DNA of 64,000 nucleotides from Chelatococcus composti (GTDB lineage: Bacteria > Pseudomonadota > Alphaproteobacteria > Rhizobiales > Beijerinckiaceae). The stretch is from the NCBI RefSeq assembly GCF_014201415.1, contig NZ_JACHEH010000007.1, positions 124,001 to 188,000 on the forward strand, in the 5' to 3' direction. Shown piece after piece: positions 1 through 64,000 of the stretch (positions within the stretch are counted from its first letter, which is position 1; each line of letters begins with the position of its first letter). Below the pieces are notes generated by a model. The model saw only the letters and a list, made by a program, of their open reading frames with translations. It ran no database searches and was not told where the DNA came from. The position numbers were made by a program, and so were the translations under genes.

Positions 1-318
1 ATCGACGGCTTCATGGCCCAGGCCGGCTGCCCCTACGGCACGGGCACCGGCGGCTCTGACCTGCCGGACCTGAAGGCCGAGTTCAACGAGGAGCCGCACG
101 TGCGTGGCACCTGCTCCATGGCCCGCACTCAGTATCCCCACTCGGCCAATTCGCAGTTCTTCATCTGCTTCGACGATGCGCGCTTCCTCGACCGGCAGTA
201 CACCGTCTGGGGCAAGGTCATCGAGGGTATGGAGAACGTCGACCAGCTGAAGCGCGGCGAGCCCGTGCGCGACCCCGACAAGATCATCTCGATGCGTGTC
301 GCGGCCGACGCGGCATAA
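1..318 (+). CDS. Cyclophilin-type peptidyl-prolyl cis-trans isomerase, C-terminal part
   Basis: The reading frame is open from the first base, so the N-terminus lies outside the window and 105 residues are visible. The piece carries the cyclophilin core: FMAQAG near the start, a GTGTGG turn, and SQFFICFDD, where the FF pair and the following loop line the proline-binding groove. It ends with the usual VWGKVIEGM strand and helix. Family members isomerise Xaa-Pro bonds during protein folding. With the signal-peptide region missing, cytoplasmic and periplasmic forms cannot be told apart. It lies upstream of queA in the same direction, with a 215-bp gap that argues against tight coupling. Confidence 0.9.
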   Translation: MDGFMAQAGCPYGTGTGGSDLPDLKAEFNEEPHVRGTCSMARTQYPHSANSQFFICFDDARFLDRQYTVWGKVIEGMENVDQLKRGEPVRDPDKIISMRVAADAA

Positions 319-344
319 TATTGGCTGAACGCGGGCAGACCGGG

Positions 345-422
345 TGCCTCGCAGGTGGCGCCCGGGCTCAGCACGGCCGGGTGGCCCGGCTCCTGCCCGC
401 CGGCCGCGTGGCCCGCGAGGCA
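345..422 (+). promoter_or_regulatory. Structured GC-rich leader upstream of queA
   Basis: A perfect 8-bp inverted repeat (TGCCTCGC at 345-352, GCGAGGCA at 415-422) encloses a second perfect hairpin (GCCGGG 376-381, CCCGGC 385-390). No T-run follows, so it is not an obvious terminator. It lies 112 bp before the queA start and may be a structured 5' leader. No known riboswitch motif was recognised. Confidence 0.3.
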
Positions 423-533
423 AGGCAGTGAGGGCTGGCTGGGCATGCCTGCATGCGGAAGGCACACTGGCAAGCCCCCTGCCGGCCGCCTAAGTCCTGT
501 CTCGAAGCCCCTCGTTTCATTCGGGAAGAACCG

Positions 534-1628
534 TTGCGCGTCGATCTGTTCGACTTCGAACTGCCGGAAGAGAGCATCGCCCTGCGGCCGGCGAACCCGC
601 GCGACAGCGCGCGCATGCTCGTCGTGGACCCGCGCGAAGGCCGGCGGGAGGACCGCATCGTGCGCGAGCTGCCGGGCCTGCTGCAACCGGGCGACGTCCT
701 CGTTCTCAACGACACGCGCGTCATTCCTGCGCGCCTTTCCGGCATACGGGTGAGGGGGGAGGCGGTCTCCCGTGTCGAGGTGACGCTCCACAAGCGCGAG
801 GGGGCGGATCTGTGGCGCGCTTTCGCTCGCCCAGGCAAGCGCCTGCTGGCGGGTGACCGTATCCGCTTCGGCGAGGAGGCCGAGAGCATGGCCTGCCTGC
901 TCGCCGCGCTCGACGCAGAGGTCGCGGAGAAGGGCGAGGGCGGCGAGGTGCTGCTGCGCTTCGCCTTCGCGGGCCCGGCGCTCGACGAGGCGATCGCACG
1001 CCTCGGGCGCATGCCGCTGCCGCCCTACATTGCCTCGAAGCGCCCCGACGACGCCGCCGACCTCAGGGACTACCAGACCATCTACGCCCGCCACGACGGC
1101 GCCGTCGCTGCGCCCACTGCGGGTCTCCACTTCACCGGCGAGCTGTTCTCGGCGCTCGACGCGCGCGGCATCGCACGGCACTTCGTGACACTGCACGTTG
1201 GCGCCGGCACCTTCCTGCCGGTGAAGGTGGAGGACACGCGCGACCACCGCATGCATTCCGAGTGGGGCACGATCGATGCGCCCACCGCCGCGGCCCTCAA
1301 CGCCGCCCGCGCTGAGGGCCGGCGCATCGTCGCCGTCGGCACGACGGCCCTGCGCCTTCTGGAGAGCGCCGTGCGCCCCGACGGCACCTTCGAGGCCTGG
1401 AGCGGCGATACGGCGATCTTCATCACGCCGGGCTATCGCTTCCGCGCCGTCGACGTGCTGATGACCAATTTCCACCTGCCGCGCTCGACGCTCTTCATGC
1501 TGGTCTGTGCCTTTGCCGGCATGGAGACGATGAAAGCGGCCTATGCCCACGCCATCGCGGCCGGCTATCGCTTCTATTCCTACGGCGATGCCTGCCTGCT
1601 GTTCCGTGCGCCGGAGACGCCAGCATGA
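534..1628 (+). CDS. queA: S-adenosylmethionine:tRNA ribosyltransferase-isomerase QueA
   Basis: QueA transfers and isomerises the ribosyl group of SAM onto preQ1 at tRNA position 34, giving epoxyqueuosine. The 364-residue product has the family start ([12 protein letters not shown]...LRPA), the central [22 protein letters not shown] block, and the C-terminal [14 protein letters not shown] block. I chose the TTG at 534: family similarity begins exactly there, and a GGAAG ribosome-binding site sits 5 bases upstream. The open frame extends further back to 453, but that stretch is unlike QueA. The stop overlaps the tgt start (ATGA), so queA and tgt are translationally coupled parts of the queuosine pathway. 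Confidence 0.95.
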
Positions 1629-2767
1629 CCGTTTCCTTCACCTTCACCCCCGGCAAGACGTGCGGCGCCGCCCGCACGGGCGAGATCCGCATGCCGCGGG
1701 GTGTCATCCGCACGCCGGCCTTCATGCCTGTCGGAACGGCGGCCACCGTCAAGGCCATGTATCCCGACCAGGTGAAGGCGCTGGGGGCCGACGTCGTTCT
1801 GGGCAACACCTATCACCTCATGCTGCGTCCGGGGGCGGAGCGGGTGGCCGCGCTCGGCGGCCTGCACAAGTTCATGAACTGGCCCTATCCGATCCTGACG
1901 GACTCGGGCGGTTTCCAGGTCATGTCGCTGGCGCAGCTGCGCAAGATCGACGAGAACGGCGTCACGTTCCAGTCGCACCTCGACGGTTCGACGCACGTCC
2001 TGACGCCGGAGCGGTCGATCGAGATCCAGGGCCTGCTCGGTTCCGACATCCAGATGCAGCTCGACGAATGCGTGCGGCTCCCGTGCCCGGAGGCGGTGGC
2101 GGAGAAGGCGATGCGCCTCTCCCTGCGCTGGGCCGAGCGCTGCAAGATTGCCTTCGGCACGCAGCCCGAGCGGGCGCTGTTCGGCATCGTACAGGGTGGC
2201 GAGGTGCCGCGCCTGCGCATCGAGAGCGCGCGCGAGCTGGTCAACATGGGGCTCGACGGCTATGCCATCGGCGGCCTCGCCGTCGGCGAGCCGCAGCACG
2301 TCATGCTCGCCATGATCGAGACGGTGATGCCCTATCTGCCTGAGGGCAAGCCGCGCTACCTCATGGGCGTCGGCACGCCGGACGACATCGTCGAGGCCGT
2401 GCGCCGCGGCATCGACATGTTCGACTGCGTGATGCCCACGCGGGCCGGCCGGCACGGCCTCGCCTACACCCGCTTCGGGCGCATCAACCTGCGCAACGCG
2501 CGTCACGCGGACGACCCGCGGCCGCTCGATCCCGAATCCAAATGCCCGGCGTCGAACACCTACAGCCGCGCCTACCTGCACCACCTCGTCAAGGCGGGCG
2601 AGATTCTCGGCATGATGCTGCTGACGTGGAACAATCTCGCCTATTATCAGGATCTCATGGCCGGCCTGCGCCGCGCCATCGCGGAAGACCGCCTCGACGA
2701 CTTCATCGCCGAAACGAGGGCGGGCTGGGCACGCGGCGAGAGTGACGGAGAGGTGGCCACCAGCTAA
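1625..2767 (+). CDS. tgt: tRNA-guanine transglycosylase
   Basis: This enzyme exchanges guanine-34 for preQ1 in GUN-anticodon tRNAs, the step before QueA. The 380 residues show the expected TIM-barrel motifs: [11 protein letters not shown] with the general Asp, GIVQGG, GGLAVGE, and [12 protein letters not shown] with the nucleophilic Asp. The C-terminal zinc site is atypical. Where bacterial Tgt usually reads CxCxxC before YSRAYLHHL, this protein reads S305-x-C307-x-x-S310, so two of the three cysteines are serine. From memory, other alphaproteobacterial Tgt sequences look similar, so loss of function is not implied. It overlaps queA by four bases and converges on the gene at 2774. Confidence 0.95.
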
Positions 2768-2773
2768 GCGGCC

Positions 2774-3883
2774 TCACCAGGCCGGGGAGGCGGGCGTCAC
2801 GAAGAAGCCGTCCTCCGCCTCGGTCGTCCCGTTCATCGCGGCCGCCAGCATGTCCTCGATGCGGCGGGCGATGCCGATGCGGTAGTGCATCGGATCCCAG
2901 TAGTTGCTGTCCTCCCGCGTGACGGGGGAGGAGCGCCGGAAATCGACCAGCAGTGCGCCGCGCCTCTTGGCAATATCGACGAGCGCCGCCTTGCAGGCGG
3001 TCTCGACGGCGACGGCCCGGCTGCCCGGCCGCGGCTGCACGGCGACATGCACCGGTGGCAGCACGATCATCTTTCGCGTCTCGGCCGGCGCGCGGGCCAG
3101 CATCGCATCAAGCCACGCGAGCGCCGGAAAGCGCCAGCTGGCACGCTCCGCTTCGCTCACCGTCTCGGCCGGCACGACGGGCGTGATCTGCCGCGGCTCG
3201 CGCCCCTGCCAGATGTGCATGCGCGCGCGGGCGAGGTCGTAGCGCTCCTCCGGCGGCACGAAGACCTCGTATCCGTCGCCACGAATGCGCTCGTCCATCA
3301 GGCCAAGCCGGTAGGCCGCGACGCGCAGGGCGATCTCGAGGTTCTTCGAGTTGAAGAGATAGGCCCAGTCGTTGAGCCGGTCATCATCATAGAGCCACGG
3401 CGGGAAGGGACGTGGCGTCAGGCGCCTGGCTTCGCTGTCCGCATCGTGGTCGCACCACGGTGCATCGATGCCGAAGACGAGCACCTGCGGCTTCGGGGTG
3501 TGGCGCAGGAAGAGATCGGCGATCTGCATCTGCTCCCACGGTGTGGCGGCGTTCATGGCGAGGTTGGCGAAGCGCCCCCCAAGCAGCGTATCGAGCCGCT
3601 GCGGATCGAGCAGCCGGACCGTCGAGGTGCCGAAGACGGCCGAGGAATAGCGTCCGCTGCGCACGATCTGCGGATAGACGTAGCGCTGGTTGATATCCAT
3701 CAGCGGGCCGAGCTCGCCCGCACCGCGCGTGACGCCGTAGGGGTCGAAGCCGGCGATGATGCCGTAGGCAAGGGCGCAGAGCGCGAGCACGGCAAGGAGG
3801 AAGGTGCAACAGAAGCGCCGCGCCAGCGCCTCGTTCTGCGCGCTGCCGACTCCTTCCGACGGCAGGCCTGCTGTCGACATCAT
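2774..3883 (-). CDS. Membrane-anchored SGNH-like protein of unknown function
   Basis: I do not recognise a named family. The 369-residue protein has a short cytoplasmic start and one hydrophobic segment (roughly residues 23-45, CCTFLLAVLALCALAYGII), then a large extracytoplasmic domain. That domain contains a GTST turn after a beta-strand (VFGTSTVRLLDP) and a late DSNYWDPMHYR block. Together these resemble the Ser and Asp-His ends of SGNH/AlgX/DltD-type O-acyl-transfer or esterase domains. That reading is inference. I chose the ATG at 3883 because AAGGGA lies 6 bases upstream. Its start is only 22 bp from the tRNA-Lys-like repeat at 3906, so its original upstream region may have been replaced by the integrated DNA. 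Confidence 0.7.
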   Translation of the reverse strand: MMSTAGLPSEGVGSAQNEALARRFCCTFLLAVLALCALAYGIIAGFDPYGVTRGAGELGPLMDINQRYVYPQIVRSGRYSSAVFGTSTVRLLDPQRLDTLLGGRFANLAMNAATPWEQMQIADLFLRHTPKPQVLVFGIDAPWCDHDADSEARRLTPRPFPPWLYDDDRLNDWAYLFNSKNLEIALRVAAYRLGLMDERIRGDGYEVFVPPEERYDLARARMHIWQGREPRQITPVVPAETVSEAERASWRFPALAWLDAMLARAPAETRKMIVLPPVHVAVQPRPGSRAVAVETACKAALVDIAKRRGALLVDFRRSSPVTREDSNYWDPMHYRIGIARRIEDMLAAAMNGTTEAEDGFFVTPASPAW

Positions 3884-3905
3884 CTGCAATCCCTTGCCGG
3901 CGGCG

Positions 3906-3941
3906 GGTGAGCGCGCTGGGGCTTGAACCCAGGACCTACTG
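3906..3941 (-). repeat. Direct repeat of the tRNA-Lys 3' end (att-like copy)
   Basis: The sequence matches 5937-5972 at 35 of 36 positions (a T/C difference at position 19). It covers the acceptor 3' strand, T arm, variable loop and part of the anticodon stem. Beyond it the match breaks at the anticodon loop and the 5' half of a tRNA is absent, so this is not a functional tRNA gene. Confidence 0.8.
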
Positions 3942-3978
3942 CCCAGAAGTCAACGAACAACTATTTATTATCAACGGC

Positions 3979-4418
3979 TTATACGGAGCCAGTGTCCGAT
4001 TTCAACTCCAAATCAGGCGCAAGTCGTATGGTGTCGGGCCGCAGCATATCGCACGCGGCCTCAACATTCCGTCGAAGAACGCGCGCAACGCAACCGGCTA
4101 TTCCAGCAGCTGTCCGGGCTGCGTGGCACCGAATTTGCGATGATTGGCCTCCCCGTCACCTGCACGAAGCCTTCGCCGCCCCATGGATGGTAGAGCTTGG
4201 CGCGCAGATCCTTCTCACCACCGCATTCGCGGATCGGCGGCATGGTCTGGGCCGTCCCGTGACGACGGCCGCCAGCATGTGGGCAAGGGGGCGAAGGTCC
4301 TTGGGCAGCGCCGCTCCCACTCGGCGAGGATCTCGATCCCGTCGACCTGTGCCGACGTGAGCCGCCCGCCAAACGGCGACCGGCGCACGCAGCTGAAGAA
4401 CGTCCTGCGATCGATCAG
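3979..4418 (-). pseudogene. Broken GH19-like phage lysozyme
   Basis: Family-like sequence is scattered over several minus-strand frames. It starts near 4418 with IDRRTFFSCVRRSPFGG and a QVDGIEILAEWE helix, passes to AHMLAAVV, then in another frame TAQTMPPIRECGGEKDLRAK followed by GEGFVQVTG. After a further shift it reads EANHRKFGATQPGQLLE, then an in-frame TAG, then ALRAFFDGML. This order matches endolysins of rhizobial phages (GH19-like, with the YxGRGxVQxT block). At least three frame changes and one stop show the gene is dead. It supports a phage origin for the tract beside tRNA-Lys. Confidence 0.65.
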
Positions 4419-4485
4419 TGTCCCCAGTGTCGTGAGCTGGAGGCATGATGACGCGCAATGACCAGCGTTAATGCCGCGGAATCCG

Positions 4486-5507
4486 CTAGGCAGATCGGCG
4501 GCGAGTCGTCCCTTGCAGAACGGAAACTGAGGGAAACGCGAGCTTTTCTCCTGACCTGACAGCATCACGGAGCCGGTTGATCAGCGGATTGATCACCGCA
4601 TTCATGATGATCGTCATGTCAATCGACACGATCAGGACAACAATCGCGAAAGTATAGCTCCGCTCTCTCGGCATCCATAGCTGCGCGACCATCGCCGCCG
4701 TGAAGTGGATCAGGTATATGGGATAACTGAGATCGCCGATCAGATCGTCGATTTTCTGGATGACGGTCCCCTGATATGCTTTCGCGATCTCGTACATGGA
4801 AACAGCGAACACCGCTGTTGCGGCCAGAACCGTTGCGCGCCCGGCGGCGTAGCCGCGGCCGCTGCTCACGTAGACCATAGTGGCGGCGATCACCAAGGCC
4901 GATACGCCGCAAAGACCGGCGCCCACCGACGGTCTATGAGCCCTCTAGCGTGGTATGCCAGCGCGCCAAGCGCAAAAGGCAATGATGCCGCGGACGGCAG
5001 GAAGTAGTTAAGGTCCGCATTCTTGGGCGCATAGTCCGCCGCAAGGACACTGTATACCAAGCTGACCAGGAACCAGAGCAGGGTGCGTCCAGGGGTCTTC
5101 GACAGACCGAGGCCGATGAGGACATAGAACACGATCTCGTTGGTGACGGCCCACGCGGTCGGCAAAAGCTGAGGGGATGTCTGCCAGTAATTGACGTAAA
5201 GCAGAGCGGCGGCCCATCCGCCGACGCTGTCGGGCAGACCGATAAACGGGCGGGAGCCAGCCACGCCTGCCAGCAAAAGCACGGCGGTTATCGCCATCGC
5301 CAGCCAGTAGTGCGGATAGAGGCGCAGGAAGCGGTTCAGCGCAAACGCCTCCGGCCGCCCCCGGTACGCTGTGTCCATGAGCATCGTCATCAGGAAACCG
5401 CTGAGGGTGAAGAAAGCGAAGACGGCCATGGAGCCAACGAGCCGAGCCGGGCTGAAATGTTGCAGGACAACGAGCGCCGCAAGAATCGTTCTGAAAGTGC
5501 CGAACAT
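4486..5507 (-). pseudogene. Acyltransferase family 3 (OafA-like O-acyltransferase), frameshifted
   Basis: The N-terminal part (MFGTFRTILAALVVLQHFS from about 5507) has the family's H in LQHF, the FFTLSGFLM segment and the RFLRLYPHYW motif, followed by several membrane helices. It runs out of frame near 4926-4890. The neighbouring minus frame continues the same protein with GAGLCGVSALVIAATMVY and the conserved LGDLSYPIYLIHF helix, ending at 4486. One frameshift therefore splits a protein of about 340 residues with roughly ten membrane helices. Relatives acylate O-antigen or other surface glycans. A single sequencing error would also explain the split, but the neighbourhood is decayed. Confidence 0.75.
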
Positions 5508-5935
5508 GAGCAATATCCGCTGATCAAACGCGCGGAATACAACCCTGACTGGCACGCCGCGGTCAAGCATTGGCCGAGGCCGCAAACTGAGAAACGCGGC
5601 AAGACAATTCCGACAAGAGCCCGTCCGCGCCGCGTCGATCGGCTCCCGGTCAGCCGGGTGGACGGCACGCCTGTGCCCAAGAACGGGCTATCCCGCCGCT
5701 AGAAAAGTTGGCAGCTGCCCTCGCACGATGGCAGCGAGGCCATGCCGATGGGGCCGGCGACCTGCGCCGGGACAATCGATCGCCGGTTGAAGGGGGAAGC
5801 CGGCCGACAGAGAACGAAAGGCGCATGCACGGCGGCGCGACCACCTTTCGGAATCTCAAGGCGCCCGCCTTTTCGGCCGTTGATCTTCTTTCCGGCGCCG
5901 GAACCGGAAACACAGCAAATTCAACCGCTTGGCGG
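5508..5935. other. Gene-free stretch between acyltransferase remnant and tRNA-Lys
   Basis: I see no convincing gene here. Open frames on both strands are Arg/Pro-rich shadows without ribosome-binding sites or recognisable motifs. It belongs to the interior of the decayed element. Confidence 0.6.
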
Positions 5936-6011
5936 TGGTGAGCGCGCTGGGGCTCGAACCCAGGACCTACTGATTAAAAGTCAGTTGCTCTACCGGCTGA
6001 GCTACGCGCTC
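5936..6011 (-). tRNA. tRNA-Lys (UUU)
   Basis: The minus strand folds into a full cloverleaf. Acceptor GAGCGCG pairs with CGCGCTC, the anticodon stem ACTGA/TCAGT encloses loop CTTTTAA (anticodon UUU), and the T arm is CTGGG-TTCGAGC-CCCAG. The CCA is encoded at 5936-5938. It lies 54 bp downstream of accC in the same direction but has its own promoter. Its 3' 36 bases recur at 3906-3941, marking it as an integration target. Confidence 0.97.
5937..5972 (-). repeat. tRNA-Lys 3' end, partner of the repeat at 3906-3941
   Basis: This is the intact-tRNA copy of the direct repeat, 35/36 identical to 3906-3941 in the same orientation and about 2.03 kb away. The pair is the attL/attR-like signature of an integration event. 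Confidence 0.8.
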
Positions 6012-6025
6012 GCTGTGGTCCGCCT

Positions 6026-6054
6026 CAGATACGGGTATCGTCCCGGGCGGTCAA
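6026..6054 (-). promoter_or_regulatory. Sigma-70-type promoter for tRNA-Lys
   Basis: On the minus strand TTGACC (6054-6049) and TATCTG (6031-6026) are separated by exactly 17 bases and lie just upstream of the tRNA 5' end at 6011. This is a good match to the housekeeping promoter consensus. Confidence 0.6.
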
Positions 6055-6065
6055 CCACCTTGGCC

Positions 6066-7433
<1,368 letters not shown>

Positions 7434-7443
7434 GCCGACAGCC

Positions 7444-7932
7444 TTACTCGATGACGAGGAGCGGCTCGCCATACTCCACCGGCTGCCCGTCCTCCACCAG
7501 GATCGCCGTGACCGTGCCGGCGCGCGGCGCCAGGATGTCGTTGAAGGTCTTCATGGCCTCGACGAGAAGCAGCTTGTCGCCGACCTCGACGCGCGAGCCC
7601 ACTTCGACGAAGGGCTTGGCATCCGGCGCAGGGCGGCGATAGGCGGTGCCGACCATCGGCGAGGTGACGGCACCGGGATGATCAGCGCCGGGCTTGGCGG
7701 CGGGGGCTGGAGCCGGGGCAGGGGCAGCCGCCGGCGCCGGCGCGGCGGCAGGAGTCGCGGCAACAGGGGCGGCTGCGACGGGAACGGACACGTTGGCGGT
7801 CAGATGGCGAGCGACGCGAATGCGCAGATCGCCCTTTTCCACCTCGATCTCGGAGAGATCGGTGTCGGCGATCAGCTGCGCGAGCTCGCGCACGAGGCTC
7901 GGGTCGATCGGGTTCTGTTTTGCGGTGGCCAT
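7444..7932 (-). CDS. accB: Acetyl-CoA carboxylase, biotin carboxyl carrier protein
   Basis: AccB carries the biotin that shuttles carboxyl groups between AccC and the carboxyltransferase. The 162-residue protein has an N-terminal helix region ([14 protein letters not shown]), a long Ala/Pro linker (about residues 47-80), and a C-terminal biotinyl domain. Biotin is attached at K128 in EAMKTFNDI. The start at 7932 ([10 protein letters not shown]) fits the family. An upstream in-frame ATG at 7962 would overlap the end of aroQ and cannot be excluded. It lies between aroQ and accC. Confidence 0.96.
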
Positions 7933-7951
7933 TGTGGGAATGTCCGTTCGG

Positions 7952-8410
7952 TCAGTTTTCATCGGCGCCCTGGCGCTGCCGCAGGATGCGCACGATGGCA
8001 TCGAGGGCGAGCTCGTAGCTCACCGCACCGAAGCCGCAGATGACGCCGGCGCAGACGGGCGCGATGGTGGAGTGGTGTCGAAAGGCTTCGCGTGCATGCA
8101 CGTTCGACAGGTGAACCTCGATCGCCACCGCGTCGACGGCCTTGATGGCATCGCGCAGGGCAATGGAGGTGTGAGTGTAGGCTGCGGCATTCAGAATGAT
8201 GCCAGCGCCGGCGAGGCCCGCCTCGTGGATGAAGCCGACGAGCTCGCCCTCGACATTCGACTGCCGGCAGACAACCTCGGCACCGAGGCGCGCGCCGAAC
8301 TCGACGAGGCGCTGCTCGATCGCGGCCAGCGTCATGGAGCCGTAGGTCTGTGGCTCGCGGACGCCGAGGAGATTGAGATTGGGACCGTTGATGACGTGAA
8401 CGGCGACCAT
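7952..8410 (-). CDS. aroQ: Type II 3-dehydroquinate dehydratase
   Basis: It dehydrates 3-dehydroquinate to 3-dehydroshikimate in the shikimate pathway. The 152 residues carry the type II signature: [18 protein letters not shown] with the catalytic Tyr, [25 protein letters not shown], and [17 protein letters not shown] with the catalytic His. The size matches the family of about 150. The ATG at 8410 was preferred over 8455 because the conserved strand begins immediately after it. It leads the aroQ-accB-accC operon. Confidence 0.96.
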
Positions 8411-8549
8411 TGGGATCTCTAATGCCGTGGCAGACGGCGCGGCCGGGAACGGCACGCGAACCCGGCCCTCTTAGCGCGAAGCGCGTAGGAAAGAAAGACT
8501 TTGCGCGCGAAAGCTGTCCGGCAGCTTGCGTGCCGTCGCAACGCGCCGC

Positions 8550-9329
8550 TCAGCACTGGCTCTTGCCGCACGTCCGCATGGAGGCGATGCGCTGCTTGAT
8601 CGGCTCCGCGCCGACGGCGCCGGGGATGATCGCGTCGCCGATGACGAAGGCGGGCGTACCCGTCAGCGAGAGCTTGTCGCCGAGTTCCAGCGTCTCGGAC
8701 AGCGCCTCGCGGATCTTCGGCGATTCCAGGTCCTTCTGCAGGCGGGCGAGGTCGACGCCCATCTCCTTGGCGACGGCCATGGCGCGATCCTTGCCGACAC
8801 GGCCGCGCGAGTTCATGAGGCGGGTGTGGAACTCGAAGTACTTTTCGCCTTCGAGCTGCTCCCTGACGGCAAGCGCGACGACCGAGGCCTCGACCGAATC
8901 GGGGCCAAGGATCGGCATGTCGCGCAGCACGACGCGCAATTTCGGGTCCGCCTTCGTCAGCGCCACAACATCGCTGACCGCGCGCTTGCAGAAGCCGCAA
9001 TTGTAGTCGAAGAACTCGACGAGTGTGACGTCGCCCTCGGGGTTGCCGACGACGATGCCATGCGGCGATCTGGTCAGTGCCTCGGAATGCGCAGCCAGCG
9101 CCTGCTTCTGGGCATCCTCCTGCGCCTGCTGCTGCCGCCGCTCCAGCTCGACCAGCGCCTCCTGCAGGACCTCGGGGTTCTGGATGAGGTATTCGCGGAT
9201 GATCTTTTCGATACTCGCCCGGTCCTGCGGGGAGACGGTGTCCGACTGCGCCGAGGCGCCTGGGGCCATGAGGCTGGCCGCGAGCCCGTAGGCGACGAGA
9301 ACGGGGGCGAACGAGCGAAGAGCGATCAT
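8550..9329 (-). CDS. Secreted DsbA-family thioredoxin-fold protein
   Basis: The 259-residue protein has a Sec signal peptide (residues 1-27, ending GASA-Q). A Gln/Glu-rich helical segment follows (about 35-80), then a DsbA-type thioredoxin domain. The active site is C111-G-F-C114 and the cis-proline loop is GTPAFVIGD. The helical N-terminal extension is typical of ScsC/BcfH-like periplasmic isomerases, where it drives oligomerisation. That comparison is by layout only. The C-terminus has two further cysteines (CGKSQC). It is probably a periplasmic disulfide oxidase or isomerase. It is transcribed leftward, 139 bp before aroQ. Confidence 0.9.
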   Translation of the reverse strand: MIALRSFAPVLVAYGLAASLMAPGASAQSDTVSPQDRASIEKIIREYLIQNPEVLQEALVELERRQQQAQEDAQKQALAAHSEALTRSPHGIVVGNPEGDVTLVEFFDYNCGFCKRAVSDVVALTKADPKLRVVLRDMPILGPDSVEASVVALAVREQLEGEKYFEFHTRLMNSRGRVGKDRAMAVAKEMGVDLARLQKDLESPKIREALSETLELGDKLSLTGTPAFVIGDAIIPGAVGAEPIKQRIASMRTCGKSQC

Positions 9330-9581
9330 GTCTGGTTCCTGAAAACGGATTGGCGCAGCTTTCCGAGACAGGGAGCACGGCCAGGCGCCAAGATCAAATC
9401 ACCAGCGCGTCAGTGGCCCAACACCGCGACATTTCTGGGGCATGGCGGCCGCGGGGCGAATGGCCGCAGGCGCAGCACCTCGGCGAGCGGCCGCGATTCG
9501 TCACGTGGCGTTGCCATCGGTCCGGTGTGGAGCTAAGCCCCTGGGGCCGAAATATCGGCCAGATCACGATCGAGACTGTCG

Positions 9582-10742
9582 ATGCCCCTTCCTCACTTGC
9601 CCGCACGGCTTGCCCGCGTCTCCTCCTTCCTCGCCATGGACGTGCTCTCCGCCGCCAAGGCGAAGGAGCGTGCAGGGGGCGACGTGGTGCACATGGAGGT
9701 CGGCCAGCCATCCGCACCGGTGCCGCGCCGCGTGCGGGAGGCCGCGCGCGCGGCGCTGGAGGCCGGGCAGATCGGTTACACGGAGGCGCTCGGCCTGCCG
9801 TCCCTGCGGGAGCGGATCGCGCGGCACTACCGCGACGCGTACGGCGTCGATGTCGCGCCGGAGCGCATCGTGGCCACGACAGGCTCCTCGGCAGGCTTCG
9901 TGCTCGCCTTCCTCGCCCTGTTCGAGCCTGGCGCGCGCGTTGCCATCACGGCGCCCGGCTATCCGGCCTATCGCAACATCTTCGCGGCGCTCGACATCGA
10001 GCCCGTGGACATCGCCGTCGATGCCGCAAGCGGCTGGGTGATGACGGCCGAGGCGGTGGAGCGGGCACACCGGGAGGCGCCGCTCGCCGGCGTGCTGGTA
10101 ATGAGCCCGGCCAATCCCTCCGGCACCATGATGGGCCGGCAGGCGCTGGCGCAGCTTGCGGAGACCTGCCGGCGCCTCGGCGTCTGGTTCATCTCCGACG
10201 AGATCTACCACGGCCTGACCTATGACGCGCCGGCCGAGACGGCGCTCGCCGTCCACGACGACGCCGTCATCGTCAACTCGTTCTCCAAGTACTATTGCAT
10301 GACGGGCTGGCGCATCGGATGGCTCGTGGTACCCGAGCGGCTCGTGCGCCCCATCGAGACTCTGGCGCAGAACCTCTACATCTCGCCGCCCTACCTCAGC
10401 CAGGTGGCGGCGGAAGCGGCCTTCGACGCCGTCGAGGAGCTGGAGGAGATCAAGGCCGGCTATGCGGCCAACCGCGCTTTCCTGCTCGAGGAGATGACGG
10501 CCATCGGCCTCGGCGAGGGGCCGCCTGTCGACGGAGCCTTCTACATCTACCGGGACGTCGGCCGTTTCACGAACGATTCGCTCGCCTTCTGCCGCCGCAT
10601 GCTGGAGGAGACGGGCGTCGCGGCGACGCCCGGGCTCGATTTCGACCCCGACAGGGGCGCGCGGTTCGTCCGCTTCTCCTTCGCCGGTTCGATGGAGGAT
10701 TGCCGGCAGACGGTGGCGAGGCTGCGCGCCTGGCTTCGTTGA
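9582..10742 (+). CDS. PLP-dependent class I/II aminotransferase
   Basis: This is a 386-residue fold-type I aminotransferase of the aspartate-aminotransferase superfamily. Visible are SPANPSGTM (substrate and PLP contact), ISDEIYHGLTY with the PLP-ring Asp/Tyr, SFSKYYCMTGWRIGW with the Schiff-base lysine at K236, and a C-terminal substrate-carboxylate Arg in the RFVRFSFAGS block. Substrate specificity cannot be read from the sequence. It stands alone between the divergent dsbA-like gene and the convergent GntR gene, 25 bp from the latter's end. Confidence 0.92.
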   Translation: MPLPHLPARLARVSSFLAMDVLSAAKAKERAGGDVVHMEVGQPSAPVPRRVREAARAALEAGQIGYTEALGLPSLRERIARHYRDAYGVDVAPERIVATTGSSAGFVLAFLALFEPGARVAITAPGYPAYRNIFAALDIEPVDIAVDAASGWVMTAEAVERAHREAPLAGVLVMSPANPSGTMMGRQALAQLAETCRRLGVWFISDEIYHGLTYDAPAETALAVHDDAVIVNSFSKYYCMTGWRIGWLVVPERLVRPIETLAQNLYISPPYLSQVAAEAAFDAVEELEEIKAGYAANRAFLLEEMTAIGLGEGPPVDGAFYIYRDVGRFTNDSLAFCRRMLEETGVAATPGLDFDPDRGARFVRFSFAGSMEDCRQTVARLRAWLR

Positions 10743-10767
10743 CGGGCCACCGCCGCCGGCCTCTGCC

Positions 10768-11427
10768 TCAGCTCATCAGCGACAGGGCGCAGCGGTGCCG
10801 GGCCTTGAGGTGCTGCTGCACTGCACGACGCACGCGCTTGACGTCCTCGGCCTCGAAAGCCTCGACGATGGCAAGGAGGTCGGCAAGGGATTTCTCCTTC
10901 CGGCTGCTCCAGCGCAGTTCGCCGAAAAGGCGCGTCGTCAGGCGAAGCGAGCGAATCGTCTGCCTCAGCGCGGCATTGCCGCAGTGGTCGGTGTAGAGTG
11001 CCTGCACGGCCTCTTCGATCTGCATCATCGTTTCGGGCGGGATCTTGTGCTCCGCTTTCGCGTTTTCGATCTCCGCGCGGAGGGAACGCAGCGCCCCCGG
11101 ATGCACGCGCCCGACGGCGAGGGCGGCGGCCTCCGGTTCCAGGAACTCGAGCACCTTCAGGCTCTGCAGATATTCGATGAGGTCGACCTGTCGGACGACG
11201 AAGGAACGGTTGGAGGTCTTGGCGACGAGGCCCTCGCCCTCGAGGCGCTGGAGCGCCTCCCTGAGCGGTGTGCGCGAAATGCCCAACATGTCCGCGATGC
11301 GGGCCTCGACGATGATCTCACCCCCCTTGAGCTGGCGCTGGTAGATCATCTGCGAAATGGCGCGATGTGCCAGGCTCGAAAGGCTGGAATCGGCCTCAGC
11401 GATCGGACTTAACTCATTGGCCTGCAT
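10768..11427 (-). CDS. GntR-family transcriptional regulator (FCD domain)
   Basis: The 219-residue protein has an N-terminal winged helix (about residues 20-80) with the GntR signature EARIADMLGISRTPLREALQRLEGEGLV. A C-terminal all-helical FCD ligand-binding domain follows. It lies downstream of, and reads with, the sugar ABC transporter genes, so it probably regulates that locus in response to a sugar or acid ligand. No operator was identified with confidence. Confidence 0.92.
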   Translation of the reverse strand: MQANELSPIAEADSSLSSLAHRAISQMIYQRQLKGGEIIVEARIADMLGISRTPLREALQRLEGEGLVAKTSNRSFVVRQVDLIEYLQSLKVLEFLEPEAAALAVGRVHPGALRSLRAEIENAKAEHKIPPETMMQIEEAVQALYTDHCGNAALRQTIRSLRLTTRLFGELRWSSRKEKSLADLLAIVEAFEAEDVKRVRRAVQQHLKARHRCALSLMS

Positions 11428-11559
11428 AGATTCACCATTCAGCTGTCAAGGCTCAATGGCGGTTCAGATACCATCCGGTATCAGGGCCGGCGCGTCAGTC
11501 TCTGCCGGATTGCGGCCAAAAATGCCTCAAAGCATGCATGATGGTGTCGGTCTCGTATA

Positions 11560-12306
11560 TCAGATTTCCTTGCCGGTCATGACCATGTGGGCGAGGCTGT
11601 CGGCGTCGAGCCCGGCCACAGGCCGGTCGATGACCTTGCGACCGCTCTTGAGGATGGCGACACGCGTCGCCACGGCGGTGACATCGGCCATGTTGTGGCT
11701 GATGAGCACGACGGTGCGACCTTCGGCGTGCAGCTTGCGGATGAGGTCCAGCACCAGCGCCGTCTCCTTGACGCCGAGGGCGGCCGTCGGCTCGTCCATG
11801 ATGACGACCTGGGCATTCCAGTGCAGCGCACGCGAGATGGCGACCGCCTGGCGCTGGCCGCCGGACAGGCGCTCGACCGGCCGGTGCATGTCCTCGACGG
11901 CGACGGACAGGCGGCTGAGATAGCCCCTGGCGCGTTCCTCCATCCGCCGCTTGTCAAGGACGTGAAGGAAGGGCAGCAGCGGGCGCGTCAGCTCCGCGCC
12001 CATGAAGACGTTCTGGACGATCGACAGGCGGGGGGCGAGGGCCAGATCCTGGTAGATGGTGGCGATGCCCTTGGCCAGCGCATCCTGCGGCGAGCGGAAG
12101 CTCACCGGCTCCCCGTCGAGCAGGATGGTGCCGGCGGACGGCTCCTGCGCGCCGGAGATGATGCGCACGAGCGATGACTTGCCGGCGCCGTTGTCGCCGC
12201 AGAGGGCGAGCACTTCGCCCCGCTCGATGTCGAGGTCGATGCCCTTGAGCGCAGCGACCGCGCCGTAGGACTTCTCGATGCCGCGCAGGGAAAGGACGGG
12301 CGCCAT
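11560..12306 (-). CDS. Sugar ABC transporter ATP-binding protein
   Basis: A 248-residue single-domain ATPase with all motifs: Walker A GDNGAGKSS, Q-loop TIYQDLAL, signature LSGGQRQAV, Walker B VIMDEPTAAL and the H-loop ISHN. It resembles the single-domain FrcA-type partners of ribose/fructose-class permeases rather than the tandem RbsA type. The start at 12306 (MAPVLSLRGIEKSYG) was chosen over an in-frame extension to 12354. It is the last gene of the binding protein-ATPase pair and presumably powers the permease at 13369. Confidence 0.94.
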   Translation of the reverse strand: MAPVLSLRGIEKSYGAVAALKGIDLDIERGEVLALCGDNGAGKSSLVRIISGAQEPSAGTILLDGEPVSFRSPQDALAKGIATIYQDLALAPRLSIVQNVFMGAELTRPLLPFLHVLDKRRMEERARGYLSRLSVAVEDMHRPVERLSGGQRQAVAISRALHWNAQVVIMDEPTAALGVKETALVLDLIRKLHAEGRTVVLISHNMADVTAVATRVAILKSGRKVIDRPVAGLDADSLAHMVMTGKEI

Positions 12307-12368
12307 GGTTCTCGTCGTTGATGTTGGGCGCGGCCGGGATCGCCGGCCGCGCACGCCGGCATGCCGGC

Positions 12369-13313
12369 TTACTTGAGGAATTCCTTGACGTTCGACGCGT
12401 CGACGAGCGTCGCGTCGGTGAAGAGGTAGGGGCCCGCCGTGACGGTCTCCTTCGGCTGCTTCTTGACGACGATGGTGTCGATGGCCTCGACGGCGGCGCG
12501 GCCCATGCCCTCGAAGGGGATGGCAACTGTCGCCATCAGCATGCTCTGCGGGTCGGCGATGCGGCGGTAGGTCTCCGGCCCGCCGTCGATGGAGACGAGC
12601 ACGATCTCGCCCTTCTTGAGGCCCTGCGCCTGCAGCAGGTCGTCGATGATGTAGGCCTGGCCGTCGAAGGAGGCCCAGATGCCGTTGATCTGGCCCTGGT
12701 GCTTCAGCAGCAGCGCCTGCATGCCGTTGCGCACGTCGTCGCGCCAGCTCTGGGTGCGGGCCATGCTGTGCTTGCCGATCTCCTGCACCGCGGTGTTCTC
12801 GGACAGGACGACATCGAGCACCTTGCCGCGGATGCGCGTGCCGACGTTGCCCTCGAAGCGCTGGGTGATGATGTTGCCGCGGTAGCCGAGCTGGCCGAGC
12901 AGGTAGAGCGCCGCGTCGGCGCCGACCTTGTACTCGTTCACCTGCACGTCCATCAGCGTGTGCGGGCTCGTGCCGGCCATCACGGTGATGACGGGGATGC
13001 CCGCCTTTTTCGCCGCCTCGAGCTGTGCATCGGCTTCCACCGGCTTGCCCATGGCGATCACGATGGCGTCGACCTTGCGCGCGATCAGCGCGTCGATCTG
13101 CTCGGCATGCTTCGGTAGCGCGCCCTCGGAATTGAGCAGCGTGACGTTCCAGCCCTTCTGCTTGGCAGCCTCGGCCGCCGCGTTGGCGACGCGCGCATGC
13201 GTCTCCGACGACATCTGGAAGGCCACGATGCCGAGCTCGAAGGCCATGGCGGCATTGGCTGACAGTGCCAGCAGTGCGCCTGCGGCTGCGGCGATGAGCG
13301 ATTTCTTCTTCAT
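12369..13313 (-). CDS. Periplasmic sugar-binding protein of an ABC transporter
   Basis: The 314-residue protein starts with a clear signal peptide (MKKKSLIAAAAGALLALSANAAMA, cut near residue 24). It folds as a Peripla_BP_4/RbsB-type ligand trap with two alpha/beta lobes. The DALIARKVDAIVIAMGKP block and IWASFDGQAYIIDDLL segment fit. It delivers a sugar to the adjacent permease and ATPase. The ligand is unknown; the neighbouring FGGY kinase suggests a pentose, polyol or similar carbohydrate. Confidence 0.93.
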   Translation of the reverse strand: MKKKSLIAAAAGALLALSANAAMAFELGIVAFQMSSETHARVANAAAEAAKQKGWNVTLLNSEGALPKHAEQIDALIARKVDAIVIAMGKPVEADAQLEAAKKAGIPVITVMAGTSPHTLMDVQVNEYKVGADAALYLLGQLGYRGNIITQRFEGNVGTRIRGKVLDVVLSENTAVQEIGKHSMARTQSWRDDVRNGMQALLLKHQGQINGIWASFDGQAYIIDDLLQAQGLKKGEIVLVSIDGGPETYRRIADPQSMLMATVAIPFEGMGRAAVEAIDTIVVKKQPKETVTAGPYLFTDATLVDASNVKEFLK

Positions 13314-13368
13314 TTTCCCTCTCCCGGCCCCGGTCGATCCTCGATCAGTAAAACTGGCGCCTTGGTCC

Positions 13369-14310
13369 CTACAGCTTAAACGCTGCTTTTTTCAGCGCCG
13401 TGGCAGACAGTGCAACCGAAATGATGATGATGAGCCCGAGCACGATGTCCTGCACGTAGTAGGCGGCGCCCATGAGGACGAGGCCGTTGCCCAGCACCTT
13501 GAGTGTCAGTGCGGCCACCAGCGTGCCCGGCACGTTGGCCCGGCCCGGCTCGAACATGGTCATGCCGAGGAGAACCGCGGCGATCGCATAGAGGAAATAG
13601 TCGCCCGCCATGTTCGGCGCGGCAGAGGACAGGCTGGCCGTGAGCAGCACGGCCGTGACGCCGGCGAGAAGCCCGGAAAGGGTGAGGCCGAGGCGTTTCA
13701 TGCGCCCCGTGGCGATGCCGGCGAGCCGCGCTGCCTCGTCGGCCTCGCCGGTGGCCGTCATGTGCACGCCCGTGCGCGTGCATTTGACGAGGAACAGTGC
13801 AGCACCCGCGACGATGGCGAGCCAGAGGACGAGGTTGGGGATGCCGAACAGGCTGCCGCGCGCGATGCCCGTGAACTGCGTCGGCCAGCGCCCGACGAAG
13901 GCCACGCCCTGCGTGATCATGAAGGCGAAGCCCTTGGCGATCGCCGCCGTGCCGAGCGTCGCGATGAGGGACGGCACCTTGAGCCGCGTGACCGCTATGC
14001 CGTTGAACAGCCCGGCGCCCAGCGCAACGACGAGCCCCGCCGCGACGGCCAGGAGCGGGGACTGTCCCGCCTGGATGAGCGCGCCCGTGACCACCGCGGC
14101 AAGGCTCGCCACCTCCGCCACTGACAGGTCGAGCTCCGACGTGATCAGCGCCAGCGTGAACCCGATGGCGAGGATCGCGAGGAAGCTCGTCTCCTTGAGC
14201 ACGTTGAGGAGGTTGTTCGGAGCCGCGAAGTTCGGCGCGAAGACGACAAAGAACAGGGCCAGCGCGAGCCCGGCGACGGCGGTTCCGTAGGTTTCGAGGA
14301 AGGAACGCAT
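13369..14310 (-). CDS. Sugar ABC transporter permease (BPD_transp_2 family)
   Basis: The 313-residue inner-membrane protein has about nine hydrophobic helices. It carries the family blocks GFTLALITSELDLSVAEVASLAAVVTGAL and NGIAVTRLKVPSLIATLGT, as in RbsC/FrcC permeases. It lies 55 bp upstream of the binding-protein gene in the same direction. Together with 11560 and 12369 it makes one complete importer, working as a homodimer. Confidence 0.93.
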   Translation of the reverse strand: MRSFLETYGTAVAGLALALFFVVFAPNFAAPNNLLNVLKETSFLAILAIGFTLALITSELDLSVAEVASLAAVVTGALIQAGQSPLLAVAAGLVVALGAGLFNGIAVTRLKVPSLIATLGTAAIAKGFAFMITQGVAFVGRWPTQFTGIARGSLFGIPNLVLWLAIVAGAALFLVKCTRTGVHMTATGEADEAARLAGIATGRMKRLGLTLSGLLAGVTAVLLTASLSSAAPNMAGDYFLYAIAAVLLGMTMFEPGRANVPGTLVAALTLKVLGNGLVLMGAAYYVQDIVLGLIIIISVALSATALKKAAFKL

Positions 14311-14507
14311 CAGCGGTCGTTCGCGCGGATCGTGCCGACGGAGGGGCGACGGGGAAGAGACGCGGAGGCGGGAGACATTCTGCGGGCAGCGTTTCGGCGG
14401 GCAGTGCGGCTGACGGTGCTGGCATCGTTAACAGACTGGTGGTGCCCCGCAAGCGGAAAGGGCACGAATTGCACCCATCGCGTGCATGTTCTGTGGAGTG
14501 GCCGGCA

Positions 14508-15995
14508 TCAGATCGGCGTCTCCAGATGAGCGAGATCGGCCGACAGCGGGGCGAGCTCGGCGACGGCGCGGCGAAACTGTCCGAAGAGCGCATCGTAGAA
14601 CGGGCGCCGGTCAGCCCGCGGCAGATAGCGGCGGTCAGGCCGCGCCATGCGCGCCTGCGCGGCCTCGAGGCTGGCAAAGGTGCCTGCGGCGACTTGGGCG
14701 AGGGCGGCGGCACCGACAAGGCCGGGCTCGCCCGCCGTGCCGACGACCACCGGGCGGTCGCACACGTCCGCCTTCACCTGCGCCCACAGGCGATTGGCTG
14801 CCGCGCCGCCGCCAAAGCGGATCTCGCTGCAGGCGATGCCGGCTGCGGTTTCAGCGCGGGTCAGGACGTCACGGTTGAGCAGTGCGATGCCCTCGAGCAG
14901 CGCCCAAGCGAGGTCGCCCGCCCCGTGGCGGCGGTTGAGGCCCAGGAAGGCGCCGCGCATGGACGGGTTCCAGTACGGCGTCCGCTCGCCCTGCAGGAGG
15001 GGCAGAAAGAGCACCGGAGCCCTGTCCCGCGGCTGGGCCAGCAAGGTTTCGAAGGTGGCCGGCACATCGACGGGCTCGCCGCGCCAGCGCGTGAGCAGCT
15101 CGGCCAGCCACCGTGCCGTGTCGGCGCCGTTCTGGCCGGGGCCGCCGATCTGGTTGAGGCCGCCGCCCCAGTCGATCGTCAGGAGCCCATCGGCCGTCGC
15201 GTCTGCCGGGCTCATCAGGCCGAGCACCTCTGTGGTGCCGGAGATATTGTAGGCGAAGCCCGGCCGCATGGCGCCGAGGCCGACGACCGCAGCCCAGGTG
15301 TCGTGCGAGCCGCAGACGACGGGCCGGCCCGCGAGGCGGGCGAGCGCCCCGCCCAATGTCGCGCCGACGATGCCGACCGTCGCCCCCGGCGCCAGCAGGG
15401 GCGGCAGCACCGCCTCGCTGACGCCCGCCGCCGCGAAGAGGCTTCCCGCCTCCGCGCTTGCGGCGCAAGCCGCCAGGCGCCCGGCCGAGACGCTGTCGCT
15501 CGCCACGACGCCGGTCAGGCGCGCATTGATGAAGTCCTTGGGATCGACCACCCACGCCAGGCGGCCATAGGCGGCCGGCGCATGGCGCTTCAGCCACGCG
15601 AGCCGGGCGAGCGGGTGGAAGGCGTTGACATGCGCCGCCTCGGGATGGACGGGGTCGAGCCGCGCACGCAGCTCCTCCGCGATCTCGGCCGCGCGCGCAT
15701 CCCGGAAGGTGATGGCGGGATGGACGGGCGTCCCGGCCGCATCGAGGAAGACCTGCGTGCGCGTGACGCCGCAGACGGCTACCGCCGCCGCCCCGGCGAA
15801 GGCGTCGGGCGCTGCGCGTGCCAGTTGCTCGGCGGCGTCGGTGAAGCGATCCCACCAGGTTTCGGGCGCGATGGAGCCGTCGTCGCCCTCGGCGGGCGAG
15901 GCAAGGGTCACGTCGTGAGGCACGTTACCCTCCTCATCGACGAGGCCGACGCGGAAATGCGAGCCGCCGATGTCGCAGGCGAGGACGAGCGTCAT
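14508..15995 (-). CDS. FGGY-family carbohydrate kinase
   Basis: The 495-residue kinase has the actin-like ATPase fold. It starts with the phosphate-1 loop (VLACDIGGSHFRVGLVDEEG), and has the catalytic Asp region GSHDTWAAVVGLGAM and the late adenosine loop FGGGAAANRLWAQVKADVC. It is related to xylulokinases and probably phosphorylates the sugar imported by the neighbouring transporter. The exact substrate is not decidable. A 197-bp gap separates it from the permease, while the FrnE-like gene is only 6 bp upstream. Confidence 0.9.
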   Translation of the reverse strand: MTLVLACDIGGSHFRVGLVDEEGNVPHDVTLASPAEGDDGSIAPETWWDRFTDAAEQLARAAPDAFAGAAAVAVCGVTRTQVFLDAAGTPVHPAITFRDARAAEIAEELRARLDPVHPEAAHVNAFHPLARLAWLKRHAPAAYGRLAWVVDPKDFINARLTGVVASDSVSAGRLAACAASAEAGSLFAAAGVSEAVLPPLLAPGATVGIVGATLGGALARLAGRPVVCGSHDTWAAVVGLGAMRPGFAYNISGTTEVLGLMSPADATADGLLTIDWGGGLNQIGGPGQNGADTARWLAELLTRWRGEPVDVPATFETLLAQPRDRAPVLFLPLLQGERTPYWNPSMRGAFLGLNRRHGAGDLAWALLEGIALLNRDVLTRAETAAGIACSEIRFGGGAAANRLWAQVKADVCDRPVVVGTAGEPGLVGAAALAQVAAGTFASLEAAQARMARPDRRYLPRADRRPFYDALFGQFRRAVAELAPLSADLAHLETPI

Positions 15996-16001
15996 CGCCG
16001 C

Positions 16002-16649
16002 TCAGCTCTCGAGCGTCCTGTCGATGACCTCGACGAGCGTCTCCGGGGCCTGGGCGCCGGACACACCATAGCGCCCGTCGAAGATGAAGAACGGCACCCC
16101 GGAGATGCCAAGGCGCGTGGCTGTGCCGATCTCCTCGCGCACGGCCTCCTCGTCCTCGTCCGTCGCGAGCCGTGCGGCAACCTCGGCGGGGTCAAGGCCC
16201 GCGCTGGCCGCCGCCTCGGCGAGGACGGCGGGGGCACCGATGTCGCGGCCGTTGAGGAAATAGTCGGCGAACAGGCGCTCCACCACCGCGTCCTGCACGC
16301 CGAGCGGGTGCGCCCAGCGGATCAGCCGGTGCGCATCAAGCGTGTTGGGGGAGCGTTCGATGGCCTCGAAGCGGAAAGCGATGCCCGTGTCCGCGGCGGC
16401 AGCGCGGATGTGGTCGTGCAGGGCGGCGATACGCTGGTCATCGCCGAACTTGCGCCTCAGATACTCCTTCCGGTCGATGCCGCCGCGCGGGATGGTGGGA
16501 TCGAGCTGGAAGGGGCGCCAGTTGACGGTGACCGCAACGTCGGGACGTTGCGCCAGCGCGGCGGCGAGCCGCCGCTTGCCGATGAAGCACCAGGGGCAGA
16601 CCACGTCCGAGACGACATCGATGACGAGGCTGGCTGATGGCTCGGCCAT
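16002..16649 (-). CDS. FrnE/DsbA-family oxidoreductase
   Basis: The 215-residue cytoplasmic protein (no signal peptide) has a thioredoxin-like domain with an inserted helical domain. It carries the C18-P-W-C21 active site in VVSDVVCPWCFIGKRRL and the cis-proline loop ISGVPFFIF near the C-terminus. This is the FrnE-like branch of the DsbA superfamily (polyketide-type isomerases and cytoplasmic thiol oxidoreductases). I chose the ATG at 16649 because AAAGGA precedes it and the fold begins there. It sits between the AMP-binding protein (11-bp gap) and the kinase (6-bp gap), an unexpected partner in a sugar locus. Confidence 0.92.
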   Translation of the reverse strand: MAEPSASLVIDVVSDVVCPWCFIGKRRLAAALAQRPDVAVTVNWRPFQLDPTIPRGGIDRKEYLRRKFGDDQRIAALHDHIRAAAADTGIAFRFEAIERSPNTLDAHRLIRWAHPLGVQDAVVERLFADYFLNGRDIGAPAVLAEAAASAGLDPAEVAARLATDEDEEAVREEIGTATRLGISGVPFFIFDGRYGVSGAQAPETLVEVIDRTLES

Positions 16650-16660
16650 GGCTTGTCCTT

Positions 16661-17956
16661 TCAGGCGGCCGGCGGCGCGGCTGCTTCCGAGATGGCGAGG
16701 ATGCGGGCGTCGACGCTGTCGACCAGGAAGGGCAGACGCCGCCATCCGTCGGCGAGGATTGTGCCGTCCGGCCGCTCGAACCGGCCGACCGGGGCGATCT
16801 CGGCAGCGCCGCCGCGCACCTCGAGGTGGCCGCCGATGCCGCGGCGGGTGTCGAGCAGCGGCTGGCCGTTCATCACAGGTCCCGGCTGCGGGCCGAGCAT
16901 GAGTGCGGGCTGGCCGTTGCCGCCGCGTGCCGCGCACAGCAGCGCGAACTCGCCGATGTCGAGCACGTCGACCACATGGGCCTCGCCCGGCTGGGCGGCC
17001 GCTTCCGCGCGGAACGGCACCTGGTGGACGAAGACGACACGGCGGCGCCGGTCGCGCAGCAGGCCGCTGGCGGCCAACGGCTGCTCCAGCCAGGCCGGGG
17101 CGACGAGCAGCGCCTGCGGGTCGCCGATCAGCCGGTCGGCGAGCGGACGGCTGTCGAACAACGCCTGCATGGTCAGCGGAGCACCGCTGATGAGGCCGGC
17201 GGCCAGGCCGCAGGCAAGGCCGGCAAGATCGTCCGGCGCCAGGAGCGAGATGATCTGCTGCCCCGCCCCCAGCTTGGCAGCCTGCACGAAGGGCAGGGCG
17301 CTGGCGACCAGCGAGGCCTCACTGCGCAGGAGGGGCGTGGCCCGGTCGGAGCCGCTGAAGGTGATCACGCCGGGAGATGACGCGGCGGGGGCGGGCATCG
17401 GATCGGGCGTCTCCGCCAGCACCTCGTCGAGCGCGACGACCCCGTCCGGCACCTTGTCGCCGAATGCGGCGATGAAGCGCAGGCCGAAATAGCGCGCCGC
17501 AATGTGCCGCGCCATGTCGGCGGGTCGCATGCCGGCGAGCCGGCCGATGGTGAGCAGGGCCTGCACGCCCGCCTTCTCGCAGGCCAGCGCGAGAGCCGGC
17601 GCGTCCCAGCCCAGCGGCAGCAGCGTTGGGCAGAAGCCTGCCCTTATCGTGGCGAGAATGGCGATGCAGGCTTCCGGCCCGGAGGGCATCAGAATGCCGA
17701 CAGCGGCCTTGGGGTCGAGCCGCACGTTGCCCAGCACGGCCGCGAGGCGGGCGGACATCCTGTCCGCCGCCGCAAGGCTCATCTCCGCACCGAGCAGGGT
17801 CGTGACCGGCTCGGCGGAGGGCAGCGAGGCGAACGCCAACCGCTCCGGCGAGCGGCGGGCAGAACCGCTCAGCAGGCGAGTCAGGCTAAGGCGCGCCCAG
17901 ATCTCGTCGTCGAGGGCGGCCACTTGCTCCTGCGCTTCACTGCGTGTTGCCGTCAC
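16661..17956 (-). CDS. Degenerate AMP-binding (ANL superfamily) protein
   Basis: The 431-residue product aligns in outline with the N-terminal domain of acyl-CoA synthetases. It has the VGILMPSGPEACIAILATIRAGFCPTLLPLG entry block and a late ANL-like segment (VGRFERPDGTILADGW). The nucleotide-binding TSGTTGxPK loop is replaced by TFSGSDRATPLLRS (residues about 199-211), and the C-terminal catalytic lid is absent. It is therefore unlikely to adenylate in the classical way. It begins with GTG at 17956 and heads the leftward run toward frnE and the kinase. It might bind acyl or adenine ligands, or be decaying. Confidence 0.75.
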   Translation of the reverse strand: MTATRSEAQEQVAALDDEIWARLSLTRLLSGSARRSPERLAFASLPSAEPVTTLLGAEMSLAAADRMSARLAAVLGNVRLDPKAAVGILMPSGPEACIAILATIRAGFCPTLLPLGWDAPALALACEKAGVQALLTIGRLAGMRPADMARHIAARYFGLRFIAAFGDKVPDGVVALDEVLAETPDPMPAPAASSPGVITFSGSDRATPLLRSEASLVASALPFVQAAKLGAGQQIISLLAPDDLAGLACGLAAGLISGAPLTMQALFDSRPLADRLIGDPQALLVAPAWLEQPLAASGLLRDRRRRVVFVHQVPFRAEAAAQPGEAHVVDVLDIGEFALLCAARGGNGQPALMLGPQPGPVMNGQPLLDTRRGIGGHLEVRGGAAEIAPVGRFERPDGTILADGWRRLPFLVDSVDARILAISEAAAPPAA

Positions 17957-18264
17957 TCAGCCTTGTTTCCCTTTTACGAATCGCGCGTTCCATCATGCGC
18001 ATCTTGGCCGATGGTTACCAACGAAAGGTCACCGGCCAGTGTCGTGTCACGCTTTGCAAACGCAGCGGGCCCTTGACCCCGCTGGCGCCCGGCAACGGAA
18101 CACGATAAAGGAGTGCGCGAGTCGTGTCATTCAATCGCCTCATTGGGCGCGGAATGCAGCGTCTCCTCGCGTGATGGTCGTTCGCCGGCCGCTGCGGAGG
18201 ATTGTCCGCCACCGAGCCAGTCCAACGGGCGCCGCGCCCGTCGAACCGTGAAAGAGGAATTCTA
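17957..18264. other. Intergenic region between divergent genes
   Basis: About 310 bp separate the leftward AMP-binding gene and the rightward ialB-like gene. It must hold both promoters, but I could not place convincing -35/-10 pairs. I see no gene or RNA in it. Confidence 0.5.
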
Positions 18265-19002
18265 ATGGGCCTCATGACGAACAACGCGGCGAAGCGCACG
18301 CCGCTCGCGATGGTTGCGGTGGTCGCAGCCGCAGCGACTGGCCTCCTGCCGGGTCTTGCCCATGCACAGCAGCAGCAGCCGGCGCCGCAGCAGCCTCAGC
18401 AGCCGCAGGGGCCGACGATCGTGCAGGTCAAGCCAGAGCCGTCGCAGACCGAATGGACGAAGGTCTGCGGCCGGGACCAGGCGGCCAACAAGGAAGTCTG
18501 CTACACCACGCGCGATTTCGTGTCCGACCAGGGCCAGCCGGTCCTCGCGGTCGCGGTCTATGAGGTCAAGGGCGATCCGACGCGCATCGTGCGCTTCCTG
18601 ATGCCGCTCGGCCTGCTCCTGCGTCCGGGTGTCCGCTTCACCGTAGACCAGAACCAGCCGACGCCGGGCCAGTACGCCATCTGCTTCCCGAACGGCTGCT
18701 TCGCCGAGGCGCAGGTGAAGGACGACTTCATCACCCAGCTCAAGAAGGGCAACACGCTCAACGTCAGCGTGCAGAACCAGATGGCGAACGAGGTGACCTT
18801 CGCCATCCCGCTCACGGGCTTCACCAAGGCCTACGACGGCCCGCCGATCGACCCGAAGGTGCTCGAGGAGCAGCAGCGTAAGCTGCAGGAAGAGCTGCAG
18901 AAGCGCTCCGAGGAGCTGCGCAAGCGCCTTGAGCAGCAGCAGGGCGCCTCCGGTGCCAACGGAGCCGCCGCCCCGGCCAATGGTCAAAAGCCGGCCCAGT
19001 AA
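18265..19002 (+). CDS. IalB-family (invasion-associated locus B) secreted protein
   Basis: The 245-residue protein has a signal peptide (about residues 1-34, ending HAQ), then a Gln/Pro-rich linker. The IalB domain follows, with four cysteines (VCGRDQ, VCYTTRD, ICFPNGCFAEA) that probably form disulfides. A charged C-terminal coiled coil (EEQQRKLQEELQKRSEELRKRLEQQQ) ends the protein. IalB proteins are periplasmic or outer-surface proteins widespread in Hyphomicrobiales and linked to host invasion in Bartonella. In free-living members the role is unknown. The ATG at 18265 has AAAGAGGA upstream. A strong terminator follows at 19026. Confidence 0.9.
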   Translation: MGLMTNNAAKRTPLAMVAVVAAAATGLLPGLAHAQQQQPAPQQPQQPQGPTIVQVKPEPSQTEWTKVCGRDQAANKEVCYTTRDFVSDQGQPVLAVAVYEVKGDPTRIVRFLMPLGLLLRPGVRFTVDQNQPTPGQYAICFPNGCFAEAQVKDDFITQLKKGNTLNVSVQNQMANEVTFAIPLTGFTKAYDGPPIDPKVLEEQQRKLQEELQKRSEELRKRLEQQQGASGANGAAAPANGQKPAQ

Positions 19003-19025
19003 GGGCAGCTGCCCCAGACATAAAG

Positions 19026-19057
19026 AAGGCGCCGGTCCTGCCGGCGCCTTTTCGTTT
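19026..19057 (+). terminator. Rho-independent terminator of the ialB-like gene
   Basis: A perfect 10-bp stem (AAGGCGCCGG/CCGGCGCCTT, loop TCCTG) is followed by TTCGTTT, 24 bp after the stop codon. Confidence 0.85.
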
Positions 19058-19086
19058 GGTTCCGTCGCTGCCGGGAGGAGCGCCCC

Positions 19087-19416
19087 CTAATGGTCGAAGC
19101 CGTGGCGCATCCGGTAGCGGCCCTCGGCCGTGCGTTCGAAGATCTCCTCCACCTGCGGGTGGCGGATCGGCTCCTGCGAGAAGTCCGGCTCCAGGTTCTG
19201 CTCCGAGACGTAGGCGATGTATTCCGTCTCGTCGTTCTCGGCGAGCAGGTGATAGAATGGCTGGTCCTTGGCCGGGCGCTGCCCCTCCGGAATGGCGAGC
19301 CACCATTCCTCGGTGTTGTCGAAGGAGGGGTCGACGTCGAAGACGACGCCCCGGAATGGATAGATCCGATGCCGCACGACCTGGCCGATGCCGAACTTTG
19401 CTGAACGTGTCTTCAT
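19087..19416 (-). CDS. hspQ: Heat shock protein HspQ
   Basis: The 109-residue cytoplasmic protein matches the HspQ/YccV family: KFGIGQVVRHRIYPFRGVVFDVDP, WWLAIPEGQRPAKDQPFYHLLAENDE and YIAYVSEQNLEPD. HspQ is a hemimethylated-DNA-binding-like small protein that modulates Lon proteolysis in enterobacteria. The ATG at 19416 was chosen because the family begins MKxRxAKFxIGQVV. A longer in-frame extension to 19503 is not supported. It converges with the ialB-like gene. Confidence 0.95.
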   Translation of the reverse strand: MKTRSAKFGIGQVVRHRIYPFRGVVFDVDPSFDNTEEWWLAIPEGQRPAKDQPFYHLLAENDETEYIAYVSEQNLEPDFSQEPIRHPQVEEIFERTAEGRYRMRHGFDH

Positions 19417-19510
19417 GATGCCTTCTGTCTCGTCCCTCCAGCACATATAGAGGGGGGCGGGGGCCGTCAACGCGGCGCGGTATCGGCTGACCTTCTGCAG
19501 CAAGGCCGCG

Positions 19511-20554
19511 TCAAAGGTCGTAGAGTGCCCGGCGGTCGGGGTCCTTCGCTGCCACCGCCCGCGCGAGATCGACGATCACCTTGGCCTGCTTCCAGGTGGC
19601 GTCGTCCTGCATCTTGCCGTCGATCATCACGGCGCCCGTGCCGTCCGGCATCGCCTCCAGGATGCGCCTGGCGAAGGCGACCTCCTTTTCGTCCGGGCTG
19701 AACACGCGCTTGGCGATGGCGATCTGCGAGGGGTGCAGGGTCCATGCCCCGGCACAGCCGAGCAGGAAGGCGTTGCGGAACTGGCTCTCGCAGGCTTCCT
19801 CGTCGGCGAAGTCGCCGAAGGGTCCGTAGAACGCCTTGATGCCGTTAGCCTGGCAGGCGTCCACCATGCGCGCGATGGTGTAGTGCCAGGGATCCTGCTG
19901 GGCGCTGGCCCGCACGGTGCCCTCGGCACCGCGGTCCGCGAGCACCCGGTAGTCGGGATGGCCGCCGCCGACGCGGGTCGTCTTCATGCCGCGAGAGGCG
20001 GCGAGGTCCGCCGGGCCGAGGCTCATGCCGTGCAGGCGCGGGGAGGCGGCGGCGATGTCGTTGACGTTCTTGACGCCTTCCGCCGTCTCCAGAATGGCAT
20101 GGATAAGGATGGGGCGGCCGATGCAATGACGCGCCTCGAGCTGGGCGAGCAGCTGGTCGAGGTAGTGGATGTCCCACGGGCCCTCCACCTTCGGCAGCAT
20201 CACCACGTCGAGCTTGTGGCCGACGGCTGCAACGATGGACAGGACGTCATCGAGCATCCAGGGACTGTTGAGGGCGTTGATGCGCACCCACAGGCCCGTC
20301 GAGCCGAAATCGATGGACTGCACCATCTCGATGAAGCCGGCGCGCGCCGCTTCCTTGGCATCGGCGGGGATCGCGTCCTCGAGGTTGCCGAGCAACACGT
20401 CCACCTCACGCACGATCTCCGGCACCTTGGCGCGAACTTTCGCGATGTGGGGCGGGATGAAGTGGATCATCCGCTCGAGCCTCGTGGGCAGCTCCCGGTA
20501 GGGCTCGGGGGCGCCCAGCGCCAACGGGCGATAGAAGTTGCGCGGCAGTTTCAT
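19511..20554 (-). CDS. HpcH/HpaI-family CoA ester lyase (malyl-CoA lyase-like)
   Basis: The 347-residue enzyme has the citE/malyl-CoA lyase TIM-barrel: [18 protein letters not shown] (Mg-binding Glu-Asp), [11 protein letters not shown] with the catalytic Arg, [19 protein letters not shown], and [13 protein letters not shown]. The [12 protein letters not shown] and RILEAM blocks at the C-terminus fit L-malyl-CoA/beta-methylmalyl-CoA lyases of alphaproteobacteria. It would cleave a malyl-CoA-type ester into acetyl- or propionyl-CoA and glyoxylate. The ATG at 20554 follows GGTGGAG. Its neighbours (an AEC carrier and an AMACR-like enzyme) suggest organic-acid/CoA metabolism. The exact substrate is inference. 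Confidence 0.88.
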
Positions 20555-20709
20555 GTCGTCTCCACCCTTGGGTCGCCGGTTCCGGCGTTTGCTGCAGCGC
20601 AATAGACACGAGTTGCACCGCGTCGTCCATTGTCCGGACGGCGAATGGACGGCGCGGGGCGACCGCTCGCCCGCCGTCCTGCCGGGCAGGAAGGCGCGCA
20701 AGGAGGCGG

Positions 20710-20746
20710 TTGCATTGGGGGGCTTGCATGGGGGCCTTGCATGGGG
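20710..20746. repeat. Three short direct repeats in the lyase/AEC divergent region
   Basis: TTGCATTGGGG at 20710, TTGCATGGGGG at 20724 and TTGCATGGGG at 20737 recur at 13-14 bp steps between the leftward lyase gene (start 20554) and the rightward AEC gene (start 20834). This could be a regulator-binding array or simple slippage DNA. Confidence 0.5.
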
Positions 20747-20833
20747 CCCCTGCGCCTGCGGCGGTTGTGCTGGCGGCTCCGCGCGCTATCCCTTGCCGTT
20801 CAGGCGGCCCATGCCTGCCGCCGGGAGCTCTCG

Positions 20834-21808
20834 ATGACGGACCTTGCCGCGCTTATCAATCTCGTTGCGCCGTTCTTCGGGCTCATCGCGCTCGGCTTCT
20901 TCTGCGGCAAGCGGGTCCCCATCCCCGAGGGCGGGCTCGCGTGGATGCAGTTCTTCCTCATCTACGTTGCGCTGCCGCCGCTCTTCTACCGGCTCATCAT
21001 CAACACGCCGACCGGGGAGCTCGCCAACTGGCCCTTCATCGCGGCGACGACGCTATGCACTTTCAGCGCCTTCGCCATCTCGTTCTCGACCGGGATGGCG
21101 ACGACGCACGGCGACGTCTCGCAGGCGACGCTGCGCGGCCTCGCCGGGGCCTACTCCAACATCGGCTACATGGGGCCACCGCTGGTGCTTGCCGCCCTCG
21201 GCAACGGGGCAAGCGCGCCGGTGGCGCTGATCTTCGTCTTCGACAACATCCTGCTCTTCACGCTGGTGCCATTCCTGATGACGATCGGCGGCGCCGACAG
21301 GCGCAGCTTTGCCGAGACGGCGCGCGCCGTCGTCTGGCGGGTGGCGACGCATCCGTTCAACATCGCCACTGCCGTCGGCGTCGCGGCGAGCTATTTCCGC
21401 ATCACGCTGCCCGAATTTGCCGAGCGGATGGTGGCATGGCTCGCGGCGGCGGCTGCGCCCTGCGCGCTCTTCATCCTCGGGGTGACGGTGGCCCTGCGGC
21501 CGCTCGGGCGTCTGCCGCTCGAAGTGCCGTTCCACGTCTTCGTCAAGCTCGTGGTCCATCCGCTGCTGGTCTGGGTGGTGCTTTCGGCCATTGGCGATTT
21601 CGACCCCGTCTGGGTCTATGCCGCGGTGCTGATGGCGGCGCTGCCGCCCGCCCTCAACATCTTCGTGCTGTCGACGCAGTATCGCATCGGCATGGAGCGC
21701 GCCTCGGCGGCGATCCTCGTCGGCACCGTCGTCTCGATGGTGACGCTGACGGGCTTTCTCTGGCTCATCAAGACGGGCAGGATGCCTCACGACCTGTTTC
21801 CGTCGTGA
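20834..21808 (+). CDS. AEC-family transporter (auxin efflux carrier type)
   Basis: The 324-residue inner-membrane protein has about ten helices in two five-helix halves, the layout of the AEC/MdcF family. Conserved points include FFGLIALGFFCGK near the start, GAYSNIGYMGPPL with the broken-helix Asn, and MAALPPALNIFVLSTQY in the second half. Members export or import organic acids such as malate or malonate. Given the malyl-CoA-lyase-like neighbour, a dicarboxylate is a reasonable guess. I chose the ATG at 20834; the upstream in-frame extension is Arg/Gly-rich and unlike the family. The racemase-like gene follows after 9 bp. Confidence 0.9.
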   Translation: MTDLAALINLVAPFFGLIALGFFCGKRVPIPEGGLAWMQFFLIYVALPPLFYRLIINTPTGELANWPFIAATTLCTFSAFAISFSTGMATTHGDVSQATLRGLAGAYSNIGYMGPPLVLAALGNGASAPVALIFVFDNILLFTLVPFLMTIGGADRRSFAETARAVVWRVATHPFNIATAVGVAASYFRITLPEFAERMVAWLAAAAAPCALFILGVTVALRPLGRLPLEVPFHVFVKLVVHPLLVWVVLSAIGDFDPVWVYAAVLMAALPPALNIFVLSTQYRIGMERASAAILVGTVVSMVTLTGFLWLIKTGRMPHDLFPS

Positions 21809-21817
21809 GGAGGTTCC

Positions 21818-22927
21818 ATGGCGCATCTGCCGCTCGAGGGCCTGGTGGTCCTCGATTTCTCCACGCTGCTGCCCGGGCCGTTGGCGACGCTGATGCTTGC
21901 CGAGGCGGGGGCGGAGGTGATCAAGGTTGAGAAGCCGCAGGGGGACGACATGCGGCATTTCCCGCCGCGGCTCGGCGAGACCTCGGCGCCCTTTGCCGTC
22001 CTCAACGCAGGCAAGCGCAGCATCGCGCTCGACCTGAAGGATCCGGACCAGCGGGCGGCCCTGCGCCCCCTCATCGAGCGCGCCGACATCCTCGTCGAGC
22101 AGTTCCGCCCGGGCGTCATGGCGAAGCTGGGCCTTGGCTACGACGCGGTGCGGGCCATCAACCCGCGCATCATCTACTGCTCCATCACCGGCTTCGGGCA
22201 GGCGGGGCCACGCGCGCAGGAGGCAGGCCACGACCTCAACTATGCCGCCGTCTCCGGGTTGCTGTCGCTCAGCCCCGGCACCGCGGCGAGCCCGACGGTG
22301 CCGCCCATGCTGGCGGCCGACATCGGCGGGGGCTCGCTGCCAGCCGTGCTCAACATCCTCCTCGCCCTGCGCCGGCGCGACGCGACGGGAGAGGGCATGC
22401 ACCTCGACATCGCCATGAGCGATGCGATGTTCACCTTCGCCTGGTACGGCCTCGCCCAGGGTCATGCCACAGGCCGTTTTCCGGGCGCGGGGGAGAATTT
22501 CCTTGCCGGCGGATCGCCGCGCTATGGTCTCTACGCCACGCGCGACGGGCGTTTCCTCGCAGTGGGGGCGCTGGAGGAGAAGTTTTGGGAGACGTTCTGC
22601 AGCGCGCTTGATCTGCCGGACGAACGGCGGGACGACGGACGCGATCCGGCGGCGACGCGTGCCGCCATCGCCGAGCGCATCGCTGCACGCGACGCGGACG
22701 AGTGGCACCGGCGCCTTGCGCCGCTCGACTGCTGCTGCACGGTGGTGGCGAGCCTCGACGAGGCGGTGCGCGACCCGCACTTTGCCGCGCGCGGGCTGAT
22801 GGCAGCGGCCGCGCGGACGCCGGACGGCCGCGTCATTCCGCTTGCCGCCGTGCCCATCGACCCGCAGCTTCGCCGCGCCCGCGATGAGCCGCGCCCGGTG
22901 CCGGCGCTCAAGCCGCTGTCACAATAG
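21818..22927 (+). CDS. CaiB/BaiF family III CoA enzyme, alpha-methylacyl-CoA racemase-like
   Basis: The 369-residue protein has the family III fold: LVVLDFSTLLPGPLATLMLAEAGAEVIKVE, NAGKRSIALDLK, and IIYCSITGFGQAGPRAQEAGHDLNYAAVSG. The GHDLNY motif (Asp base) and FLAGGSPRYGLYAT match alpha-methylacyl-CoA racemases more than formyl- or mesaconyl-CoA transferases. It would racemise 2-methyl-branched acyl-CoAs or move CoA between acids. GAGGAGG lies before the ATG. Its last nine bases overlap the convergent ubiH-like gene. Confidence 0.88.
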   Translation: MAHLPLEGLVVLDFSTLLPGPLATLMLAEAGAEVIKVEKPQGDDMRHFPPRLGETSAPFAVLNAGKRSIALDLKDPDQRAALRPLIERADILVEQFRPGVMAKLGLGYDAVRAINPRIIYCSITGFGQAGPRAQEAGHDLNYAAVSGLLSLSPGTAASPTVPPMLAADIGGGSLPAVLNILLALRRRDATGEGMHLDIAMSDAMFTFAWYGLAQGHATGRFPGAGENFLAGGSPRYGLYATRDGRFLAVGALEEKFWETFCSALDLPDERRDDGRDPAATRAAIAERIAARDADEWHRRLAPLDCCCTVVASLDEAVRDPHFAARGLMAAAARTPDGRVIPLAAVPIDPQLRRARDEPRPVPALKPLSQ

Positions 22928-24157
22928 CAGCGGATCGGCCGCCCCGGTGCGGGACATCAGCCGCGGCAGCCGCACGTGCGGGGCGAGCCCCTCGCGCATG
23001 ACGAAGCGGCGCAGCGGCCCGATGAGGTCGAGGGCGATGAGCCCCGCCCCGCGCAGAAGGTCAGCAGGGAGGAAGTGAGCAAGCAGCGTCCGGTTCAGCG
23101 CGTCGACGCTTCTCGTTCGCATGCGCACGTCGAGCCGCCGTCCGCGCTCGTAGGGCGCGAGCGCCTCGGGGCTGCCGATGTCGAGGCCGCGCGTGCGCGC
23201 ATCGATCACGGCATCGCGCAGGTTGGCAACGTCGCGTATGCCGAGGTTGAGGCCCTGCGCACCGATGGGTGGAAAGACGTGGGCCGCTTCGCCAGCGACG
23301 GCGATGCGGTTGCCCGTGAAGCGCGAGACCGCAAGACCGCTCATGGGCACGCTGCCGCGCCCGCCCTCAAGGCGCATGCGCCCCAGCATGGAGCGCGCCT
23401 GCCGTTCGACGGCGAGCGCGAAGCTCTCGTCGTCGAGCGCCGCCAGCCTCTCGGCCTCGTGCGGGCTGCACACCCACACGAGGCTGGAGCGCAGCCCTAG
23501 CAGCGGCACCAGCGTGAAGGGGCCCGAGCGGGTGTGGAACTCCGTCGACGTGTCGCGGTGGTCGCGGCTGTGCGAGAGGATCGCCGTCACCGCCGTCTGC
23601 GGATAGGACCATTCGCGCGTTTCGATGCCGGCGTCGGCCCGCATGCGCGAGTTGCGGCCGTCAGCGGCCACGACGAGCGGGGCCCTGAGGATGCTGCCGT
23701 CATCCAGACTGACCTCGGCGAGGTCGTGGCCCGCCGAGAAAGCAGTGGCCGAGGCCGCCACGCGGACCAGCTTCGCGGTCCTGTCGGCGAGGGCAGAGAG
23801 GGCGCTGACGAGCGTTGCGTTCTCGATGTTGTAGCCGAAGGCGTCGAGGCCGATCTCGCCGGCATTGAAGGTCACCGGCGGCGGGCGGAAGAGGTTGTCC
23901 GTCGCATCGACGAGGCGCATGTGCACCAGCGGCGCCGCCTGCATCTGCAGGCCGTGCCAGGCGCCGATGGCGTCGAGCAGGCGGATGGAGGGGTCGAACA
24001 GCGCCACCGTGCGGCCGTCGCGCGCCGTGCGCACCTCGCCGAGGAGCACGGTGCGCACGCCCTCCTGTGCCAGCGCGATGGCGAGGGCAAGGCCGGCCGG
24101 CCCGGCGCCCACGACGATGACCTCGGCATCCGCCACCGGTGCATTCCGCTTCGTCAT
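22919..24157 (-). CDS. UbiH/UbiF/COQ6-family FAD-dependent hydroxylase
   Basis: The 412-residue flavoprotein monooxygenase has the N-terminal Rossmann GxGxxG (VIVVGAGPAGLALAIALAQEG), the central DG motif (LVVAADGRNSRMRADAGI), and the C-terminal FAD loop (GEAAHVFPPIGAQGLNLGIRD). These are the three signatures of ubiquinone-ring hydroxylases. It is probably used in aerobic ubiquinone biosynthesis, though which ring position is not decidable. The ATG at 24157 was taken because the fold begins soon after. A longer frame to 24286 is not family-like. Confidence 0.9.
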   Translation of the reverse strand: MTKRNAPVADAEVIVVGAGPAGLALAIALAQEGVRTVLLGEVRTARDGRTVALFDPSIRLLDAIGAWHGLQMQAAPLVHMRLVDATDNLFRPPPVTFNAGEIGLDAFGYNIENATLVSALSALADRTAKLVRVAASATAFSAGHDLAEVSLDDGSILRAPLVVAADGRNSRMRADAGIETREWSYPQTAVTAILSHSRDHRDTSTEFHTRSGPFTLVPLLGLRSSLVWVCSPHEAERLAALDDESFALAVERQARSMLGRMRLEGGRGSVPMSGLAVSRFTGNRIAVAGEAAHVFPPIGAQGLNLGIRDVANLRDAVIDARTRGLDIGSPEALAPYERGRRLDVRMRTRSVDALNRTLLAHFLPADLLRGAGLIALDLIGPLRRFVMREGLAPHVRLPRLMSRTGAADPLLL

Positions 24158-24329
24158 CGCACACCTCCAGCTTCGCTGCGCGCTGCGCCGCCCATCGCCC
24201 CTTGGGCTACCGCAAGGCGGGCGCCGATGCCAGAGGCCGGGCTGCCGCAGGTCGGCGCCATTGGATTGTCGCAGGTTCCGGGCCATGCTCTGCTGCCCGA
24301 CAATCGCGATTCAGACGGAGTTCCGGCGC

Positions 24330-25070
24330 ATGTTCGAATGGGTGGCCAATCCCGCCGGCTGGGCGGCGCTCGTGACGCTCTCGGCCATGGAGATCGTGCT
24401 CGGCATCGACAACGTCGTGTTCATTTCCGTCCTGGTCTCGAAGCTGCCGAGCGACCAGGCAGAGCGGGCCCGGCGCATCGGGCTCCTGCTCGCGCTCGTG
24501 TTCCGCGTCGCGCTGCTCTTTGCGCTCACCGCCATCATGCGCATGACGGAGCCGGTCTTCACGATCCTCGGAAACGGGTTCTCCTGGCGCGACATCATCC
24601 TCATCGCCGGCGGTATCTTCCTCATCGGCAAGGCAACGCACGAGATCCACGACGAGATGGAGGGGCCGGACGAGAGCGAGCTGCGCGGCGCGGCGCCGGG
24701 CGCCTTCACGGCCGCCGTGGCGCAGATCACCGTCATCGACCTCGTCTTCTCGGTCGATTCCATCGTCACGGCCATCGGCATGGCGCAGGACGTGTCGATC
24801 ATGATCATCGCCGTGATCATCGCCATGGCGGTGATGTATGCGGCCTCCGGCCCTGTCAGCCGCTTCATTTCCCATCATCCGACGACGAAGATGCTGGCGC
24901 TGTCCTTCCTTATCCTCATCGGCGTGTCGCTTGTGGCCGAGGGCGGGGACATCCACATCCCGCGCGGCTACATCTACTCGGCCATGGCCTTCGCCGCCGC
25001 GGTCGAGGCCATCAACGTCGTGGCTGGCCGCAGGCGGCGCAGGCGCTCCGAGGAGAGGGGCGAGGCCTGA
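24330..25070 (+). CDS. TerC-family integral membrane protein
   Basis: The 246-residue protein has seven or so hydrophobic helices. It has the TerC core residues in SAMEIVLGIDNVVFISVL and the matching half-repeat in TVIDLVFSVDSIVTAIGMA, whose acidic residues are thought to bind a metal ion. Relatives are linked to tellurite resistance and Mn2+ export during membrane protein metalation. A Glu/Arg-rich cytoplasmic tail follows the last helix. CGGAG precedes the chosen ATG. It converges with the SulP gene (1 bp apart). Confidence 0.92.
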   Translation: MFEWVANPAGWAALVTLSAMEIVLGIDNVVFISVLVSKLPSDQAERARRIGLLLALVFRVALLFALTAIMRMTEPVFTILGNGFSWRDIILIAGGIFLIGKATHEIHDEMEGPDESELRGAAPGAFTAAVAQITVIDLVFSVDSIVTAIGMAQDVSIMIIAVIIAMAVMYAASGPVSRFISHHPTTKMLALSFLILIGVSLVAEGGDIHIPRGYIYSAMAFAAAVEAINVVAGRRRRRRSEERGEA

Positions 25071-25071
25071 A

Positions 25072-26805
25072 TCAGGCGGCTGTGGCGAGCGCCCGGCTCG
25101 CCGCATCACGCGCAGCGGCGACGTTGGCCGCATAGCGCACCAGCGGCACCTTGAGCCCCTCGTGGGTCAACACCCGCCGGACGGCCGGGCTTGCACCGGT
25201 GATGTAGAGCTGGGCGCCGCGCCGCGTCGTCTCGTGCGCGATCGACAGCAGCGTTCGGGCGGCCGTGGAATCGGCGAAGGGCACCTTGGAGAGGTCCAGC
25301 ACCAGCGCCTTGGGGCGGCTGCCGATGCGCTCCAGAACGGCGCCGACGTTGCCCGCCGCGCCGAAGAAGAGCGGGCCGGCAATGCTGTAGACGACGACGT
25401 CCGGGTTGGCGACGCGCTCCGTGTCATAAGCTTCCCGCGCGCCGGCGGGTGCGTCGGCCTCGTCGTCCATGCCGAGCGAGGCATGCCGCTCCACGGCGAC
25501 CAGCTCGCCCATGCGGTGCATGAAGAGGAAGCTGCCGATGACGACGCCGACCACGATGCCCTCCGTCAGGTCGCGGAAGATGGTCAGCAGGAACGTGGCG
25601 AGCAGCACCACCGCCTCGCCGCGCGAGCGGGTGAGGATGGAGGCAAAGGCATGCCGCTCGGCCATGTTCCAGGCGACGACGGCGAGCACGGCGCCGAGCG
25701 CGGCCAGCGGCACATAGGCGGCCAGAGGTGCCGCGACGATCATGAACACGAGCAGGAACACCGCGTGCAGCATGCCGGAGACGGGGCCGACGGCCCCGGC
25801 GCGCACGTTGGTGGCGGTGCGGGCGATGGTGCCCGTCGCGGTGAGGCCGCCGAAGAGCGGGGAGGCGATGTTGGCGACGCCTTGCGCCACGAGCTCGCAG
25901 TTGGAGCGGTGGCGGCGCCCCGTCATGCCGTCGGCAACGACGGCCGACAGCAGCGACTCGATGCCGCCGAGGAGGGCGATGGCCAGCGCGTCCGGCAGGA
26001 CCGCGATGACCTTGTCGAGTGTCATGTCCGGCAGGCTCGGTGCCGGCAGCCCACGCGGCACCTCGCCGAAGCGCGAGCCGATGGTCTCCACCGGCAGGCC
26101 GAAGGCCCAGGCGGCGAGCGTGGTGGCCGCCACGACAATGAGGAAGGCCGGCAACCGCGCGTCGATGCGGCGGATGAGAACGATGAGGCCGATCGAGACG
26201 AGGGCGAGCGCGATGGTCGCCCCGTTGGCGGTGTCGCGCGCCTCCCACAGCGCTGCGATCTTGGGCAGCAGGGCGGCCGGCTCGGGCCCGGACAGCGTCA
26301 GGCCGAGGAGCTCCTTGAACTGGCTCGCCATGATGATGACGGCGATGCCGGCGCTGAAGCCCACCGTGACCGGATGCGGAATGTACTTGATATAGGTCCC
26401 GAGTCTGAGGAACCCGATGAGGACGAGCACAAGGCCGGCGATCATCGTCGCGAGCAGGAAGCCGTCATAGCCGTGACGCTCGATGGTCGCCGCCACGAGG
26501 ACGATGAAGGCACCGGCCGGCCCGCCGATCTGGAAGCGGCTGCCGCCGAGGGCGGAGATGAGGAAGCCGCCGACGATGGCGGTGGCAAGGCCCTTGTCCG
26601 GGCTCACCCCGCAGGCGATGGCGATGGCCATCGACAGGGGCAGGGCGACGATGGCGACCGTCAGACCCGCCAGCGCGTCGGCCCTGAGCTGCGGCAGGCC
26701 GTAGCCCTCGCGCAGCACCGTGACCAGTTTGGGCGTGAACAGTTCTCGCAGGCTGGGAGACGGTCGCGAAGACGGTCCAGGCTCGGTTTTTGCCTGCTGA
26801 AGCAT
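25072..26805 (-). CDS. SulP/SLC26-family anion transporter with STAS domain
   Basis: The 577-residue protein has an N-terminal membrane domain of about 10-14 helices (LRADALAGLTVAIVALPLSMAIAIACG, then GGFLISALGGSRFQIGGPAGAF). A cytoplasmic STAS domain follows (LVLDLSKVPFADSTAARTLL) at about residues 450-560. Members carry sulfate, bicarbonate or other anions; the substrate is not readable here. An earlier in-frame GTG at 26823 exists, but it lies inside the inverted repeat at 26822-26843, so I prefer the ATG at 26805. Confidence 0.92.
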   Translation of the reverse strand: MLQQAKTEPGPSSRPSPSLRELFTPKLVTVLREGYGLPQLRADALAGLTVAIVALPLSMAIAIACGVSPDKGLATAIVGGFLISALGGSRFQIGGPAGAFIVLVAATIERHGYDGFLLATMIAGLVLVLIGFLRLGTYIKYIPHPVTVGFSAGIAVIIMASQFKELLGLTLSGPEPAALLPKIAALWEARDTANGATIALALVSIGLIVLIRRIDARLPAFLIVVAATTLAAWAFGLPVETIGSRFGEVPRGLPAPSLPDMTLDKVIAVLPDALAIALLGGIESLLSAVVADGMTGRRHRSNCELVAQGVANIASPLFGGLTATGTIARTATNVRAGAVGPVSGMLHAVFLLVFMIVAAPLAAYVPLAALGAVLAVVAWNMAERHAFASILTRSRGEAVVLLATFLLTIFRDLTEGIVVGVVIGSFLFMHRMGELVAVERHASLGMDDEADAPAGAREAYDTERVANPDVVVYSIAGPLFFGAAGNVGAVLERIGSRPKALVLDLSKVPFADSTAARTLLSIAHETTRRGAQLYITGASPAVRRVLTHEGLKVPLVRYAANVAAARDAASRALATAA

Positions 26806-26821
26806 GGGGTTTTGCCCTGAC

Positions 26822-26843
26822 ACAAATTACAAGCTGTATTTGT
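26822..26843. promoter_or_regulatory. Inverted repeat (putative operator) in the sulP/qor divergent region
   Basis: ACAAAT-TACA-AGC-TGTA-TTTGT is a near-perfect 22-bp dyad with one extra T. It lies 16-40 bp upstream of the sulP ATG, in the AT-rich promoter zone. Confidence 0.5.
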
Positions 26844-26877
26844 AGTATATAAGCCGGGAGCCGCATTGCCTACGACG

Positions 26878-26902
26878 GCATTGCATATCTAACATGCAAT
26901 GC
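26878..26902. promoter_or_regulatory. Perfect 9-bp inverted repeat upstream of the quinone oxidoreductase gene
   Basis: GCATTGCAT (26878-26886) and ATGCAATGC (26894-26902) are exact reverse complements with a 7-bp spacer. They end 19 bp before the GTG start at 26922. No T-run follows, so an operator or 5' leader hairpin is more likely than a terminator. Confidence 0.5.
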
Positions 26903-26921
26903 AACGAGAGGGACGAAGCCC

Positions 26922-27893
26922 GTGAAAGCAATTCGCATTCACCGCCACGGCGGGCCCGAGGTGCTCGCCTATGAGGACGTCGACATCGGTCAGCCCGGGC
27001 CGGGAGAGGTCCGGGTGCGCAACATGGCGATCGGCCTCAACTTCATTGACGTCTACTTCCGCACCGGGGTCTACAAGCCGCCGGCGCTGCCGTTCATCCC
27101 CGGCAACGAGGGGGCGGGCGAGGTGGTCGCGGTCGGCGAGGGCGTCGGCGATTTCGCCCCCGGTGACCGGGTGGCCTATGCGGCAACGCTCGGCTCCTAT
27201 GCCGAGGAGCGAATCGTGCCGGCGCAGTTCCTGGTGCACCTGCCGGGTTCCATCGATTTCGAGACCGGCGCGGCCATGATGCTGAAGGGGCTGACGGCGC
27301 AATACCTGCTGCGCCGCACCTTCCGCGTCGAGGCTGGCCATACCATCCTCGTCCATGCGGCGGCGGGCGGCGTCGGCCTCATCCTCTGCCAGTGGGCGAA
27401 GCATCTCGGCGCCACCGTCATCGGCACGGTCGGCTCGCCGGAGAAGGCTGAGCTTGCGCGGCAGAATGGCTGCGACCATGTCATCGACTACCGCAAGGAG
27501 GATTTCGTCGCGCGGGTGAAGGAGATCACCGGCGGCGAGGGCTGCCACGTCGTCTACGACGGTGTCGGCAAGGCGACCTTCCCCGGCTCGCTCGACTGCC
27601 TGCGGCGCTTCGGCTATTTCGTCAGCTTCGGCAACGCCTCGGGCCCCATCGACGATTTCAACATCCTGCTGCTGTCCCAGAAGGGTTCGCTCTTCGCGAC
27701 GCGGCCGACGCTGTTCTCGCATCTGGCGACGCACGAGGATGTGGTCGAGATGAGCAACGACCTCTTCCACGTGGTCGAGAGCGGCGCCGTCAAGATCCCG
27801 ATCCATGCCCGTCTGCCGCTTTCCGAGGCGGCGGAGGCGCATCGCCGCCTCGAGGGGCGGCAGACGACCGGGGCAACGGTGCTGCTTCCCTGA
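26922..27893 (+). CDS. NADPH:quinone oxidoreductase (zinc-independent MDR family)
   Basis: The 323-residue protein is a medium-chain dehydrogenase/reductase of the QOR type. It has the GroES-like domain (GLNFIDVYFRTGVYK...PFIPGNEGAGEV), then the Rossmann nucleotide site (HAAAGGVGLILCQWAKHLGATVIGTVGS). The zinc-binding residues of alcohol dehydrogenases are absent. It would reduce quinones or enones with NADPH in the cytoplasm. It starts with GTG at 26922 after GAGGGA. The inverted repeat just upstream suggests regulation, perhaps by electrophile stress (inference). Confidence 0.93.
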   Translation: MKAIRIHRHGGPEVLAYEDVDIGQPGPGEVRVRNMAIGLNFIDVYFRTGVYKPPALPFIPGNEGAGEVVAVGEGVGDFAPGDRVAYAATLGSYAEERIVPAQFLVHLPGSIDFETGAAMMLKGLTAQYLLRRTFRVEAGHTILVHAAAGGVGLILCQWAKHLGATVIGTVGSPEKAELARQNGCDHVIDYRKEDFVARVKEITGGEGCHVVYDGVGKATFPGSLDCLRRFGYFVSFGNASGPIDDFNILLLSQKGSLFATRPTLFSHLATHEDVVEMSNDLFHVVESGAVKIPIHARLPLSEAAEAHRRLEGRQTTGATVLLP

Positions 27894-27954
27894 CGGCGGA
27901 TCATTGGCACGGTTCCTGCCTCGGCAGGCGGGGCAAGACACGGGGCAGGGCGGC

Positions 27955-29520
27955 GTGACGGAGTTGAACGCAGCAGCGGAGGCGAGAGCGGAAGAGCCGC
28001 CGCTCATCGCCATGCACGGCATCACGAAGGTCTTCGGCTCGCTGGTGGCCAACGACCATATCGACCTCGCCATCCGCGCCGGCGAGATTCATGCCCTGCT
28101 CGGCGAGAACGGCGCCGGCAAGTCGACCCTCGTCAAGATCCTCTACGGCCTGCTGGAGCCGACGGAGGGGGAGATCCGCTGGCGCGGCGAGCCCGTGCGC
28201 CTTTCCGGGCCGCAGGCTGCCCGCGCGCTCGGCATCGGCATGGTCTTCCAGCACTTCTCCCTGTTCGAGAACCTCACGGTGGCGGAAAACATTGCCGCCG
28301 CCATGCCGCCGGAGATGTCGCTGGCCGAGGTCGCCGCGAAGGCGCGGGAGGTTTCCGGCCAGTACGGCCTGCCGGTCGACCTCGACCGACCCGTGTGGAC
28401 GCTTTCGGCCGGCGAGCGCCAGCGCATCGAGATCATCCGCTGCCTCCTGCAGGACCCGCAGCTCATCGTCCTCGACGAGCCGACCTCGGTGCTGACGCCG
28501 CAGGAGGCCGAGCGGCTGTTTGTGACGCTGGAGCGGCTGGCGGCGAGCGGCTGCGCCATCCTCTACATCTCCCATCGTCTCGAGGAGGTGCGGCGGCTGT
28601 GCTCCTCGGCCACCATCCTGCGTGCCGGGCGTGTGGTCGCCACCATCGATCCGCGCGCCGTCAGCGCCCGCGAGATCGCGGGCCTCATGGTTGGCACCGC
28701 GCTGCACGACGTGGTCGCCCTGCGCGGCGCCGCGGAAGGGGCGCCGCGGCTCGTCGTGCGCGGCCTCTCACTGCCGCCGGAGGAGGCGCACGGCCAGACG
28801 CTGCGGGAAATTCACCTGACTGTGCGGGGCGGCGAGGTGCTCGGCATCGCCGGGGTTGCCGGCAACGGCCAGGGTGAGCTTTTCGCCGCCCTCTCCGGCG
28901 AGCGTCTTGCCGGGGCGCCGGAGGCCGTGGAGATTGATGGCCGGCCTGTCGGACATCTCGGCGTCACGGAGCGGCGCCGGCTCGGGGCCGCCTTCGTGCC
29001 GGAGGAGCGGCTCGGCCACGGCGCCGTGCCGGACCACCGCCTGGCGGAGAACACGCTGCTCTCCCGCCATGGCACCGGCGGCCTCGTCTCGCGCGGCTTC
29101 GTGCTCGCCGACGCGACCCGTGCGCTGGCCCAGCGCATCATCGAGACCTTCGACGTGCGCAAGGAAGGCACGGATCCGCGCGCGCGCACGCTCTCCGGCG
29201 GCAACCTGCAGAAGTTCGTCGTCGGCCGCGAGATCCTGCGCGAACCGGGCGTGCTCGTCGTCAACCAGCCCACGTGGGGCGTCGATGCGGGCGCGGCGGC
29301 GCTCATCCGCCAGGCGCTGGTGAACCTCGCCCGCCAGGGCAGCGCGGTGCTCGTCATCAGCCAGGATCTCGACGAGCTGTTCGAGATGGCCGATCGCATC
29401 GCCGTCATCCATGCGGGCGAGCTGAGCACGCCGAAACCGACCGGCGACCTCACCCGGGAGGCGGTCGGCCTGCTCATGACCGGCGCTGCTGCATCGAAGG
29501 GGACCGTTCATGCGCATTGA
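27955..29520 (+). CDS. BMP-type ABC transporter, tandem ATP-binding protein
   Basis: The 521-residue protein holds two ABC domains. The first is complete: Walker A GENGAGKST, Q-loop MVFQHF, signature TLSAGERQRI, Walker B LIVLDEPTSVL. The second is degenerate at Walker A (IAGVAGNGQGE) but keeps the signature LSGGNLQK. This is the layout of YufO/NupA-type ATPases paired with BMP-family binding proteins. I chose the GTG at 27955; an in-frame extension to 27805 would overlap the upstream gene. It is the first gene of a four-gene importer, overlapping the next start by 11 bases. Confidence 0.93.
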   Translation: MTELNAAAEARAEEPPLIAMHGITKVFGSLVANDHIDLAIRAGEIHALLGENGAGKSTLVKILYGLLEPTEGEIRWRGEPVRLSGPQAARALGIGMVFQHFSLFENLTVAENIAAAMPPEMSLAEVAAKAREVSGQYGLPVDLDRPVWTLSAGERQRIEIIRCLLQDPQLIVLDEPTSVLTPQEAERLFVTLERLAASGCAILYISHRLEEVRRLCSSATILRAGRVVATIDPRAVSAREIAGLMVGTALHDVVALRGAAEGAPRLVVRGLSLPPEEAHGQTLREIHLTVRGGEVLGIAGVAGNGQGELFAALSGERLAGAPEAVEIDGRPVGHLGVTERRRLGAAFVPEERLGHGAVPDHRLAENTLLSRHGTGGLVSRGFVLADATRALAQRIIETFDVRKEGTDPRARTLSGGNLQKFVVGREILREPGVLVVNQPTWGVDAGAAALIRQALVNLARQGSAVLVISQDLDELFEMADRIAVIHAGELSTPKPTGDLTREAVGLLMTGAAASKGTVHAH

Positions 29521-30604
29521 GCTGCAGCAACGCCAGGCGCCTTCCGCCGTCGCGCGGCTTCTGGCGCCCGTGCTGGCGCTTGCCGCCGCCTTCCTGCTTG
29601 GCGGAATCGTCGTCGCGGCCATGGGCCGCTCGCCGCTCGCCGCCCTCGACGTCTACGTTCTCCAGCCCCTGTCCGACCCGTGGGCGCTGCAGGAGATGGT
29701 GGTGAAGGCGACGCCGCTCGTGCTCATCGCCATCGGCCTGTCCTTCTGCTTCCGCGCCAACCTGTGGAACATCGGCGCCGAGGGCCAGTTCATCGTCGGC
29801 GCCATCTGCGGCAGCACCGTCGCACTCGCCACGCACGGCACGGACGCAGGGGCGTGGGTGCTGCCGGTCATGCTGGCGCTCGGCACGCTCGGCGGCATCG
29901 CCTGGGCGAGCGTGCCCGCCTTCCTGCGCGCACGCTTCGGCGTGAGCGAGATCCTGACGAGCCTCATGCTGGTCTACGTCGCAGAGCTCATCCTCGACTA
30001 TCTGGTGCGTGGGCCGTGGCGCGACCCCAAGGGCTTCAACTTCCCCCAGTCCGTCACCTTCGATGACGCAGCGACGCTGCCCTTTCTGGCCGATGGCGGG
30101 CGCCTGCACATCGGTGTCCTCATGGCGGTGGTCGCCGTCGTCGTCGCCTTCGTGGTGATGGGTCACACCATCTTCGGATACCGGCTCAGGGTCACGGGCG
30201 AAGCGCCTCGTGCCGCTCGCTTTTCCGGGTTCAGCGAGCGGCGCACGACCTTCATCGTCTTTGCCATCTCTGGCGGCCTCGCCGGACTTGCCGGCATTGT
30301 CGAGGTTGCCGGGCAGATCGGCCAGCTCAAGCCGTCGATCTCACCGGGCTACGGCTTCACGGCGATCATCGTGGCCTTCCTCGGGCGTCTCAATCCCTTC
30401 GGAATCCTGCTCGCGGGCCTCGTCATGGCGCTGACCTTCATCGGCGGCGAGGCGGCGCAGATCACGCTGCGCCTGCCGTTTGATCTCACCCGCACCTTTC
30501 AGGGCATCCTGCTCTTCTGCGTGCTCGCGGCCGATGCGCTCGTCACCTATCGTGTGCGGCTCGTCCGCGGGGCGCCGGCACAGGCGGCCGGGAGGGCGGC
30601 ATGA
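29510..30604 (+). CDS. BMP-type ABC transporter permease (YufP-like)
   Basis: The 364-residue inner-membrane protein has about ten helices and the BPD_transp_2 family blocks FRANLWNIGAEGQFIVGAI and RVTGEAPRAARFSGF. The first is typical of the longer permease in nucleoside-type BMP importers. It overlaps the ATPase gene upstream and the second permease downstream (ATGA), so the operon is translationally coupled. Confidence 0.93.
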   Translation: MRIELQQRQAPSAVARLLAPVLALAAAFLLGGIVVAAMGRSPLAALDVYVLQPLSDPWALQEMVVKATPLVLIAIGLSFCFRANLWNIGAEGQFIVGAICGSTVALATHGTDAGAWVLPVMLALGTLGGIAWASVPAFLRARFGVSEILTSLMLVYVAELILDYLVRGPWRDPKGFNFPQSVTFDDAATLPFLADGGRLHIGVLMAVVAVVVAFVVMGHTIFGYRLRVTGEAPRAARFSGFSERRTTFIVFAISGGLAGLAGIVEVAGQIGQLKPSISPGYGFTAIIVAFLGRLNPFGILLAGLVMALTFIGGEAAQITLRLPFDLTRTFQGILLFCVLAADALVTYRVRLVRGAPAQAAGRAA

Positions 30605-31518
30605 CGATCGTCGAGGCCATCCTCCTTACCGTCGTCACGGCATCGACGCCGCTGCTCATTGCGGCGCTCGGGGAACTCGTCACGGAGCGGTCCGGCGTTC
30701 TCAACCTCGGCGTCGAGGGCATGATGGCGATGGGCGCCGCCTGCGGCTTCGCGGGGGCGATCCTGTTCGATTCGACCCTTGCCGGCGTCCTCTGCGGCAT
30801 CCTGGCCGGCGTGGCGACCTCGGCGCTCTTCGCCTTCATCGTGCTCGGACTCGCCGCCAACCAGGTGGCCTCCGGCCTGGCGCTGACCATCCTCGGTCTC
30901 GGGCTCTCCGGCCTCATCGGTGCGCCCTTCATTGGCGCCCGGCGTGATCCCGTCGCCCATCTCAACATTCCGGGTCTCACCGACCTGCCGCTCGTCGGGC
31001 GCCTGTTCTTCGGCCAGGACGCCTTCGTCTACGCGTCGTTGCTGCTGTGCCTCGGCGTGGGCTGGTTCCTTTTCCGCACGCGCAAGGGGCTGCTCCTGCG
31101 CGCCGTGGGCGAGAACCAGGCCTCGGCCCATTCCCTTGGCCTGCCGGTGCTGCGCGTGCGCCTGCTCGCGATCCTCTTCGGCGGGGCCTGTGCCGGGCTG
31201 GCAGGAGCCTATCTCTCGCTCGTCTACACCCGCTTCTGGTCGCCGGGCATGACCTCCGGCCGCGGCTGGATCGCCGTAGCGCTCGTGGTCTTCGCCGCCT
31301 GGCGGCCGGGCTGGGCCTTCTTCGGCGCCTATCTCTTCGGCGCGGCGACGGTGCTGCAGCTCCACGCCCAGGCGGCGGCGATCGGCATCCCCGCCCAGGC
31401 GCTGTCGGCCCTGCCGTATGTCGCGACGATCGTCGCGCTCGTTGTGCTCTCGCTGGGCCGGCGACGCGACACGGGAGCGCCGGGCTCGCTCGGCATGCCT
31501 TTTGTGCCGGACCGGTAG
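30601..31518 (+). CDS. BMP-type ABC transporter permease (YufQ-like)
   Basis: The 305-residue partner permease has eight or so helices. It carries LGELVTERSGVLNLGVEGMMAMGAACGF and the GLLLRAVGENQASAHSLGL cytoplasmic loop that contacts the ATPase. It forms a heterodimeric channel with the product of 29510. The ligand of such systems is often a nucleoside or related heterocycle. Nothing here fixes it. Confidence 0.93.
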   Translation: MTIVEAILLTVVTASTPLLIAALGELVTERSGVLNLGVEGMMAMGAACGFAGAILFDSTLAGVLCGILAGVATSALFAFIVLGLAANQVASGLALTILGLGLSGLIGAPFIGARRDPVAHLNIPGLTDLPLVGRLFFGQDAFVYASLLLCLGVGWFLFRTRKGLLLRAVGENQASAHSLGLPVLRVRLLAILFGGACAGLAGAYLSLVYTRFWSPGMTSGRGWIAVALVVFAAWRPGWAFFGAYLFGAATVLQLHAQAAAIGIPAQALSALPYVATIVALVVLSLGRRRDTGAPGSLGMPFVPDR

Positions 31519-31625
31519 CCTGCTAAGTTCGTCCGTCCCGCCGTGCCGGCGAGGGGACGTCGCAGGGGGCGGCGTCCCGCGGGGCGGAAAGAATAACAGC
31601 CCCCATCGAATGACAGGGACCCGCG

Positions 31626-32696
31626 ATGAAGCGTTTACTCACCCATCTTCTGGCCACGGCGGCACTGGCGGCGGTCGCCAGCTCCGCGAGCGCACAGGAC
31701 AAGCTCAAGGTCGGCTTCATCTATGTCGGGCCGGTCGGCGACCATGGCTGGAGCTACCAGCACGATGTCGGCCGCAAGGCCATCGAGGAGCAGCTCGGTG
31801 ACAAGGTCGAGACGACCTACGTAGAGAGCGTGCCGGAGGCCGATTCCGAGCGCGCCATCGAGCAGCTCGCCCGCACCGGCCACAAGCTCATCTTCACCAC
31901 CTCGTTCGGCTACATGGAGCCGACGCTGAAAGTGGCGAAGAAGTATCCGGATGTGAAGTTCGAGCACGCCACGGGCATCAAGCGCGCCGACAACGTCTCC
32001 ACCTACGCGGCCAAGTTCCACGAAGGCCGCTATATTATCGGCCAGATCGCGGCCAAGATGTCGAAGACCGGCGTCATCGGCTATGTAGGCGCCTATCCGA
32101 TCCCCGAGGTCGTCGCCGGCATCAACGCCTATTTCCTCGGTGCGCAGTCGGTGCGGCCGGACATCAAGATCAAGATTGTCTGGGCCAACTCCTGGTACGA
32201 TCCGGGCAAGGAGGCTGATGCGGCCAAGGCGCTGCTCGACCAGGGCGTCGACGTGCTGGCGCAGCACACCGACAGCCCGGCGCCCCTGCAGGCGGCCGAG
32301 GCGCGCGGCCTCTACGGCTTCGGCCAGGCGTCTGACATGATCCGGTTCGCGCCCAAGACGCAGCTCACCGCCATCGTCGACAACTGGGGCGACTATTACG
32401 TTCAGCGCACCAAGGCCGTGCTCGACGGCACCTGGAAGTCCCAGGACGTCTGGGGCGGCCTTGACTCCGGCATGGTGAAGATGGCGCCCTACACCAACAT
32501 GCCGGACGACGTGAAGAAGATGGCAGAGGAGACGGAGGAGGCCATCCGCTCCGGCAAGCTCAACCCCTTCAAGTGCCCCGTCTTCAAGCAGGACGGCACC
32601 GAGGTGGAGTGCGGCGGCGGCACGGCGCTGTCCGACGAGCAGATCCTCGGCATGAACTTCTACGTCAAGGGCATCGAGGACAAGCTGCCGCAGTAA
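31626..32696 (+). CDS. BMP-family periplasmic substrate-binding protein
   Basis: The 356-residue protein begins with a Sec signal peptide (cut near SSASAQ) rather than a lipobox, so it is soluble in the periplasm. The Bmp fold is seen in LKVGFIYVGPVGDHGWSYQHDVG, IFTTSFGYMEP, ILAQHTDSP-like loop VLAQHTDSPAPLQ and the DNWGDYYV segment. It supplies substrate to the permease pair encoded upstream. A strong terminator closes the operon at 32722. Confidence 0.94.
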   Translation: MKRLLTHLLATAALAAVASSASAQDKLKVGFIYVGPVGDHGWSYQHDVGRKAIEEQLGDKVETTYVESVPEADSERAIEQLARTGHKLIFTTSFGYMEPTLKVAKKYPDVKFEHATGIKRADNVSTYAAKFHEGRYIIGQIAAKMSKTGVIGYVGAYPIPEVVAGINAYFLGAQSVRPDIKIKIVWANSWYDPGKEADAAKALLDQGVDVLAQHTDSPAPLQAAEARGLYGFGQASDMIRFAPKTQLTAIVDNWGDYYVQRTKAVLDGTWKSQDVWGGLDSGMVKMAPYTNMPDDVKKMAEETEEAIRSGKLNPFKCPVFKQDGTEVECGGGTALSDEQILGMNFYVKGIEDKLPQ

Positions 32697-32721
32697 GCGG
32701 AACCAGCTGTTTGCACGACGA

Positions 32722-32756
32722 ACGGCCGGCGCGGTGGCGCCGGCCGTCTTGTTTTT
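32722..32756 (+). terminator. Rho-independent terminator of the BMP-transporter operon
   Basis: A perfect 11-bp stem (ACGGCCGGCGC/GCGCCGGCCGT, loop GGTG) is followed by CTTGTTTTT, 25 bp after the stop codon. Nothing else is seen from here to the glnA terminator. Confidence 0.9.
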
Positions 32757-32951
32757 GGAGCAGCGTCATCGCCTTTACCGCCGCCCGGAGCGGCGGCCGG
32801 CAAGCGGTCGAACGCGGCGGCCGGCGCGCCGAGGCGCCTTGCCGGGCGTCCGGTACCCAGGCTGCCGCATGGACCTTTCCCGCCGTCAGGTCGGCGGATG
32901 CGGCCTCGCGGAGCCGTGGCAAAGGGGACGGGGCCGCGCGCCTTGCCGGGG

Positions 32952-32992
32952 CAAAAAGAAAAAAGAACAGCCGGGGCCCGAAAGCCCCGGCT
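32952..32992 (-). terminator. Rho-independent terminator of the glnB-glnA operon
   Basis: Read on the minus strand, a perfect 9-bp stem (AGCCGGGGC/GCCCCGGCT) is followed by GTTCTTTTTTCTTTTT, about 44 bp beyond the glnA stop. Confidence 0.9.
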
Positions 32993-33035
32993 GCTGCTTC
33001 CCGAAAGACGCGGCGGCGAGCGCCGCCTGCGGACA

Positions 33036-34445
33036 TCAGACCGAGTAGTACATCTCGAACTCGACCGGATGCGGGGTGTGCTCGAAGCGGATCACCTCCT
33101 GCATCTTGAGCTCGATGTAGGCGTCGATGAAGTCGTCGTTGAAGACGCCGCCGGCCTTCAGGAAGGCGCGGTCCTTGTCGAGGGCCTGCAGGGCCTCGCG
33201 CAGGCTGGCCGATACGGTCGGAATCTTCTTCAGCTCACGCGGCGGCAGGTCGTAGAGATCCTTGTCCATGGCCGCGCCGGGATCGATCTTGTTCAGGATG
33301 CCGTCGAGGCCGGCCATGAGCAGGGCCGCGAAGCCGAGGTAGGGGTTCGCGGTCGGGTCGGGGAAGCGCACCTCGACGCGCTTGGCCTTGGGCGAGTTCG
33401 TCCACGGAATGCGGCAGGAGGCCGAGCGGTTGCGCGACGAATAGGCGAGCAGCACCGGCGCCTCGAAGCCCGGGACCAGACGCTTGTAGGAGTTGGTCGA
33501 GGGGTTCGTGAAGGCGTTGATGGCCTTGGCGTGCTTGATGATGCCGCCGATGTACCACAGGCACTCCTGGCTGAGGTCAGCATACTTGTTGCCGGCGAAA
33601 AGCGGCTTGCCGCCCTTCCAGATCGACTGGTGCACGTGCATGCCCGAGCCGTTGTCGCCATAGACGGGCTTCGGCATGAAGGTGGCCGTCTTGCCGTAGC
33701 TCTGGGCGACGTTGTGGATGCAGTACTTGTAGATCTGCATCTGGTCGGCCATGCGCGTCAGCGTGTCGAACTTCATGCCGAGCTCGTGCTGCGCCGAGGC
33801 GACCTCGTGGTGGTGCTTCTCGCCCTTGACGCCCATGGACGCCATGGCCGCGAGCATCTCACCGCGCATGTCCTGTCCGGAGTCCAGCGGCGGGACCGGG
33901 AAGTAGCCGCCCTTGGTCGGGATGCGGTGGCCGAGATTGCCGCCCTCGTACTCGGTGTCGCCGTTGATCGGCAGCTCGGCGGCATCGAGCTTGAAGCCCG
34001 TGTTGTAGGGGGTGGCGGAGAACTTGACGTCATCGAAGACGAAGAACTCGGCCTCGGGGCCGACGTAGATGGTGTCGCCGATGCCGGTCGACTGCAGGAA
34101 CGCTTCGGCCTTCTTGGCGATGCCGCGCGGGTCGCGGTTGTAGGCTTCGCCCGTCGTGGGCTCGAGAACGTCGCAGACGATGGAGAGCGTCGCGGCCGAG
34201 AAGAAGGGATCGACGGTGGCCGTGGACGGATCCGGCATCAGCAGCATGTCGGACTCGTTGATGGCCTTCCAGCCCGCGATCGAAGAGCCGTCGAACATCG
34301 TGCCTTCGGCGAAGAAATCTTCGTCGATCATCGACACATCGAAGGTGACGTGCTGCCACTTGCCACGCGGATCGGTAAAGCGGAGGTCGACATACTTGAT
34401 GTCTTCATCCTTGATCAGCTTGAGCACGTCCTTAGCGCTCTTCAT
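33036..34445 (-). CDS. glnA: Glutamine synthetase type I
   Basis: GlnA makes glutamine from glutamate, ammonia and ATP as a cytoplasmic dodecamer. The 469 residues (E. coli length) include the [12 protein letters not shown] start, the metal-binding [20 protein letters not shown], and NRSASCRIP. The adenylylation tyrosine is Y398 in DLYDLPP, so control by GlnE is expected. Three ATGs lie close together; I chose 34445 (MKSAKD), with GAGG about 9 bases upstream. It follows glnB by 58 bp, the classical alphaproteobacterial glnBA operon. Confidence 0.97.
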
Positions 34446-34503
34446 CATTATCATCCTCTAGTGGAACTGGCCGTCAGCGGCCCGTGGGGTGGCGTTGGTC
34501 GGA

Positions 34504-34866
<363 letters not shown>

Positions 34867-35047
34867 TCAGTGCAAACAGCTCGTCTGGCTCTTACCATCA
34901 AAGACGATCGGCCGGCCATGGGGAAGTGGCCGATACCTGCCGCGCAATGTTGCAGTCGCGCGAGATATGGAGGCGAAAAATTGTGCAGATGCCTAATTTT
35001 TCATCTTCTTTTCTGGGCGGATGGGCGATGTGGCGGCGGAGTGCACG

Positions 35048-36556
<1,509 letters not shown>

Positions 36557-36575
36557 GATTTCCTGAATCGGATTC

Positions 36576-38012
36576 TCATGTCACCTCGTACCAGGCAGCG
36601 AGGCCGGCCGCCAGCTTGTCGAGGACGGCGGAGCCGATCAGCCAGCGCCCCGGCCTTTCGGCGACGAAGGCAATCCGCACTGTGCGCCCTTGCGGGACGG
36701 CGAAGGTGTCGACCCAGTAGGGCTCCCACCCGTCGTCGAGCGGGTGCAGCAGTCGCACGGAATGGCCGTGCATATGCAGTATCTGCACATGATTGGTCTC
36801 GTTGGTGAAGGCCAGCACGGCCGGCTTGCCGCGCGGGATGCGCAGCAGCGGCTCTCGCTGGTCGGGAAAGGCGGCGCCGTTGATCTGCCAGATGCGTGTG
36901 GCATCGATCCCGGCCGTCGGGTTGGTCGGGTCAAGCCCGCCGCTGATCTTCGCGTCGGCGCGCCGTGCTGCCGCAAGGTCGATCGCCACGGGCATGTCGG
37001 GCGCGGGCAGGGCCGGTGGCGGAGCATCCGCATGCGGCGATGTGGAGGCGCCCGCCGAGAAGGCGAGGAGCGGCTCCGCTTGCTGTCCGAGAAGGTGGCG
37101 GATCACTGCCCCTTCGCGCGGGGTCACGACGACATCAAGGCGCCCCCCCGGCAACAGCGGCAACGCTCCACGCGCCGGGGCGAAGGGTTCCGTGGCAATG
37201 CTGTCGACGGCGATGACCATTGTGTCCATGGCATCGAAGCGCAGAATGAATCGGCGCGCCGTGGCAGTGTTGACGAGGCGCAGCCGGGCACGGCCGCGCC
37301 GGGGCAGCGTGATGGTCTGCAGTGTCGCGGCGGAGGCCTCGGTGCCGTTCACCGTCACCCAGTTCCCGAGCTGGCCGGCGGCGCCGGCTTCCTCCACCGT
37401 GCCCGCCCGCAGGGCACCACTCGGATCGAGTGCCCAGTCGGACAGGATGATCGTCACGTCCTCGTCCACGGCGAGCGGCTGCGGCTCCGGGACGACGAGC
37501 GTGCCGTAGAGGCCACGCGCCGTCTGCTCGGCGGCATAGGCGAGGGAACCCGGACGCAGGAGGAAGATGCCCGGCCGGCCGGGCGCCAGGGTGATCGTGC
37601 GCTCCTCGCCCGACGGCACGGCCTCGCCGGCGAGCGGCACAGCCCCGTCGAGCACATTGTCGACGGGAAGGCCGAGGATGTGCATGGAGACCGGCTGCGG
37701 CAGCCGGTTGGCGAGCTGGAGGGCGAGCGGCTGACCGAGGCGGGCTTGCAGCCGCGCCCCGGCTGCATCGCCCGTGAAGCTCCACAGCTCGGCGGTTCCC
37801 GGCGCCTTGGGATGGAGCCGCACCTTCGCCGGGGCGGCGTCGAGGCGGACAGTCCCGGGGGCAACCTCTCCGGCGGCCGTCTGGGCGCCGGCCGGGCCCG
37901 CGGTGCCAACAAGGAGTGCGAACCCGCCCAGTCCCTTGACGAACGAGCGGCGGGTTGCCGACGCGATCAGGGGGGACCGGCGAGGGAGCGTCTTTCCGTC
38001 TGAGTAAGCCAT
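36576..38012 (-). CDS. Multicopper-oxidase-fold protein lacking copper ligands
   Basis: The 478-residue protein starts with a Tat signal (RRSFVKGLGGFALLVGTAGPAGA, residues 21-43). Three cupredoxin domains follow. The scaffold is recognisable: VDNVLDGAVPL, ARGLYGTLVVPEP at about 165-177, and C-terminal LHMHGHSVRLLHP at 412-424. The copper ligands are mostly gone. HWHG is replaced by MHILG (110-114), HPH by LRPGS (152-156), and the C-terminal HCHxxxHxxxGM by WLIGSAVLDKLAAGL. It therefore resembles FtsP/SufI-type pseudo-oxidases more than laccases. It is exported folded and probably has a structural or binding role. The start is not certain. Confidence 0.85.
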   Translation of the reverse strand: MAYSDGKTLPRRSPLIASATRRSFVKGLGGFALLVGTAGPAGAQTAAGEVAPGTVRLDAAPAKVRLHPKAPGTAELWSFTGDAAGARLQARLGQPLALQLANRLPQPVSMHILGLPVDNVLDGAVPLAGEAVPSGEERTITLAPGRPGIFLLRPGSLAYAAEQTARGLYGTLVVPEPQPLAVDEDVTIILSDWALDPSGALRAGTVEEAGAAGQLGNWVTVNGTEASAATLQTITLPRRGRARLRLVNTATARRFILRFDAMDTMVIAVDSIATEPFAPARGALPLLPGGRLDVVVTPREGAVIRHLLGQQAEPLLAFSAGASTSPHADAPPPALPAPDMPVAIDLAAARRADAKISGGLDPTNPTAGIDATRIWQINGAAFPDQREPLLRIPRGKPAVLAFTNETNHVQILHMHGHSVRLLHPLDDGWEPYWVDTFAVPQGRTVRIAFVAERPGRWLIGSAVLDKLAAGLAAWYEVT

Positions 38013-38148
38013 GGCGATCGCCACACTGTAGGAGACCCCCCGATCTGCCGCGGGGCCCGGGCTCGAACGCAGCAGAACCGGCCGCGGTCCGGATACTGCG
38101 TGTAGGCGCCCCGCAACGCGTGGCACAAGAGGCAGGGGCGTCATTTTT

Positions 38149-38177
38149 TTGCTGCATCACGCTTCTGTCATGATATA
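38149..38177 (+). promoter_or_regulatory. Probable promoter of tRNA-Leu
   Basis: TTGCTG (38149-38154) and GATATA (38172-38177) are spaced by 17 bases, 47 bp upstream of the tRNA. The match is moderate. Confidence 0.4.
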
Positions 38178-38223
38178 GAGCCCCGTCCCGGAAGGGGTCT
38201 CGCCGCAGGGCGAGGCTCCGGTT

Positions 38224-38310
<87 letters not shown>

Positions 38311-38383
38311 AGCGCCTTGGTGGGGTTCGGCGTGCCGGCCCTTGTGATGAATCATTCAGAGCGAACGGAATAGAGCTGTTAAG

Positions 38384-39787
38384 ATGCAGGCGACGCAAAC
38401 CCTGTCCGAGGGGCTCAAACGCGAGTTCAAGGTGGTCGTGCCGGCCGCTGATCTGGAATCGAAGCTCACGGGCGAGCTGGCCGGACTGAAAGATCGTGTC
38501 CGCATCAACGGCTTCCGCCCGGGCAAGGTGCCGCTGTCGTACCTGCGCCGGCTCTACGGCCGCGCCGTGATGGCGGACGTGGTGCAGAATGCCGTCAACG
38601 ACGCCAATCGCCGGATCATCGAGGAGCACTCGCTGAAGCTCGCCCAGGAGCCTCAGGTCACGTTCCCCGAGGACAAGGCCGAGATCGAGGCCGTGATGGA
38701 AGCGAAGGCAGATCTCGCTTTCACCGTCGCGCTCGAGGTCCTGCCTCAGATCGAGATCAAGGATCACTCCGGCATCGAGCTGACCAAGGAGGTCGCCGAG
38801 GTCGGTGAAGCCGACATCAATGAGGCCCTGGAGCGGATGGCCAAGCAGAACCGCAGCTTCTCGCCGAAGGACGGCGCTGCGGAGGCCGGCGACCGCGTGA
38901 CTGTTGACTTCGTCGGCACCATCGACGGCAAGCCCTTCGAGGGCGGCAAGGCCGAGGACATCAAGGTCGAGATCGGCTCGAACTCCTTCATCCCGGGCTT
39001 CGAGGACCAGCTCGTCGGCGCCAAGGCCGGCGAGGAGCGCACGGTCAATGTCACCTTCCCCGAGAACTACCTGGCGCCGAACCTCGCCGGCAAGGCTGCG
39101 TCCTTCGCCGTCAAGGTCAAGGCCGTCGAGTCTCCCGATCCGCTCAAGATCGACGACGAGCTCGCCAAGGGCTTCGGCATGGAGTCGCTCGAGAAGCTGA
39201 AGGACGCGCTGCGTGAGGCGATCGGCCGCGACTTCGCCGCTCAGTCCCGCCGCAAACTGAAGCGCCTCCTTCTCGACGCGCTCGACGAACAGTACGACTT
39301 CGAGCTGCCCCCGAGCCTCGTCGAGCAGGAGTTCGCCGGCGTGTGGGCCCAGGTCGAGGCCGAGATGAAGCAGTCCGGCAAGACCTTCGCCGATGAGGAC
39401 ACGACCGAGGAGGAAGCGCGGGCCGAGTACCGCCGCATCGCCGAGCGTCGGGTGCGCCTCGGTCTGGTCCTTGCGGAAATCGGCGAGAAGGCCGATGTAA
39501 GGATCACGGACGACGAGGTGACGCAGGCCGTCATCGAGCGCGCCCGCCAGTTCCCCGGCCAGGAAAAGGCCGTGTGGGACTACTACCGCAAGAACCCGCA
39601 GGCGCTTGCCGAGATCCGGGCCCCGATCTTCGAGGAGAAGGTGGTCGACCACCTCCTCGGCCAGGTCAAGGTGACGGAAAAGACGGTGTCGCGCGGGGTT
39701 CTGTTCTCGGATGACGAGGACGGCGAGGCTGGCGCGGACGAGGGCAAGAAGGCCAAGAAGGCCTCGAAGTCCAAGAAGAAGGCGTAA
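38384..39787 (+). CDS. tig: Trigger factor
   Basis: This is the ribosome-associated chaperone and peptidyl-prolyl isomerase. The 467 residues show the N-terminal ribosome-binding domain with the [16 protein letters not shown] signature (GFRxGKxP), a central FKBP domain ([43 protein letters not shown]), and a long helical C-terminal domain. The tail is lysine-rich ([13 protein letters not shown]). It starts the tig-clpP-clpX-lon proteostasis block. Confidence 0.97.
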
Positions 39788-39872
39788 CAGGCTATCCTGC
39801 GGGCGATTCGCAGCAGGATCGCCCGCAGGGTCGGTTCACGACCGCGGGCAATCGGAACCGACGAGGACGACG

Positions 39873-40496
39873 ATGCGAGATCCGTTAGAGGTCTACAACA
39901 ACACGCTCGTGCCCATGGTGGTGGAGCAGTCCAACCGCGGCGAGCGTGCATTCGATATCTACTCCCGCCTCCTGCGCGAGCGAATCATTTTCCTCACCGG
40001 GCCGGTGGAGGACTACTCGGCCTCGCTCATCGTGGCGCAGCTCCTGTTCCTCGAAGCGGAGAACCCGAAGAAGGAGATCTCCTTCTACATCAACTCGCCG
40101 GGCGGAGTGGTGACGTCGGGGCTGTCCATCTACGACACAATGCAGTTCATCCGCTGTCCCGTTTCGACGCTGTGCATCGGCCAGGCGGCCTCGATGGGCT
40201 CGCTGCTGCTGGCCGCCGGCGAGCCCGGGCAGCGTTTCGCGCTGCCGAACGCCCGCATCATGGTGCACCAGCCGTCAGGCGGCTTCCAGGGCCAGGCGAC
40301 GGACATCCTCATCCACGCGCGCGAGATCGAGGCGCTGAAGCGTCGCCTCAACGAGATCTACGTGAAGCACACGGGCAAGGATCTCGCCTCCATCGAGCAG
40401 GCTCTCGAGCGTGACTTCTTCATGACTGCCGACGCGGCCCGCGACTTCGGCATCATCGACCAGGTGCTGACGTCGCGACCGGAGGTCGCAGCCTGA
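39873..40496 (+). CDS. clpP: ATP-dependent Clp protease proteolytic subunit
   Basis: The 207-residue serine peptidase forms the tetradecameric ClpP barrel. The catalytic triad is visible: S107 in GQAASMGS, H132 in [10 protein letters not shown] and D181 in [24 protein letters not shown] precedes the ATG at 39873. It follows tig by 85 bp and precedes clpX, its unfoldase partner. Confidence 0.98.
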
Positions 40497-40729
40497 GACC
40501 GTATCCCCGGAACAGGGCGGGGGGACGGACGTCGGTGACGGCGTGCCGTCCCATTTCTGTTGATCGGCTTGCGGCACCATGATTGCATGGTAGCCGTCGT
40601 CGAATGAATCGGCGCGGTGGCGCCGGGCGGAGATCGCGGATTACCCTTTCTTAGATCAACGCCTATATGAAGATGTGATGACGCTCGTATCGCGTGGTGC
40701 GACACGGGCGGATCGAGCGGAGACGGACC

Positions 40730-41995
<1,266 letters not shown>

Positions 41996-42243
41996 CAGAC
42001 GTTTTCTCGCCGGGCGTTTGGAGCGGGGACGATGCCCCTTTCGGGATATCACCCCGCTTCGTTTCTTGAAACCTGCGATGCGGCACGCCACCTTATTGCC
42101 AACACCAGCTGCCGGCATGCTCTTGGAAGAGGTGCCGGCAAGGTGTGTCGGGGCAGCCGCAGCGGCGGTGAGCGCTCCCGACAATCCGTCCACTGTCGGC
42201 CCATAGGGGCGGGGGTGGGCGCAATGGAAAGGAACTGAGGGCT

Positions 42244-44673
<2,430 letters not shown>

Positions 44674-44700
44674 TCACGCTTCTCGCGCATGAGATGGAAG

Positions 44701-44727
44701 AGGCGGGACCATCGGTCCCGCCTTTTT
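44701..44727 (+). terminator. Rho-independent terminator of lon
   Basis: A perfect 10-bp stem AGGCGGGACC/GGTCCCGCCT with loop ATC is followed by TTTTC. Confidence 0.9.
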
Positions 44728-44795
44728 CGCAAAGGGCCCTGATTCGCTTGCTGGGCTTGAAAAAGCCGGCCGCGGGCCTTCCGGATCGGTCCGAG

Positions 44796-44827
44796 GCACC
44801 TTCACGGCGTCCGAAGGGTGCTTTTTT
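44796..44827 (+). terminator. Second terminator-like hairpin between lon and the HU gene
   Basis: GCACCTTC (44796-44803) pairs with GAAGGGTGC (44813-44821) with one bulge, followed immediately by TTTTTT. It lies 148 bp before the HU start. It could back up the lon terminator, end a short RNA, or attenuate HU transcription. Confidence 0.55.
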
Positions 44828-44975
44828 GTGGTTTTGCGGGCTGTAAGCGTTGCATTTATTGGGATTCTGCGGCATCGGGGTTTGGCGTGCCGCTGCTGCT
44901 GCGGGCGGACGTGTCCGCGTCGGATGGCGCGCTTTCGGTTCGCAGCTGTGATGGCGCGAATGCAAGGAGGACAGC

Positions 44976-45254
44976 ATGAACAAAGGTGAACTCGTCTCGG
45001 CCGTCGCCGAGAAGGCGGGCCTCACGAAGACCCAGGCCAGCGAGGCGATCGACGCGGCGATTGACGCCATCACGGAAGCCCTCAAGAAGGGCGATGAAGT
45101 GAAGCTGGTCGGGTTCGGCACCTTTGCGGTCGCCGATCGTGCGGCCGGTACGGCGCGCAATCCGCGTACGGGCGAGACGATCCCCGTGCCGGCGTCCAAG
45201 GCGCCCAAGTTCAAGGCCGGCGCCGCTCTCAAGGACGCGGTCAACGGCAAGTGA
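44976..45254 (+). CDS. hup: DNA-binding protein HU
   Basis: The 92-residue histone-like protein begins MNKGELVSAVAEKAGLTKTQASEAID. It has the beta-arm core VGFGTFAVADRAAGTARNPRTGE, whose Pro intercalates DNA. It forms dimers that bend and compact DNA. AAGGAGG is ideally placed before the ATG. It follows lon, as in many proteobacteria. Confidence 0.97.
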   Translation: MNKGELVSAVAEKAGLTKTQASEAIDAAIDAITEALKKGDEVKLVGFGTFAVADRAAGTARNPRTGETIPVPASKAPKFKAGAALKDAVNGK

Positions 45255-45362
45255 TGTTGCGGGGGCGAGCCGACCGCACGAGGCCGTTTCGTCGTCCGTT
45301 CGTGGACGGAGCCAGGGCCCTTGCGAGAGGCCCGGCTCGCCCCTAAACACTTCCAGAATGAT

Positions 45363-45438
45363 GGGCGGTTAGCTCAGTCGGTAGAGCATCTCGTTTACAC
45401 CGAGAGGGTCGGCGGTTCGAGCCCGTCACCGCCCACCA
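45363..45438 (+). tRNA. tRNA-Val (UAC)
   Basis: A 76-nt cloverleaf. Acceptor GGGCGGT pairs with ACCGCCC, anticodon stem TCTCG/CGAGA encloses TTTACAC (anticodon UAC), and CCA is encoded at the 3' end. Its 3' half recurs in degraded form at 45562. Confidence 0.96.
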
Positions 45439-46211
45439 AGAATTCCTCCCGATCAATCATTGGGCTGGTGGCCTGAACGGCAGCCGCATCGGTGGGAAAT
45501 GTAGTGGGCAGGGAACATGCACCCGCCGCGTGGCGCCCTCAGGTGTCTAGCACCTCCAGGGACCGAGAGCGTGGGCGGTTTGAGCCCCTCACCAGCCCCA
45601 AGGACCCTCGCCGGTTCCCGTATCGACCTTTCCGTCCCGCCGCCGGCTGCCCGGATTCCGTGCGGGAATCGATTTCCCAGCCGATCCTTCCGCCCGGTGT
45701 TGTCGCCGGCCATCCGGGCCGGAATGATATATCTGCCGGCGTTCGCTCCGGCCCATTGAACGGGACGCCAGGGCTCCCCACATTCTCGATGCGGTGCTTT
45801 GTGACCTCCGCTGCGAGCCCTGATCGTATCCATGCCCCCCAGGAATGCGGTCGGGGCTTCGCTATGTCCGTACCGATGGGCTGATCTGCGCCGCATCGGG
45901 ATTCGCTTCCCTCCTTCGCACCTTCGTAGCGGCCGGATTCGCGTCCGGAAAACGACGCAGTTCTTGGTTTCCGGCCGTGAGAGCCGGGGAGGGGGCGCAT
46001 TTGCCGCGAGTCGGGCCGATTCCAGGGCGGTGAATCGCCCGGTCGGCGTCGGCGACGGAAGATGCATTCCACGTTTGCCGTCACCTTTTCGCTGTCCACA
46101 GGCGCGAGCGGCTGTTTCTCTGCTTTTTTCACAGACGAGGCCAAGTGCGCTTGACAGCAGAAGGGGCGGGTCGTAAGTCAGCGCCACCACAGCGAACGAC
46201 ACGTTCGCCGC
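45439..46211. other. Gene-free tract between tRNA-Val and tRNA-Asp
   Basis: About 770 bp without a supportable gene. Long open frames exist on the minus strand, but they run antisense into tRNA-Asp and lack ribosome-binding sites and motifs. The one recognisable item is the degraded tRNA-Val 3' copy at 45562-45593. Confidence 0.6.
45562..45593 (+). repeat. Degraded copy of the tRNA-Val 3' half
   Basis: Aligned with 45399-45430 (anticodon stem through T arm), 28 of 32 bases match. The copy lies 163 bp downstream in the same orientation and lacks a 5' half. It looks like an old attachment-site duplicate or a partial tRNA duplication. Confidence 0.6.
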
Positions 46212-46288
<77 letters not shown>

Positions 46289-46337
46289 CTTTCCTCCTTG
46301 CATTCCAAAGACTTGGTAGACAGCCCCATCTGGGGCG

Positions 46338-46370
46338 AGTCTGAACTCGGCCGGCGAGTTCAGACTTTTT
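46338..46370 (+). terminator. Rho-independent terminator after tRNA-Asp
   Basis: A perfect 11-bp stem AGTCTGAACTC/GAGTTCAGACT (loop GGCCGGC) is followed by TTTTG. It sits between tRNA-Asp and the end of the convergent integrase gene. Confidence 0.85.
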
Positions 46371-46375
46371 GTGCT

Positions 46376-47572
46376 TCAGGCGTTCCCATCCCGCAGTTTT
46401 CGGCGCCCTTCGCGTCGCGCGTCGTGGACCTGTCGGATTACCGTGAGGTTGGGCGGGACGTAGGTTTCATAGAGCTGGTTGGAGGCGGCCAGGGTGTTGC
46501 CCATGGCGAGAGCCAGCTGCTCCGCCTCGGCGCCGCCAGTGATGGCCTCGACGGCGCCCGAGCGGCGGATATCGAGCAGTTGCCTTCTCTCGCCGTCCCC
46601 GAACACCGCTGCGCGGATCGCGCGGAAATCGGCAGCCATGGTGTCCTTGGTGTAGGGGACACTCGGACGCGGCCGCCCGCCCTTTGCGGTGGGCTCGGAC
46701 AGCCCGCGGGTGCGCAGGATCGGCGCGTCGTCGTGCAGCACAACGCCGAGGCTCGAGAGGTACGCCTGCAGCAACGCGGCGGTGCGGCGCGACAGGATGC
46801 CGCCGACATGCGCGTTCGTCTTGCCGCGTTGGGTGAAGAACGTTGCACCGGTAGCGGTCTTTGACAGCTGCCGAAGGGTGAGGGCGCGGACATCGCCGGG
46901 GGAGAGCTGGCTGTCCCACATGATGGCGAGCCCCACTGCCAGGCCTCGGTAGCCCTGCCGCCATGCCTCCTTGGCCAGGCGGGCGACTTCGCCCTCGCTC
47001 CACGTGCTCGAGCGCCCCTTTGCGGCCTTGTTGCGGACTGCGAGGGACGGGTCCGCGTCGCGATCGCAGTAGTGGAGGGCGGCGGCCACCTTCCACAGGG
47101 CGCGCCAGATCTTCAGGGCGCGGTGCGCCTCGCGTAACGAGACCGATTCCTCGATTGCCTTGCGCCAGGCACTCATGTCCTCGAGCGTGACCGTGCGCGG
47201 ATCCACGTCGCCAAAGACCGGTTTGATGCGCTTCCATCCGCGCCACCAGTCTTCCCGCGTGCGCGCTTTCTTGGCCGAGCGCCATTCGTCGGTCTGCCGA
47301 TAGCGGCGAAACGCCTCTCCGAGAGAGCCAGGGGGATAGAACGTCATCTCTTCGGACATCTCGAGCGAGAGGGGGCCGTCGGCGCCGGCGACCGGCGGCG
47401 GCGCAAGACCTCGGCGCGCCGCCTGCCATCGTGCGTTCCATTCAGAGGCGATTTTCCACGCTGCGGGGCCGTCCGGGCCGCACCGCACCGTCTGGAAGCC
47501 CAGGGAGCGCATCTTGCGGGTCGGCTGCCAATAGCCGCGCCCCTTGACGACGACGTAGTAGGGTATCTTCAC
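46376..47572 (-). CDS. int: Prophage tyrosine-type integrase
   Basis: The 398-residue recombinase has an N-terminal arm-binding-like domain (KIPYYVVVKGRGYWQPT), a core-binding helical domain and a C-terminal catalytic domain. Candidate catalytic residues are R in SPGDVRALTL, K in TQRGKTN, R in LLDIRRSGAVEA and the nucleophilic Tyr in LYETYVPP. The His of the usual HxxR box appears replaced (LDIR), as I recall for this phage subfamily. It starts with GTG at 47572, one base after the stop of the gene upstream. Its end faces tRNA-Asp, the probable attB. It is the last gene of the leftward operon. Confidence 0.9.
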   Translation of the reverse strand: MKIPYYVVVKGRGYWQPTRKMRSLGFQTVRCGPDGPAAWKIASEWNARWQAARRGLAPPPVAGADGPLSLEMSEEMTFYPPGSLGEAFRRYRQTDEWRSAKKARTREDWWRGWKRIKPVFGDVDPRTVTLEDMSAWRKAIEESVSLREAHRALKIWRALWKVAAALHYCDRDADPSLAVRNKAAKGRSSTWSEGEVARLAKEAWRQGYRGLAVGLAIMWDSQLSPGDVRALTLRQLSKTATGATFFTQRGKTNAHVGGILSRRTAALLQAYLSSLGVVLHDDAPILRTRGLSEPTAKGGRPRPSVPYTKDTMAADFRAIRAAVFGDGERRQLLDIRRSGAVEAITGGAEAEQLALAMGNTLAASNQLYETYVPPNLTVIRQVHDARREGRRKLRDGNA

Positions 47573-47573
47573 G

Positions 47574-47864
47574 TTACCCACCGTTGCGCAGCCCCGCGAT
47601 GCGTTGCCGGACGACCTGAGAAGCATCGCGGGCCACGGGCGGCGCAGTCAAGGTGGCCGCCTGGTCGGGGAAAAGGTGCGGGTGCCGGCGGTGGCGCCAC
47701 CGGTCGATTGCCTCAAGATCGTAATTCCCCGTGTCTGGGTCCGCTGGCGGGAAGCCGCGGGAAAGCAGGCGGGGCAGGCGGTATTCGAACTCTGCCGGGG
47801 TGAGGCCGAGGCGCCGGGCGGCAACGCTGGGCGGTACGTCCAAGGGCTCAACACGGAAGCGCAC
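47574..47864 (-). CDS. Small DNA-binding-like protein next to integrase (possible excisionase)
   Basis: The 96-residue product starts VRFRVEPLDVPPSVAARRLGLTPAEFEYRLPRLLSRGFPPADPDTGNYDLEAIDRWRHRRH. The middle has the shape of a MerR/AlpA-like helix-turn-helix as found in excisionases: PPSVAARRLGLTPAEF, then a FPPADPDTGNYDLEAIDRW wing. Position directly before int supports an Xis role, which is inference. The GTG at 47864 has GGGAG 7 bases upstream and overlaps the end of the reductase gene. Confidence 0.7.
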   Translation of the reverse strand: MRFRVEPLDVPPSVAARRLGLTPAEFEYRLPRLLSRGFPPADPDTGNYDLEAIDRWRHRRHPHLFPDQAATLTAPPVARDASQVVRQRIAGLRNGG

Positions 47865-48240
47865 TGCAGGTCTCCCATAGCTGTGGCATCCACACGTCGG
47901 CCGGACCGTCATAGTCGATGAGCGTCACGATGGCCCGACGGACGTGGGGCAGAAAGCGGGCGTAGGTCTTGGCGCCGCCGGCAATCCAGATGGTGCGGCC
48001 GGGGTGATTGCGGGCAACGTCCTCGAGGAAGGCCGCAGGCTCCTGGCCGAGCCACGGCACGACTGTCCTGTCCGGCAGCGCGCCGACGATGCGCGCGGTG
48101 CGAAAGCCCATGACGACCACGCCGCCGAGCGTCTGCTGGCGGAACCACGCCAAATCCTCGGGCTCGTGCCACGGCAGGTGCCCCGCGAGGCTGAGCTGTC
48201 CGCGCCGCCCGATGGCGGCGATGAGGCGGACATCGATCAT
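47848..48240 (-). CDS. Phage dihydrofolate reductase
   Basis: The 130-residue protein has DHFR landmarks: RLIAAIGRRGQL strand, LPWHEPEDLAWFRQQT with the catalytic Asp, VVVMGFRTARI, IWIAGGAKTYARFLP, and a DYDGPADVWMPQLW end. It is shorter than bacterial DHFR (about 160), as some phage versions are. It would reduce dihydrofolate for dTMP synthesis during phage replication. Its start overlaps the stop of the thermonuclease gene (ATGA). It overlaps the downstream small gene by 17 bases. Confidence 0.85.
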   Translation of the reverse strand: MIDVRLIAAIGRRGQLSLAGHLPWHEPEDLAWFRQQTLGGVVVMGFRTARIVGALPDRTVVPWLGQEPAAFLEDVARNHPGRTIWIAGGAKTYARFLPHVRRAIVTLIDYDGPADVWMPQLWETCSALPC

Positions 48241-48713
48241 CCAGCGCCTCCACACCAGTCGATGCGCCTCGGGCACCGTCCGCCGTGGCAGTGGTAGGGC
48301 ACGGCGTGCCCCGCTGCGATCATCAGCCGCGCCACGTCGTGCCCGTCCACGTAGACACGGGCCAGCGTGCGACCGTAGCGGTCACGGCCCTGGCGCCGGA
48401 TGGCGATGTGGCCGGCGTCGAGCAGGTAGCGCAGGTGTTCGGTGGCGCGGTGTCCGCGCTGTCGCTCGCTCTCGCAGCGGGCCTGATAGGTCTCCGGCGC
48501 GTCGAGGCCCACGATGCGGATCGCCTCATCGCCGACGTAGATCGTGTCGCCATCGACCGCGACGATCCGGCTCTCGGAGGCTCTGGCGGCCGTCAGGGCG
48601 GCGTAGATGACGAGGCAGCACACGACAATGCCGCCGAGGGCCCACGCGGCGCGTCTGCGGAATTGCCGGGGGCCTGTGGGCGGTAGGTGATAGCCTGGAG
48701 TGCGCATCAGCAT
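48237..48713 (-). CDS. Membrane-anchored thermonuclease (SNase domain)
   Basis: The 158-residue protein has a basic start, one membrane helix (AAWALGGIVVCCLVIYAALTA, about 22-42), and a staphylococcal-nuclease-like domain. That domain has VDGDTIYVGDEAIRIVGLDAPET (Arg and Glu of the active site) and RDRYGRTLARVYVDGHDVARLMI. The anchor should place the nuclease on the outer face of the inner membrane. In a prophage it could degrade incoming DNA, which is speculation. GAGAGG lies before the ATG at 48713. Confidence 0.85.
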   Translation of the reverse strand: MLMRTPGYHLPPTGPRQFRRRAAWALGGIVVCCLVIYAALTAARASESRIVAVDGDTIYVGDEAIRIVGLDAPETYQARCESERQRGHRATEHLRYLLDAGHIAIRRQGRDRYGRTLARVYVDGHDVARLMIAAGHAVPYHCHGGRCPRRIDWCGGAG

Positions 48714-48726
48714 TGGCGGGATCCTC

Positions 48727-49059
48727 TCATGAGCGATTCGCGAGCATCAGCAGCACGTCCGCATGGCATGGCTGGTCCAGCCCACACCAGCAGGCGAGGT
48801 TCTTGCCGCGCAAATTGCCGATCTCCTCGCAGATGAGCCGCAGGCTTTCGCGGGCGGCTTCGTAGGTCTCCCGGCCGAAGGTGATGGGCACGTAGCCGCG
48901 GGCGAGTTGCGCAAACAGCGCGACGCACTCGGCCTGAGTGCCGTGCTTGCCGGCGACGAACGGGTTGCCCCAGCGGGTGGAGCGATCAACCTTCACCGTG
49001 TCGGGCGGCAGACGCCAGGCCTTGCGACGGGAGAGCTGGACCCTGACGGGCGAAGGCAT
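48727..49059 (-). CDS. DUF4326 domain protein
   Basis: The 110-residue protein matches DUF4326: KVDRSTRWGNPF near residue 23, and the C-terminal NLRGKNLACWCGLDQPCHADVLL block with conserved Cys/His that could bind metal. The family is common in phages and of unknown function, possibly nucleotide-related. Its ATG overlaps the upstream stop by one base (TGATG). Confidence 0.8.
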   Translation of the reverse strand: MPSPVRVQLSRRKAWRLPPDTVKVDRSTRWGNPFVAGKHGTQAECVALFAQLARGYVPITFGRETYEAARESLRLICEEIGNLRGKNLACWCGLDQPCHADVLLMLANRS

Positions 49060-49277
49060 CAGCTTTTCTCCTGCAGAATATGTCGGATGTCGCTGGCGAG
49101 CCCTTCGAGTGCCTCGGCCACCTTGAGCTTGAGTGCCCCCTCGGCAGTGGTGACTGTCACCTCGCCACCCGACTTGCTCGGAACGGTTGTCGACATGCTC
49201 GCGGCGATCGCCCGACGGGTCTGCGCTGCCACCTCCAGCCTGTCGGCCACGAGATTCCAGGCGGCAAGGTCACACAT
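49059..49277 (-). CDS. Small phage protein, unknown
   Basis: This 72-residue product is not recognised. It is mostly helical by eye, with a Thr/Val-rich middle (SGGEVTVTTAEGALKLKVAEAL) that could be amphipathic. It overlaps its neighbours by a few bases at both ends in the leftward operon, which is the main support for it. Confidence 0.6.
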   Translation of the reverse strand: MCDLAAWNLVADRLEVAAQTRRAIAASMSTTVPSKSGGEVTVTTAEGALKLKVAEALEGLASDIRHILQEKS

Positions 49278-49515
49278 GCGCGTCCTCCAAAAACAGGTCG
49301 GGCATAGGCTCGGACTCTCGGCGACGGGCCTGCTCGACGGCGCGCTTCAGCCGACGAAGCTCGCACACCTCGGCGCGGAGGGCAGCGTGCGTAGCCGTGC
49401 GCAGCGCCTGAGCGGCCCGGCCGACGCCGCGATGGCAGCGCCGGGCCTTTTCGTAGGCGAGCCGGCAGCGCCGGCGCTCGGCCTCGAAGCGTTCGATCAT
49501 GCTGAGATGGCGCAT
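49270..49515 (-). CDS. Small basic helical phage protein, unknown
   Basis: The 81-residue product is rich in Arg, Ala and Glu (ERFEAERRRCRLAYEKARRC, LRAEVCELRRLKRAVEQARRR) and looks like a coiled coil. No family was recognised. It starts 3 bp after the beta-clamp gene and overlaps the next gene by 8 bases. Operon packing supports translation. Confidence 0.6.
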   Translation of the reverse strand: MRHLSMIERFEAERRRCRLAYEKARRCHRGVGRAAQALRTATHAALRAEVCELRRLKRAVEQARRRESEPMPDLFLEDAHV

Positions 49516-49518
49516 TGG

Positions 49519-50625
49519 TCAAACCCTCATGGGCATGAGCACGATGAGCGCCTCGGCGCCATCGTGGCTCTTGATGAGGCAGGGAGAGCCGGCATCGGCG
49601 AGGGCGAGGCGCACCGTGTCGGAGGCGAGGACGCCGAGGATCTCGGAGAGGTAGCGGCCCTGGAAGCCGATGGTGAGGGGCTCGCCCTCGAAGTCGGCGA
49701 CGACCTCTTCGCTCGCTTCGCCCGCGTCGGCATTGGTCACGGACAGGGTGAGGGTTACTGGCGCGAAGTCGAGCCTCACGCCCCGGCCGCGCTCACCGCA
49801 GAGCGTCGTCACGCGGTCGACGGCCGCCTTGAGAACTCCGCTGTCGAGGGTCGCAATCTTGTCGTTTCCCGTGGGGATGACCCGCCGGTAGTCCGGGAAG
49901 GGGCCGTCGATGAGCTTGGAGGTGAGCGTGATGCCGGCGGCTGCGAAGCGCACCTTCGAGCCTGACACGGCAAAGTCCATGTCGCCCTCTGCGTCGGCCG
50001 CAAGGCGGGCGAGCTCGCCAACCGTCTTGCGGGGCACAGTGACGGGTGGCATTCCGGCGGCGCCATCGGGCAGCGGCACCGTAATGTGGGCGAGGCGGTG
50101 CCCGTCCGTCGCTGCCGCGTGAAGACAGCCTTCAGTGGCGTGCAGGTGCACGCCATTGAGGTAGTACCGCGTCTCCTCCGACGAGATCGCGAAGGTCGTG
50201 TGTGTGAGGATGCGCTGCACCGCCCTGGCCGGCAGGGCGAAACGGTGCGGCAGGTCTTCGTCGGGCAGGCCCGGCCAATCCTCCTCGGGCAGGGACAGCA
50301 GGACGAAGCGCGAGCGGCCTGCCTTGACGAGAAGGCGGGCGCCACCACCCTCGGCCGTCAGCTCGATCTGGCAGCCGTCAGGCAGCTTGCGGACGATGTC
50401 GTGGAAGGTGGCGGCGGGTACCGTGAGGGCGCCGGGCGCGTCAACGACGGCGGGGGCGCTGGCCTCGGCCCAGATGTCGAGGTCGGTGGCCTGGAGCCGC
50501 AGATGCCCGCCCCTGGCCTGCAGCAGCACGTTGCCGAGAATGGGGATGGTGGGGCGGCGCTCGACGATGCGGTTGAGGGCCGCGAGCGGCTTGAGCAGGG
50601 CGCCCCGATCGATGGTGATGTGCAT
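49519..50625 (-). CDS. dnaN: Prophage-encoded DNA polymerase III beta sliding clamp
   Basis: The 368-residue protein is a full-length beta clamp (E. coli 366) with three repeated domains. It starts MHITIDRGALLKPLAALNRIVERRPTIPILGNVLL, has the typical VPRKTVGELARLA and FPDYRRVIP blocks, and ends PCLIKSHDGAEALIVLMPMRV. AACGGAGG lies upstream of the ATG. The host must have its own dnaN elsewhere. A phage clamp could recruit host polymerase to phage DNA. It lies in the leftward operon beside the HD nucleotidase gene. Confidence 0.95.
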   Translation of the reverse strand: MHITIDRGALLKPLAALNRIVERRPTIPILGNVLLQARGGHLRLQATDLDIWAEASAPAVVDAPGALTVPAATFHDIVRKLPDGCQIELTAEGGGARLLVKAGRSRFVLLSLPEEDWPGLPDEDLPHRFALPARAVQRILTHTTFAISSEETRYYLNGVHLHATEGCLHAAATDGHRLAHITVPLPDGAAGMPPVTVPRKTVGELARLAADAEGDMDFAVSGSKVRFAAAGITLTSKLIDGPFPDYRRVIPTGNDKIATLDSGVLKAAVDRVTTLCGERGRGVRLDFAPVTLTLSVTNADAGEASEEVVADFEGEPLTIGFQGRYLSEILGVLASDTVRLALADAGSPCLIKSHDGAEALIVLMPMRV

Positions 50626-50639
50626 GACGGTGCCTCCGT

Positions 50640-50846
50640 TCATGCCCGGCCCAGGACCCGATCGACGAGGTCCGGCAGGTCGCGCAGCGCCGGAACGCCC
50701 CGAGCAATGTGGATGGCGGCCTCGCGCAGGTTGTTGTGCCTGATCTCGAACGCCGCACGGTCGATGTTGTCGTCGCACGAGAGGTGGGCGACATCTTGCG
50801 GCGTGATGTCGACGTCGACCTCGACGGTTTTCGTGATGGTCGGCAT
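50640..50846 (-). CDS. Small acidic phage protein, unknown
   Basis: The 68-residue product is unrecognised. It starts with a beta-like TITKTVEVDVDITPQDV segment followed by helices and is mildly acidic. AGGAGA is placed 9 bases before the ATG at 50846. It sits between the HD-protein gene (37 bp) and the clamp gene (14 bp) in the same operon. Confidence 0.65.
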   Translation of the reverse strand: MPTITKTVEVDVDITPQDVAHLSCDDNIDRAAFEIRHNNLREAAIHIARGVPALRDLPDLVDRVLGRA

Positions 50847-50883
50847 GGCGACCGTTCTCCTGGAGCTGCAGCCCAGGCGCGGC

Positions 50884-51525
50884 TCACGCCGCGCGGTTAA
50901 GGGCTTGGGGACAGTAGCGGTCGAGGCGCATGAGCCACTCGTCGGCAGCCTTGGGCCACGGCCACACGGTGAGGCGGCCGCGCATGGGGACGGGCTTGGC
51001 CGCCTCCACCTCGGAGGCCCACCTGCGGCCGCACGGCACCGTGAGCTGGTCCCGCTCGGTGCGCAGCACGCGAAGGTCCATCGCCTTGACAACTGCCGCC
51101 GTGTGGCGTGGCAGCGGCCACGGCAGGCCGGCGGCATGGTGGATGGCCTGGTCGAGGCGGGACTTGAGGCGGGAGAGCTGCATCCGCACCTCGGGCACGC
51201 GCACGGCGACCTCGCGGCCGTTGTCGACCGTGAGATGCACGCTGAGCGCCTCGACCACCGGCGTGGTGATGTCGCCGATGAGGTACTCATGTGCGTCATG
51301 CAAAAGGAAGGCCGCGGCGAGGGTCGGGTCGCGCGTCTCGTGATAGAGTGCGTCGGCGCCGACGACGCAGTGCTGCGCGACGGAATAGGCGCCGCTGCCG
51401 ACGGCGCCGCCGAAGCGCGCCACGCGGGCAAGCTGCGGCGCCACGTCGCCGCGAAAGTCGATCGCCGCCGGGTCGGGCCTGAGCAGGTCGACGATCCTGC
51501 CGGTGGTGGTCGAGAGCCAGGTCAT
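50884..51525 (-). CDS. HD-domain phosphohydrolase (YfbR-like nucleotidase)
   Basis: The 213-residue protein has the HD-domain metal ligands in SVAQHCVVGADAL and FLLHDAHEYLIGDITTPV, as in phage and bacterial YfbR-type 5'-deoxynucleotidases. It probably trims deoxynucleoside monophosphates and so balances nucleotide pools. Its start overlaps the stop of the 84-residue gene upstream (ATGA). Confidence 0.85.
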   Translation of the reverse strand: MTWLSTTTGRIVDLLRPDPAAIDFRGDVAPQLARVARFGGAVGSGAYSVAQHCVVGADALYHETRDPTLAAAFLLHDAHEYLIGDITTPVVEALSVHLTVDNGREVAVRVPEVRMQLSRLKSRLDQAIHHAAGLPWPLPRHTAAVVKAMDLRVLRTERDQLTVPCGRRWASEVEAAKPVPMRGRLTVWPWPKAADEWLMRLDRYCPQALNRAA

Positions 51526-51776
51526 GCGGTGTCCTTCATGCAGTCGTGGGCGGCAGCGTCCATCTGCTCGATCTCGGCGAGGATGATGGCACCGGCGAGC
51601 ACAAGGTCGCGCTGGCGATCCTCATGGCTGCGCACTGCCTCCGGCAGCGTCGAAAGGCTGGCGTAGAGGGCGGCTGCGCGGGCCATGTCGCCCCGGCAAT
51701 GCGGGGCCTCGCACCGCAGCCGGGCTCGCTCCGCCATGACGTCCACCTCGGCCTGCGTCAGCGGGCGCGGGCTCAT
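51522..51776 (-). CDS. Small helical phage protein, unknown
   Basis: The 84-residue product is unrecognised. It has a Cys-containing stretch (RLRCEAPHCRGDMARAA) and otherwise amphipathic helices. The ATG at 51776 overlaps the stop of the small membrane protein upstream, and its stop overlaps the HD-gene start. Confidence 0.6.
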   Translation of the reverse strand: MSPRPLTQAEVDVMAERARLRCEAPHCRGDMARAAALYASLSTLPEAVRSHEDRQRDLVLAGAIILAEIEQMDAAAHDCMKDTA

Positions 51777-51913
51777 GGCCGATCCTCGTCGATCTGGTCG
51801 CCGTAGAAGCCGCGGGCGGGGGCGCTGGTGCAGCGCACCCACGCGATGCCCGCAAAGAAAAGGCCGAGCCCGATAAGGACAGTGGCGGCGATGATGGAGA
51901 GGACGTCTGCCAT
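51773..51913 (-). CDS. 46-residue single-span membrane protein, unknown
   Basis: The short frame starts MADVLSIIAATVLIGLGLFF and continues AGIAWVRCTSAPARGFYGDQ, giving one membrane helix (about residues 4-24) and a short soluble tail. It overlaps the next start by three bases and the preceding stop is 1 base away. It could be a small phage membrane protein; there is no evidence for a lysis role. Confidence 0.55.
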   Translation of the reverse strand: MADVLSIIAATVLIGLGLFFAGIAWVRCTSAPARGFYGDQIDEDRP

Positions 51914-51914
51914 C

Positions 51915-52049
51915 TCAGCCTCCCTTGCCGAGCGCACCGGCCCAAAGACCAACGGCCGAGACGAAGGCCGCGAGGCACAGCACCTCGAAGGCGTCGCAGA
52001 GCGCGCGGCAGAGGAGGTGCCAGACCGCAGAGGCGCAGGCGGGCCACAT
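51915..52049 (-). CDS. 44-residue hydrophobic phage protein, unknown
   Basis: The frame reads MWPACASAVWHLLCRALCDA and then a hydrophobic FEVLCLAAFVSAVGLWAGAL segment. There are four cysteines and a likely membrane helix. Its ATG overlaps the upstream stop (TGATG). Support is operon position only. Confidence 0.5.
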   Translation of the reverse strand: MWPACASAVWHLLCRALCDAFEVLCLAAFVSAVGLWAGALGKGG

Positions 52050-52294
52050 CACGCCGCCTCGCGTCCGATCAGCCCGGCGAGGGCGCGGGCGTCGTCAGCC
52101 AGTTCAATGATCTCGGCGGAGGTAAAGCCGGCGCAGGCGAGATCGTCCGCCGTGCAGCTGCCGTGCTGCAGAGCGGTCTCGTACATGACGCGCGCCATGG
52201 CGGCGACCCGCGCATTGGTGGCTGCGGCATGGAGCGCGCGGTCCTGCGCCTTGGCGTCGTGGATGGGTGTGAGGAGTGCTGTAGTTGCGAGCAT
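52049..52294 (-). CDS. First gene of the leftward operon, small helical protein
   Basis: The 81-residue product (LATTALLTPIHDAKAQDRAL... SAEIIELADDARALAGLIG) is all-helical by eye and unrecognised. A strong ACGGAGGG lies before the ATG at 52294. It is the promoter-proximal gene of the operon driven from the operator region at 52323-52372. Confidence 0.65.
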   Translation of the reverse strand: MLATTALLTPIHDAKAQDRALHAAATNARVAAMARVMYETALQHGSCTADDLACAGFTSAEIIELADDARALAGLIGREAA

Positions 52295-52322
52295 GAGGCC
52301 CTCCGTCAGTCGGACGGCCTAG

Positions 52323-52350
52323 ATGCTAGTAGGAAAAATCCGCACGTCAA
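52323..52350 (-). promoter_or_regulatory. Leftward early promoter (PL) with operator in the spacer
   Basis: On the minus strand TTGACG (52350-52345) and TAGCAT (52328-52323) are 16 bases apart. The repressor-type operator at 52329-52341 fills the spacer. It mirrors the rightward promoter at 53503. Confidence 0.65.
52329..52341. promoter_or_regulatory. Repressor operator copy 1 (GTAGGAAAAATCC)
   Basis: Same core as the palindrome at 53511 (GTAGGA-N4-TCC). It lies inside the PL spacer. An identical 13-mer lies exactly 30 bp away at 52359. Confidence 0.7.
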
Positions 52351-52358
52351 TAGGGAAA

Positions 52359-52371
52359 GTAGGAAAAATCC
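52359..52371. promoter_or_regulatory. Repressor operator copy 2 (GTAGGAAAAATCC)
   Basis: An exact copy of the 13-mer at 52329, three helical turns upstream of PL, suited to cooperative repressor binding. Confidence 0.7.
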
Positions 52372-52487
52372 CACTCATGGGCATTGATCCTTGCGAATCG
52401 CGCATGAGGGTATGCGGCAACGCGTTCTTGTTGTGTTCTCGTGCCGGCGTCAGATTTCGGGCTCCGTCAGGCTGTTGTGGGGATGAC

Positions 52488-52718
52488 ATGGAGAGCCTTA
52501 CGCTTGGGACTAGGCGCGCCGCTACGGACGACCGGCAGTGGTGTGCTCAACTTCGGTGTAGGAGTTGTCTCGCAGAGCAATTGGTGCCGGTGCCGGCGTC
52601 CGTAGTCCGGGACGGGATCTGGCGTGGCTCGGCCTTCGTCTGCGCGGCATGCGACGGGCGGGCGGCAGTTGTCGTGGGCTTCATGATCGACCGCCGGACA
52701 GGGACGCTGGGCGCCTAG
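52488..52718 (+). CDS. Small zinc-ribbon-like phage protein, unknown
   Basis: The 76-residue product has two cysteine pairs (CRSC and CAAC, with a further Cys in WCAQLRC), the pattern of a small zinc-binding domain. The ATG at 52488 is preceded by GGGGA. It is oriented opposite to the leftward operon and its last four bases overlap the convergent repressor stop. A longer in-frame start (52323) would run through the operators and is unlikely. Confidence 0.5.
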   Translation: MESLTLGTRRAATDDRQWCAQLRCRSCLAEQLVPVPASVVRDGIWRGSAFVCAACDGRAAVVVGFMIDRRTGTLGA

Positions 52719-53452
52719 AAAAGAGGCACCTCATTCTCGATGCGGCGGACGATCGCGAGGATTCTGACCTGCCGATGGTCTTCTTCGCTCGGATCGCGTG
52801 CCAGCACGCGGGGGACGACGATCGGCTTATGTTGTTGGTTATGCGAGCGAGGATGGAATTCCGTGCGGTCCTCGTAAAGCTCGATCTGCTTGACCGACCA
52901 CTCGCGGTGGTGGCCGCCATCGAGCGTCTGCTCCACGACGACGACCATGCCATCGCGCAGCGGCAAGCGCCCCCGCAGATCCTCAAAGTCAAGGCAGACG
53001 ATGCGGTCACCGGGCAGGATCGGGCGGGGCTTGAGGGCATTCATGCTGTCGCCGCCTACGTCGAACGCGACGAGCCGAACATCTGGAAAGTCCCGGTCGC
53101 GGGTGGTGACGATGGAGGCTGGCCTGTCTTCGTCGCTGAACCAGGGGGCCTCGCGGAAGGCGCCGGCCTCCACGGTGCCCGCGACGTTGACCTCGACGAG
53201 GGGTGCGTTTGACAGGGTGAGGGGACGCTCGCTGCTCTCTCCTGTGTGCTCGGCGAGCAGGAACTCGACTGTCGTATCCAGGGCCTTCGCCAGCTTGGAG
53301 AGGTTCTGGCCTCGAACGGATTTCTTTTTCCCGGTGAGGATGTCCACGATGAAAGAGCGCTCGAGCCCGCCAAGGCGGGCGGCCTCGAACGGATTGCGCC
53401 CAAGCTCGGCCAGCCGGTCGGCAACGCGGTTGCGGAAAGTCGTTTCACCCAT
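52715..53452 (-). CDS. Prophage S24/LexA-like repressor
   Basis: The 245-residue protein has an N-terminal helix-turn-helix (FRNRVADRLAELGRNPFEAARLGGLERSFIVDILTG, residues 6-41) and a C-terminal S24 peptidase-like domain. The autocleavage elements are visible: A91-G92 in VNVAGTVEAG, S136 in GGDSM, and a candidate Lys at K188. It is thus probably cleaved on RecA activation and releases the prophage after DNA damage. It lies between two operator pairs and should bind both, including its own promoter region. Confidence 0.88.
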   Translation of the reverse strand: MGETTFRNRVADRLAELGRNPFEAARLGGLERSFIVDILTGKKKSVRGQNLSKLAKALDTTVEFLLAEHTGESSERPLTLSNAPLVEVNVAGTVEAGAFREAPWFSDEDRPASIVTTRDRDFPDVRLVAFDVGGDSMNALKPRPILPGDRIVCLDFEDLRGRLPLRDGMVVVVEQTLDGGHHREWSVKQIELYEDRTEFHPRSHNQQHKPIVVPRVLARDPSEEDHRQVRILAIVRRIENEVPLF

Positions 53453-53487
53453 GACGGATTTATCCGACTTTCCAGCGGTTGACGCGA

Positions 53488-53500
53488 GTAGGAAGTGTCC
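53488..53500. promoter_or_regulatory. Repressor operator copy 3 (GTAGGAAGTGTCC)
   Basis: It matches the operator core with a changed centre. It lies 23 bp before copy 4, upstream of both the rightward promoter and the repressor gene. Confidence 0.6.
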
Positions 53501-53502
53501 GC

Positions 53503-53529
53503 TTGACGAAGTAGGAAATATCCTACTAT
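53503..53529 (+). promoter_or_regulatory. Rightward early promoter (PR) overlapped by the operator
   Basis: TTGACG (53503-53508) and TACTAT (53524-53529) are 15 bases apart. The full palindromic operator at 53511-53526 covers the spacer and part of the -10 box. The same TTGACG box serves PL. Confidence 0.6.
53511..53526. promoter_or_regulatory. Repressor operator copy 4 (full palindrome)
   Basis: GTAGGA-AATA-TCCTAC has perfect 6-bp arms. It is the most complete of four copies and defines the consensus. Confidence 0.75.
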
Positions 53530-53542
53530 GCTCGGCGTCGCC

Positions 53543-53866
53543 ATGGAACATGAGCTTCGCCATCACCTGATCTCCTGCGCTCGGGCGCTTGCTGCGCACC
53601 GCGGTATCGAGCCGACGACCGTTGCGCGCCTGGCGGCCGGGGATTGGCGCTTTCTCGATCGCATCGCGTCAGGAAGTTCGTTCACGGCGCGAAAGTACGA
53701 TCAAGTCATGCGGTGGTTTTCTGATCAGTGGCCCGACGACCTGCCCTGGCCCTCAGATGTGCCGCGTCCTTCGGTTCCTCCCGGCCGCCCCCGGCCAACT
53801 TCGCCGGAGCGGAGCGCGTCTCCGCTCCGGCCTCTTCCGGGGAGGGGGCGTGATGCTCGCGCATGA
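53543..53866 (+). CDS. First rightward early gene, Cro-position small protein
   Basis: The 107-residue product begins MEHELRHHLISCARALAAHRG, then has a TTVARLAAGDWRFLDRI segment that could be a helix-turn-helix, then a Pro/Arg-rich tail. It sits where phages encode Cro, right after PR. An in-frame ATG at 53528 lies upstream of the likely transcription start. Neither ATG has a good ribosome-binding site, so a near-leaderless message from 53543 is possible. Identity as a Cro analogue is inference. Confidence 0.6.
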   Translation: MEHELRHHLISCARALAAHRGIEPTTVARLAAGDWRFLDRIASGSSFTARKYDQVMRWFSDQWPDDLPWPSDVPRPSVPPGRPRPTSPERSASPLRPLPGRGRDARA

Positions 53867-53969
53867 CCGCAACGGCGGCCTTGGCAAGGGCGTAGCGCCG
53901 GAGAGCGCTGCGCAGGCGTTCTCGCGCTGCCTCGATGCGCTGCTCGCGGTCGTCGCCAGTTTGCTGCAT
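53706..53969 (-). CDS. Possible small helical protein antisense to the first early gene
   Basis: The 87-residue product (DDREQRIEAARERLRSALRR, YALAKAAVAVMREHHAPSP) looks like a genuine helical protein, and ACGGAGGG lies 9 bases before its ATG. It overlaps the 3' third of the rightward gene by 161 bases on the other strand. It would be convergent with PR transcription. The Pro/Arg-rich tail of the sense gene may be the shadow here. Confidence 0.45.
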   Translation of the reverse strand: MQQTGDDREQRIEAARERLRSALRRYALAKAAVAVMREHHAPSPEEAGAETRSAPAKLAGGGREEPKDAAHLRARAGRRATDQKTTA

Positions 53970-54030
53970 CTGCGTGGCCCTCCGTGATCTGACCGCCTGA
54001 CTGTCCCACTGCTGAGCCTTTTTCCCAACG

Positions 54031-54050
54031 AAAAAGCTGAGGAGCTTTTT
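54031..54050 (+). promoter_or_regulatory. Hairpin containing the ribosome-binding site of the CII-like gene
   Basis: AAAAAGCT and AGCTTTTT form a perfect 8-bp stem with GAGG in the loop. The Shine-Dalgarno GAGGAG of the gene at 54053 is thus loop plus stem. A TT follows, so it could also act as a weak terminator. Confidence 0.6.
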
Positions 54051-54052
54051 TC

Positions 54053-54538
54053 GTGAGCGCTGCTGCTTTGCCCGACGGGCTCTTCACCCTCATCAAGAGC
54101 GCGATCCGCGAGCTCGTCGCGGCCTGTGCCGTGCCCGGCTCGACGGGGCCGGAGCGCGTGGAGCAGCTCACCGGCTATTCGCGCGGCTCCATCAGCCGCT
54201 GGCAGGGGGACGCCTACAGGGACCTGCCGCCGCTCGACGTGGTCGTCCTGCTCGAGTTCACGACGCAGCGGCCTGTCGTCTCGCGTTGGCTTGCTTCGCT
54301 TTCCAGCCATCAGCTCGTGCCGATGGCCGACAATGGTGACACGGGCTGCCTTGTGCATGACCTCGTGAGGACCAGCGGCACGGCCGCCCGCGTGACGGGC
54401 GAACTGAGCGCAGCGCTTGCCGACGGTGTTGTGACGCCGCGGGAGGCCAAGGCTGTGAAAGCCGCCATTGGCGAGCACATGGAGACGCTTACCAGTGTGC
54501 GCCGCAAGCTCGCCGGCGTTGCCGCCAGGGGCGAATGA
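54053..54538 (+). CDS. CII-like phage regulatory protein
   Basis: The 161-residue protein resembles phage regulatory proteins of the CII/CP76 type. It has an N-terminal helix-turn-helix with ERVEQLTGYSRGSISRWQGDA, a middle LPPLDVVVLLEFTTQRPVVSRWLASL, and a helical C-terminus that may oligomerise. It starts with GTG at 54053 after GAGGAG, which lies inside a hairpin. Family assignment is moderate. It probably influences the lysis-lysogeny decision. Confidence 0.65.
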   Translation: MSAAALPDGLFTLIKSAIRELVAACAVPGSTGPERVEQLTGYSRGSISRWQGDAYRDLPPLDVVVLLEFTTQRPVVSRWLASLSSHQLVPMADNGDTGCLVHDLVRTSGTAARVTGELSAALADGVVTPREAKAVKAAIGEHMETLTSVRRKLAGVAARGE

Positions 54539-54539
54539 C

Positions 54540-54737
54540 ATGTGCCGGCGCTTCACTGCCCACTTCCTGCGCCACCCGCGCCGGTGGCGCATCGCACGGC
54601 GCATGGCCGCCGCCGGATGGCCGAGGTACGCCATCTGCCGCGCGCTCGGCATCCGGGCCGAGCGCCTCGCCGCCGCGATGGCCCGGGCGGACCTGCGGGG
54701 CCCGGCTGAGGTGGCGCTTTTCCGGAGGGCTGCGTGA
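54540..54737 (+). CDS. Small highly basic phage protein, unknown
   Basis: The 65-residue product is very Arg-rich (MCRRFTAHFLRHPRRWRIAR) with a possible helix-turn-helix-like AAGWPRYAICRALGIRAERLAAAM. It starts 2 bases after the CII-like stop and overlaps the primase start, which supports translation. No family is recognised. Confidence 0.6.
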   Translation: MCRRFTAHFLRHPRRWRIARRMAAAGWPRYAICRALGIRAERLAAAMARADLRGPAEVALFRRAA

Positions 54738-55942
54738 TGGCGCGCCTGTCCGAAGCCCAGCTCGACGAGATCCGCGCCCGCCACCCGGTGGCGGAGGTAG
54801 CCGGCCGGTGGGTGACCCTGCGCCGCTCGGGCAGCAAGCTCATCGGCCCGTGCCCGATCTGCTCCGACAATCGCCAGAGCCGGACGGCCGGCCGCTTTGA
54901 GGTGGATGGCGACCGCTGGGTGTGCGCCGTGTGTGCCGATGGCGGTGACGTGATCCGCCTCGTGCAGCGGGTGCAGGGGCTCGACTTCCGCGCTGCCGTG
55001 GCCTGTCTGGGCGGGGCCGAGGTGCTTGACCCCGAGGAGGAGCGGCGCCGGCAGGTGGAGCGGGAGCGCCGGCGCGCCCGGCGCGAGCGCACGGCCGCCA
55101 TCATGCGCGAGCGGGAGCGGGAGCGCCTCTTTCGTCTGTGGCAGGGGGCCGAGCCGATCCGCGGCACGGCGGCCGAGGAATACCTGCGCCTCCGCGGGCT
55201 GAGGCCTCCGCCCGACGGGCGCCTGCGCGCGGCGCGCGAGATGCCCTACTACCACGGCGAGGAGCCGGATCCGCGACGGCCGGGCAAGACGCGGCAGCGC
55301 GTGATCTATACGGGTCCGGCCATGCTCGCCGGCATCGTGGGCCCCGACTGGCGCTTCGCCGGGCTGCACATCACCTGGGTGGACCCGTCGCGGCCGAAGG
55401 GCAAGGCGCTCATCGTCGACCCCGAGACGGGCGAGGTACTCAAGGTCAAGAAGGTGCGCGGTTCCAAGCGGGGCGGGCACATCCACCTCGCCGGCCCCTT
55501 CGGCCCGCAGGCGCGACCGAGGCGCGTGATCCGCGGCGAGGGCATCGAGACGGTGCTGTCCGTCCGCCAGGCGCTCCTGGCGCAGGGGGAGGACCTGAGC
55601 GCCACCGTTTTCCAGAGCTCCATCGACCTCGGCAATCTCGGCGGCCAGCACGCCGGCACGGTGCCGCACCCCGCGCTGACGCGCGCGGACAGGGCAGGGC
55701 GCGAGCGCTCCGTGCTCGTGCCCGGCCCGGTTCCGGACATGAGCCAGCCGGGCATCCCGCTGCAGGATAGCGTGACGGAGCTGGTGCAGCTCGGCGACGG
55801 CGATTCCGAGCGCTTCCTCACCGAGTGTGCGCTGCTGCGGGGCGCGGCCCGCTACGCGCGGCCGGGCCTCACCATCCGCAACGCCTGGGCGCCGGAGGGG
55901 GCGGACTTCAATGACCTGCTGCTCGAGGAGGTGGCGGGATGA
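54737..55942 (+). CDS. Phage DNA primase with CHC2 zinc finger and Toprim-like domain
   Basis: The 401-residue protein has an N-terminal CHC2-type zinc finger (C39, C42, C63, C66 in GPCPICSD and WVCAVCADGG) and a long charged Arg/Glu helix (about 92-130). A Toprim-like domain follows, with the acidic EGIETVLSVRQALL motif and GAD FNDLL end. It primes phage DNA synthesis, probably with the P4-type helicase downstream. GGAGG lies 8 bases before the ATG at 54737. A GTG three bases upstream is possible. Confidence 0.9.
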   Translation: MARLSEAQLDEIRARHPVAEVAGRWVTLRRSGSKLIGPCPICSDNRQSRTAGRFEVDGDRWVCAVCADGGDVIRLVQRVQGLDFRAAVACLGGAEVLDPEEERRRQVERERRRARRERTAAIMRERERERLFRLWQGAEPIRGTAAEEYLRLRGLRPPPDGRLRAAREMPYYHGEEPDPRRPGKTRQRVIYTGPAMLAGIVGPDWRFAGLHITWVDPSRPKGKALIVDPETGEVLKVKKVRGSKRGGHIHLAGPFGPQARPRRVIRGEGIETVLSVRQALLAQGEDLSATVFQSSIDLGNLGGQHAGTVPHPALTRADRAGRERSVLVPGPVPDMSQPGIPLQDSVTELVQLGDGDSERFLTECALLRGAARYARPGLTIRNAWAPEGADFNDLLLEEVAG

Positions 55943-56523
55943 GACAGGGCGCGGACAGGCACGCGCTGGCCGAGCGCAAGGATGACCTTTACGAGACGCC
56001 GCCGGAGGCGACCCGGGCGCTGCTGCGTGTTCAGCCCCTGCCGCCGCGGATCTGGGAGCCGTGCGCAGGCCGCGGCGCCATTGCGCGCGAGCTGGCAGCG
56101 GCCGGACACGAGGTGGTGGCATTCGACCTCGTGCCGCACCCCGGCGCCGACCCGGGAATCGTGACGCCCGTCGACTTCCTGCTGGAGCGCCAGGCGCCGG
56201 AGGGCTGCGACTGCATCGTGACGAACCCTCCCTACAAGCTGGCGGACGCCTTCATCCGGCACGGGCTGACGCTGGTTCCGACCGTGATCGTGCTGCTGCG
56301 CCTCATGGCGATCGAGGGAGCGGGGCGCTCCGACCTCATCGACCGGCATCTCGTGCGCGTATGGGCGGGCATCGAGCGCCTGCCGGCCATGCACCGTGAA
56401 GGCTGGACGGGCAACCGCCTGAGGGGCGCGGGCGCGCCCTTCGCCTGGTTCGTGTTTTCCGCCAAGCCCCGGCCGGCTGGAAGCCCCGTCGAGCTCATGC
56501 GCATGTCGTGGAGGGAGCCATGA
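55939..56523 (+). CDS. NPPY-type SAM-dependent DNA methyltransferase
   Basis: The 194-residue protein has motif I of Rossmann methyltransferases (IWEPCAGRGAIARELAAAGHEVVAFDL) and motif IV TNPPYK, which marks N6-adenine or related amino-methyltransferases acting on nucleic acid. No target-recognition domain is evident, so the recognition sequence is unknown. It overlaps the primase stop (ATGA) and its stop overlaps the GcrA-type start. Confidence 0.8.
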   Translation: MRQGADRHALAERKDDLYETPPEATRALLRVQPLPPRIWEPCAGRGAIARELAAAGHEVVAFDLVPHPGADPGIVTPVDFLLERQAPEGCDCIVTNPPYKLADAFIRHGLTLVPTVIVLLRLMAIEGAGRSDLIDRHLVRVWAGIERLPAMHREGWTGNRLRGAGAPFAWFVFSAKPRPAGSPVELMRMSWREP

Positions 56524-57059
56524 CGGACCCGGCAATCCGGGATGCCATTGTCGCCGCCTATGGACGGGAGAGCGCCGCTGCGCTGGCCGCGCGCTACGGC
56601 AAGACGAAGAATGCCGTCATCGGCATCTGGTTTCGCCATGTGCCGCCCGAGCAGCGGGCGGAGATGCTGCGCAGCCCGGCGCGAAAGGCGGTGATGGCGG
56701 CGGCAAGGGCCCGCAAGGCGCGGGCGCGGCGGGAGCGGAAGAAGGCGCTCCCCGTGGAGCTGCCGGCGCTGCAGATGGAGCCGGCCCGCGAGCCGTTCTC
56801 GGAGATCGGTGTCGGCCTCATCGACCTCTTGCCGGAGCACTGCCGGTTTCCCATCGGGGACGGGCGTGCCATCCGCTACTGCGGCGCGCCGCGGCTGTAC
56901 AAGCCGGGCATGTTCTCGGACGGCTGCTCGCCCTACTGCGAGGAGCATACGCGGCTTTGCTATGTGCCGCTGGAAGCGCGGCAGGAGCGGAAGCTCAAGC
57001 GCAAACAGAAGGACGTGGCACGGCGCCGGCCCCAGCAGATCGCGTGGGGGGGGCTGTGA
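56520..57059 (+). CDS. GcrA-family cell-cycle regulator, phage copy
   Basis: The 179-residue protein fits GcrA. It has an N-terminal helix-turn-helix (IVAAYGRESAAALAARYGKTKNAVIGIWFRH), a basic linker, and the C-terminal LPEHCRFPIGDGRAIRYCGAPR...GCSPYCEEHTRLCY cysteine/histidine block. Host GcrA recruits sigma-70 RNA polymerase to promoters bearing N6-adenine methylation. Here it directly follows an NPPY methyltransferase gene with an ATGA overlap, suggesting they work together. GGAGGGA precedes the ATG. Confidence 0.85.
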   Translation: MTDPAIRDAIVAAYGRESAAALAARYGKTKNAVIGIWFRHVPPEQRAEMLRSPARKAVMAAARARKARARRERKKALPVELPALQMEPAREPFSEIGVGLIDLLPEHCRFPIGDGRAIRYCGAPRLYKPGMFSDGCSPYCEEHTRLCYVPLEARQERKLKRKQKDVARRRPQQIAWGGL

Positions 57060-57352
57060 TGAGCGAGACAGCCATCTTGACTGCCAACGCAAATCAGCGC
57101 ACCGTCCTGGCGTTGTCGTGGGGTGGAAGCCGCGACAGCCGCACAACGGAGCGCGTCCGACGCGCCAATGACGACCGTCTGTTTTGGGCGCGTTTTTCTT
57201 TGGCGCATCCCTATGGTCGGGCGCGGCGGGGGGCCTGTGGGCCCGCCGTGAACGCCGTGCGCTCCGTGCGGCTGGATCGGTCTTCCAACCCACCGTTGCC
57301 CGGCCACCAGGGTGGAAGCTGGCAGCCGGGCTCAGTGAACGGAGCACCGGCC

Positions 57353-57673
57353 ATGACGTATCCCGTCTCGGCGCGCGCTGACGCGTGCCCGCCTGATCTT
57401 CTCGTCTACGACTGCTTTGTCGCAATTTGCGAGGCTGTGGCCGACATCAACGGCCTCGTCACGGCGGGCTCCGCTATCGTCCGCCAGGTCGATAACCAAG
57501 ATCTGCGTGCCGCGCTGGGCGGCATCAACAAGGTCATCGATTCAGTATCGCGGTTGATCGCCGAGCATGCAGAGCGCGGTCTTGAGGCCGACGCCGAGCG
57601 GCGGATGCGAGAGAAGGCGATGGGCGGTCCGCGAGCGCCGCGCCCCGTGCCGCGCGCGGAGGTAGGGGCGTGA
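57353..57673 (+). CDS. Phage protein of unknown function
   Basis: The 106-residue product is helical (DLLVYDCFVAICEAVADINGL, NKVIDSVSRLIAEHAERGLE) with no recognised family. I chose the ATG at 57353, preceded by GGAG. The frame is open back to an ATG at 57059 that overlaps the GcrA stop (TGATG), but the extra 98 codons look non-coding. Its stop overlaps the antirepressor GTG. Confidence 0.6.
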   Translation: MTYPVSARADACPPDLLVYDCFVAICEAVADINGLVTAGSAIVRQVDNQDLRAALGGINKVIDSVSRLIAEHAERGLEADAERRMREKAMGGPRAPRPVPRAEVGA

Positions 57674-58473
57674 CCATGCAGAAGGTCATCCCTGTCGACT
57701 TCCGTGGCGACGTCATCTGGGCCGTTGATGACGATGGCGCCGTCTTCATTGCCGTTAAGCCAATCGCGGAGCGGCTCGGCCTCAGCTGGGGAGCCCAGTA
57801 CAGGCGTCTCCAGCGCGACGCGGTCCTGTCTAAAGGTATTTCCATCATGGCAATACCTTCGCCTGGGGGGGCGCAGGACACCGTCTGCCTACCGCTCGAT
57901 TTTATCCCTGGCTTTCTGTTCGGCCTCGACGAAAGGCGCGTGAAACCGGAACTGCGCGAGAAGGTCGTCGCCTACAAGCGTGAATGCCATCGCGTGTTAT
58001 ACGACCGCTTTTTCGGCCAAGGAGCCGAGGGGCAGGGGCCGGACGAGGCGCCCCCTTTCCGCCGCGTCCTTTTGCCTGGCCATCCCGATTTCAGCCAAGC
58101 GGTGCGGCTGGTACGAGAGGCGCGCCTCACGCGCGGGACTGAAGCCGCGCTCGCCATCTGGCGGGTGATCGGCTTGCCGTGGGTGCCCGAGCTTGAGGCA
58201 GCTGCCGCAACTGGGAGAATCGGCGAGCCGACGGATTCCGTCGCGCAGTTTGCGGTCGATGGCATTGAGCGTGCGCCGGGTGTTTCAACGCCGGCTGCGG
58301 CGCTGTGGCAGGCATACTCGGCCTTCTGTACGGCCCGGGGGCTCGAAAACCTTGGCGAGCGGAGCTTCCTGACGCGCTTTGCGAGCATCGGATTCGCGAA
58401 GCGGAAGTCCATGGGCCGCTCGGTCTATCTCAATATCCGGCCGGTTGTCGCGGCGGGCGAACGAGCGGAGTGA
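57670..58473 (+). CDS. Phage antirepressor (P22 AR N-terminal domain) with a primase-type C-terminus
   Basis: The 267-residue protein starts with a P22_AR_N-like domain (KVIPVDFRGDVIWAVDDDG, AERLGLSWGAQYRRLQRD, then LPLDFIPGFLFGLDERRVKPELREKVVAYKRECHRVLYDRFF, about 1-118). The last 60 residues (YSAFCTARG...GFAKRKSMGRSVYLNIR) resemble the C-terminal winged helix of the P4-type helicase encoded next. It likely neutralises a repressor. It starts at GTG 57670 (GGAGGT six bases before); ATG 57676 is the alternative. Confidence 0.82.
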   Translation: MTMQKVIPVDFRGDVIWAVDDDGAVFIAVKPIAERLGLSWGAQYRRLQRDAVLSKGISIMAIPSPGGAQDTVCLPLDFIPGFLFGLDERRVKPELREKVVAYKRECHRVLYDRFFGQGAEGQGPDEAPPFRRVLLPGHPDFSQAVRLVREARLTRGTEAALAIWRVIGLPWVPELEAAAATGRIGEPTDSVAQFAVDGIERAPGVSTPAAALWQAYSAFCTARGLENLGERSFLTRFASIGFAKRKSMGRSVYLNIRPVVAAGERAE

Positions 58474-58545
58474 GCGGATGCTGGCTGCTTGCCACGTCAC
58501 CCGCGTCTGTCGCGCCCAGCGATCGCCGAACTGGCGGAGTCCGGC

Positions 58546-60309
58546 ATGACCGATGACCCGTTGCGCACCATTGCCGAGATCGTGGAGAACGCGGAGCCGG
58601 TGGACATTGCGCCCACCGGCGATGGCGGCGGCCCTCGCACACCCGGCGGCGGGGATCGAGGCGTGGGCGGCGGCGAGCCGCCGGAGCTTGTGCCTGATCC
58701 GGTGGACTGGGAGCTGGTGCGCCGCTGCGCTGCCGAGCCGGAGACGGACATTGGCAATGCCCGGCGCTTTCTGCACCGCTACCGAAACGACGTCATCTCC
58801 GTGATGCGCATCGGCTTCCACGTTTACGACGGGCGGCGGTGGGCCGAGGACGTGGAGGGAGCGAGCATTCGCCCCCTGGCGCACAGGACGGTGGAGGAGA
58901 TCCGCCTTGAGGCGACGCTGGTCGAGCCGACCGAGGAGGAGCAGGCGGCCATCGCAGCGGCCGAGGAGGTGATGCCGCGGTATACTAGGCTGAAGAAACT
59001 CGGCCGCCAGCGCGCGCCCGAGGAGGAACTGGAGCTGCTGCGCCTCGGAGAGATCGTGGGGCTCGGCGCCGAGGTGGCCAAGGCAATCTCGGAGCGGCGC
59101 GCCAGGCGCGTGCGCTATGCCAAGACCTCGGCCTCGTCTGGAAAGATCGACAACATGCTCAAGGAGGCGGCTGTCTATGTCGCGAAATCCGTCTCCGAAC
59201 TCGACGCCGACCCTCTCGCCATCAATTGCCACAACGGCACGTTGCGCCTCGTCCGGCAGGGCGAGGGCAAGCAGGCCATCTGGACCGTGCGGCTCGACCC
59301 GCACCGGCGGGAAGATCTCATCTCCAAGCTGATCCCGGTGGCCTATGACGACGCGGCGGAGTGCCCGAACTTCCTGCGCTTCATCGAGACGGTGCTGCCG
59401 GACGACGAGGTGCGCGCCTTCATGCAGCGCTACCTGGGCTATGCGCTGACGGCCCTGACGGGCGAGCAGGTCTTCGTCTTCCTCTACGGGCAGGGGCGCA
59501 ACGGCAAGTCGACCCTCGTGGACCTCATCTGCCGGCTGCTCGGCGACTATGCTGCATCCGTGCCCTTCGAGACGCTGGCGGGCGAGGACCGCCGCAAGGG
59601 GTCCGAGGCGACGCCCGAGCTTGCCCGTTTGCCGGGCACGCGGCTTGTGCGCGCGAGCGAGCCGGAGCAATCGATGCAATTTCGCGAGGCGATGGTGAAA
59701 TCGCTCACCTCGGGCGAGCCCATCCTGGTGCGCCATCTGCACCGAGACTTCGTGGAGGTGTACCCCACCTTCAAGCTGGTCGTGTCAGGCAATCACAAGC
59801 CGACCATCAAGGGCACGGACGACGGCATCTGGCGGCGCGTGCTGCTGGTGCCGTTCCTCGTGCAGATTCCCAAGGAGGACATCGACCGCTCGCTGCCGGA
59901 CAAGCTGTGGGCTGAGCGGGCCGGTATCCTCAACTGGCTCATTGCGGGCGCGCTCTCTTACCTGCAGGAGGGGCTGGGCATCCCGGAGGCCGTGCGGGCG
60001 GCCACGGACGAATACCGCGAGGAATCGGACCCGGTGAGCGCCTGGGTGCGCGAGGCCTGCATCGTCACCGGTGAGGACACCGACGTGATGACGCCGGGCG
60101 AGGCGCACGCCTCGTTCAAGGTGTTCTGCGAGCGGGCCGGCTTCAATGCCTGGGGACCGACGACATTCAACCGCAACCTGCCGCTCAAGGCCGCGGCATT
60201 CGGATTCCGCAAGGCGAAGTCGATGGGCATGAGCCTCTACCGCGGCCTGCGCATCAAGGACGAATACCGGCCGCCCTCGCACACCCATGGCGGGGACAGC
60301 GAGGGCTGA
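58546..60309 (+). CDS. P4-type/D5 primase-helicase
   Basis: The 587-residue protein has a D5_N-like region, then an SF3 helicase core. Walker A is GQGRNGKS (315-322), followed by the ELARLPGTRLVRASEPEQ strand, the motif C region TFKLVVSGNHKPTIKGTDDGIWRR, and a C-terminal winged helix (FKVFCERAGF...FGFRKAKSMGMSLYRGLRIK). It unwinds phage DNA at the origin. The ATG at 58546 has GGAG 6 bases upstream. The repeat-rich tract directly downstream may be its origin. Confidence 0.92.
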   Translation: MTDDPLRTIAEIVENAEPVDIAPTGDGGGPRTPGGGDRGVGGGEPPELVPDPVDWELVRRCAAEPETDIGNARRFLHRYRNDVISVMRIGFHVYDGRRWAEDVEGASIRPLAHRTVEEIRLEATLVEPTEEEQAAIAAAEEVMPRYTRLKKLGRQRAPEEELELLRLGEIVGLGAEVAKAISERRARRVRYAKTSASSGKIDNMLKEAAVYVAKSVSELDADPLAINCHNGTLRLVRQGEGKQAIWTVRLDPHRREDLISKLIPVAYDDAAECPNFLRFIETVLPDDEVRAFMQRYLGYALTALTGEQVFVFLYGQGRNGKSTLVDLICRLLGDYAASVPFETLAGEDRRKGSEATPELARLPGTRLVRASEPEQSMQFREAMVKSLTSGEPILVRHLHRDFVEVYPTFKLVVSGNHKPTIKGTDDGIWRRVLLVPFLVQIPKEDIDRSLPDKLWAERAGILNWLIAGALSYLQEGLGIPEAVRAATDEYREESDPVSAWVREACIVTGEDTDVMTPGEAHASFKVFCERAGFNAWGPTTFNRNLPLKAAAFGFRKAKSMGMSLYRGLRIKDEYRPPSHTHGGDSEG

Positions 60310-60647
60310 GGCGCGCCTTGCCGAGGGAGGCTAGGGAGGCTGGCGGGCGCGCGGCTCGGCTGCCTCCCTCGGGGAGGGCGAGGGAGATCAACGGGTTAGG
60401 ACGGTAGGGAGGCTAGGGAGGCAATCCGGGCGGACGCGCGTGAGAGGCTGGCGCTCATCAGGGTTATGAGCGGGTTTCGTTCTTACGCATCACGACACTC
60501 TTGCCTCCCTACCTTCCCTGAAAGCGAACCGAAAGGAAAAAAGAGGAAAGAGTGCAAGGGTTTAGGGAAGTAAGAACCTGCGCATGGTGCCTCCCTGCGA
60601 TCCTCCCTAGCGTCCCTTGCCTCCCTGATGACAAAGGAGCGGCGGCA
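60310..60647. repeat. Iteron-like repeat tract after the helicase gene (candidate phage origin)
   Basis: This 338-bp gene-free stretch repeats TAGGGAGG on both strands. The exact 16-mer GGGAGGCTAGGGAGGC occurs at 60325 and 60407. Its reverse complement occurs 14/16 at 60503-60518. CCTCCCTA recurs at 60504 and 60602, and GCCTCCCT also at 60589 and 60619. Helicase-proximal iterons of this kind usually mark a replication origin. No AT-rich unwinding element stands out, except around 60530-60560 (GAAAGGAAAAAAGAGGAAAG). Confidence 0.65.
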
Positions 60648-61526
60648 ATGACGGCAAAGCGGGTGATGGATATCGAGGCTGTGCTGCGGTGGGCCTACCG
60701 GGACGAGTTGCCGAAGGCCGCGCCGGCGCGGGCCGGGCTTGCGCGAGGGATGAGTGCCGCATGGAGCAGCGTCGAGTCCTTCGTCGAACTGCTCACGGTG
60801 ATTGACGACAACAGCTTCGGCGTCGTGCCTGATCTCCTCTCCTCCAACGGCCCGCATGCGGACGCCATCGCCATCTTCGAGCGGGTGCGAGCGCTCGATG
60901 ACCTCGAAATCGAGCTGCCCGACGACTGGAACCCCATGGTGGACCTCGGCGACCTCGGCGACCTCGGCCGGGAGGCGATTGCCCGCGCGATCGACGCCGC
61001 GACCATCGTCGACGAGCAAAATCGCCGCCGTCTCCGGCGCACGCCGCGCCGGCTCGTGGAGAAGCACGCCATCCTCGGCGGGTGCCCGGACTGGGAAATG
61101 GAGGTGCCGGTCGTTGAGGTGGTGCGCCGCGGGAAGACCGGACAGCCCGCCTGGTTCGTGAAGGAGACGATCTGGGAGGAAGCCTTCGGCGGGCAGCGCG
61201 TTGCGCGCGTCGTCGAGGTGGACGGCTTCAGCTACACGCGCCGCCGCCCTCGCCCGGGCGCGTACCAGAAAACCCACCTTGTTCCCGATCCGGTGCCAGG
61301 GCTCGTCGAGCGCGCAGAGTATGAGGTGTGGCGGGCGGCGCTCGACCTGCTGACCGAGGAGCTTTCTGGCCAGCTCGAATCGATCGATGTGCGTCCTTCG
61401 CCTCGCCCGCACCGCCCGTGGGAGGTGGGGCGCCCCGGCCAGCGTGTCCTTGATAGTCTTCTGAAACCATTGCCGGACAAGGAAGTGAGGGCCAAACGCC
61501 CGCGGCGAGCGAAGCAGGGGGCTTGA
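60648..61526 (+). CDS. Hypothetical phage protein downstream of the repeat tract
   Basis: The 292-residue product is not recognised. It has a helical, acidic N-terminal half with a short repeat (VDLGDLGDLGREAIARAID, around 103-121). A DWEMEVPVVEVVRRGKTGQ beta-rich middle and a basic tail (KEVRAKRPRRAKQG) follow. The ATG at 60648 is preceded by AAAGGAGC. Position suggests a role in early-to-late transition or DNA handling, which is inference only. Confidence 0.7.
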   Translation: MTAKRVMDIEAVLRWAYRDELPKAAPARAGLARGMSAAWSSVESFVELLTVIDDNSFGVVPDLLSSNGPHADAIAIFERVRALDDLEIELPDDWNPMVDLGDLGDLGREAIARAIDAATIVDEQNRRRLRRTPRRLVEKHAILGGCPDWEMEVPVVEVVRRGKTGQPAWFVKETIWEEAFGGQRVARVVEVDGFSYTRRRPRPGAYQKTHLVPDPVPGLVERAEYEVWRAALDLLTEELSGQLESIDVRPSPRPHRPWEVGRPGQRVLDSLLKPLPDKEVRAKRPRRAKQGA

Positions 61527-61582
61527 CGCGCGACCTTTGTTTGGCGATAGGTCGGGACAGACGAAAAGGTCTCAAATTGACG

Positions 61583-61613
61583 AACCCCGCCGGGACACCC
61601 GCGCGGGGTTTTT
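61583..61613 (+). terminator. Rho-independent terminator in the rightward phage operon
   Basis: An 8-bp stem AACCCCGC/GCGGGGTT is followed by TTT. It lies 57 bp after the hypothetical gene and separates the early/replication block from the tail-Z/terminase block. Confidence 0.8.
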
Positions 61614-61644
61614 GCGTTGGGGGCCGCCAGCTGAGGAGGCGAGC

Positions 61645-61821
61645 ATGTGCCGCTGCGCCGAACGCCGCGCGGCCCTCGGCCGATCCGCCCATGCCCTTGT
61701 GCGCGGTGATGGCGGGCGCGCACTCGACGAGCTGCGTTTCGTCGCCCGCAGCGCAGCGCAGGACGCCTCGCAGGCGCTCGCGCAGAAGGTCGCGGCGGCG
61801 AGGGCGAGGCTGAGGCGATGA
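61645..61821 (+). CDS. 58-residue phage protein, unknown
   Basis: The product (MCRCAERRAALGRSAHALVR...) is Ala/Arg-rich and helical. GAGGAGG lies directly before the ATG and its stop overlaps the next start (ATGA). It is the first gene after the terminator, so a promoter may lie between 61613 and 61645, though none was recognised. Confidence 0.6.
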   Translation: MCRCAERRAALGRSAHALVRGDGGRALDELRFVARSAAQDASQALAQKVAAARARLRR

Positions 61822-62411
61822 GCGTCACGATCCGTGTGGCCGACACGTTCGACAACCTCGAGCGCGCGTTTCGCGATCTCGTTCCGGCGGAGCGCCGCAA
61901 TGCGGCCTACGCCCGGGCCATCAACAAGGCCATCGCTCAAGCCCGAACGCAGTGGGTGCGCCACATCTCAAAGAGCGCGCAGCTGCCCTATGCCTACGTG
62001 CGCCGGGCGACGGTGGTCTTCCACGCGTCCGCCGCACGACCGGTGGCAACGCTGACCGTGTCGGGGCGCTACCTCACGCTGTTCCGCTATGCCGAGGCAG
62101 CTGGCGGCAAGCCGTTCCTGCTGCCGAGCGGCGTCGTGGCAGGGCGCTGGGGGCTGCACCGTGGGGCTTTCATCGCTCGGATGCCCAACGGGCACATCAG
62201 CATCTTCGCTCGCAGGTCCAAGAAGCGCCTGCCCATCAAGCAGCTCTATGGCCCTTCGGTGCCGCGGCCCCTGCTCAACGCCCGGAAGACCGACTTCACG
62301 CCCGAGGCCACCAAGGCCATTTCCGACAAGATCAACGAAGTCATCCTGCCGTTGGCTCTGCATGAGATCGGCCGTGAGATCGACCGCGTGAAGGCGCGGC
62401 ACGGGGTCTGA
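61818..62411 (+). CDS. Minor tail protein Z-like protein
   Basis: The 197-residue protein resembles phage minor tail protein Z. It has an N-terminal helical ARAINKAIAQARTQWVRHISKSAQLPYAYVRRAT, a beta-rich middle (FLLPSGVVAGRWGLHRGAFIARMPNGHISIFARRSKKRLPIKQLYGPSVPR), and a helical end. Z acts late in tail assembly in lambda. Its place here before terminase is unlike lambda order. Confidence 0.75.
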   Translation: MSVTIRVADTFDNLERAFRDLVPAERRNAAYARAINKAIAQARTQWVRHISKSAQLPYAYVRRATVVFHASAARPVATLTVSGRYLTLFRYAEAAGGKPFLLPSGVVAGRWGLHRGAFIARMPNGHISIFARRSKKRLPIKQLYGPSVPRPLLNARKTDFTPEATKAISDKINEVILPLALHEIGREIDRVKARHGV

Positions 62412-62438
62412 CGGGGAGCTTCGCGGCGTATGTTTCAC

Positions 62439-62463
62439 GGGTCCTTCCCGCCGGGGAGGGCCC
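62439..62463. other. Hairpin upstream of the terminase small subunit gene
   Basis: GGGTCCTTCCC and GGGGAGGGCCC pair over 11 positions (two wobble) with a GCC loop and no T-run. It lies 60 bp before the terminase small-subunit start, so a packaging-site role is possible but unproven. Confidence 0.35.
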
Positions 62464-62522
62464 CACGGGTGCGCTGCCCGCGAATTTTTGCCAGTGAGGC
62501 AGGTCGAAAATCAGGGTTGACG

Positions 62523-63131
62523 ATGTTGACGACGCCGACAACCCCGGTTGACGCCCCGCGTGCCGTCATGTGGACGGTCCGCCAGGTGGCGGATCGGGAT
62601 GGGGTGTCCAAGCAGGCGGTTTCCAAGAAGGTCAAGGAACTCGTCGAGAAGCATGGCCTCTCGGTGGAGCGTGATGCGCAGGGCCGCGTCGTCGCACTCA
62701 ACGTCGCGGAGTACGACCACCTTCGGGGACGCTACGGCGACCCGTCCAAGGCACAGGCGCCGCGACAAGCGGACGTGCCGCAGACGGCGCCCAGCGAGAG
62801 CTACGACGAGGCCCTCCGCCAGAAGACCTGGCACGAGGCTGAGCGCCGCCGCCTTGAAGTCGAGGAGCTGAAAGGCAAGCTCGTCCGCGTGGACGAGGTG
62901 GAGCATGCGGTCGCCGAGAGCGGCGCTGCCATTGCCCGCATCATTGACCGTCTGCCGGCGGCCGCCGACGACCTCGCCGCAGCTGTCGCGCGCGAGGGGA
63001 CGCACGGGCTCCGCGTGGCTCTGAAGGGCCTCGCGAACGGCATGCGCGAGAGCATCGCGAACGAGCTCGACAAGCTGGTGGTGTCCCGGCGGCGCGAAGA
63101 CGAGACTGAAGCCGAACCGGTCGAGCCATGA
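62523..63131 (+). CDS. Terminase small subunit (Nu1-like)
   Basis: The 202-residue protein has an N-terminal winged helix-turn-helix (WTVRQVADRDGVSKQAVSKKVKELVEKHGL, about 17-46), a charged linker and a helical C-terminal half with EERRRLEVEELKGKLVRVDEVEHAVAESGAAIARIIDRLPA-like order. This is the layout of Nu1-type DNA-packaging proteins. It overlaps the large subunit start (ATGA). The helix-turn-helix would read the packaging site. Confidence 0.8.
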   Translation: MLTTPTTPVDAPRAVMWTVRQVADRDGVSKQAVSKKVKELVEKHGLSVERDAQGRVVALNVAEYDHLRGRYGDPSKAQAPRQADVPQTAPSESYDEALRQKTWHEAERRRLEVEELKGKLVRVDEVEHAVAESGAAIARIIDRLPAAADDLAAAVAREGTHGLRVALKGLANGMRESIANELDKLVVSRRREDETEAEPVEP

Positions 63132-64000
63132 CAGGACATCCCGATGCTGCGGTGATCGTCGCCGGTGGGTTTTCTCGCGCGATCCGGCCTCCGAAGCCGG
63201 TGCCTCTGTCGAAGTGGATGGCCGAGAACATCGTGCTGGTCGACGGTCCGCACGCCGGTGAGCTGTGGAGCCTGGCGAACGCGCCGTACCTGGAGGAGAT
63301 CGCCGACTGCCTGTGTGACGATCATCCCTGCAACCTGGTCACTGTCCGCAAGTCGCAGCAGACGGGTGCGTCGATCCTCGCCCTCGGCTGGTGTCTGTAC
63401 ATCGCCGACCGCGAGCCGGCCAACACACTCTATGTGGCTCCGGGCATCGACATGCTGCGCGACCTCAACTCCGCAAAGCTGCAGCCGCTCATTCGAGCCT
63501 GGCACAAGCACATCAAGCGGACCGTGATCGCGGAGCAGACCTCGCGCTCCGGTGCGGGGTCGACGACCTACGAGAAGGTATTCCCTGGCGGCCGCTTGTG
63601 GCTCGGCAATGCCAACTCCGTCATGGATCTGTCGTCCAAGACCGCGAAGAAGGGCATCAAGGACGAGCTGTCCAAATGGCAGGACATCCCCGGCTTCGGT
63701 GACCCGGAGACGCTGTTCGAGGGGCGTTTCACGGCATTTCGGCGCCTCAAGAGCTACAAGATCCTCGAAATCTCGACTCCGGAAATCGACACCGGAGACG
63801 AGCTGGGCGAGGCTGCGGGGCACTGCCGCATCGACCGCTCGTTCAAGCGGTCTGACCAGCGTTTCTACTTCCTGCCGTGCCCGGAGTGCGGAGCGTTCTT
63901 CACGCACAATCCGGACCGCTTCCAGGTGGATGAGGCGCGCCCGCATCGCTCGGTCTACCTGTGCGACCACTGCGGTCATGGGATCACCGAAACCGAGCGA
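63128..64000 (+). CDS. Terminase large subunit, GpA family (3' end outside window)
   Basis: The first 291 residues are visible and open at the window edge. They include KWMAENIVLVDGPHAGELW, the ATPase loop VRKSQQTGASILALGW, YVAPGIDMLRDLNSAKLQPL, the acidic KGIKDELSKWQDIPGF block and a zinc-ribbon (LPCPECGAFF... CDHCGHG). This is the GpA packaging ATPase/nuclease family. The nuclease domain lies beyond 64,000. Confidence 0.92.
   Translation, partial: MTGHPDAAVIVAGGFSRAIRPPKPVPLSKWMAENIVLVDGPHAGELWSLANAPYLEEIADCLCDDHPCNLVTVRKSQQTGASILALGWCLYIADREPANTLYVAPGIDMLRDLNSAKLQPLIRAWHKHIKRTVIAEQTSRSGAGSTTYEKVFPGGRLWLGNANSVMDLSSKTAKKGIKDELSKWQDIPGFGDPETLFEGRFTAFRRLKSYKILEISTPEIDTGDELGEAAGHCRIDRSFKRSDQRFYFLPCPECGAFFTHNPDRFQVDEARPHRSVYLCDHCGHGITETER

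Follow-up and report, generated by a model that had tools for sequence, protein, structure and literature searches.

The 338 bases between the stop codon of a D5-family helicase gene and the start of the phrog_9306 gene at 60648 (60310-60647) are very probably the lytic replication origin of a prophage. They lie near the end of the window, the whole stretch of 64,000 nucleotides of Chelatococcus composti DNA analysed here, which covers the early/replication region of the prophage. An origin recognised by the helicase or the primase had been predicted from the repeats in this tract, and comparative tests support that reading: the tract is placed 3' of the helicase gene, its arms are inverted, and the layout is kept in relatives while the words change. 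Units, arms, dyad and this conservation with changing words are all established at the level of the DNA sequence.

The repeat tract

The tract holds about 13 units of 9 bp, part of them degenerate and most of them in tandem, with the word TAGGGAGGC. The first unit starts 13 bases past the helicase stop, and the G-rich strand is forward in the left arm and inverted in the right arm. The genes and elements discussed below are as follows.

54734-55942, forward strand: CHC2 zinc-finger/DnaG-like phage primase, a separate gene (Zn_ribbon_DnaG 3.8e-09, DUF7146 2.9e-18, phrog_510 1.3e-60)
58489-60309, forward strand: D5/P4-family SF3 helicase, 606 aa, with D5_N, AAA+ and a C-terminal winged helix
60046-60279, forward strand: part coding for the predicted winged helix, residues 520-597, from the secondary structure of the model
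60323-60340, forward strand: left outer iteron pair (GAGGGAGGC TAGGGAGGC), units at 60323 and 60332
60362-60370, reverse strand: lone inverted unit within the left arm (octamer and weight matrix)
60396-60422, forward strand: left inner iteron triplet, with exact or near units at 60405 and 60414 and a degenerate first unit, 60396-60404 (TTAGGACGG)
60434-60442, no strand: left alternating purine/pyrimidine tract ACGCGCGTG, 9 nt, first half of the inner dyad
60452-60472, no strand: perfect 7-bp hairpin CGCTCAT-7-ATGAGCG in the centre, which could also be a terminator
60484-60490, no strand: alternating TACGCAT, 7 nt, on the right, the inverted partner of the left tract
60503-60520, reverse strand: right inner iteron pair, TAGGGAGGC and degenerate CAGGGAAGG read on the reverse strand
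60563-60571, forward strand: lone degenerate unit TAGGGAAGT within the right arm (weight matrix)
60589-60627, reverse strand: right outer iteron cluster, units at 60589, 60601, 60610 (degenerate) and 60619
60648-61526, forward strand: downstream gene, phrog_9306 (2.2e-56)

The original prediction started from a 16-mer that occurs exactly twice. This is GGGAGGCTAGGGAGGC, at 60325-60340 and 60407-60422, inside a 17-mer at 60324-60340 and 60406-60422; period and unit are both 9 bp, and the 16-mer is two head-to-tail units of TAGGGAGGC. The single inverted near-copy (14/16) described with it was correct as to the inversion but too low in number, since three are found at no more than two mismatches of the 17-mer (60503-60519, 60601-60617 and 60610-60626), and with about 13 units the repeat is bigger than first noted. 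No supportable gene was found in the tract, in line with its description as gene-free; of the two mechanical ORFs that cross it, 60552-61526 on the forward strand is the downstream gene with an earlier start codon, and the other is 60483-61412 on the reverse strand.

In the whole 3.7-Mb genome the 17-mer has six matches at up to two mismatches, five of them inside the tract; the sixth is on another contig, where no array was seen on reading the surrounding 601 bases. The octamer AGGGAGGC occurs 10 times in the 64 kb, eight of these within 60324-60626 with four on each strand, and none of 100 window shuffles reached 10 (mean 3.6, largest 9). Scanned with a 9-bp weight matrix, the 338 bases contain 11 units where the rest of the window would predict 0.73; this count is a description and no independent test because the matrix was built from nine of the same units. 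The 9-mer with one mismatch is not rare by itself, with 16 matches in the window, a number reached by 9 of 100 shuffles. It is the clustering and spacing of the units, rather than the abundance of the 9-mer, that set the tract apart. An Rfam search of 60200-60800 returned no RNA element up to E 1, and 59900-61600 gave no DNA similarity to phage records at E 1e-5.

The helicase and its neighbourhood

The helicase matches Pfam D5_N (8.7e-25), DUF5906 (3.4e-09), phrog_1156 (1.1e-132) and TIGR01613 (9.4e-71), and has the D5_N and primase_Cterm helicase parts with a Walker A motif. In its AlphaFold2 model (mean pLDDT 87), a predicted winged helix forms the C-terminus, with helices at residues 536-550 and 557-571 and wing strands at 574-578 and 581-585; this block is modelled with pLDDT 89-95 across residues 531-590, in a prediction and not a solved structure. 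The closest solved structures by profile and fold are ASFV PrimPol, the SaPI5 primase-helicase and poxvirus D5/E5. With the SaPI5 enzyme (7ola), Foldseek gives a TM score (target) of 0.61-0.64 and the profile match has E 9.7e-15. The protein had been called a P4-type primase-helicase. The P4 family part of this name stands, the match to TIGR01613 (P4 family primase C-terminus) being far over the cut-off, but only D5_N and helicase parts are present, and the primase is the separate gene at 54734. This DnaG-like primase is likely the partner of the helicase.

The order of prophage genes is CII-like regulator, CHC2/DnaG-like primase, methyltransferase-like protein, GcrA-like protein, P22_AR_N/Pox_D5 antirepressor, helicase, tract, phrog_9306, GpZ-like protein and both terminase subunits. 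The small and large terminase genes are at 62430 and 63128, the first starting 1.8 kb past the tract. The GcrA-like cell-cycle regulator is encoded at 56508-57059 (Pfam 1.6e-10). The antirepressor at 57670-58473 is a hybrid in which P22_AR_N is fused to a Pox_D5 C-terminal part, and the latter resembles the winged helix of the helicase by eye (KSMG.S.Y..IR in common). It was considered as a second reader of the iterons and dropped, the likeness to the winged helix being weak (domain E 1.2e-05 in a single-protein search) and the examined flanks of L007-L009 yielding no relative.

Conservation of the layout behind related helicases

A total of 131 non-redundant helicase ORFs were taken from 162 profile matches in the collected loci; 60 of them, scoring at least 640, are treated as close relatives and the other 71 as a weaker-scoring set. 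Segregated arms were called where the tandem units of the left side and those of the right side lie on opposite strands, at least 40 bases apart, with a word of at least three letter types and not of G/C only. Such inverted arms with 9-bp spacing were found at 55 of the 60 close loci, against 1 of 257 single 500-base upstream control stretches. Forty-eight of the 55 have them in the first 500 bases past the stop. The other seven begin 0.5-1.7 kb downstream and are weaker cases because each control was a single try whereas helicases were given up to 11 stretches; the arms of L088 at 1.47 kb may be due to chance. The segregated-arm finder detected no arms at L090, L092, L094, L095 and L113, some of which yielded a word to looser finders. 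Words that an early 2.7-kb scan had proposed for L020, L041, L088, L090 and L094 were discarded as poly-G or chance. Among the weaker-scoring helicases, arms were found in 30 of 71, a set that counts contig L121 three times, includes the truncated close-kind helicases L028, L033 and L193, and has a few doubtful words, those of L072 and L153 among them.

The 9-bp period is also seen without the arm finder. In the 500 bases behind the helicase, 8-mer pairs at lag 9 number 12.2 per locus in 126 loci against 1.5 in 171 controls, and no other lag from 6 to 30 exceeds 2.3 pairs per locus in these 126 loci. Of these 126 loci, 85 have tandem units on both strands, compared with 14 of the 171 controls and 4 of 630 shuffles.

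Relatives keep the layout and change the word, as in TAGGGACGC, TAGGACAGC, ACGGGCCTG and TAGGGAGGA. Viral contigs L007 and L008 carry near-identical tracts behind the helicase and L009 a diverged one. Helicases at 45-48% identity retain the layout with another word: L012 has TAGGGACGC together with TAGGGAGGC, and L010 and L011 a TAGGACAGC-type word. L014 has no arms directly past the helicase gene and a candidate 1.7 kb further. By eye, the layout was seen in AmM-1, RcapNL, RR1-A (about 1.8 kb from the helicase), the cyanophages Pan4 and Nsp-JY21, and Lactobacillus phage A2. A protein with a DnaA helix-turn-helix (Bac_DnaA_C 3e-14) is encoded immediately before the helicase of AmM-1 (L015 2781-3968), and in Rhizobium phage RR1-A a Bro-N/Pox_D5 protein lies immediately upstream of the TAGGACAGC-type repeat tract (L016 6732-7457, 7450-7880).

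Scanning 2.9 million viral contigs for TAGGGAGGCTAGGGAGG, the 17-mer of the window, brought up 25 loci, several on already-known contigs. Nineteen lie no more than 1 kb 3' of a helicase or a helicase-like C-terminus; of the remaining six, four have the match less than 400 bases from the edge of the locus, including L043, which shares a contig with helicase locus L081. The pattern GGACAGCTAGGACAG was a poor bait: of its 38 loci, 6 were near the 3' end of a helicase. The 9-bp word GGACAGCTA forms tandem arrays in viral contigs at L170 3143-3341 and L184 629-733, where the examined DNA showed no D5 helicase 3' end within 3 kb.

A wider panel of 12 phage records, chosen from 60 listed of 1183 with a match, was read by eye; one (L215) stops at the helicase stop, and 11 regions were judged. 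Repeats with inverted copies were seen in phi105, JNU_P5, EV3, T25, AcaML1, A2, MaeJY02, RcRhea, a Listeria phage and a Methanoculleus virus, and none in TforTroy. The Methanoculleus virus has GGGCA-type repeats and inverted copies behind its D5 helicase (L209 3150-3520, by eye) and is a possible archaeal case of the layout.

Geometry of the arms

Forty-nine loci, the set also used for the correlations below, remained when near-identical helicases were removed from the 55 armed close loci, and most have mirrored unit positions about the dyad. Inner pairs or triplets lie at about 46, 55 and 64 bases from the dyad (clusters at roughly +-46 to 68), and outer units at about +-130 to 165. The median number of same-strand units per arm is 5, against a background of 0.02-0.08; the commonest counts are 5 and 6 on the left arm and 4 to 6 on the right. 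Mirror agreement is 0.70-0.72, compared with 0.55-0.58 when outer units were placed randomly. Left-arm units inverted like that at 60362 occur in 22 of the 49 loci, and 14 of these are 95-135 bases from the dyad; the window's own unit scores below the threshold used for this count. Judged by the number of sites, the mirrored arms may be loading sites for two opposed hexamers.

The centre between the arms

The centre has a median length of 82 bases. Most loci have an alternating tract in this centre, often of the TACGCGCGTG kind and usually by the left arm, with a shorter inverted partner, often like CTCATGCGTA, by the right arm. Alternating runs of at least 10 nt were found in 41 of 47 close centres, compared with 6.2% in the background of the same loci and 12.9% in dinucleotide shuffles; two of the 49 centres were left out, being longer than 130 nt, and the window is absent from the 41 because its own tract is 9 nt. 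In wider centres the count is 21 of 30 (background 4.7%, dinucleotide shuffles 20.0%). In 81% of cases, against 22% of shuffles, a run of at least 7 is also present in the opposite half of the centre.

In the low-G+C phages A2, phi105, EV3 and JNU_P5 the alternating runs are TA repeats, which composition may partly explain. By eye, no alternating run of at least 9 nt was seen in four members of the panel, namely RcRhea, the Listeria phage, the Methanoculleus virus (all three with repeats) and TforTroy, and the run of T25 is 9 nt. The AT content is 41% in the centre of the window's tract against 32% in the window, and 47% in the centres of the 49 relatives against 36% in the locus. A literature search, largely outside subscription journals, found no report of an alternating tract at phage origins. 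The central hairpin was dropped as a conserved element, since relatives' centres fold with a mean z of -0.9 (n=47, 19% below -2), little better than shuffles.

The part of the helicase that may read the word

When words were predicted from the nearest neighbour, the mean word distance was 0.187 for the recognition helix plus wing, 0.224 for AAA+, 0.252 for D5_N and 0.321 for random pairs. Helix plus wing does better than D5_N (p 0.004); the difference from AAA+ is not clear (p 0.057). A simple Mantel test of word against winged helix gives p 0.0005. The partial Mantel p for the whole winged helix is 0.12 in the cleaned set when the ATPase domain is controlled for, 0.026 in a noisier set and 0.22 with another baseline. 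By subregion, the values are 0.04 for the wing, 0.06 for helix plus wing and at least 0.2 for the other five, uncorrected for seven regions. The word also varies within a single locus. Co-variation of word and winged helix beyond shared ancestry is thus suggestive only. The C-terminal winged helix of the helicase is a better candidate binder than the primase.

Comparison with known origins

According to the accessible part of one report, the origin of phage-inducible chromosomal islands (PICI) lies immediately 3' of rep with two iteron sets flanking a centre, and the EcCICFT073 rep-ori replicon maintains a plasmid in E. coli (PMC6092414). The rep-ori of SaPI5 and EcCICFT073 resembles our tract in its position immediately 3' of the putative initiator gene and in its two iteron sets, and the SaPI5 primase-helicase is related to the window helicase by profile and fold. 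In contrast to these islands, the phages here are autonomous tailed phages with terminase genes, their repeats have a 9-bp period, and between their arms lies an alternating purine/pyrimidine centre with an AT content that is raised only mildly (47%, the locus having 36%). The prophage is read as a phage and not as a helper-dependent satellite of the PICI kind, as small and large terminase genes and a GpZ-like tail gene follow, and the tract was not filed as PICI because of these genes. By analogy, it would nevertheless work like a PICI origin.

In Lactobacillus phage A2, an annotated rep_origin lies over such repeats at the end of and behind a D5-family primase gene, with ACGGGAGGA units, inverted copies and two alternating tracts, GTATATATATA and ATATATACGTA. 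A2 differs in its low G+C, mixed 12-/9-bp spacing and fewer units, as read by eye. Iteron plasmid origins of the RepA/TrfA type rely on a Rep that lacks a helicase domain and on iterons of about 20 bp, unlike the 9-bp period and adjoining helicase of the tract. In phage P4, the alpha protein includes a primase domain, and ori and crr are separate sites. The window helicase belongs to the same helicase family (TIGR01613) but shows no N-terminal fused primase domain, only D5_N and helicase families being matched.

The winged helix of P4 alpha is said to bind repeats at the P4 origin (PMC4234260). The same text places the essential origin of the Sulfolobus replicon pRN1 within 166 bp downstream of the gene for a replication protein that combines an SF3 helicase with a C-terminal winged helix, which is the arrangement seen here, although the pRN1 origin is described there as one stem-loop of about 100 nt with no iterons. 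The isolated C-terminal domain of Cch2, a D5_N family helicase of SCCmec, binds short iterons downstream of its own gene (PMC7581432); Cch2 differs in having three 5-nt iterons (AAGTG) and a different primase, and mirrored arms are not described in the part of that text available. From published experiments on these relatives we infer that the C-terminal domain of the window helicase binds the units and that the tract acts as an origin. PMC7145576, in its accessible part, concerns an unrelated initiator family.

Alternative explanations

Placed between early and late genes, the tract could also consist of operator or attenuation sites bound by a regulator such as the CII-like or the P22_AR_N/Pox_D5 protein, which would control the late genes downstream while replication starts elsewhere. 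Regulators with a Pox_D5 C-terminal part are indeed nearby both in the window and in RR1-A, and the hairpin at the tract centre (60452-60472) is terminator-like (1 found against 0.4 in shuffles). We consider this explanation highly improbable. The P22_AR_N/Pox_D5 protein has no relative in the examined flanks of L007-L009, whose repeats match or nearly match, and a search limited to the sigma-70 type found no promoter in 60200-60800. The arms, moreover, track the helicase amid other neighbours and in phages of other host phyla, and the layout is kept where the tract sits 0.5-1.7 kb further off. A recognition region for packaging by the terminase (pac or cos) is the least probable of the alternatives. 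The terminase genes (62430, 63128) are close by, and in RcapNL an annotated 3' cohesive overhang lies a few bases past the last iteron (arms at L017 5687-5982); this overhang falls outside the iteron arms, however, and the repeats are also found behind D5 helicases that have no annotated terminase neighbours (A2, EV3, AcaML1).

The arms might also act by folding, as a G-quadruplex or another structure-forming DNA, instead of being read by a protein. Four G tracts are present in GGGAGGCTAGGGAGG, a stem-loop serves pRN1-type replicons at the corresponding place (accessible part of PMC4234260), and the 338 nt as single-stranded DNA beat 100 shuffles with z -3.0, a value expected of inverted arms. 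Words of relatives such as TAGGACAGC and AAGGACAGA, however, have no runs of three G under an unchanged layout, and the centres by themselves reach a mean z of only -0.9, with 19% of 47 below -2. Folding is even less probable than regulation by operators, if not as remote as packaging.

A model of initiation and its significance

As a replication origin, the tract could work as follows. The C-terminal winged helix of the D5-family helicase would read the 9-bp word, and helicase subunits would assemble on the five to six units of each arm. Being inverted, the arms would orient two rings face to face across the 80-bp centre, where the alternating pyrimidine/purine dyad would be the site of duplex distortion and opening. 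Each hexamer would then load and unwind outward, and the separate DnaG-like primase (54734) would start synthesis. The presence of two hexamers on the tract DNA and melting at the alternating tract are purely inferred steps of this scheme.

We tentatively suggest, while holding it somewhat doubtful, that the core of a D5-helicase origin is strict pyrimidine/purine alternation and not AT-richness, provided by CG steps at high G+C and by TA steps at low G+C, at the dyad between mirrored arms of five to six units. The core would then be a sequence-independent melting or Z-DNA-prone element for two self-loading hexamers, and the word, read by recognition helix and wing, would change freely and keep co-resident replicons apart, the two probable origins of this genome being an example. 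The alternating centre and the readable word are the least certain and the most interesting parts of this work.

Helicase-linked iteron origins are known from PICI, with the annotation of A2 as a phage precedent; the autonomous phages, the 9-bp iterons and the alternating centre are new. Autonomous phages of Alphaproteobacteria, cyanobacteria and Firmicutes, and perhaps an archaeal virus, can now be added to the phage-inducible islands to which this layout was described as peculiar. The layout provides a sequence rule for probable origins in uncharacterised phages, namely a word of 9-bp period behind a D5 helicase, forward and then inverted, round an alternating tract. The loading of D5-family helicases on duplex DNA and the opening of the central region in GC-rich phages become testable; for vaccinia D5, the founder of the family, helicase activity in vitro had not been demonstrated as of 2020, according to the accessible part of PMC7581432. 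The layout and its changing words suggest how such helicases locate their own start site.

A second D5 helicase in the same genome

A second D5 helicase was found in the same genome at C3:122039-123445 (within L218, C3:120000-124500). Behind it are TGGCGGATG TGGCGGGTT, a 21-nt alternating tract, and then inverted units of the TGGCGGATG and TGGCGGTTG kinds. Both this tract and the rep_origin deposited on such repeats in A2 fit the origin reading of the tract at 60310-60647. The two co-resident D5 helicases are followed by the same build with different words, which would be expected if each had an origin of its own to find.
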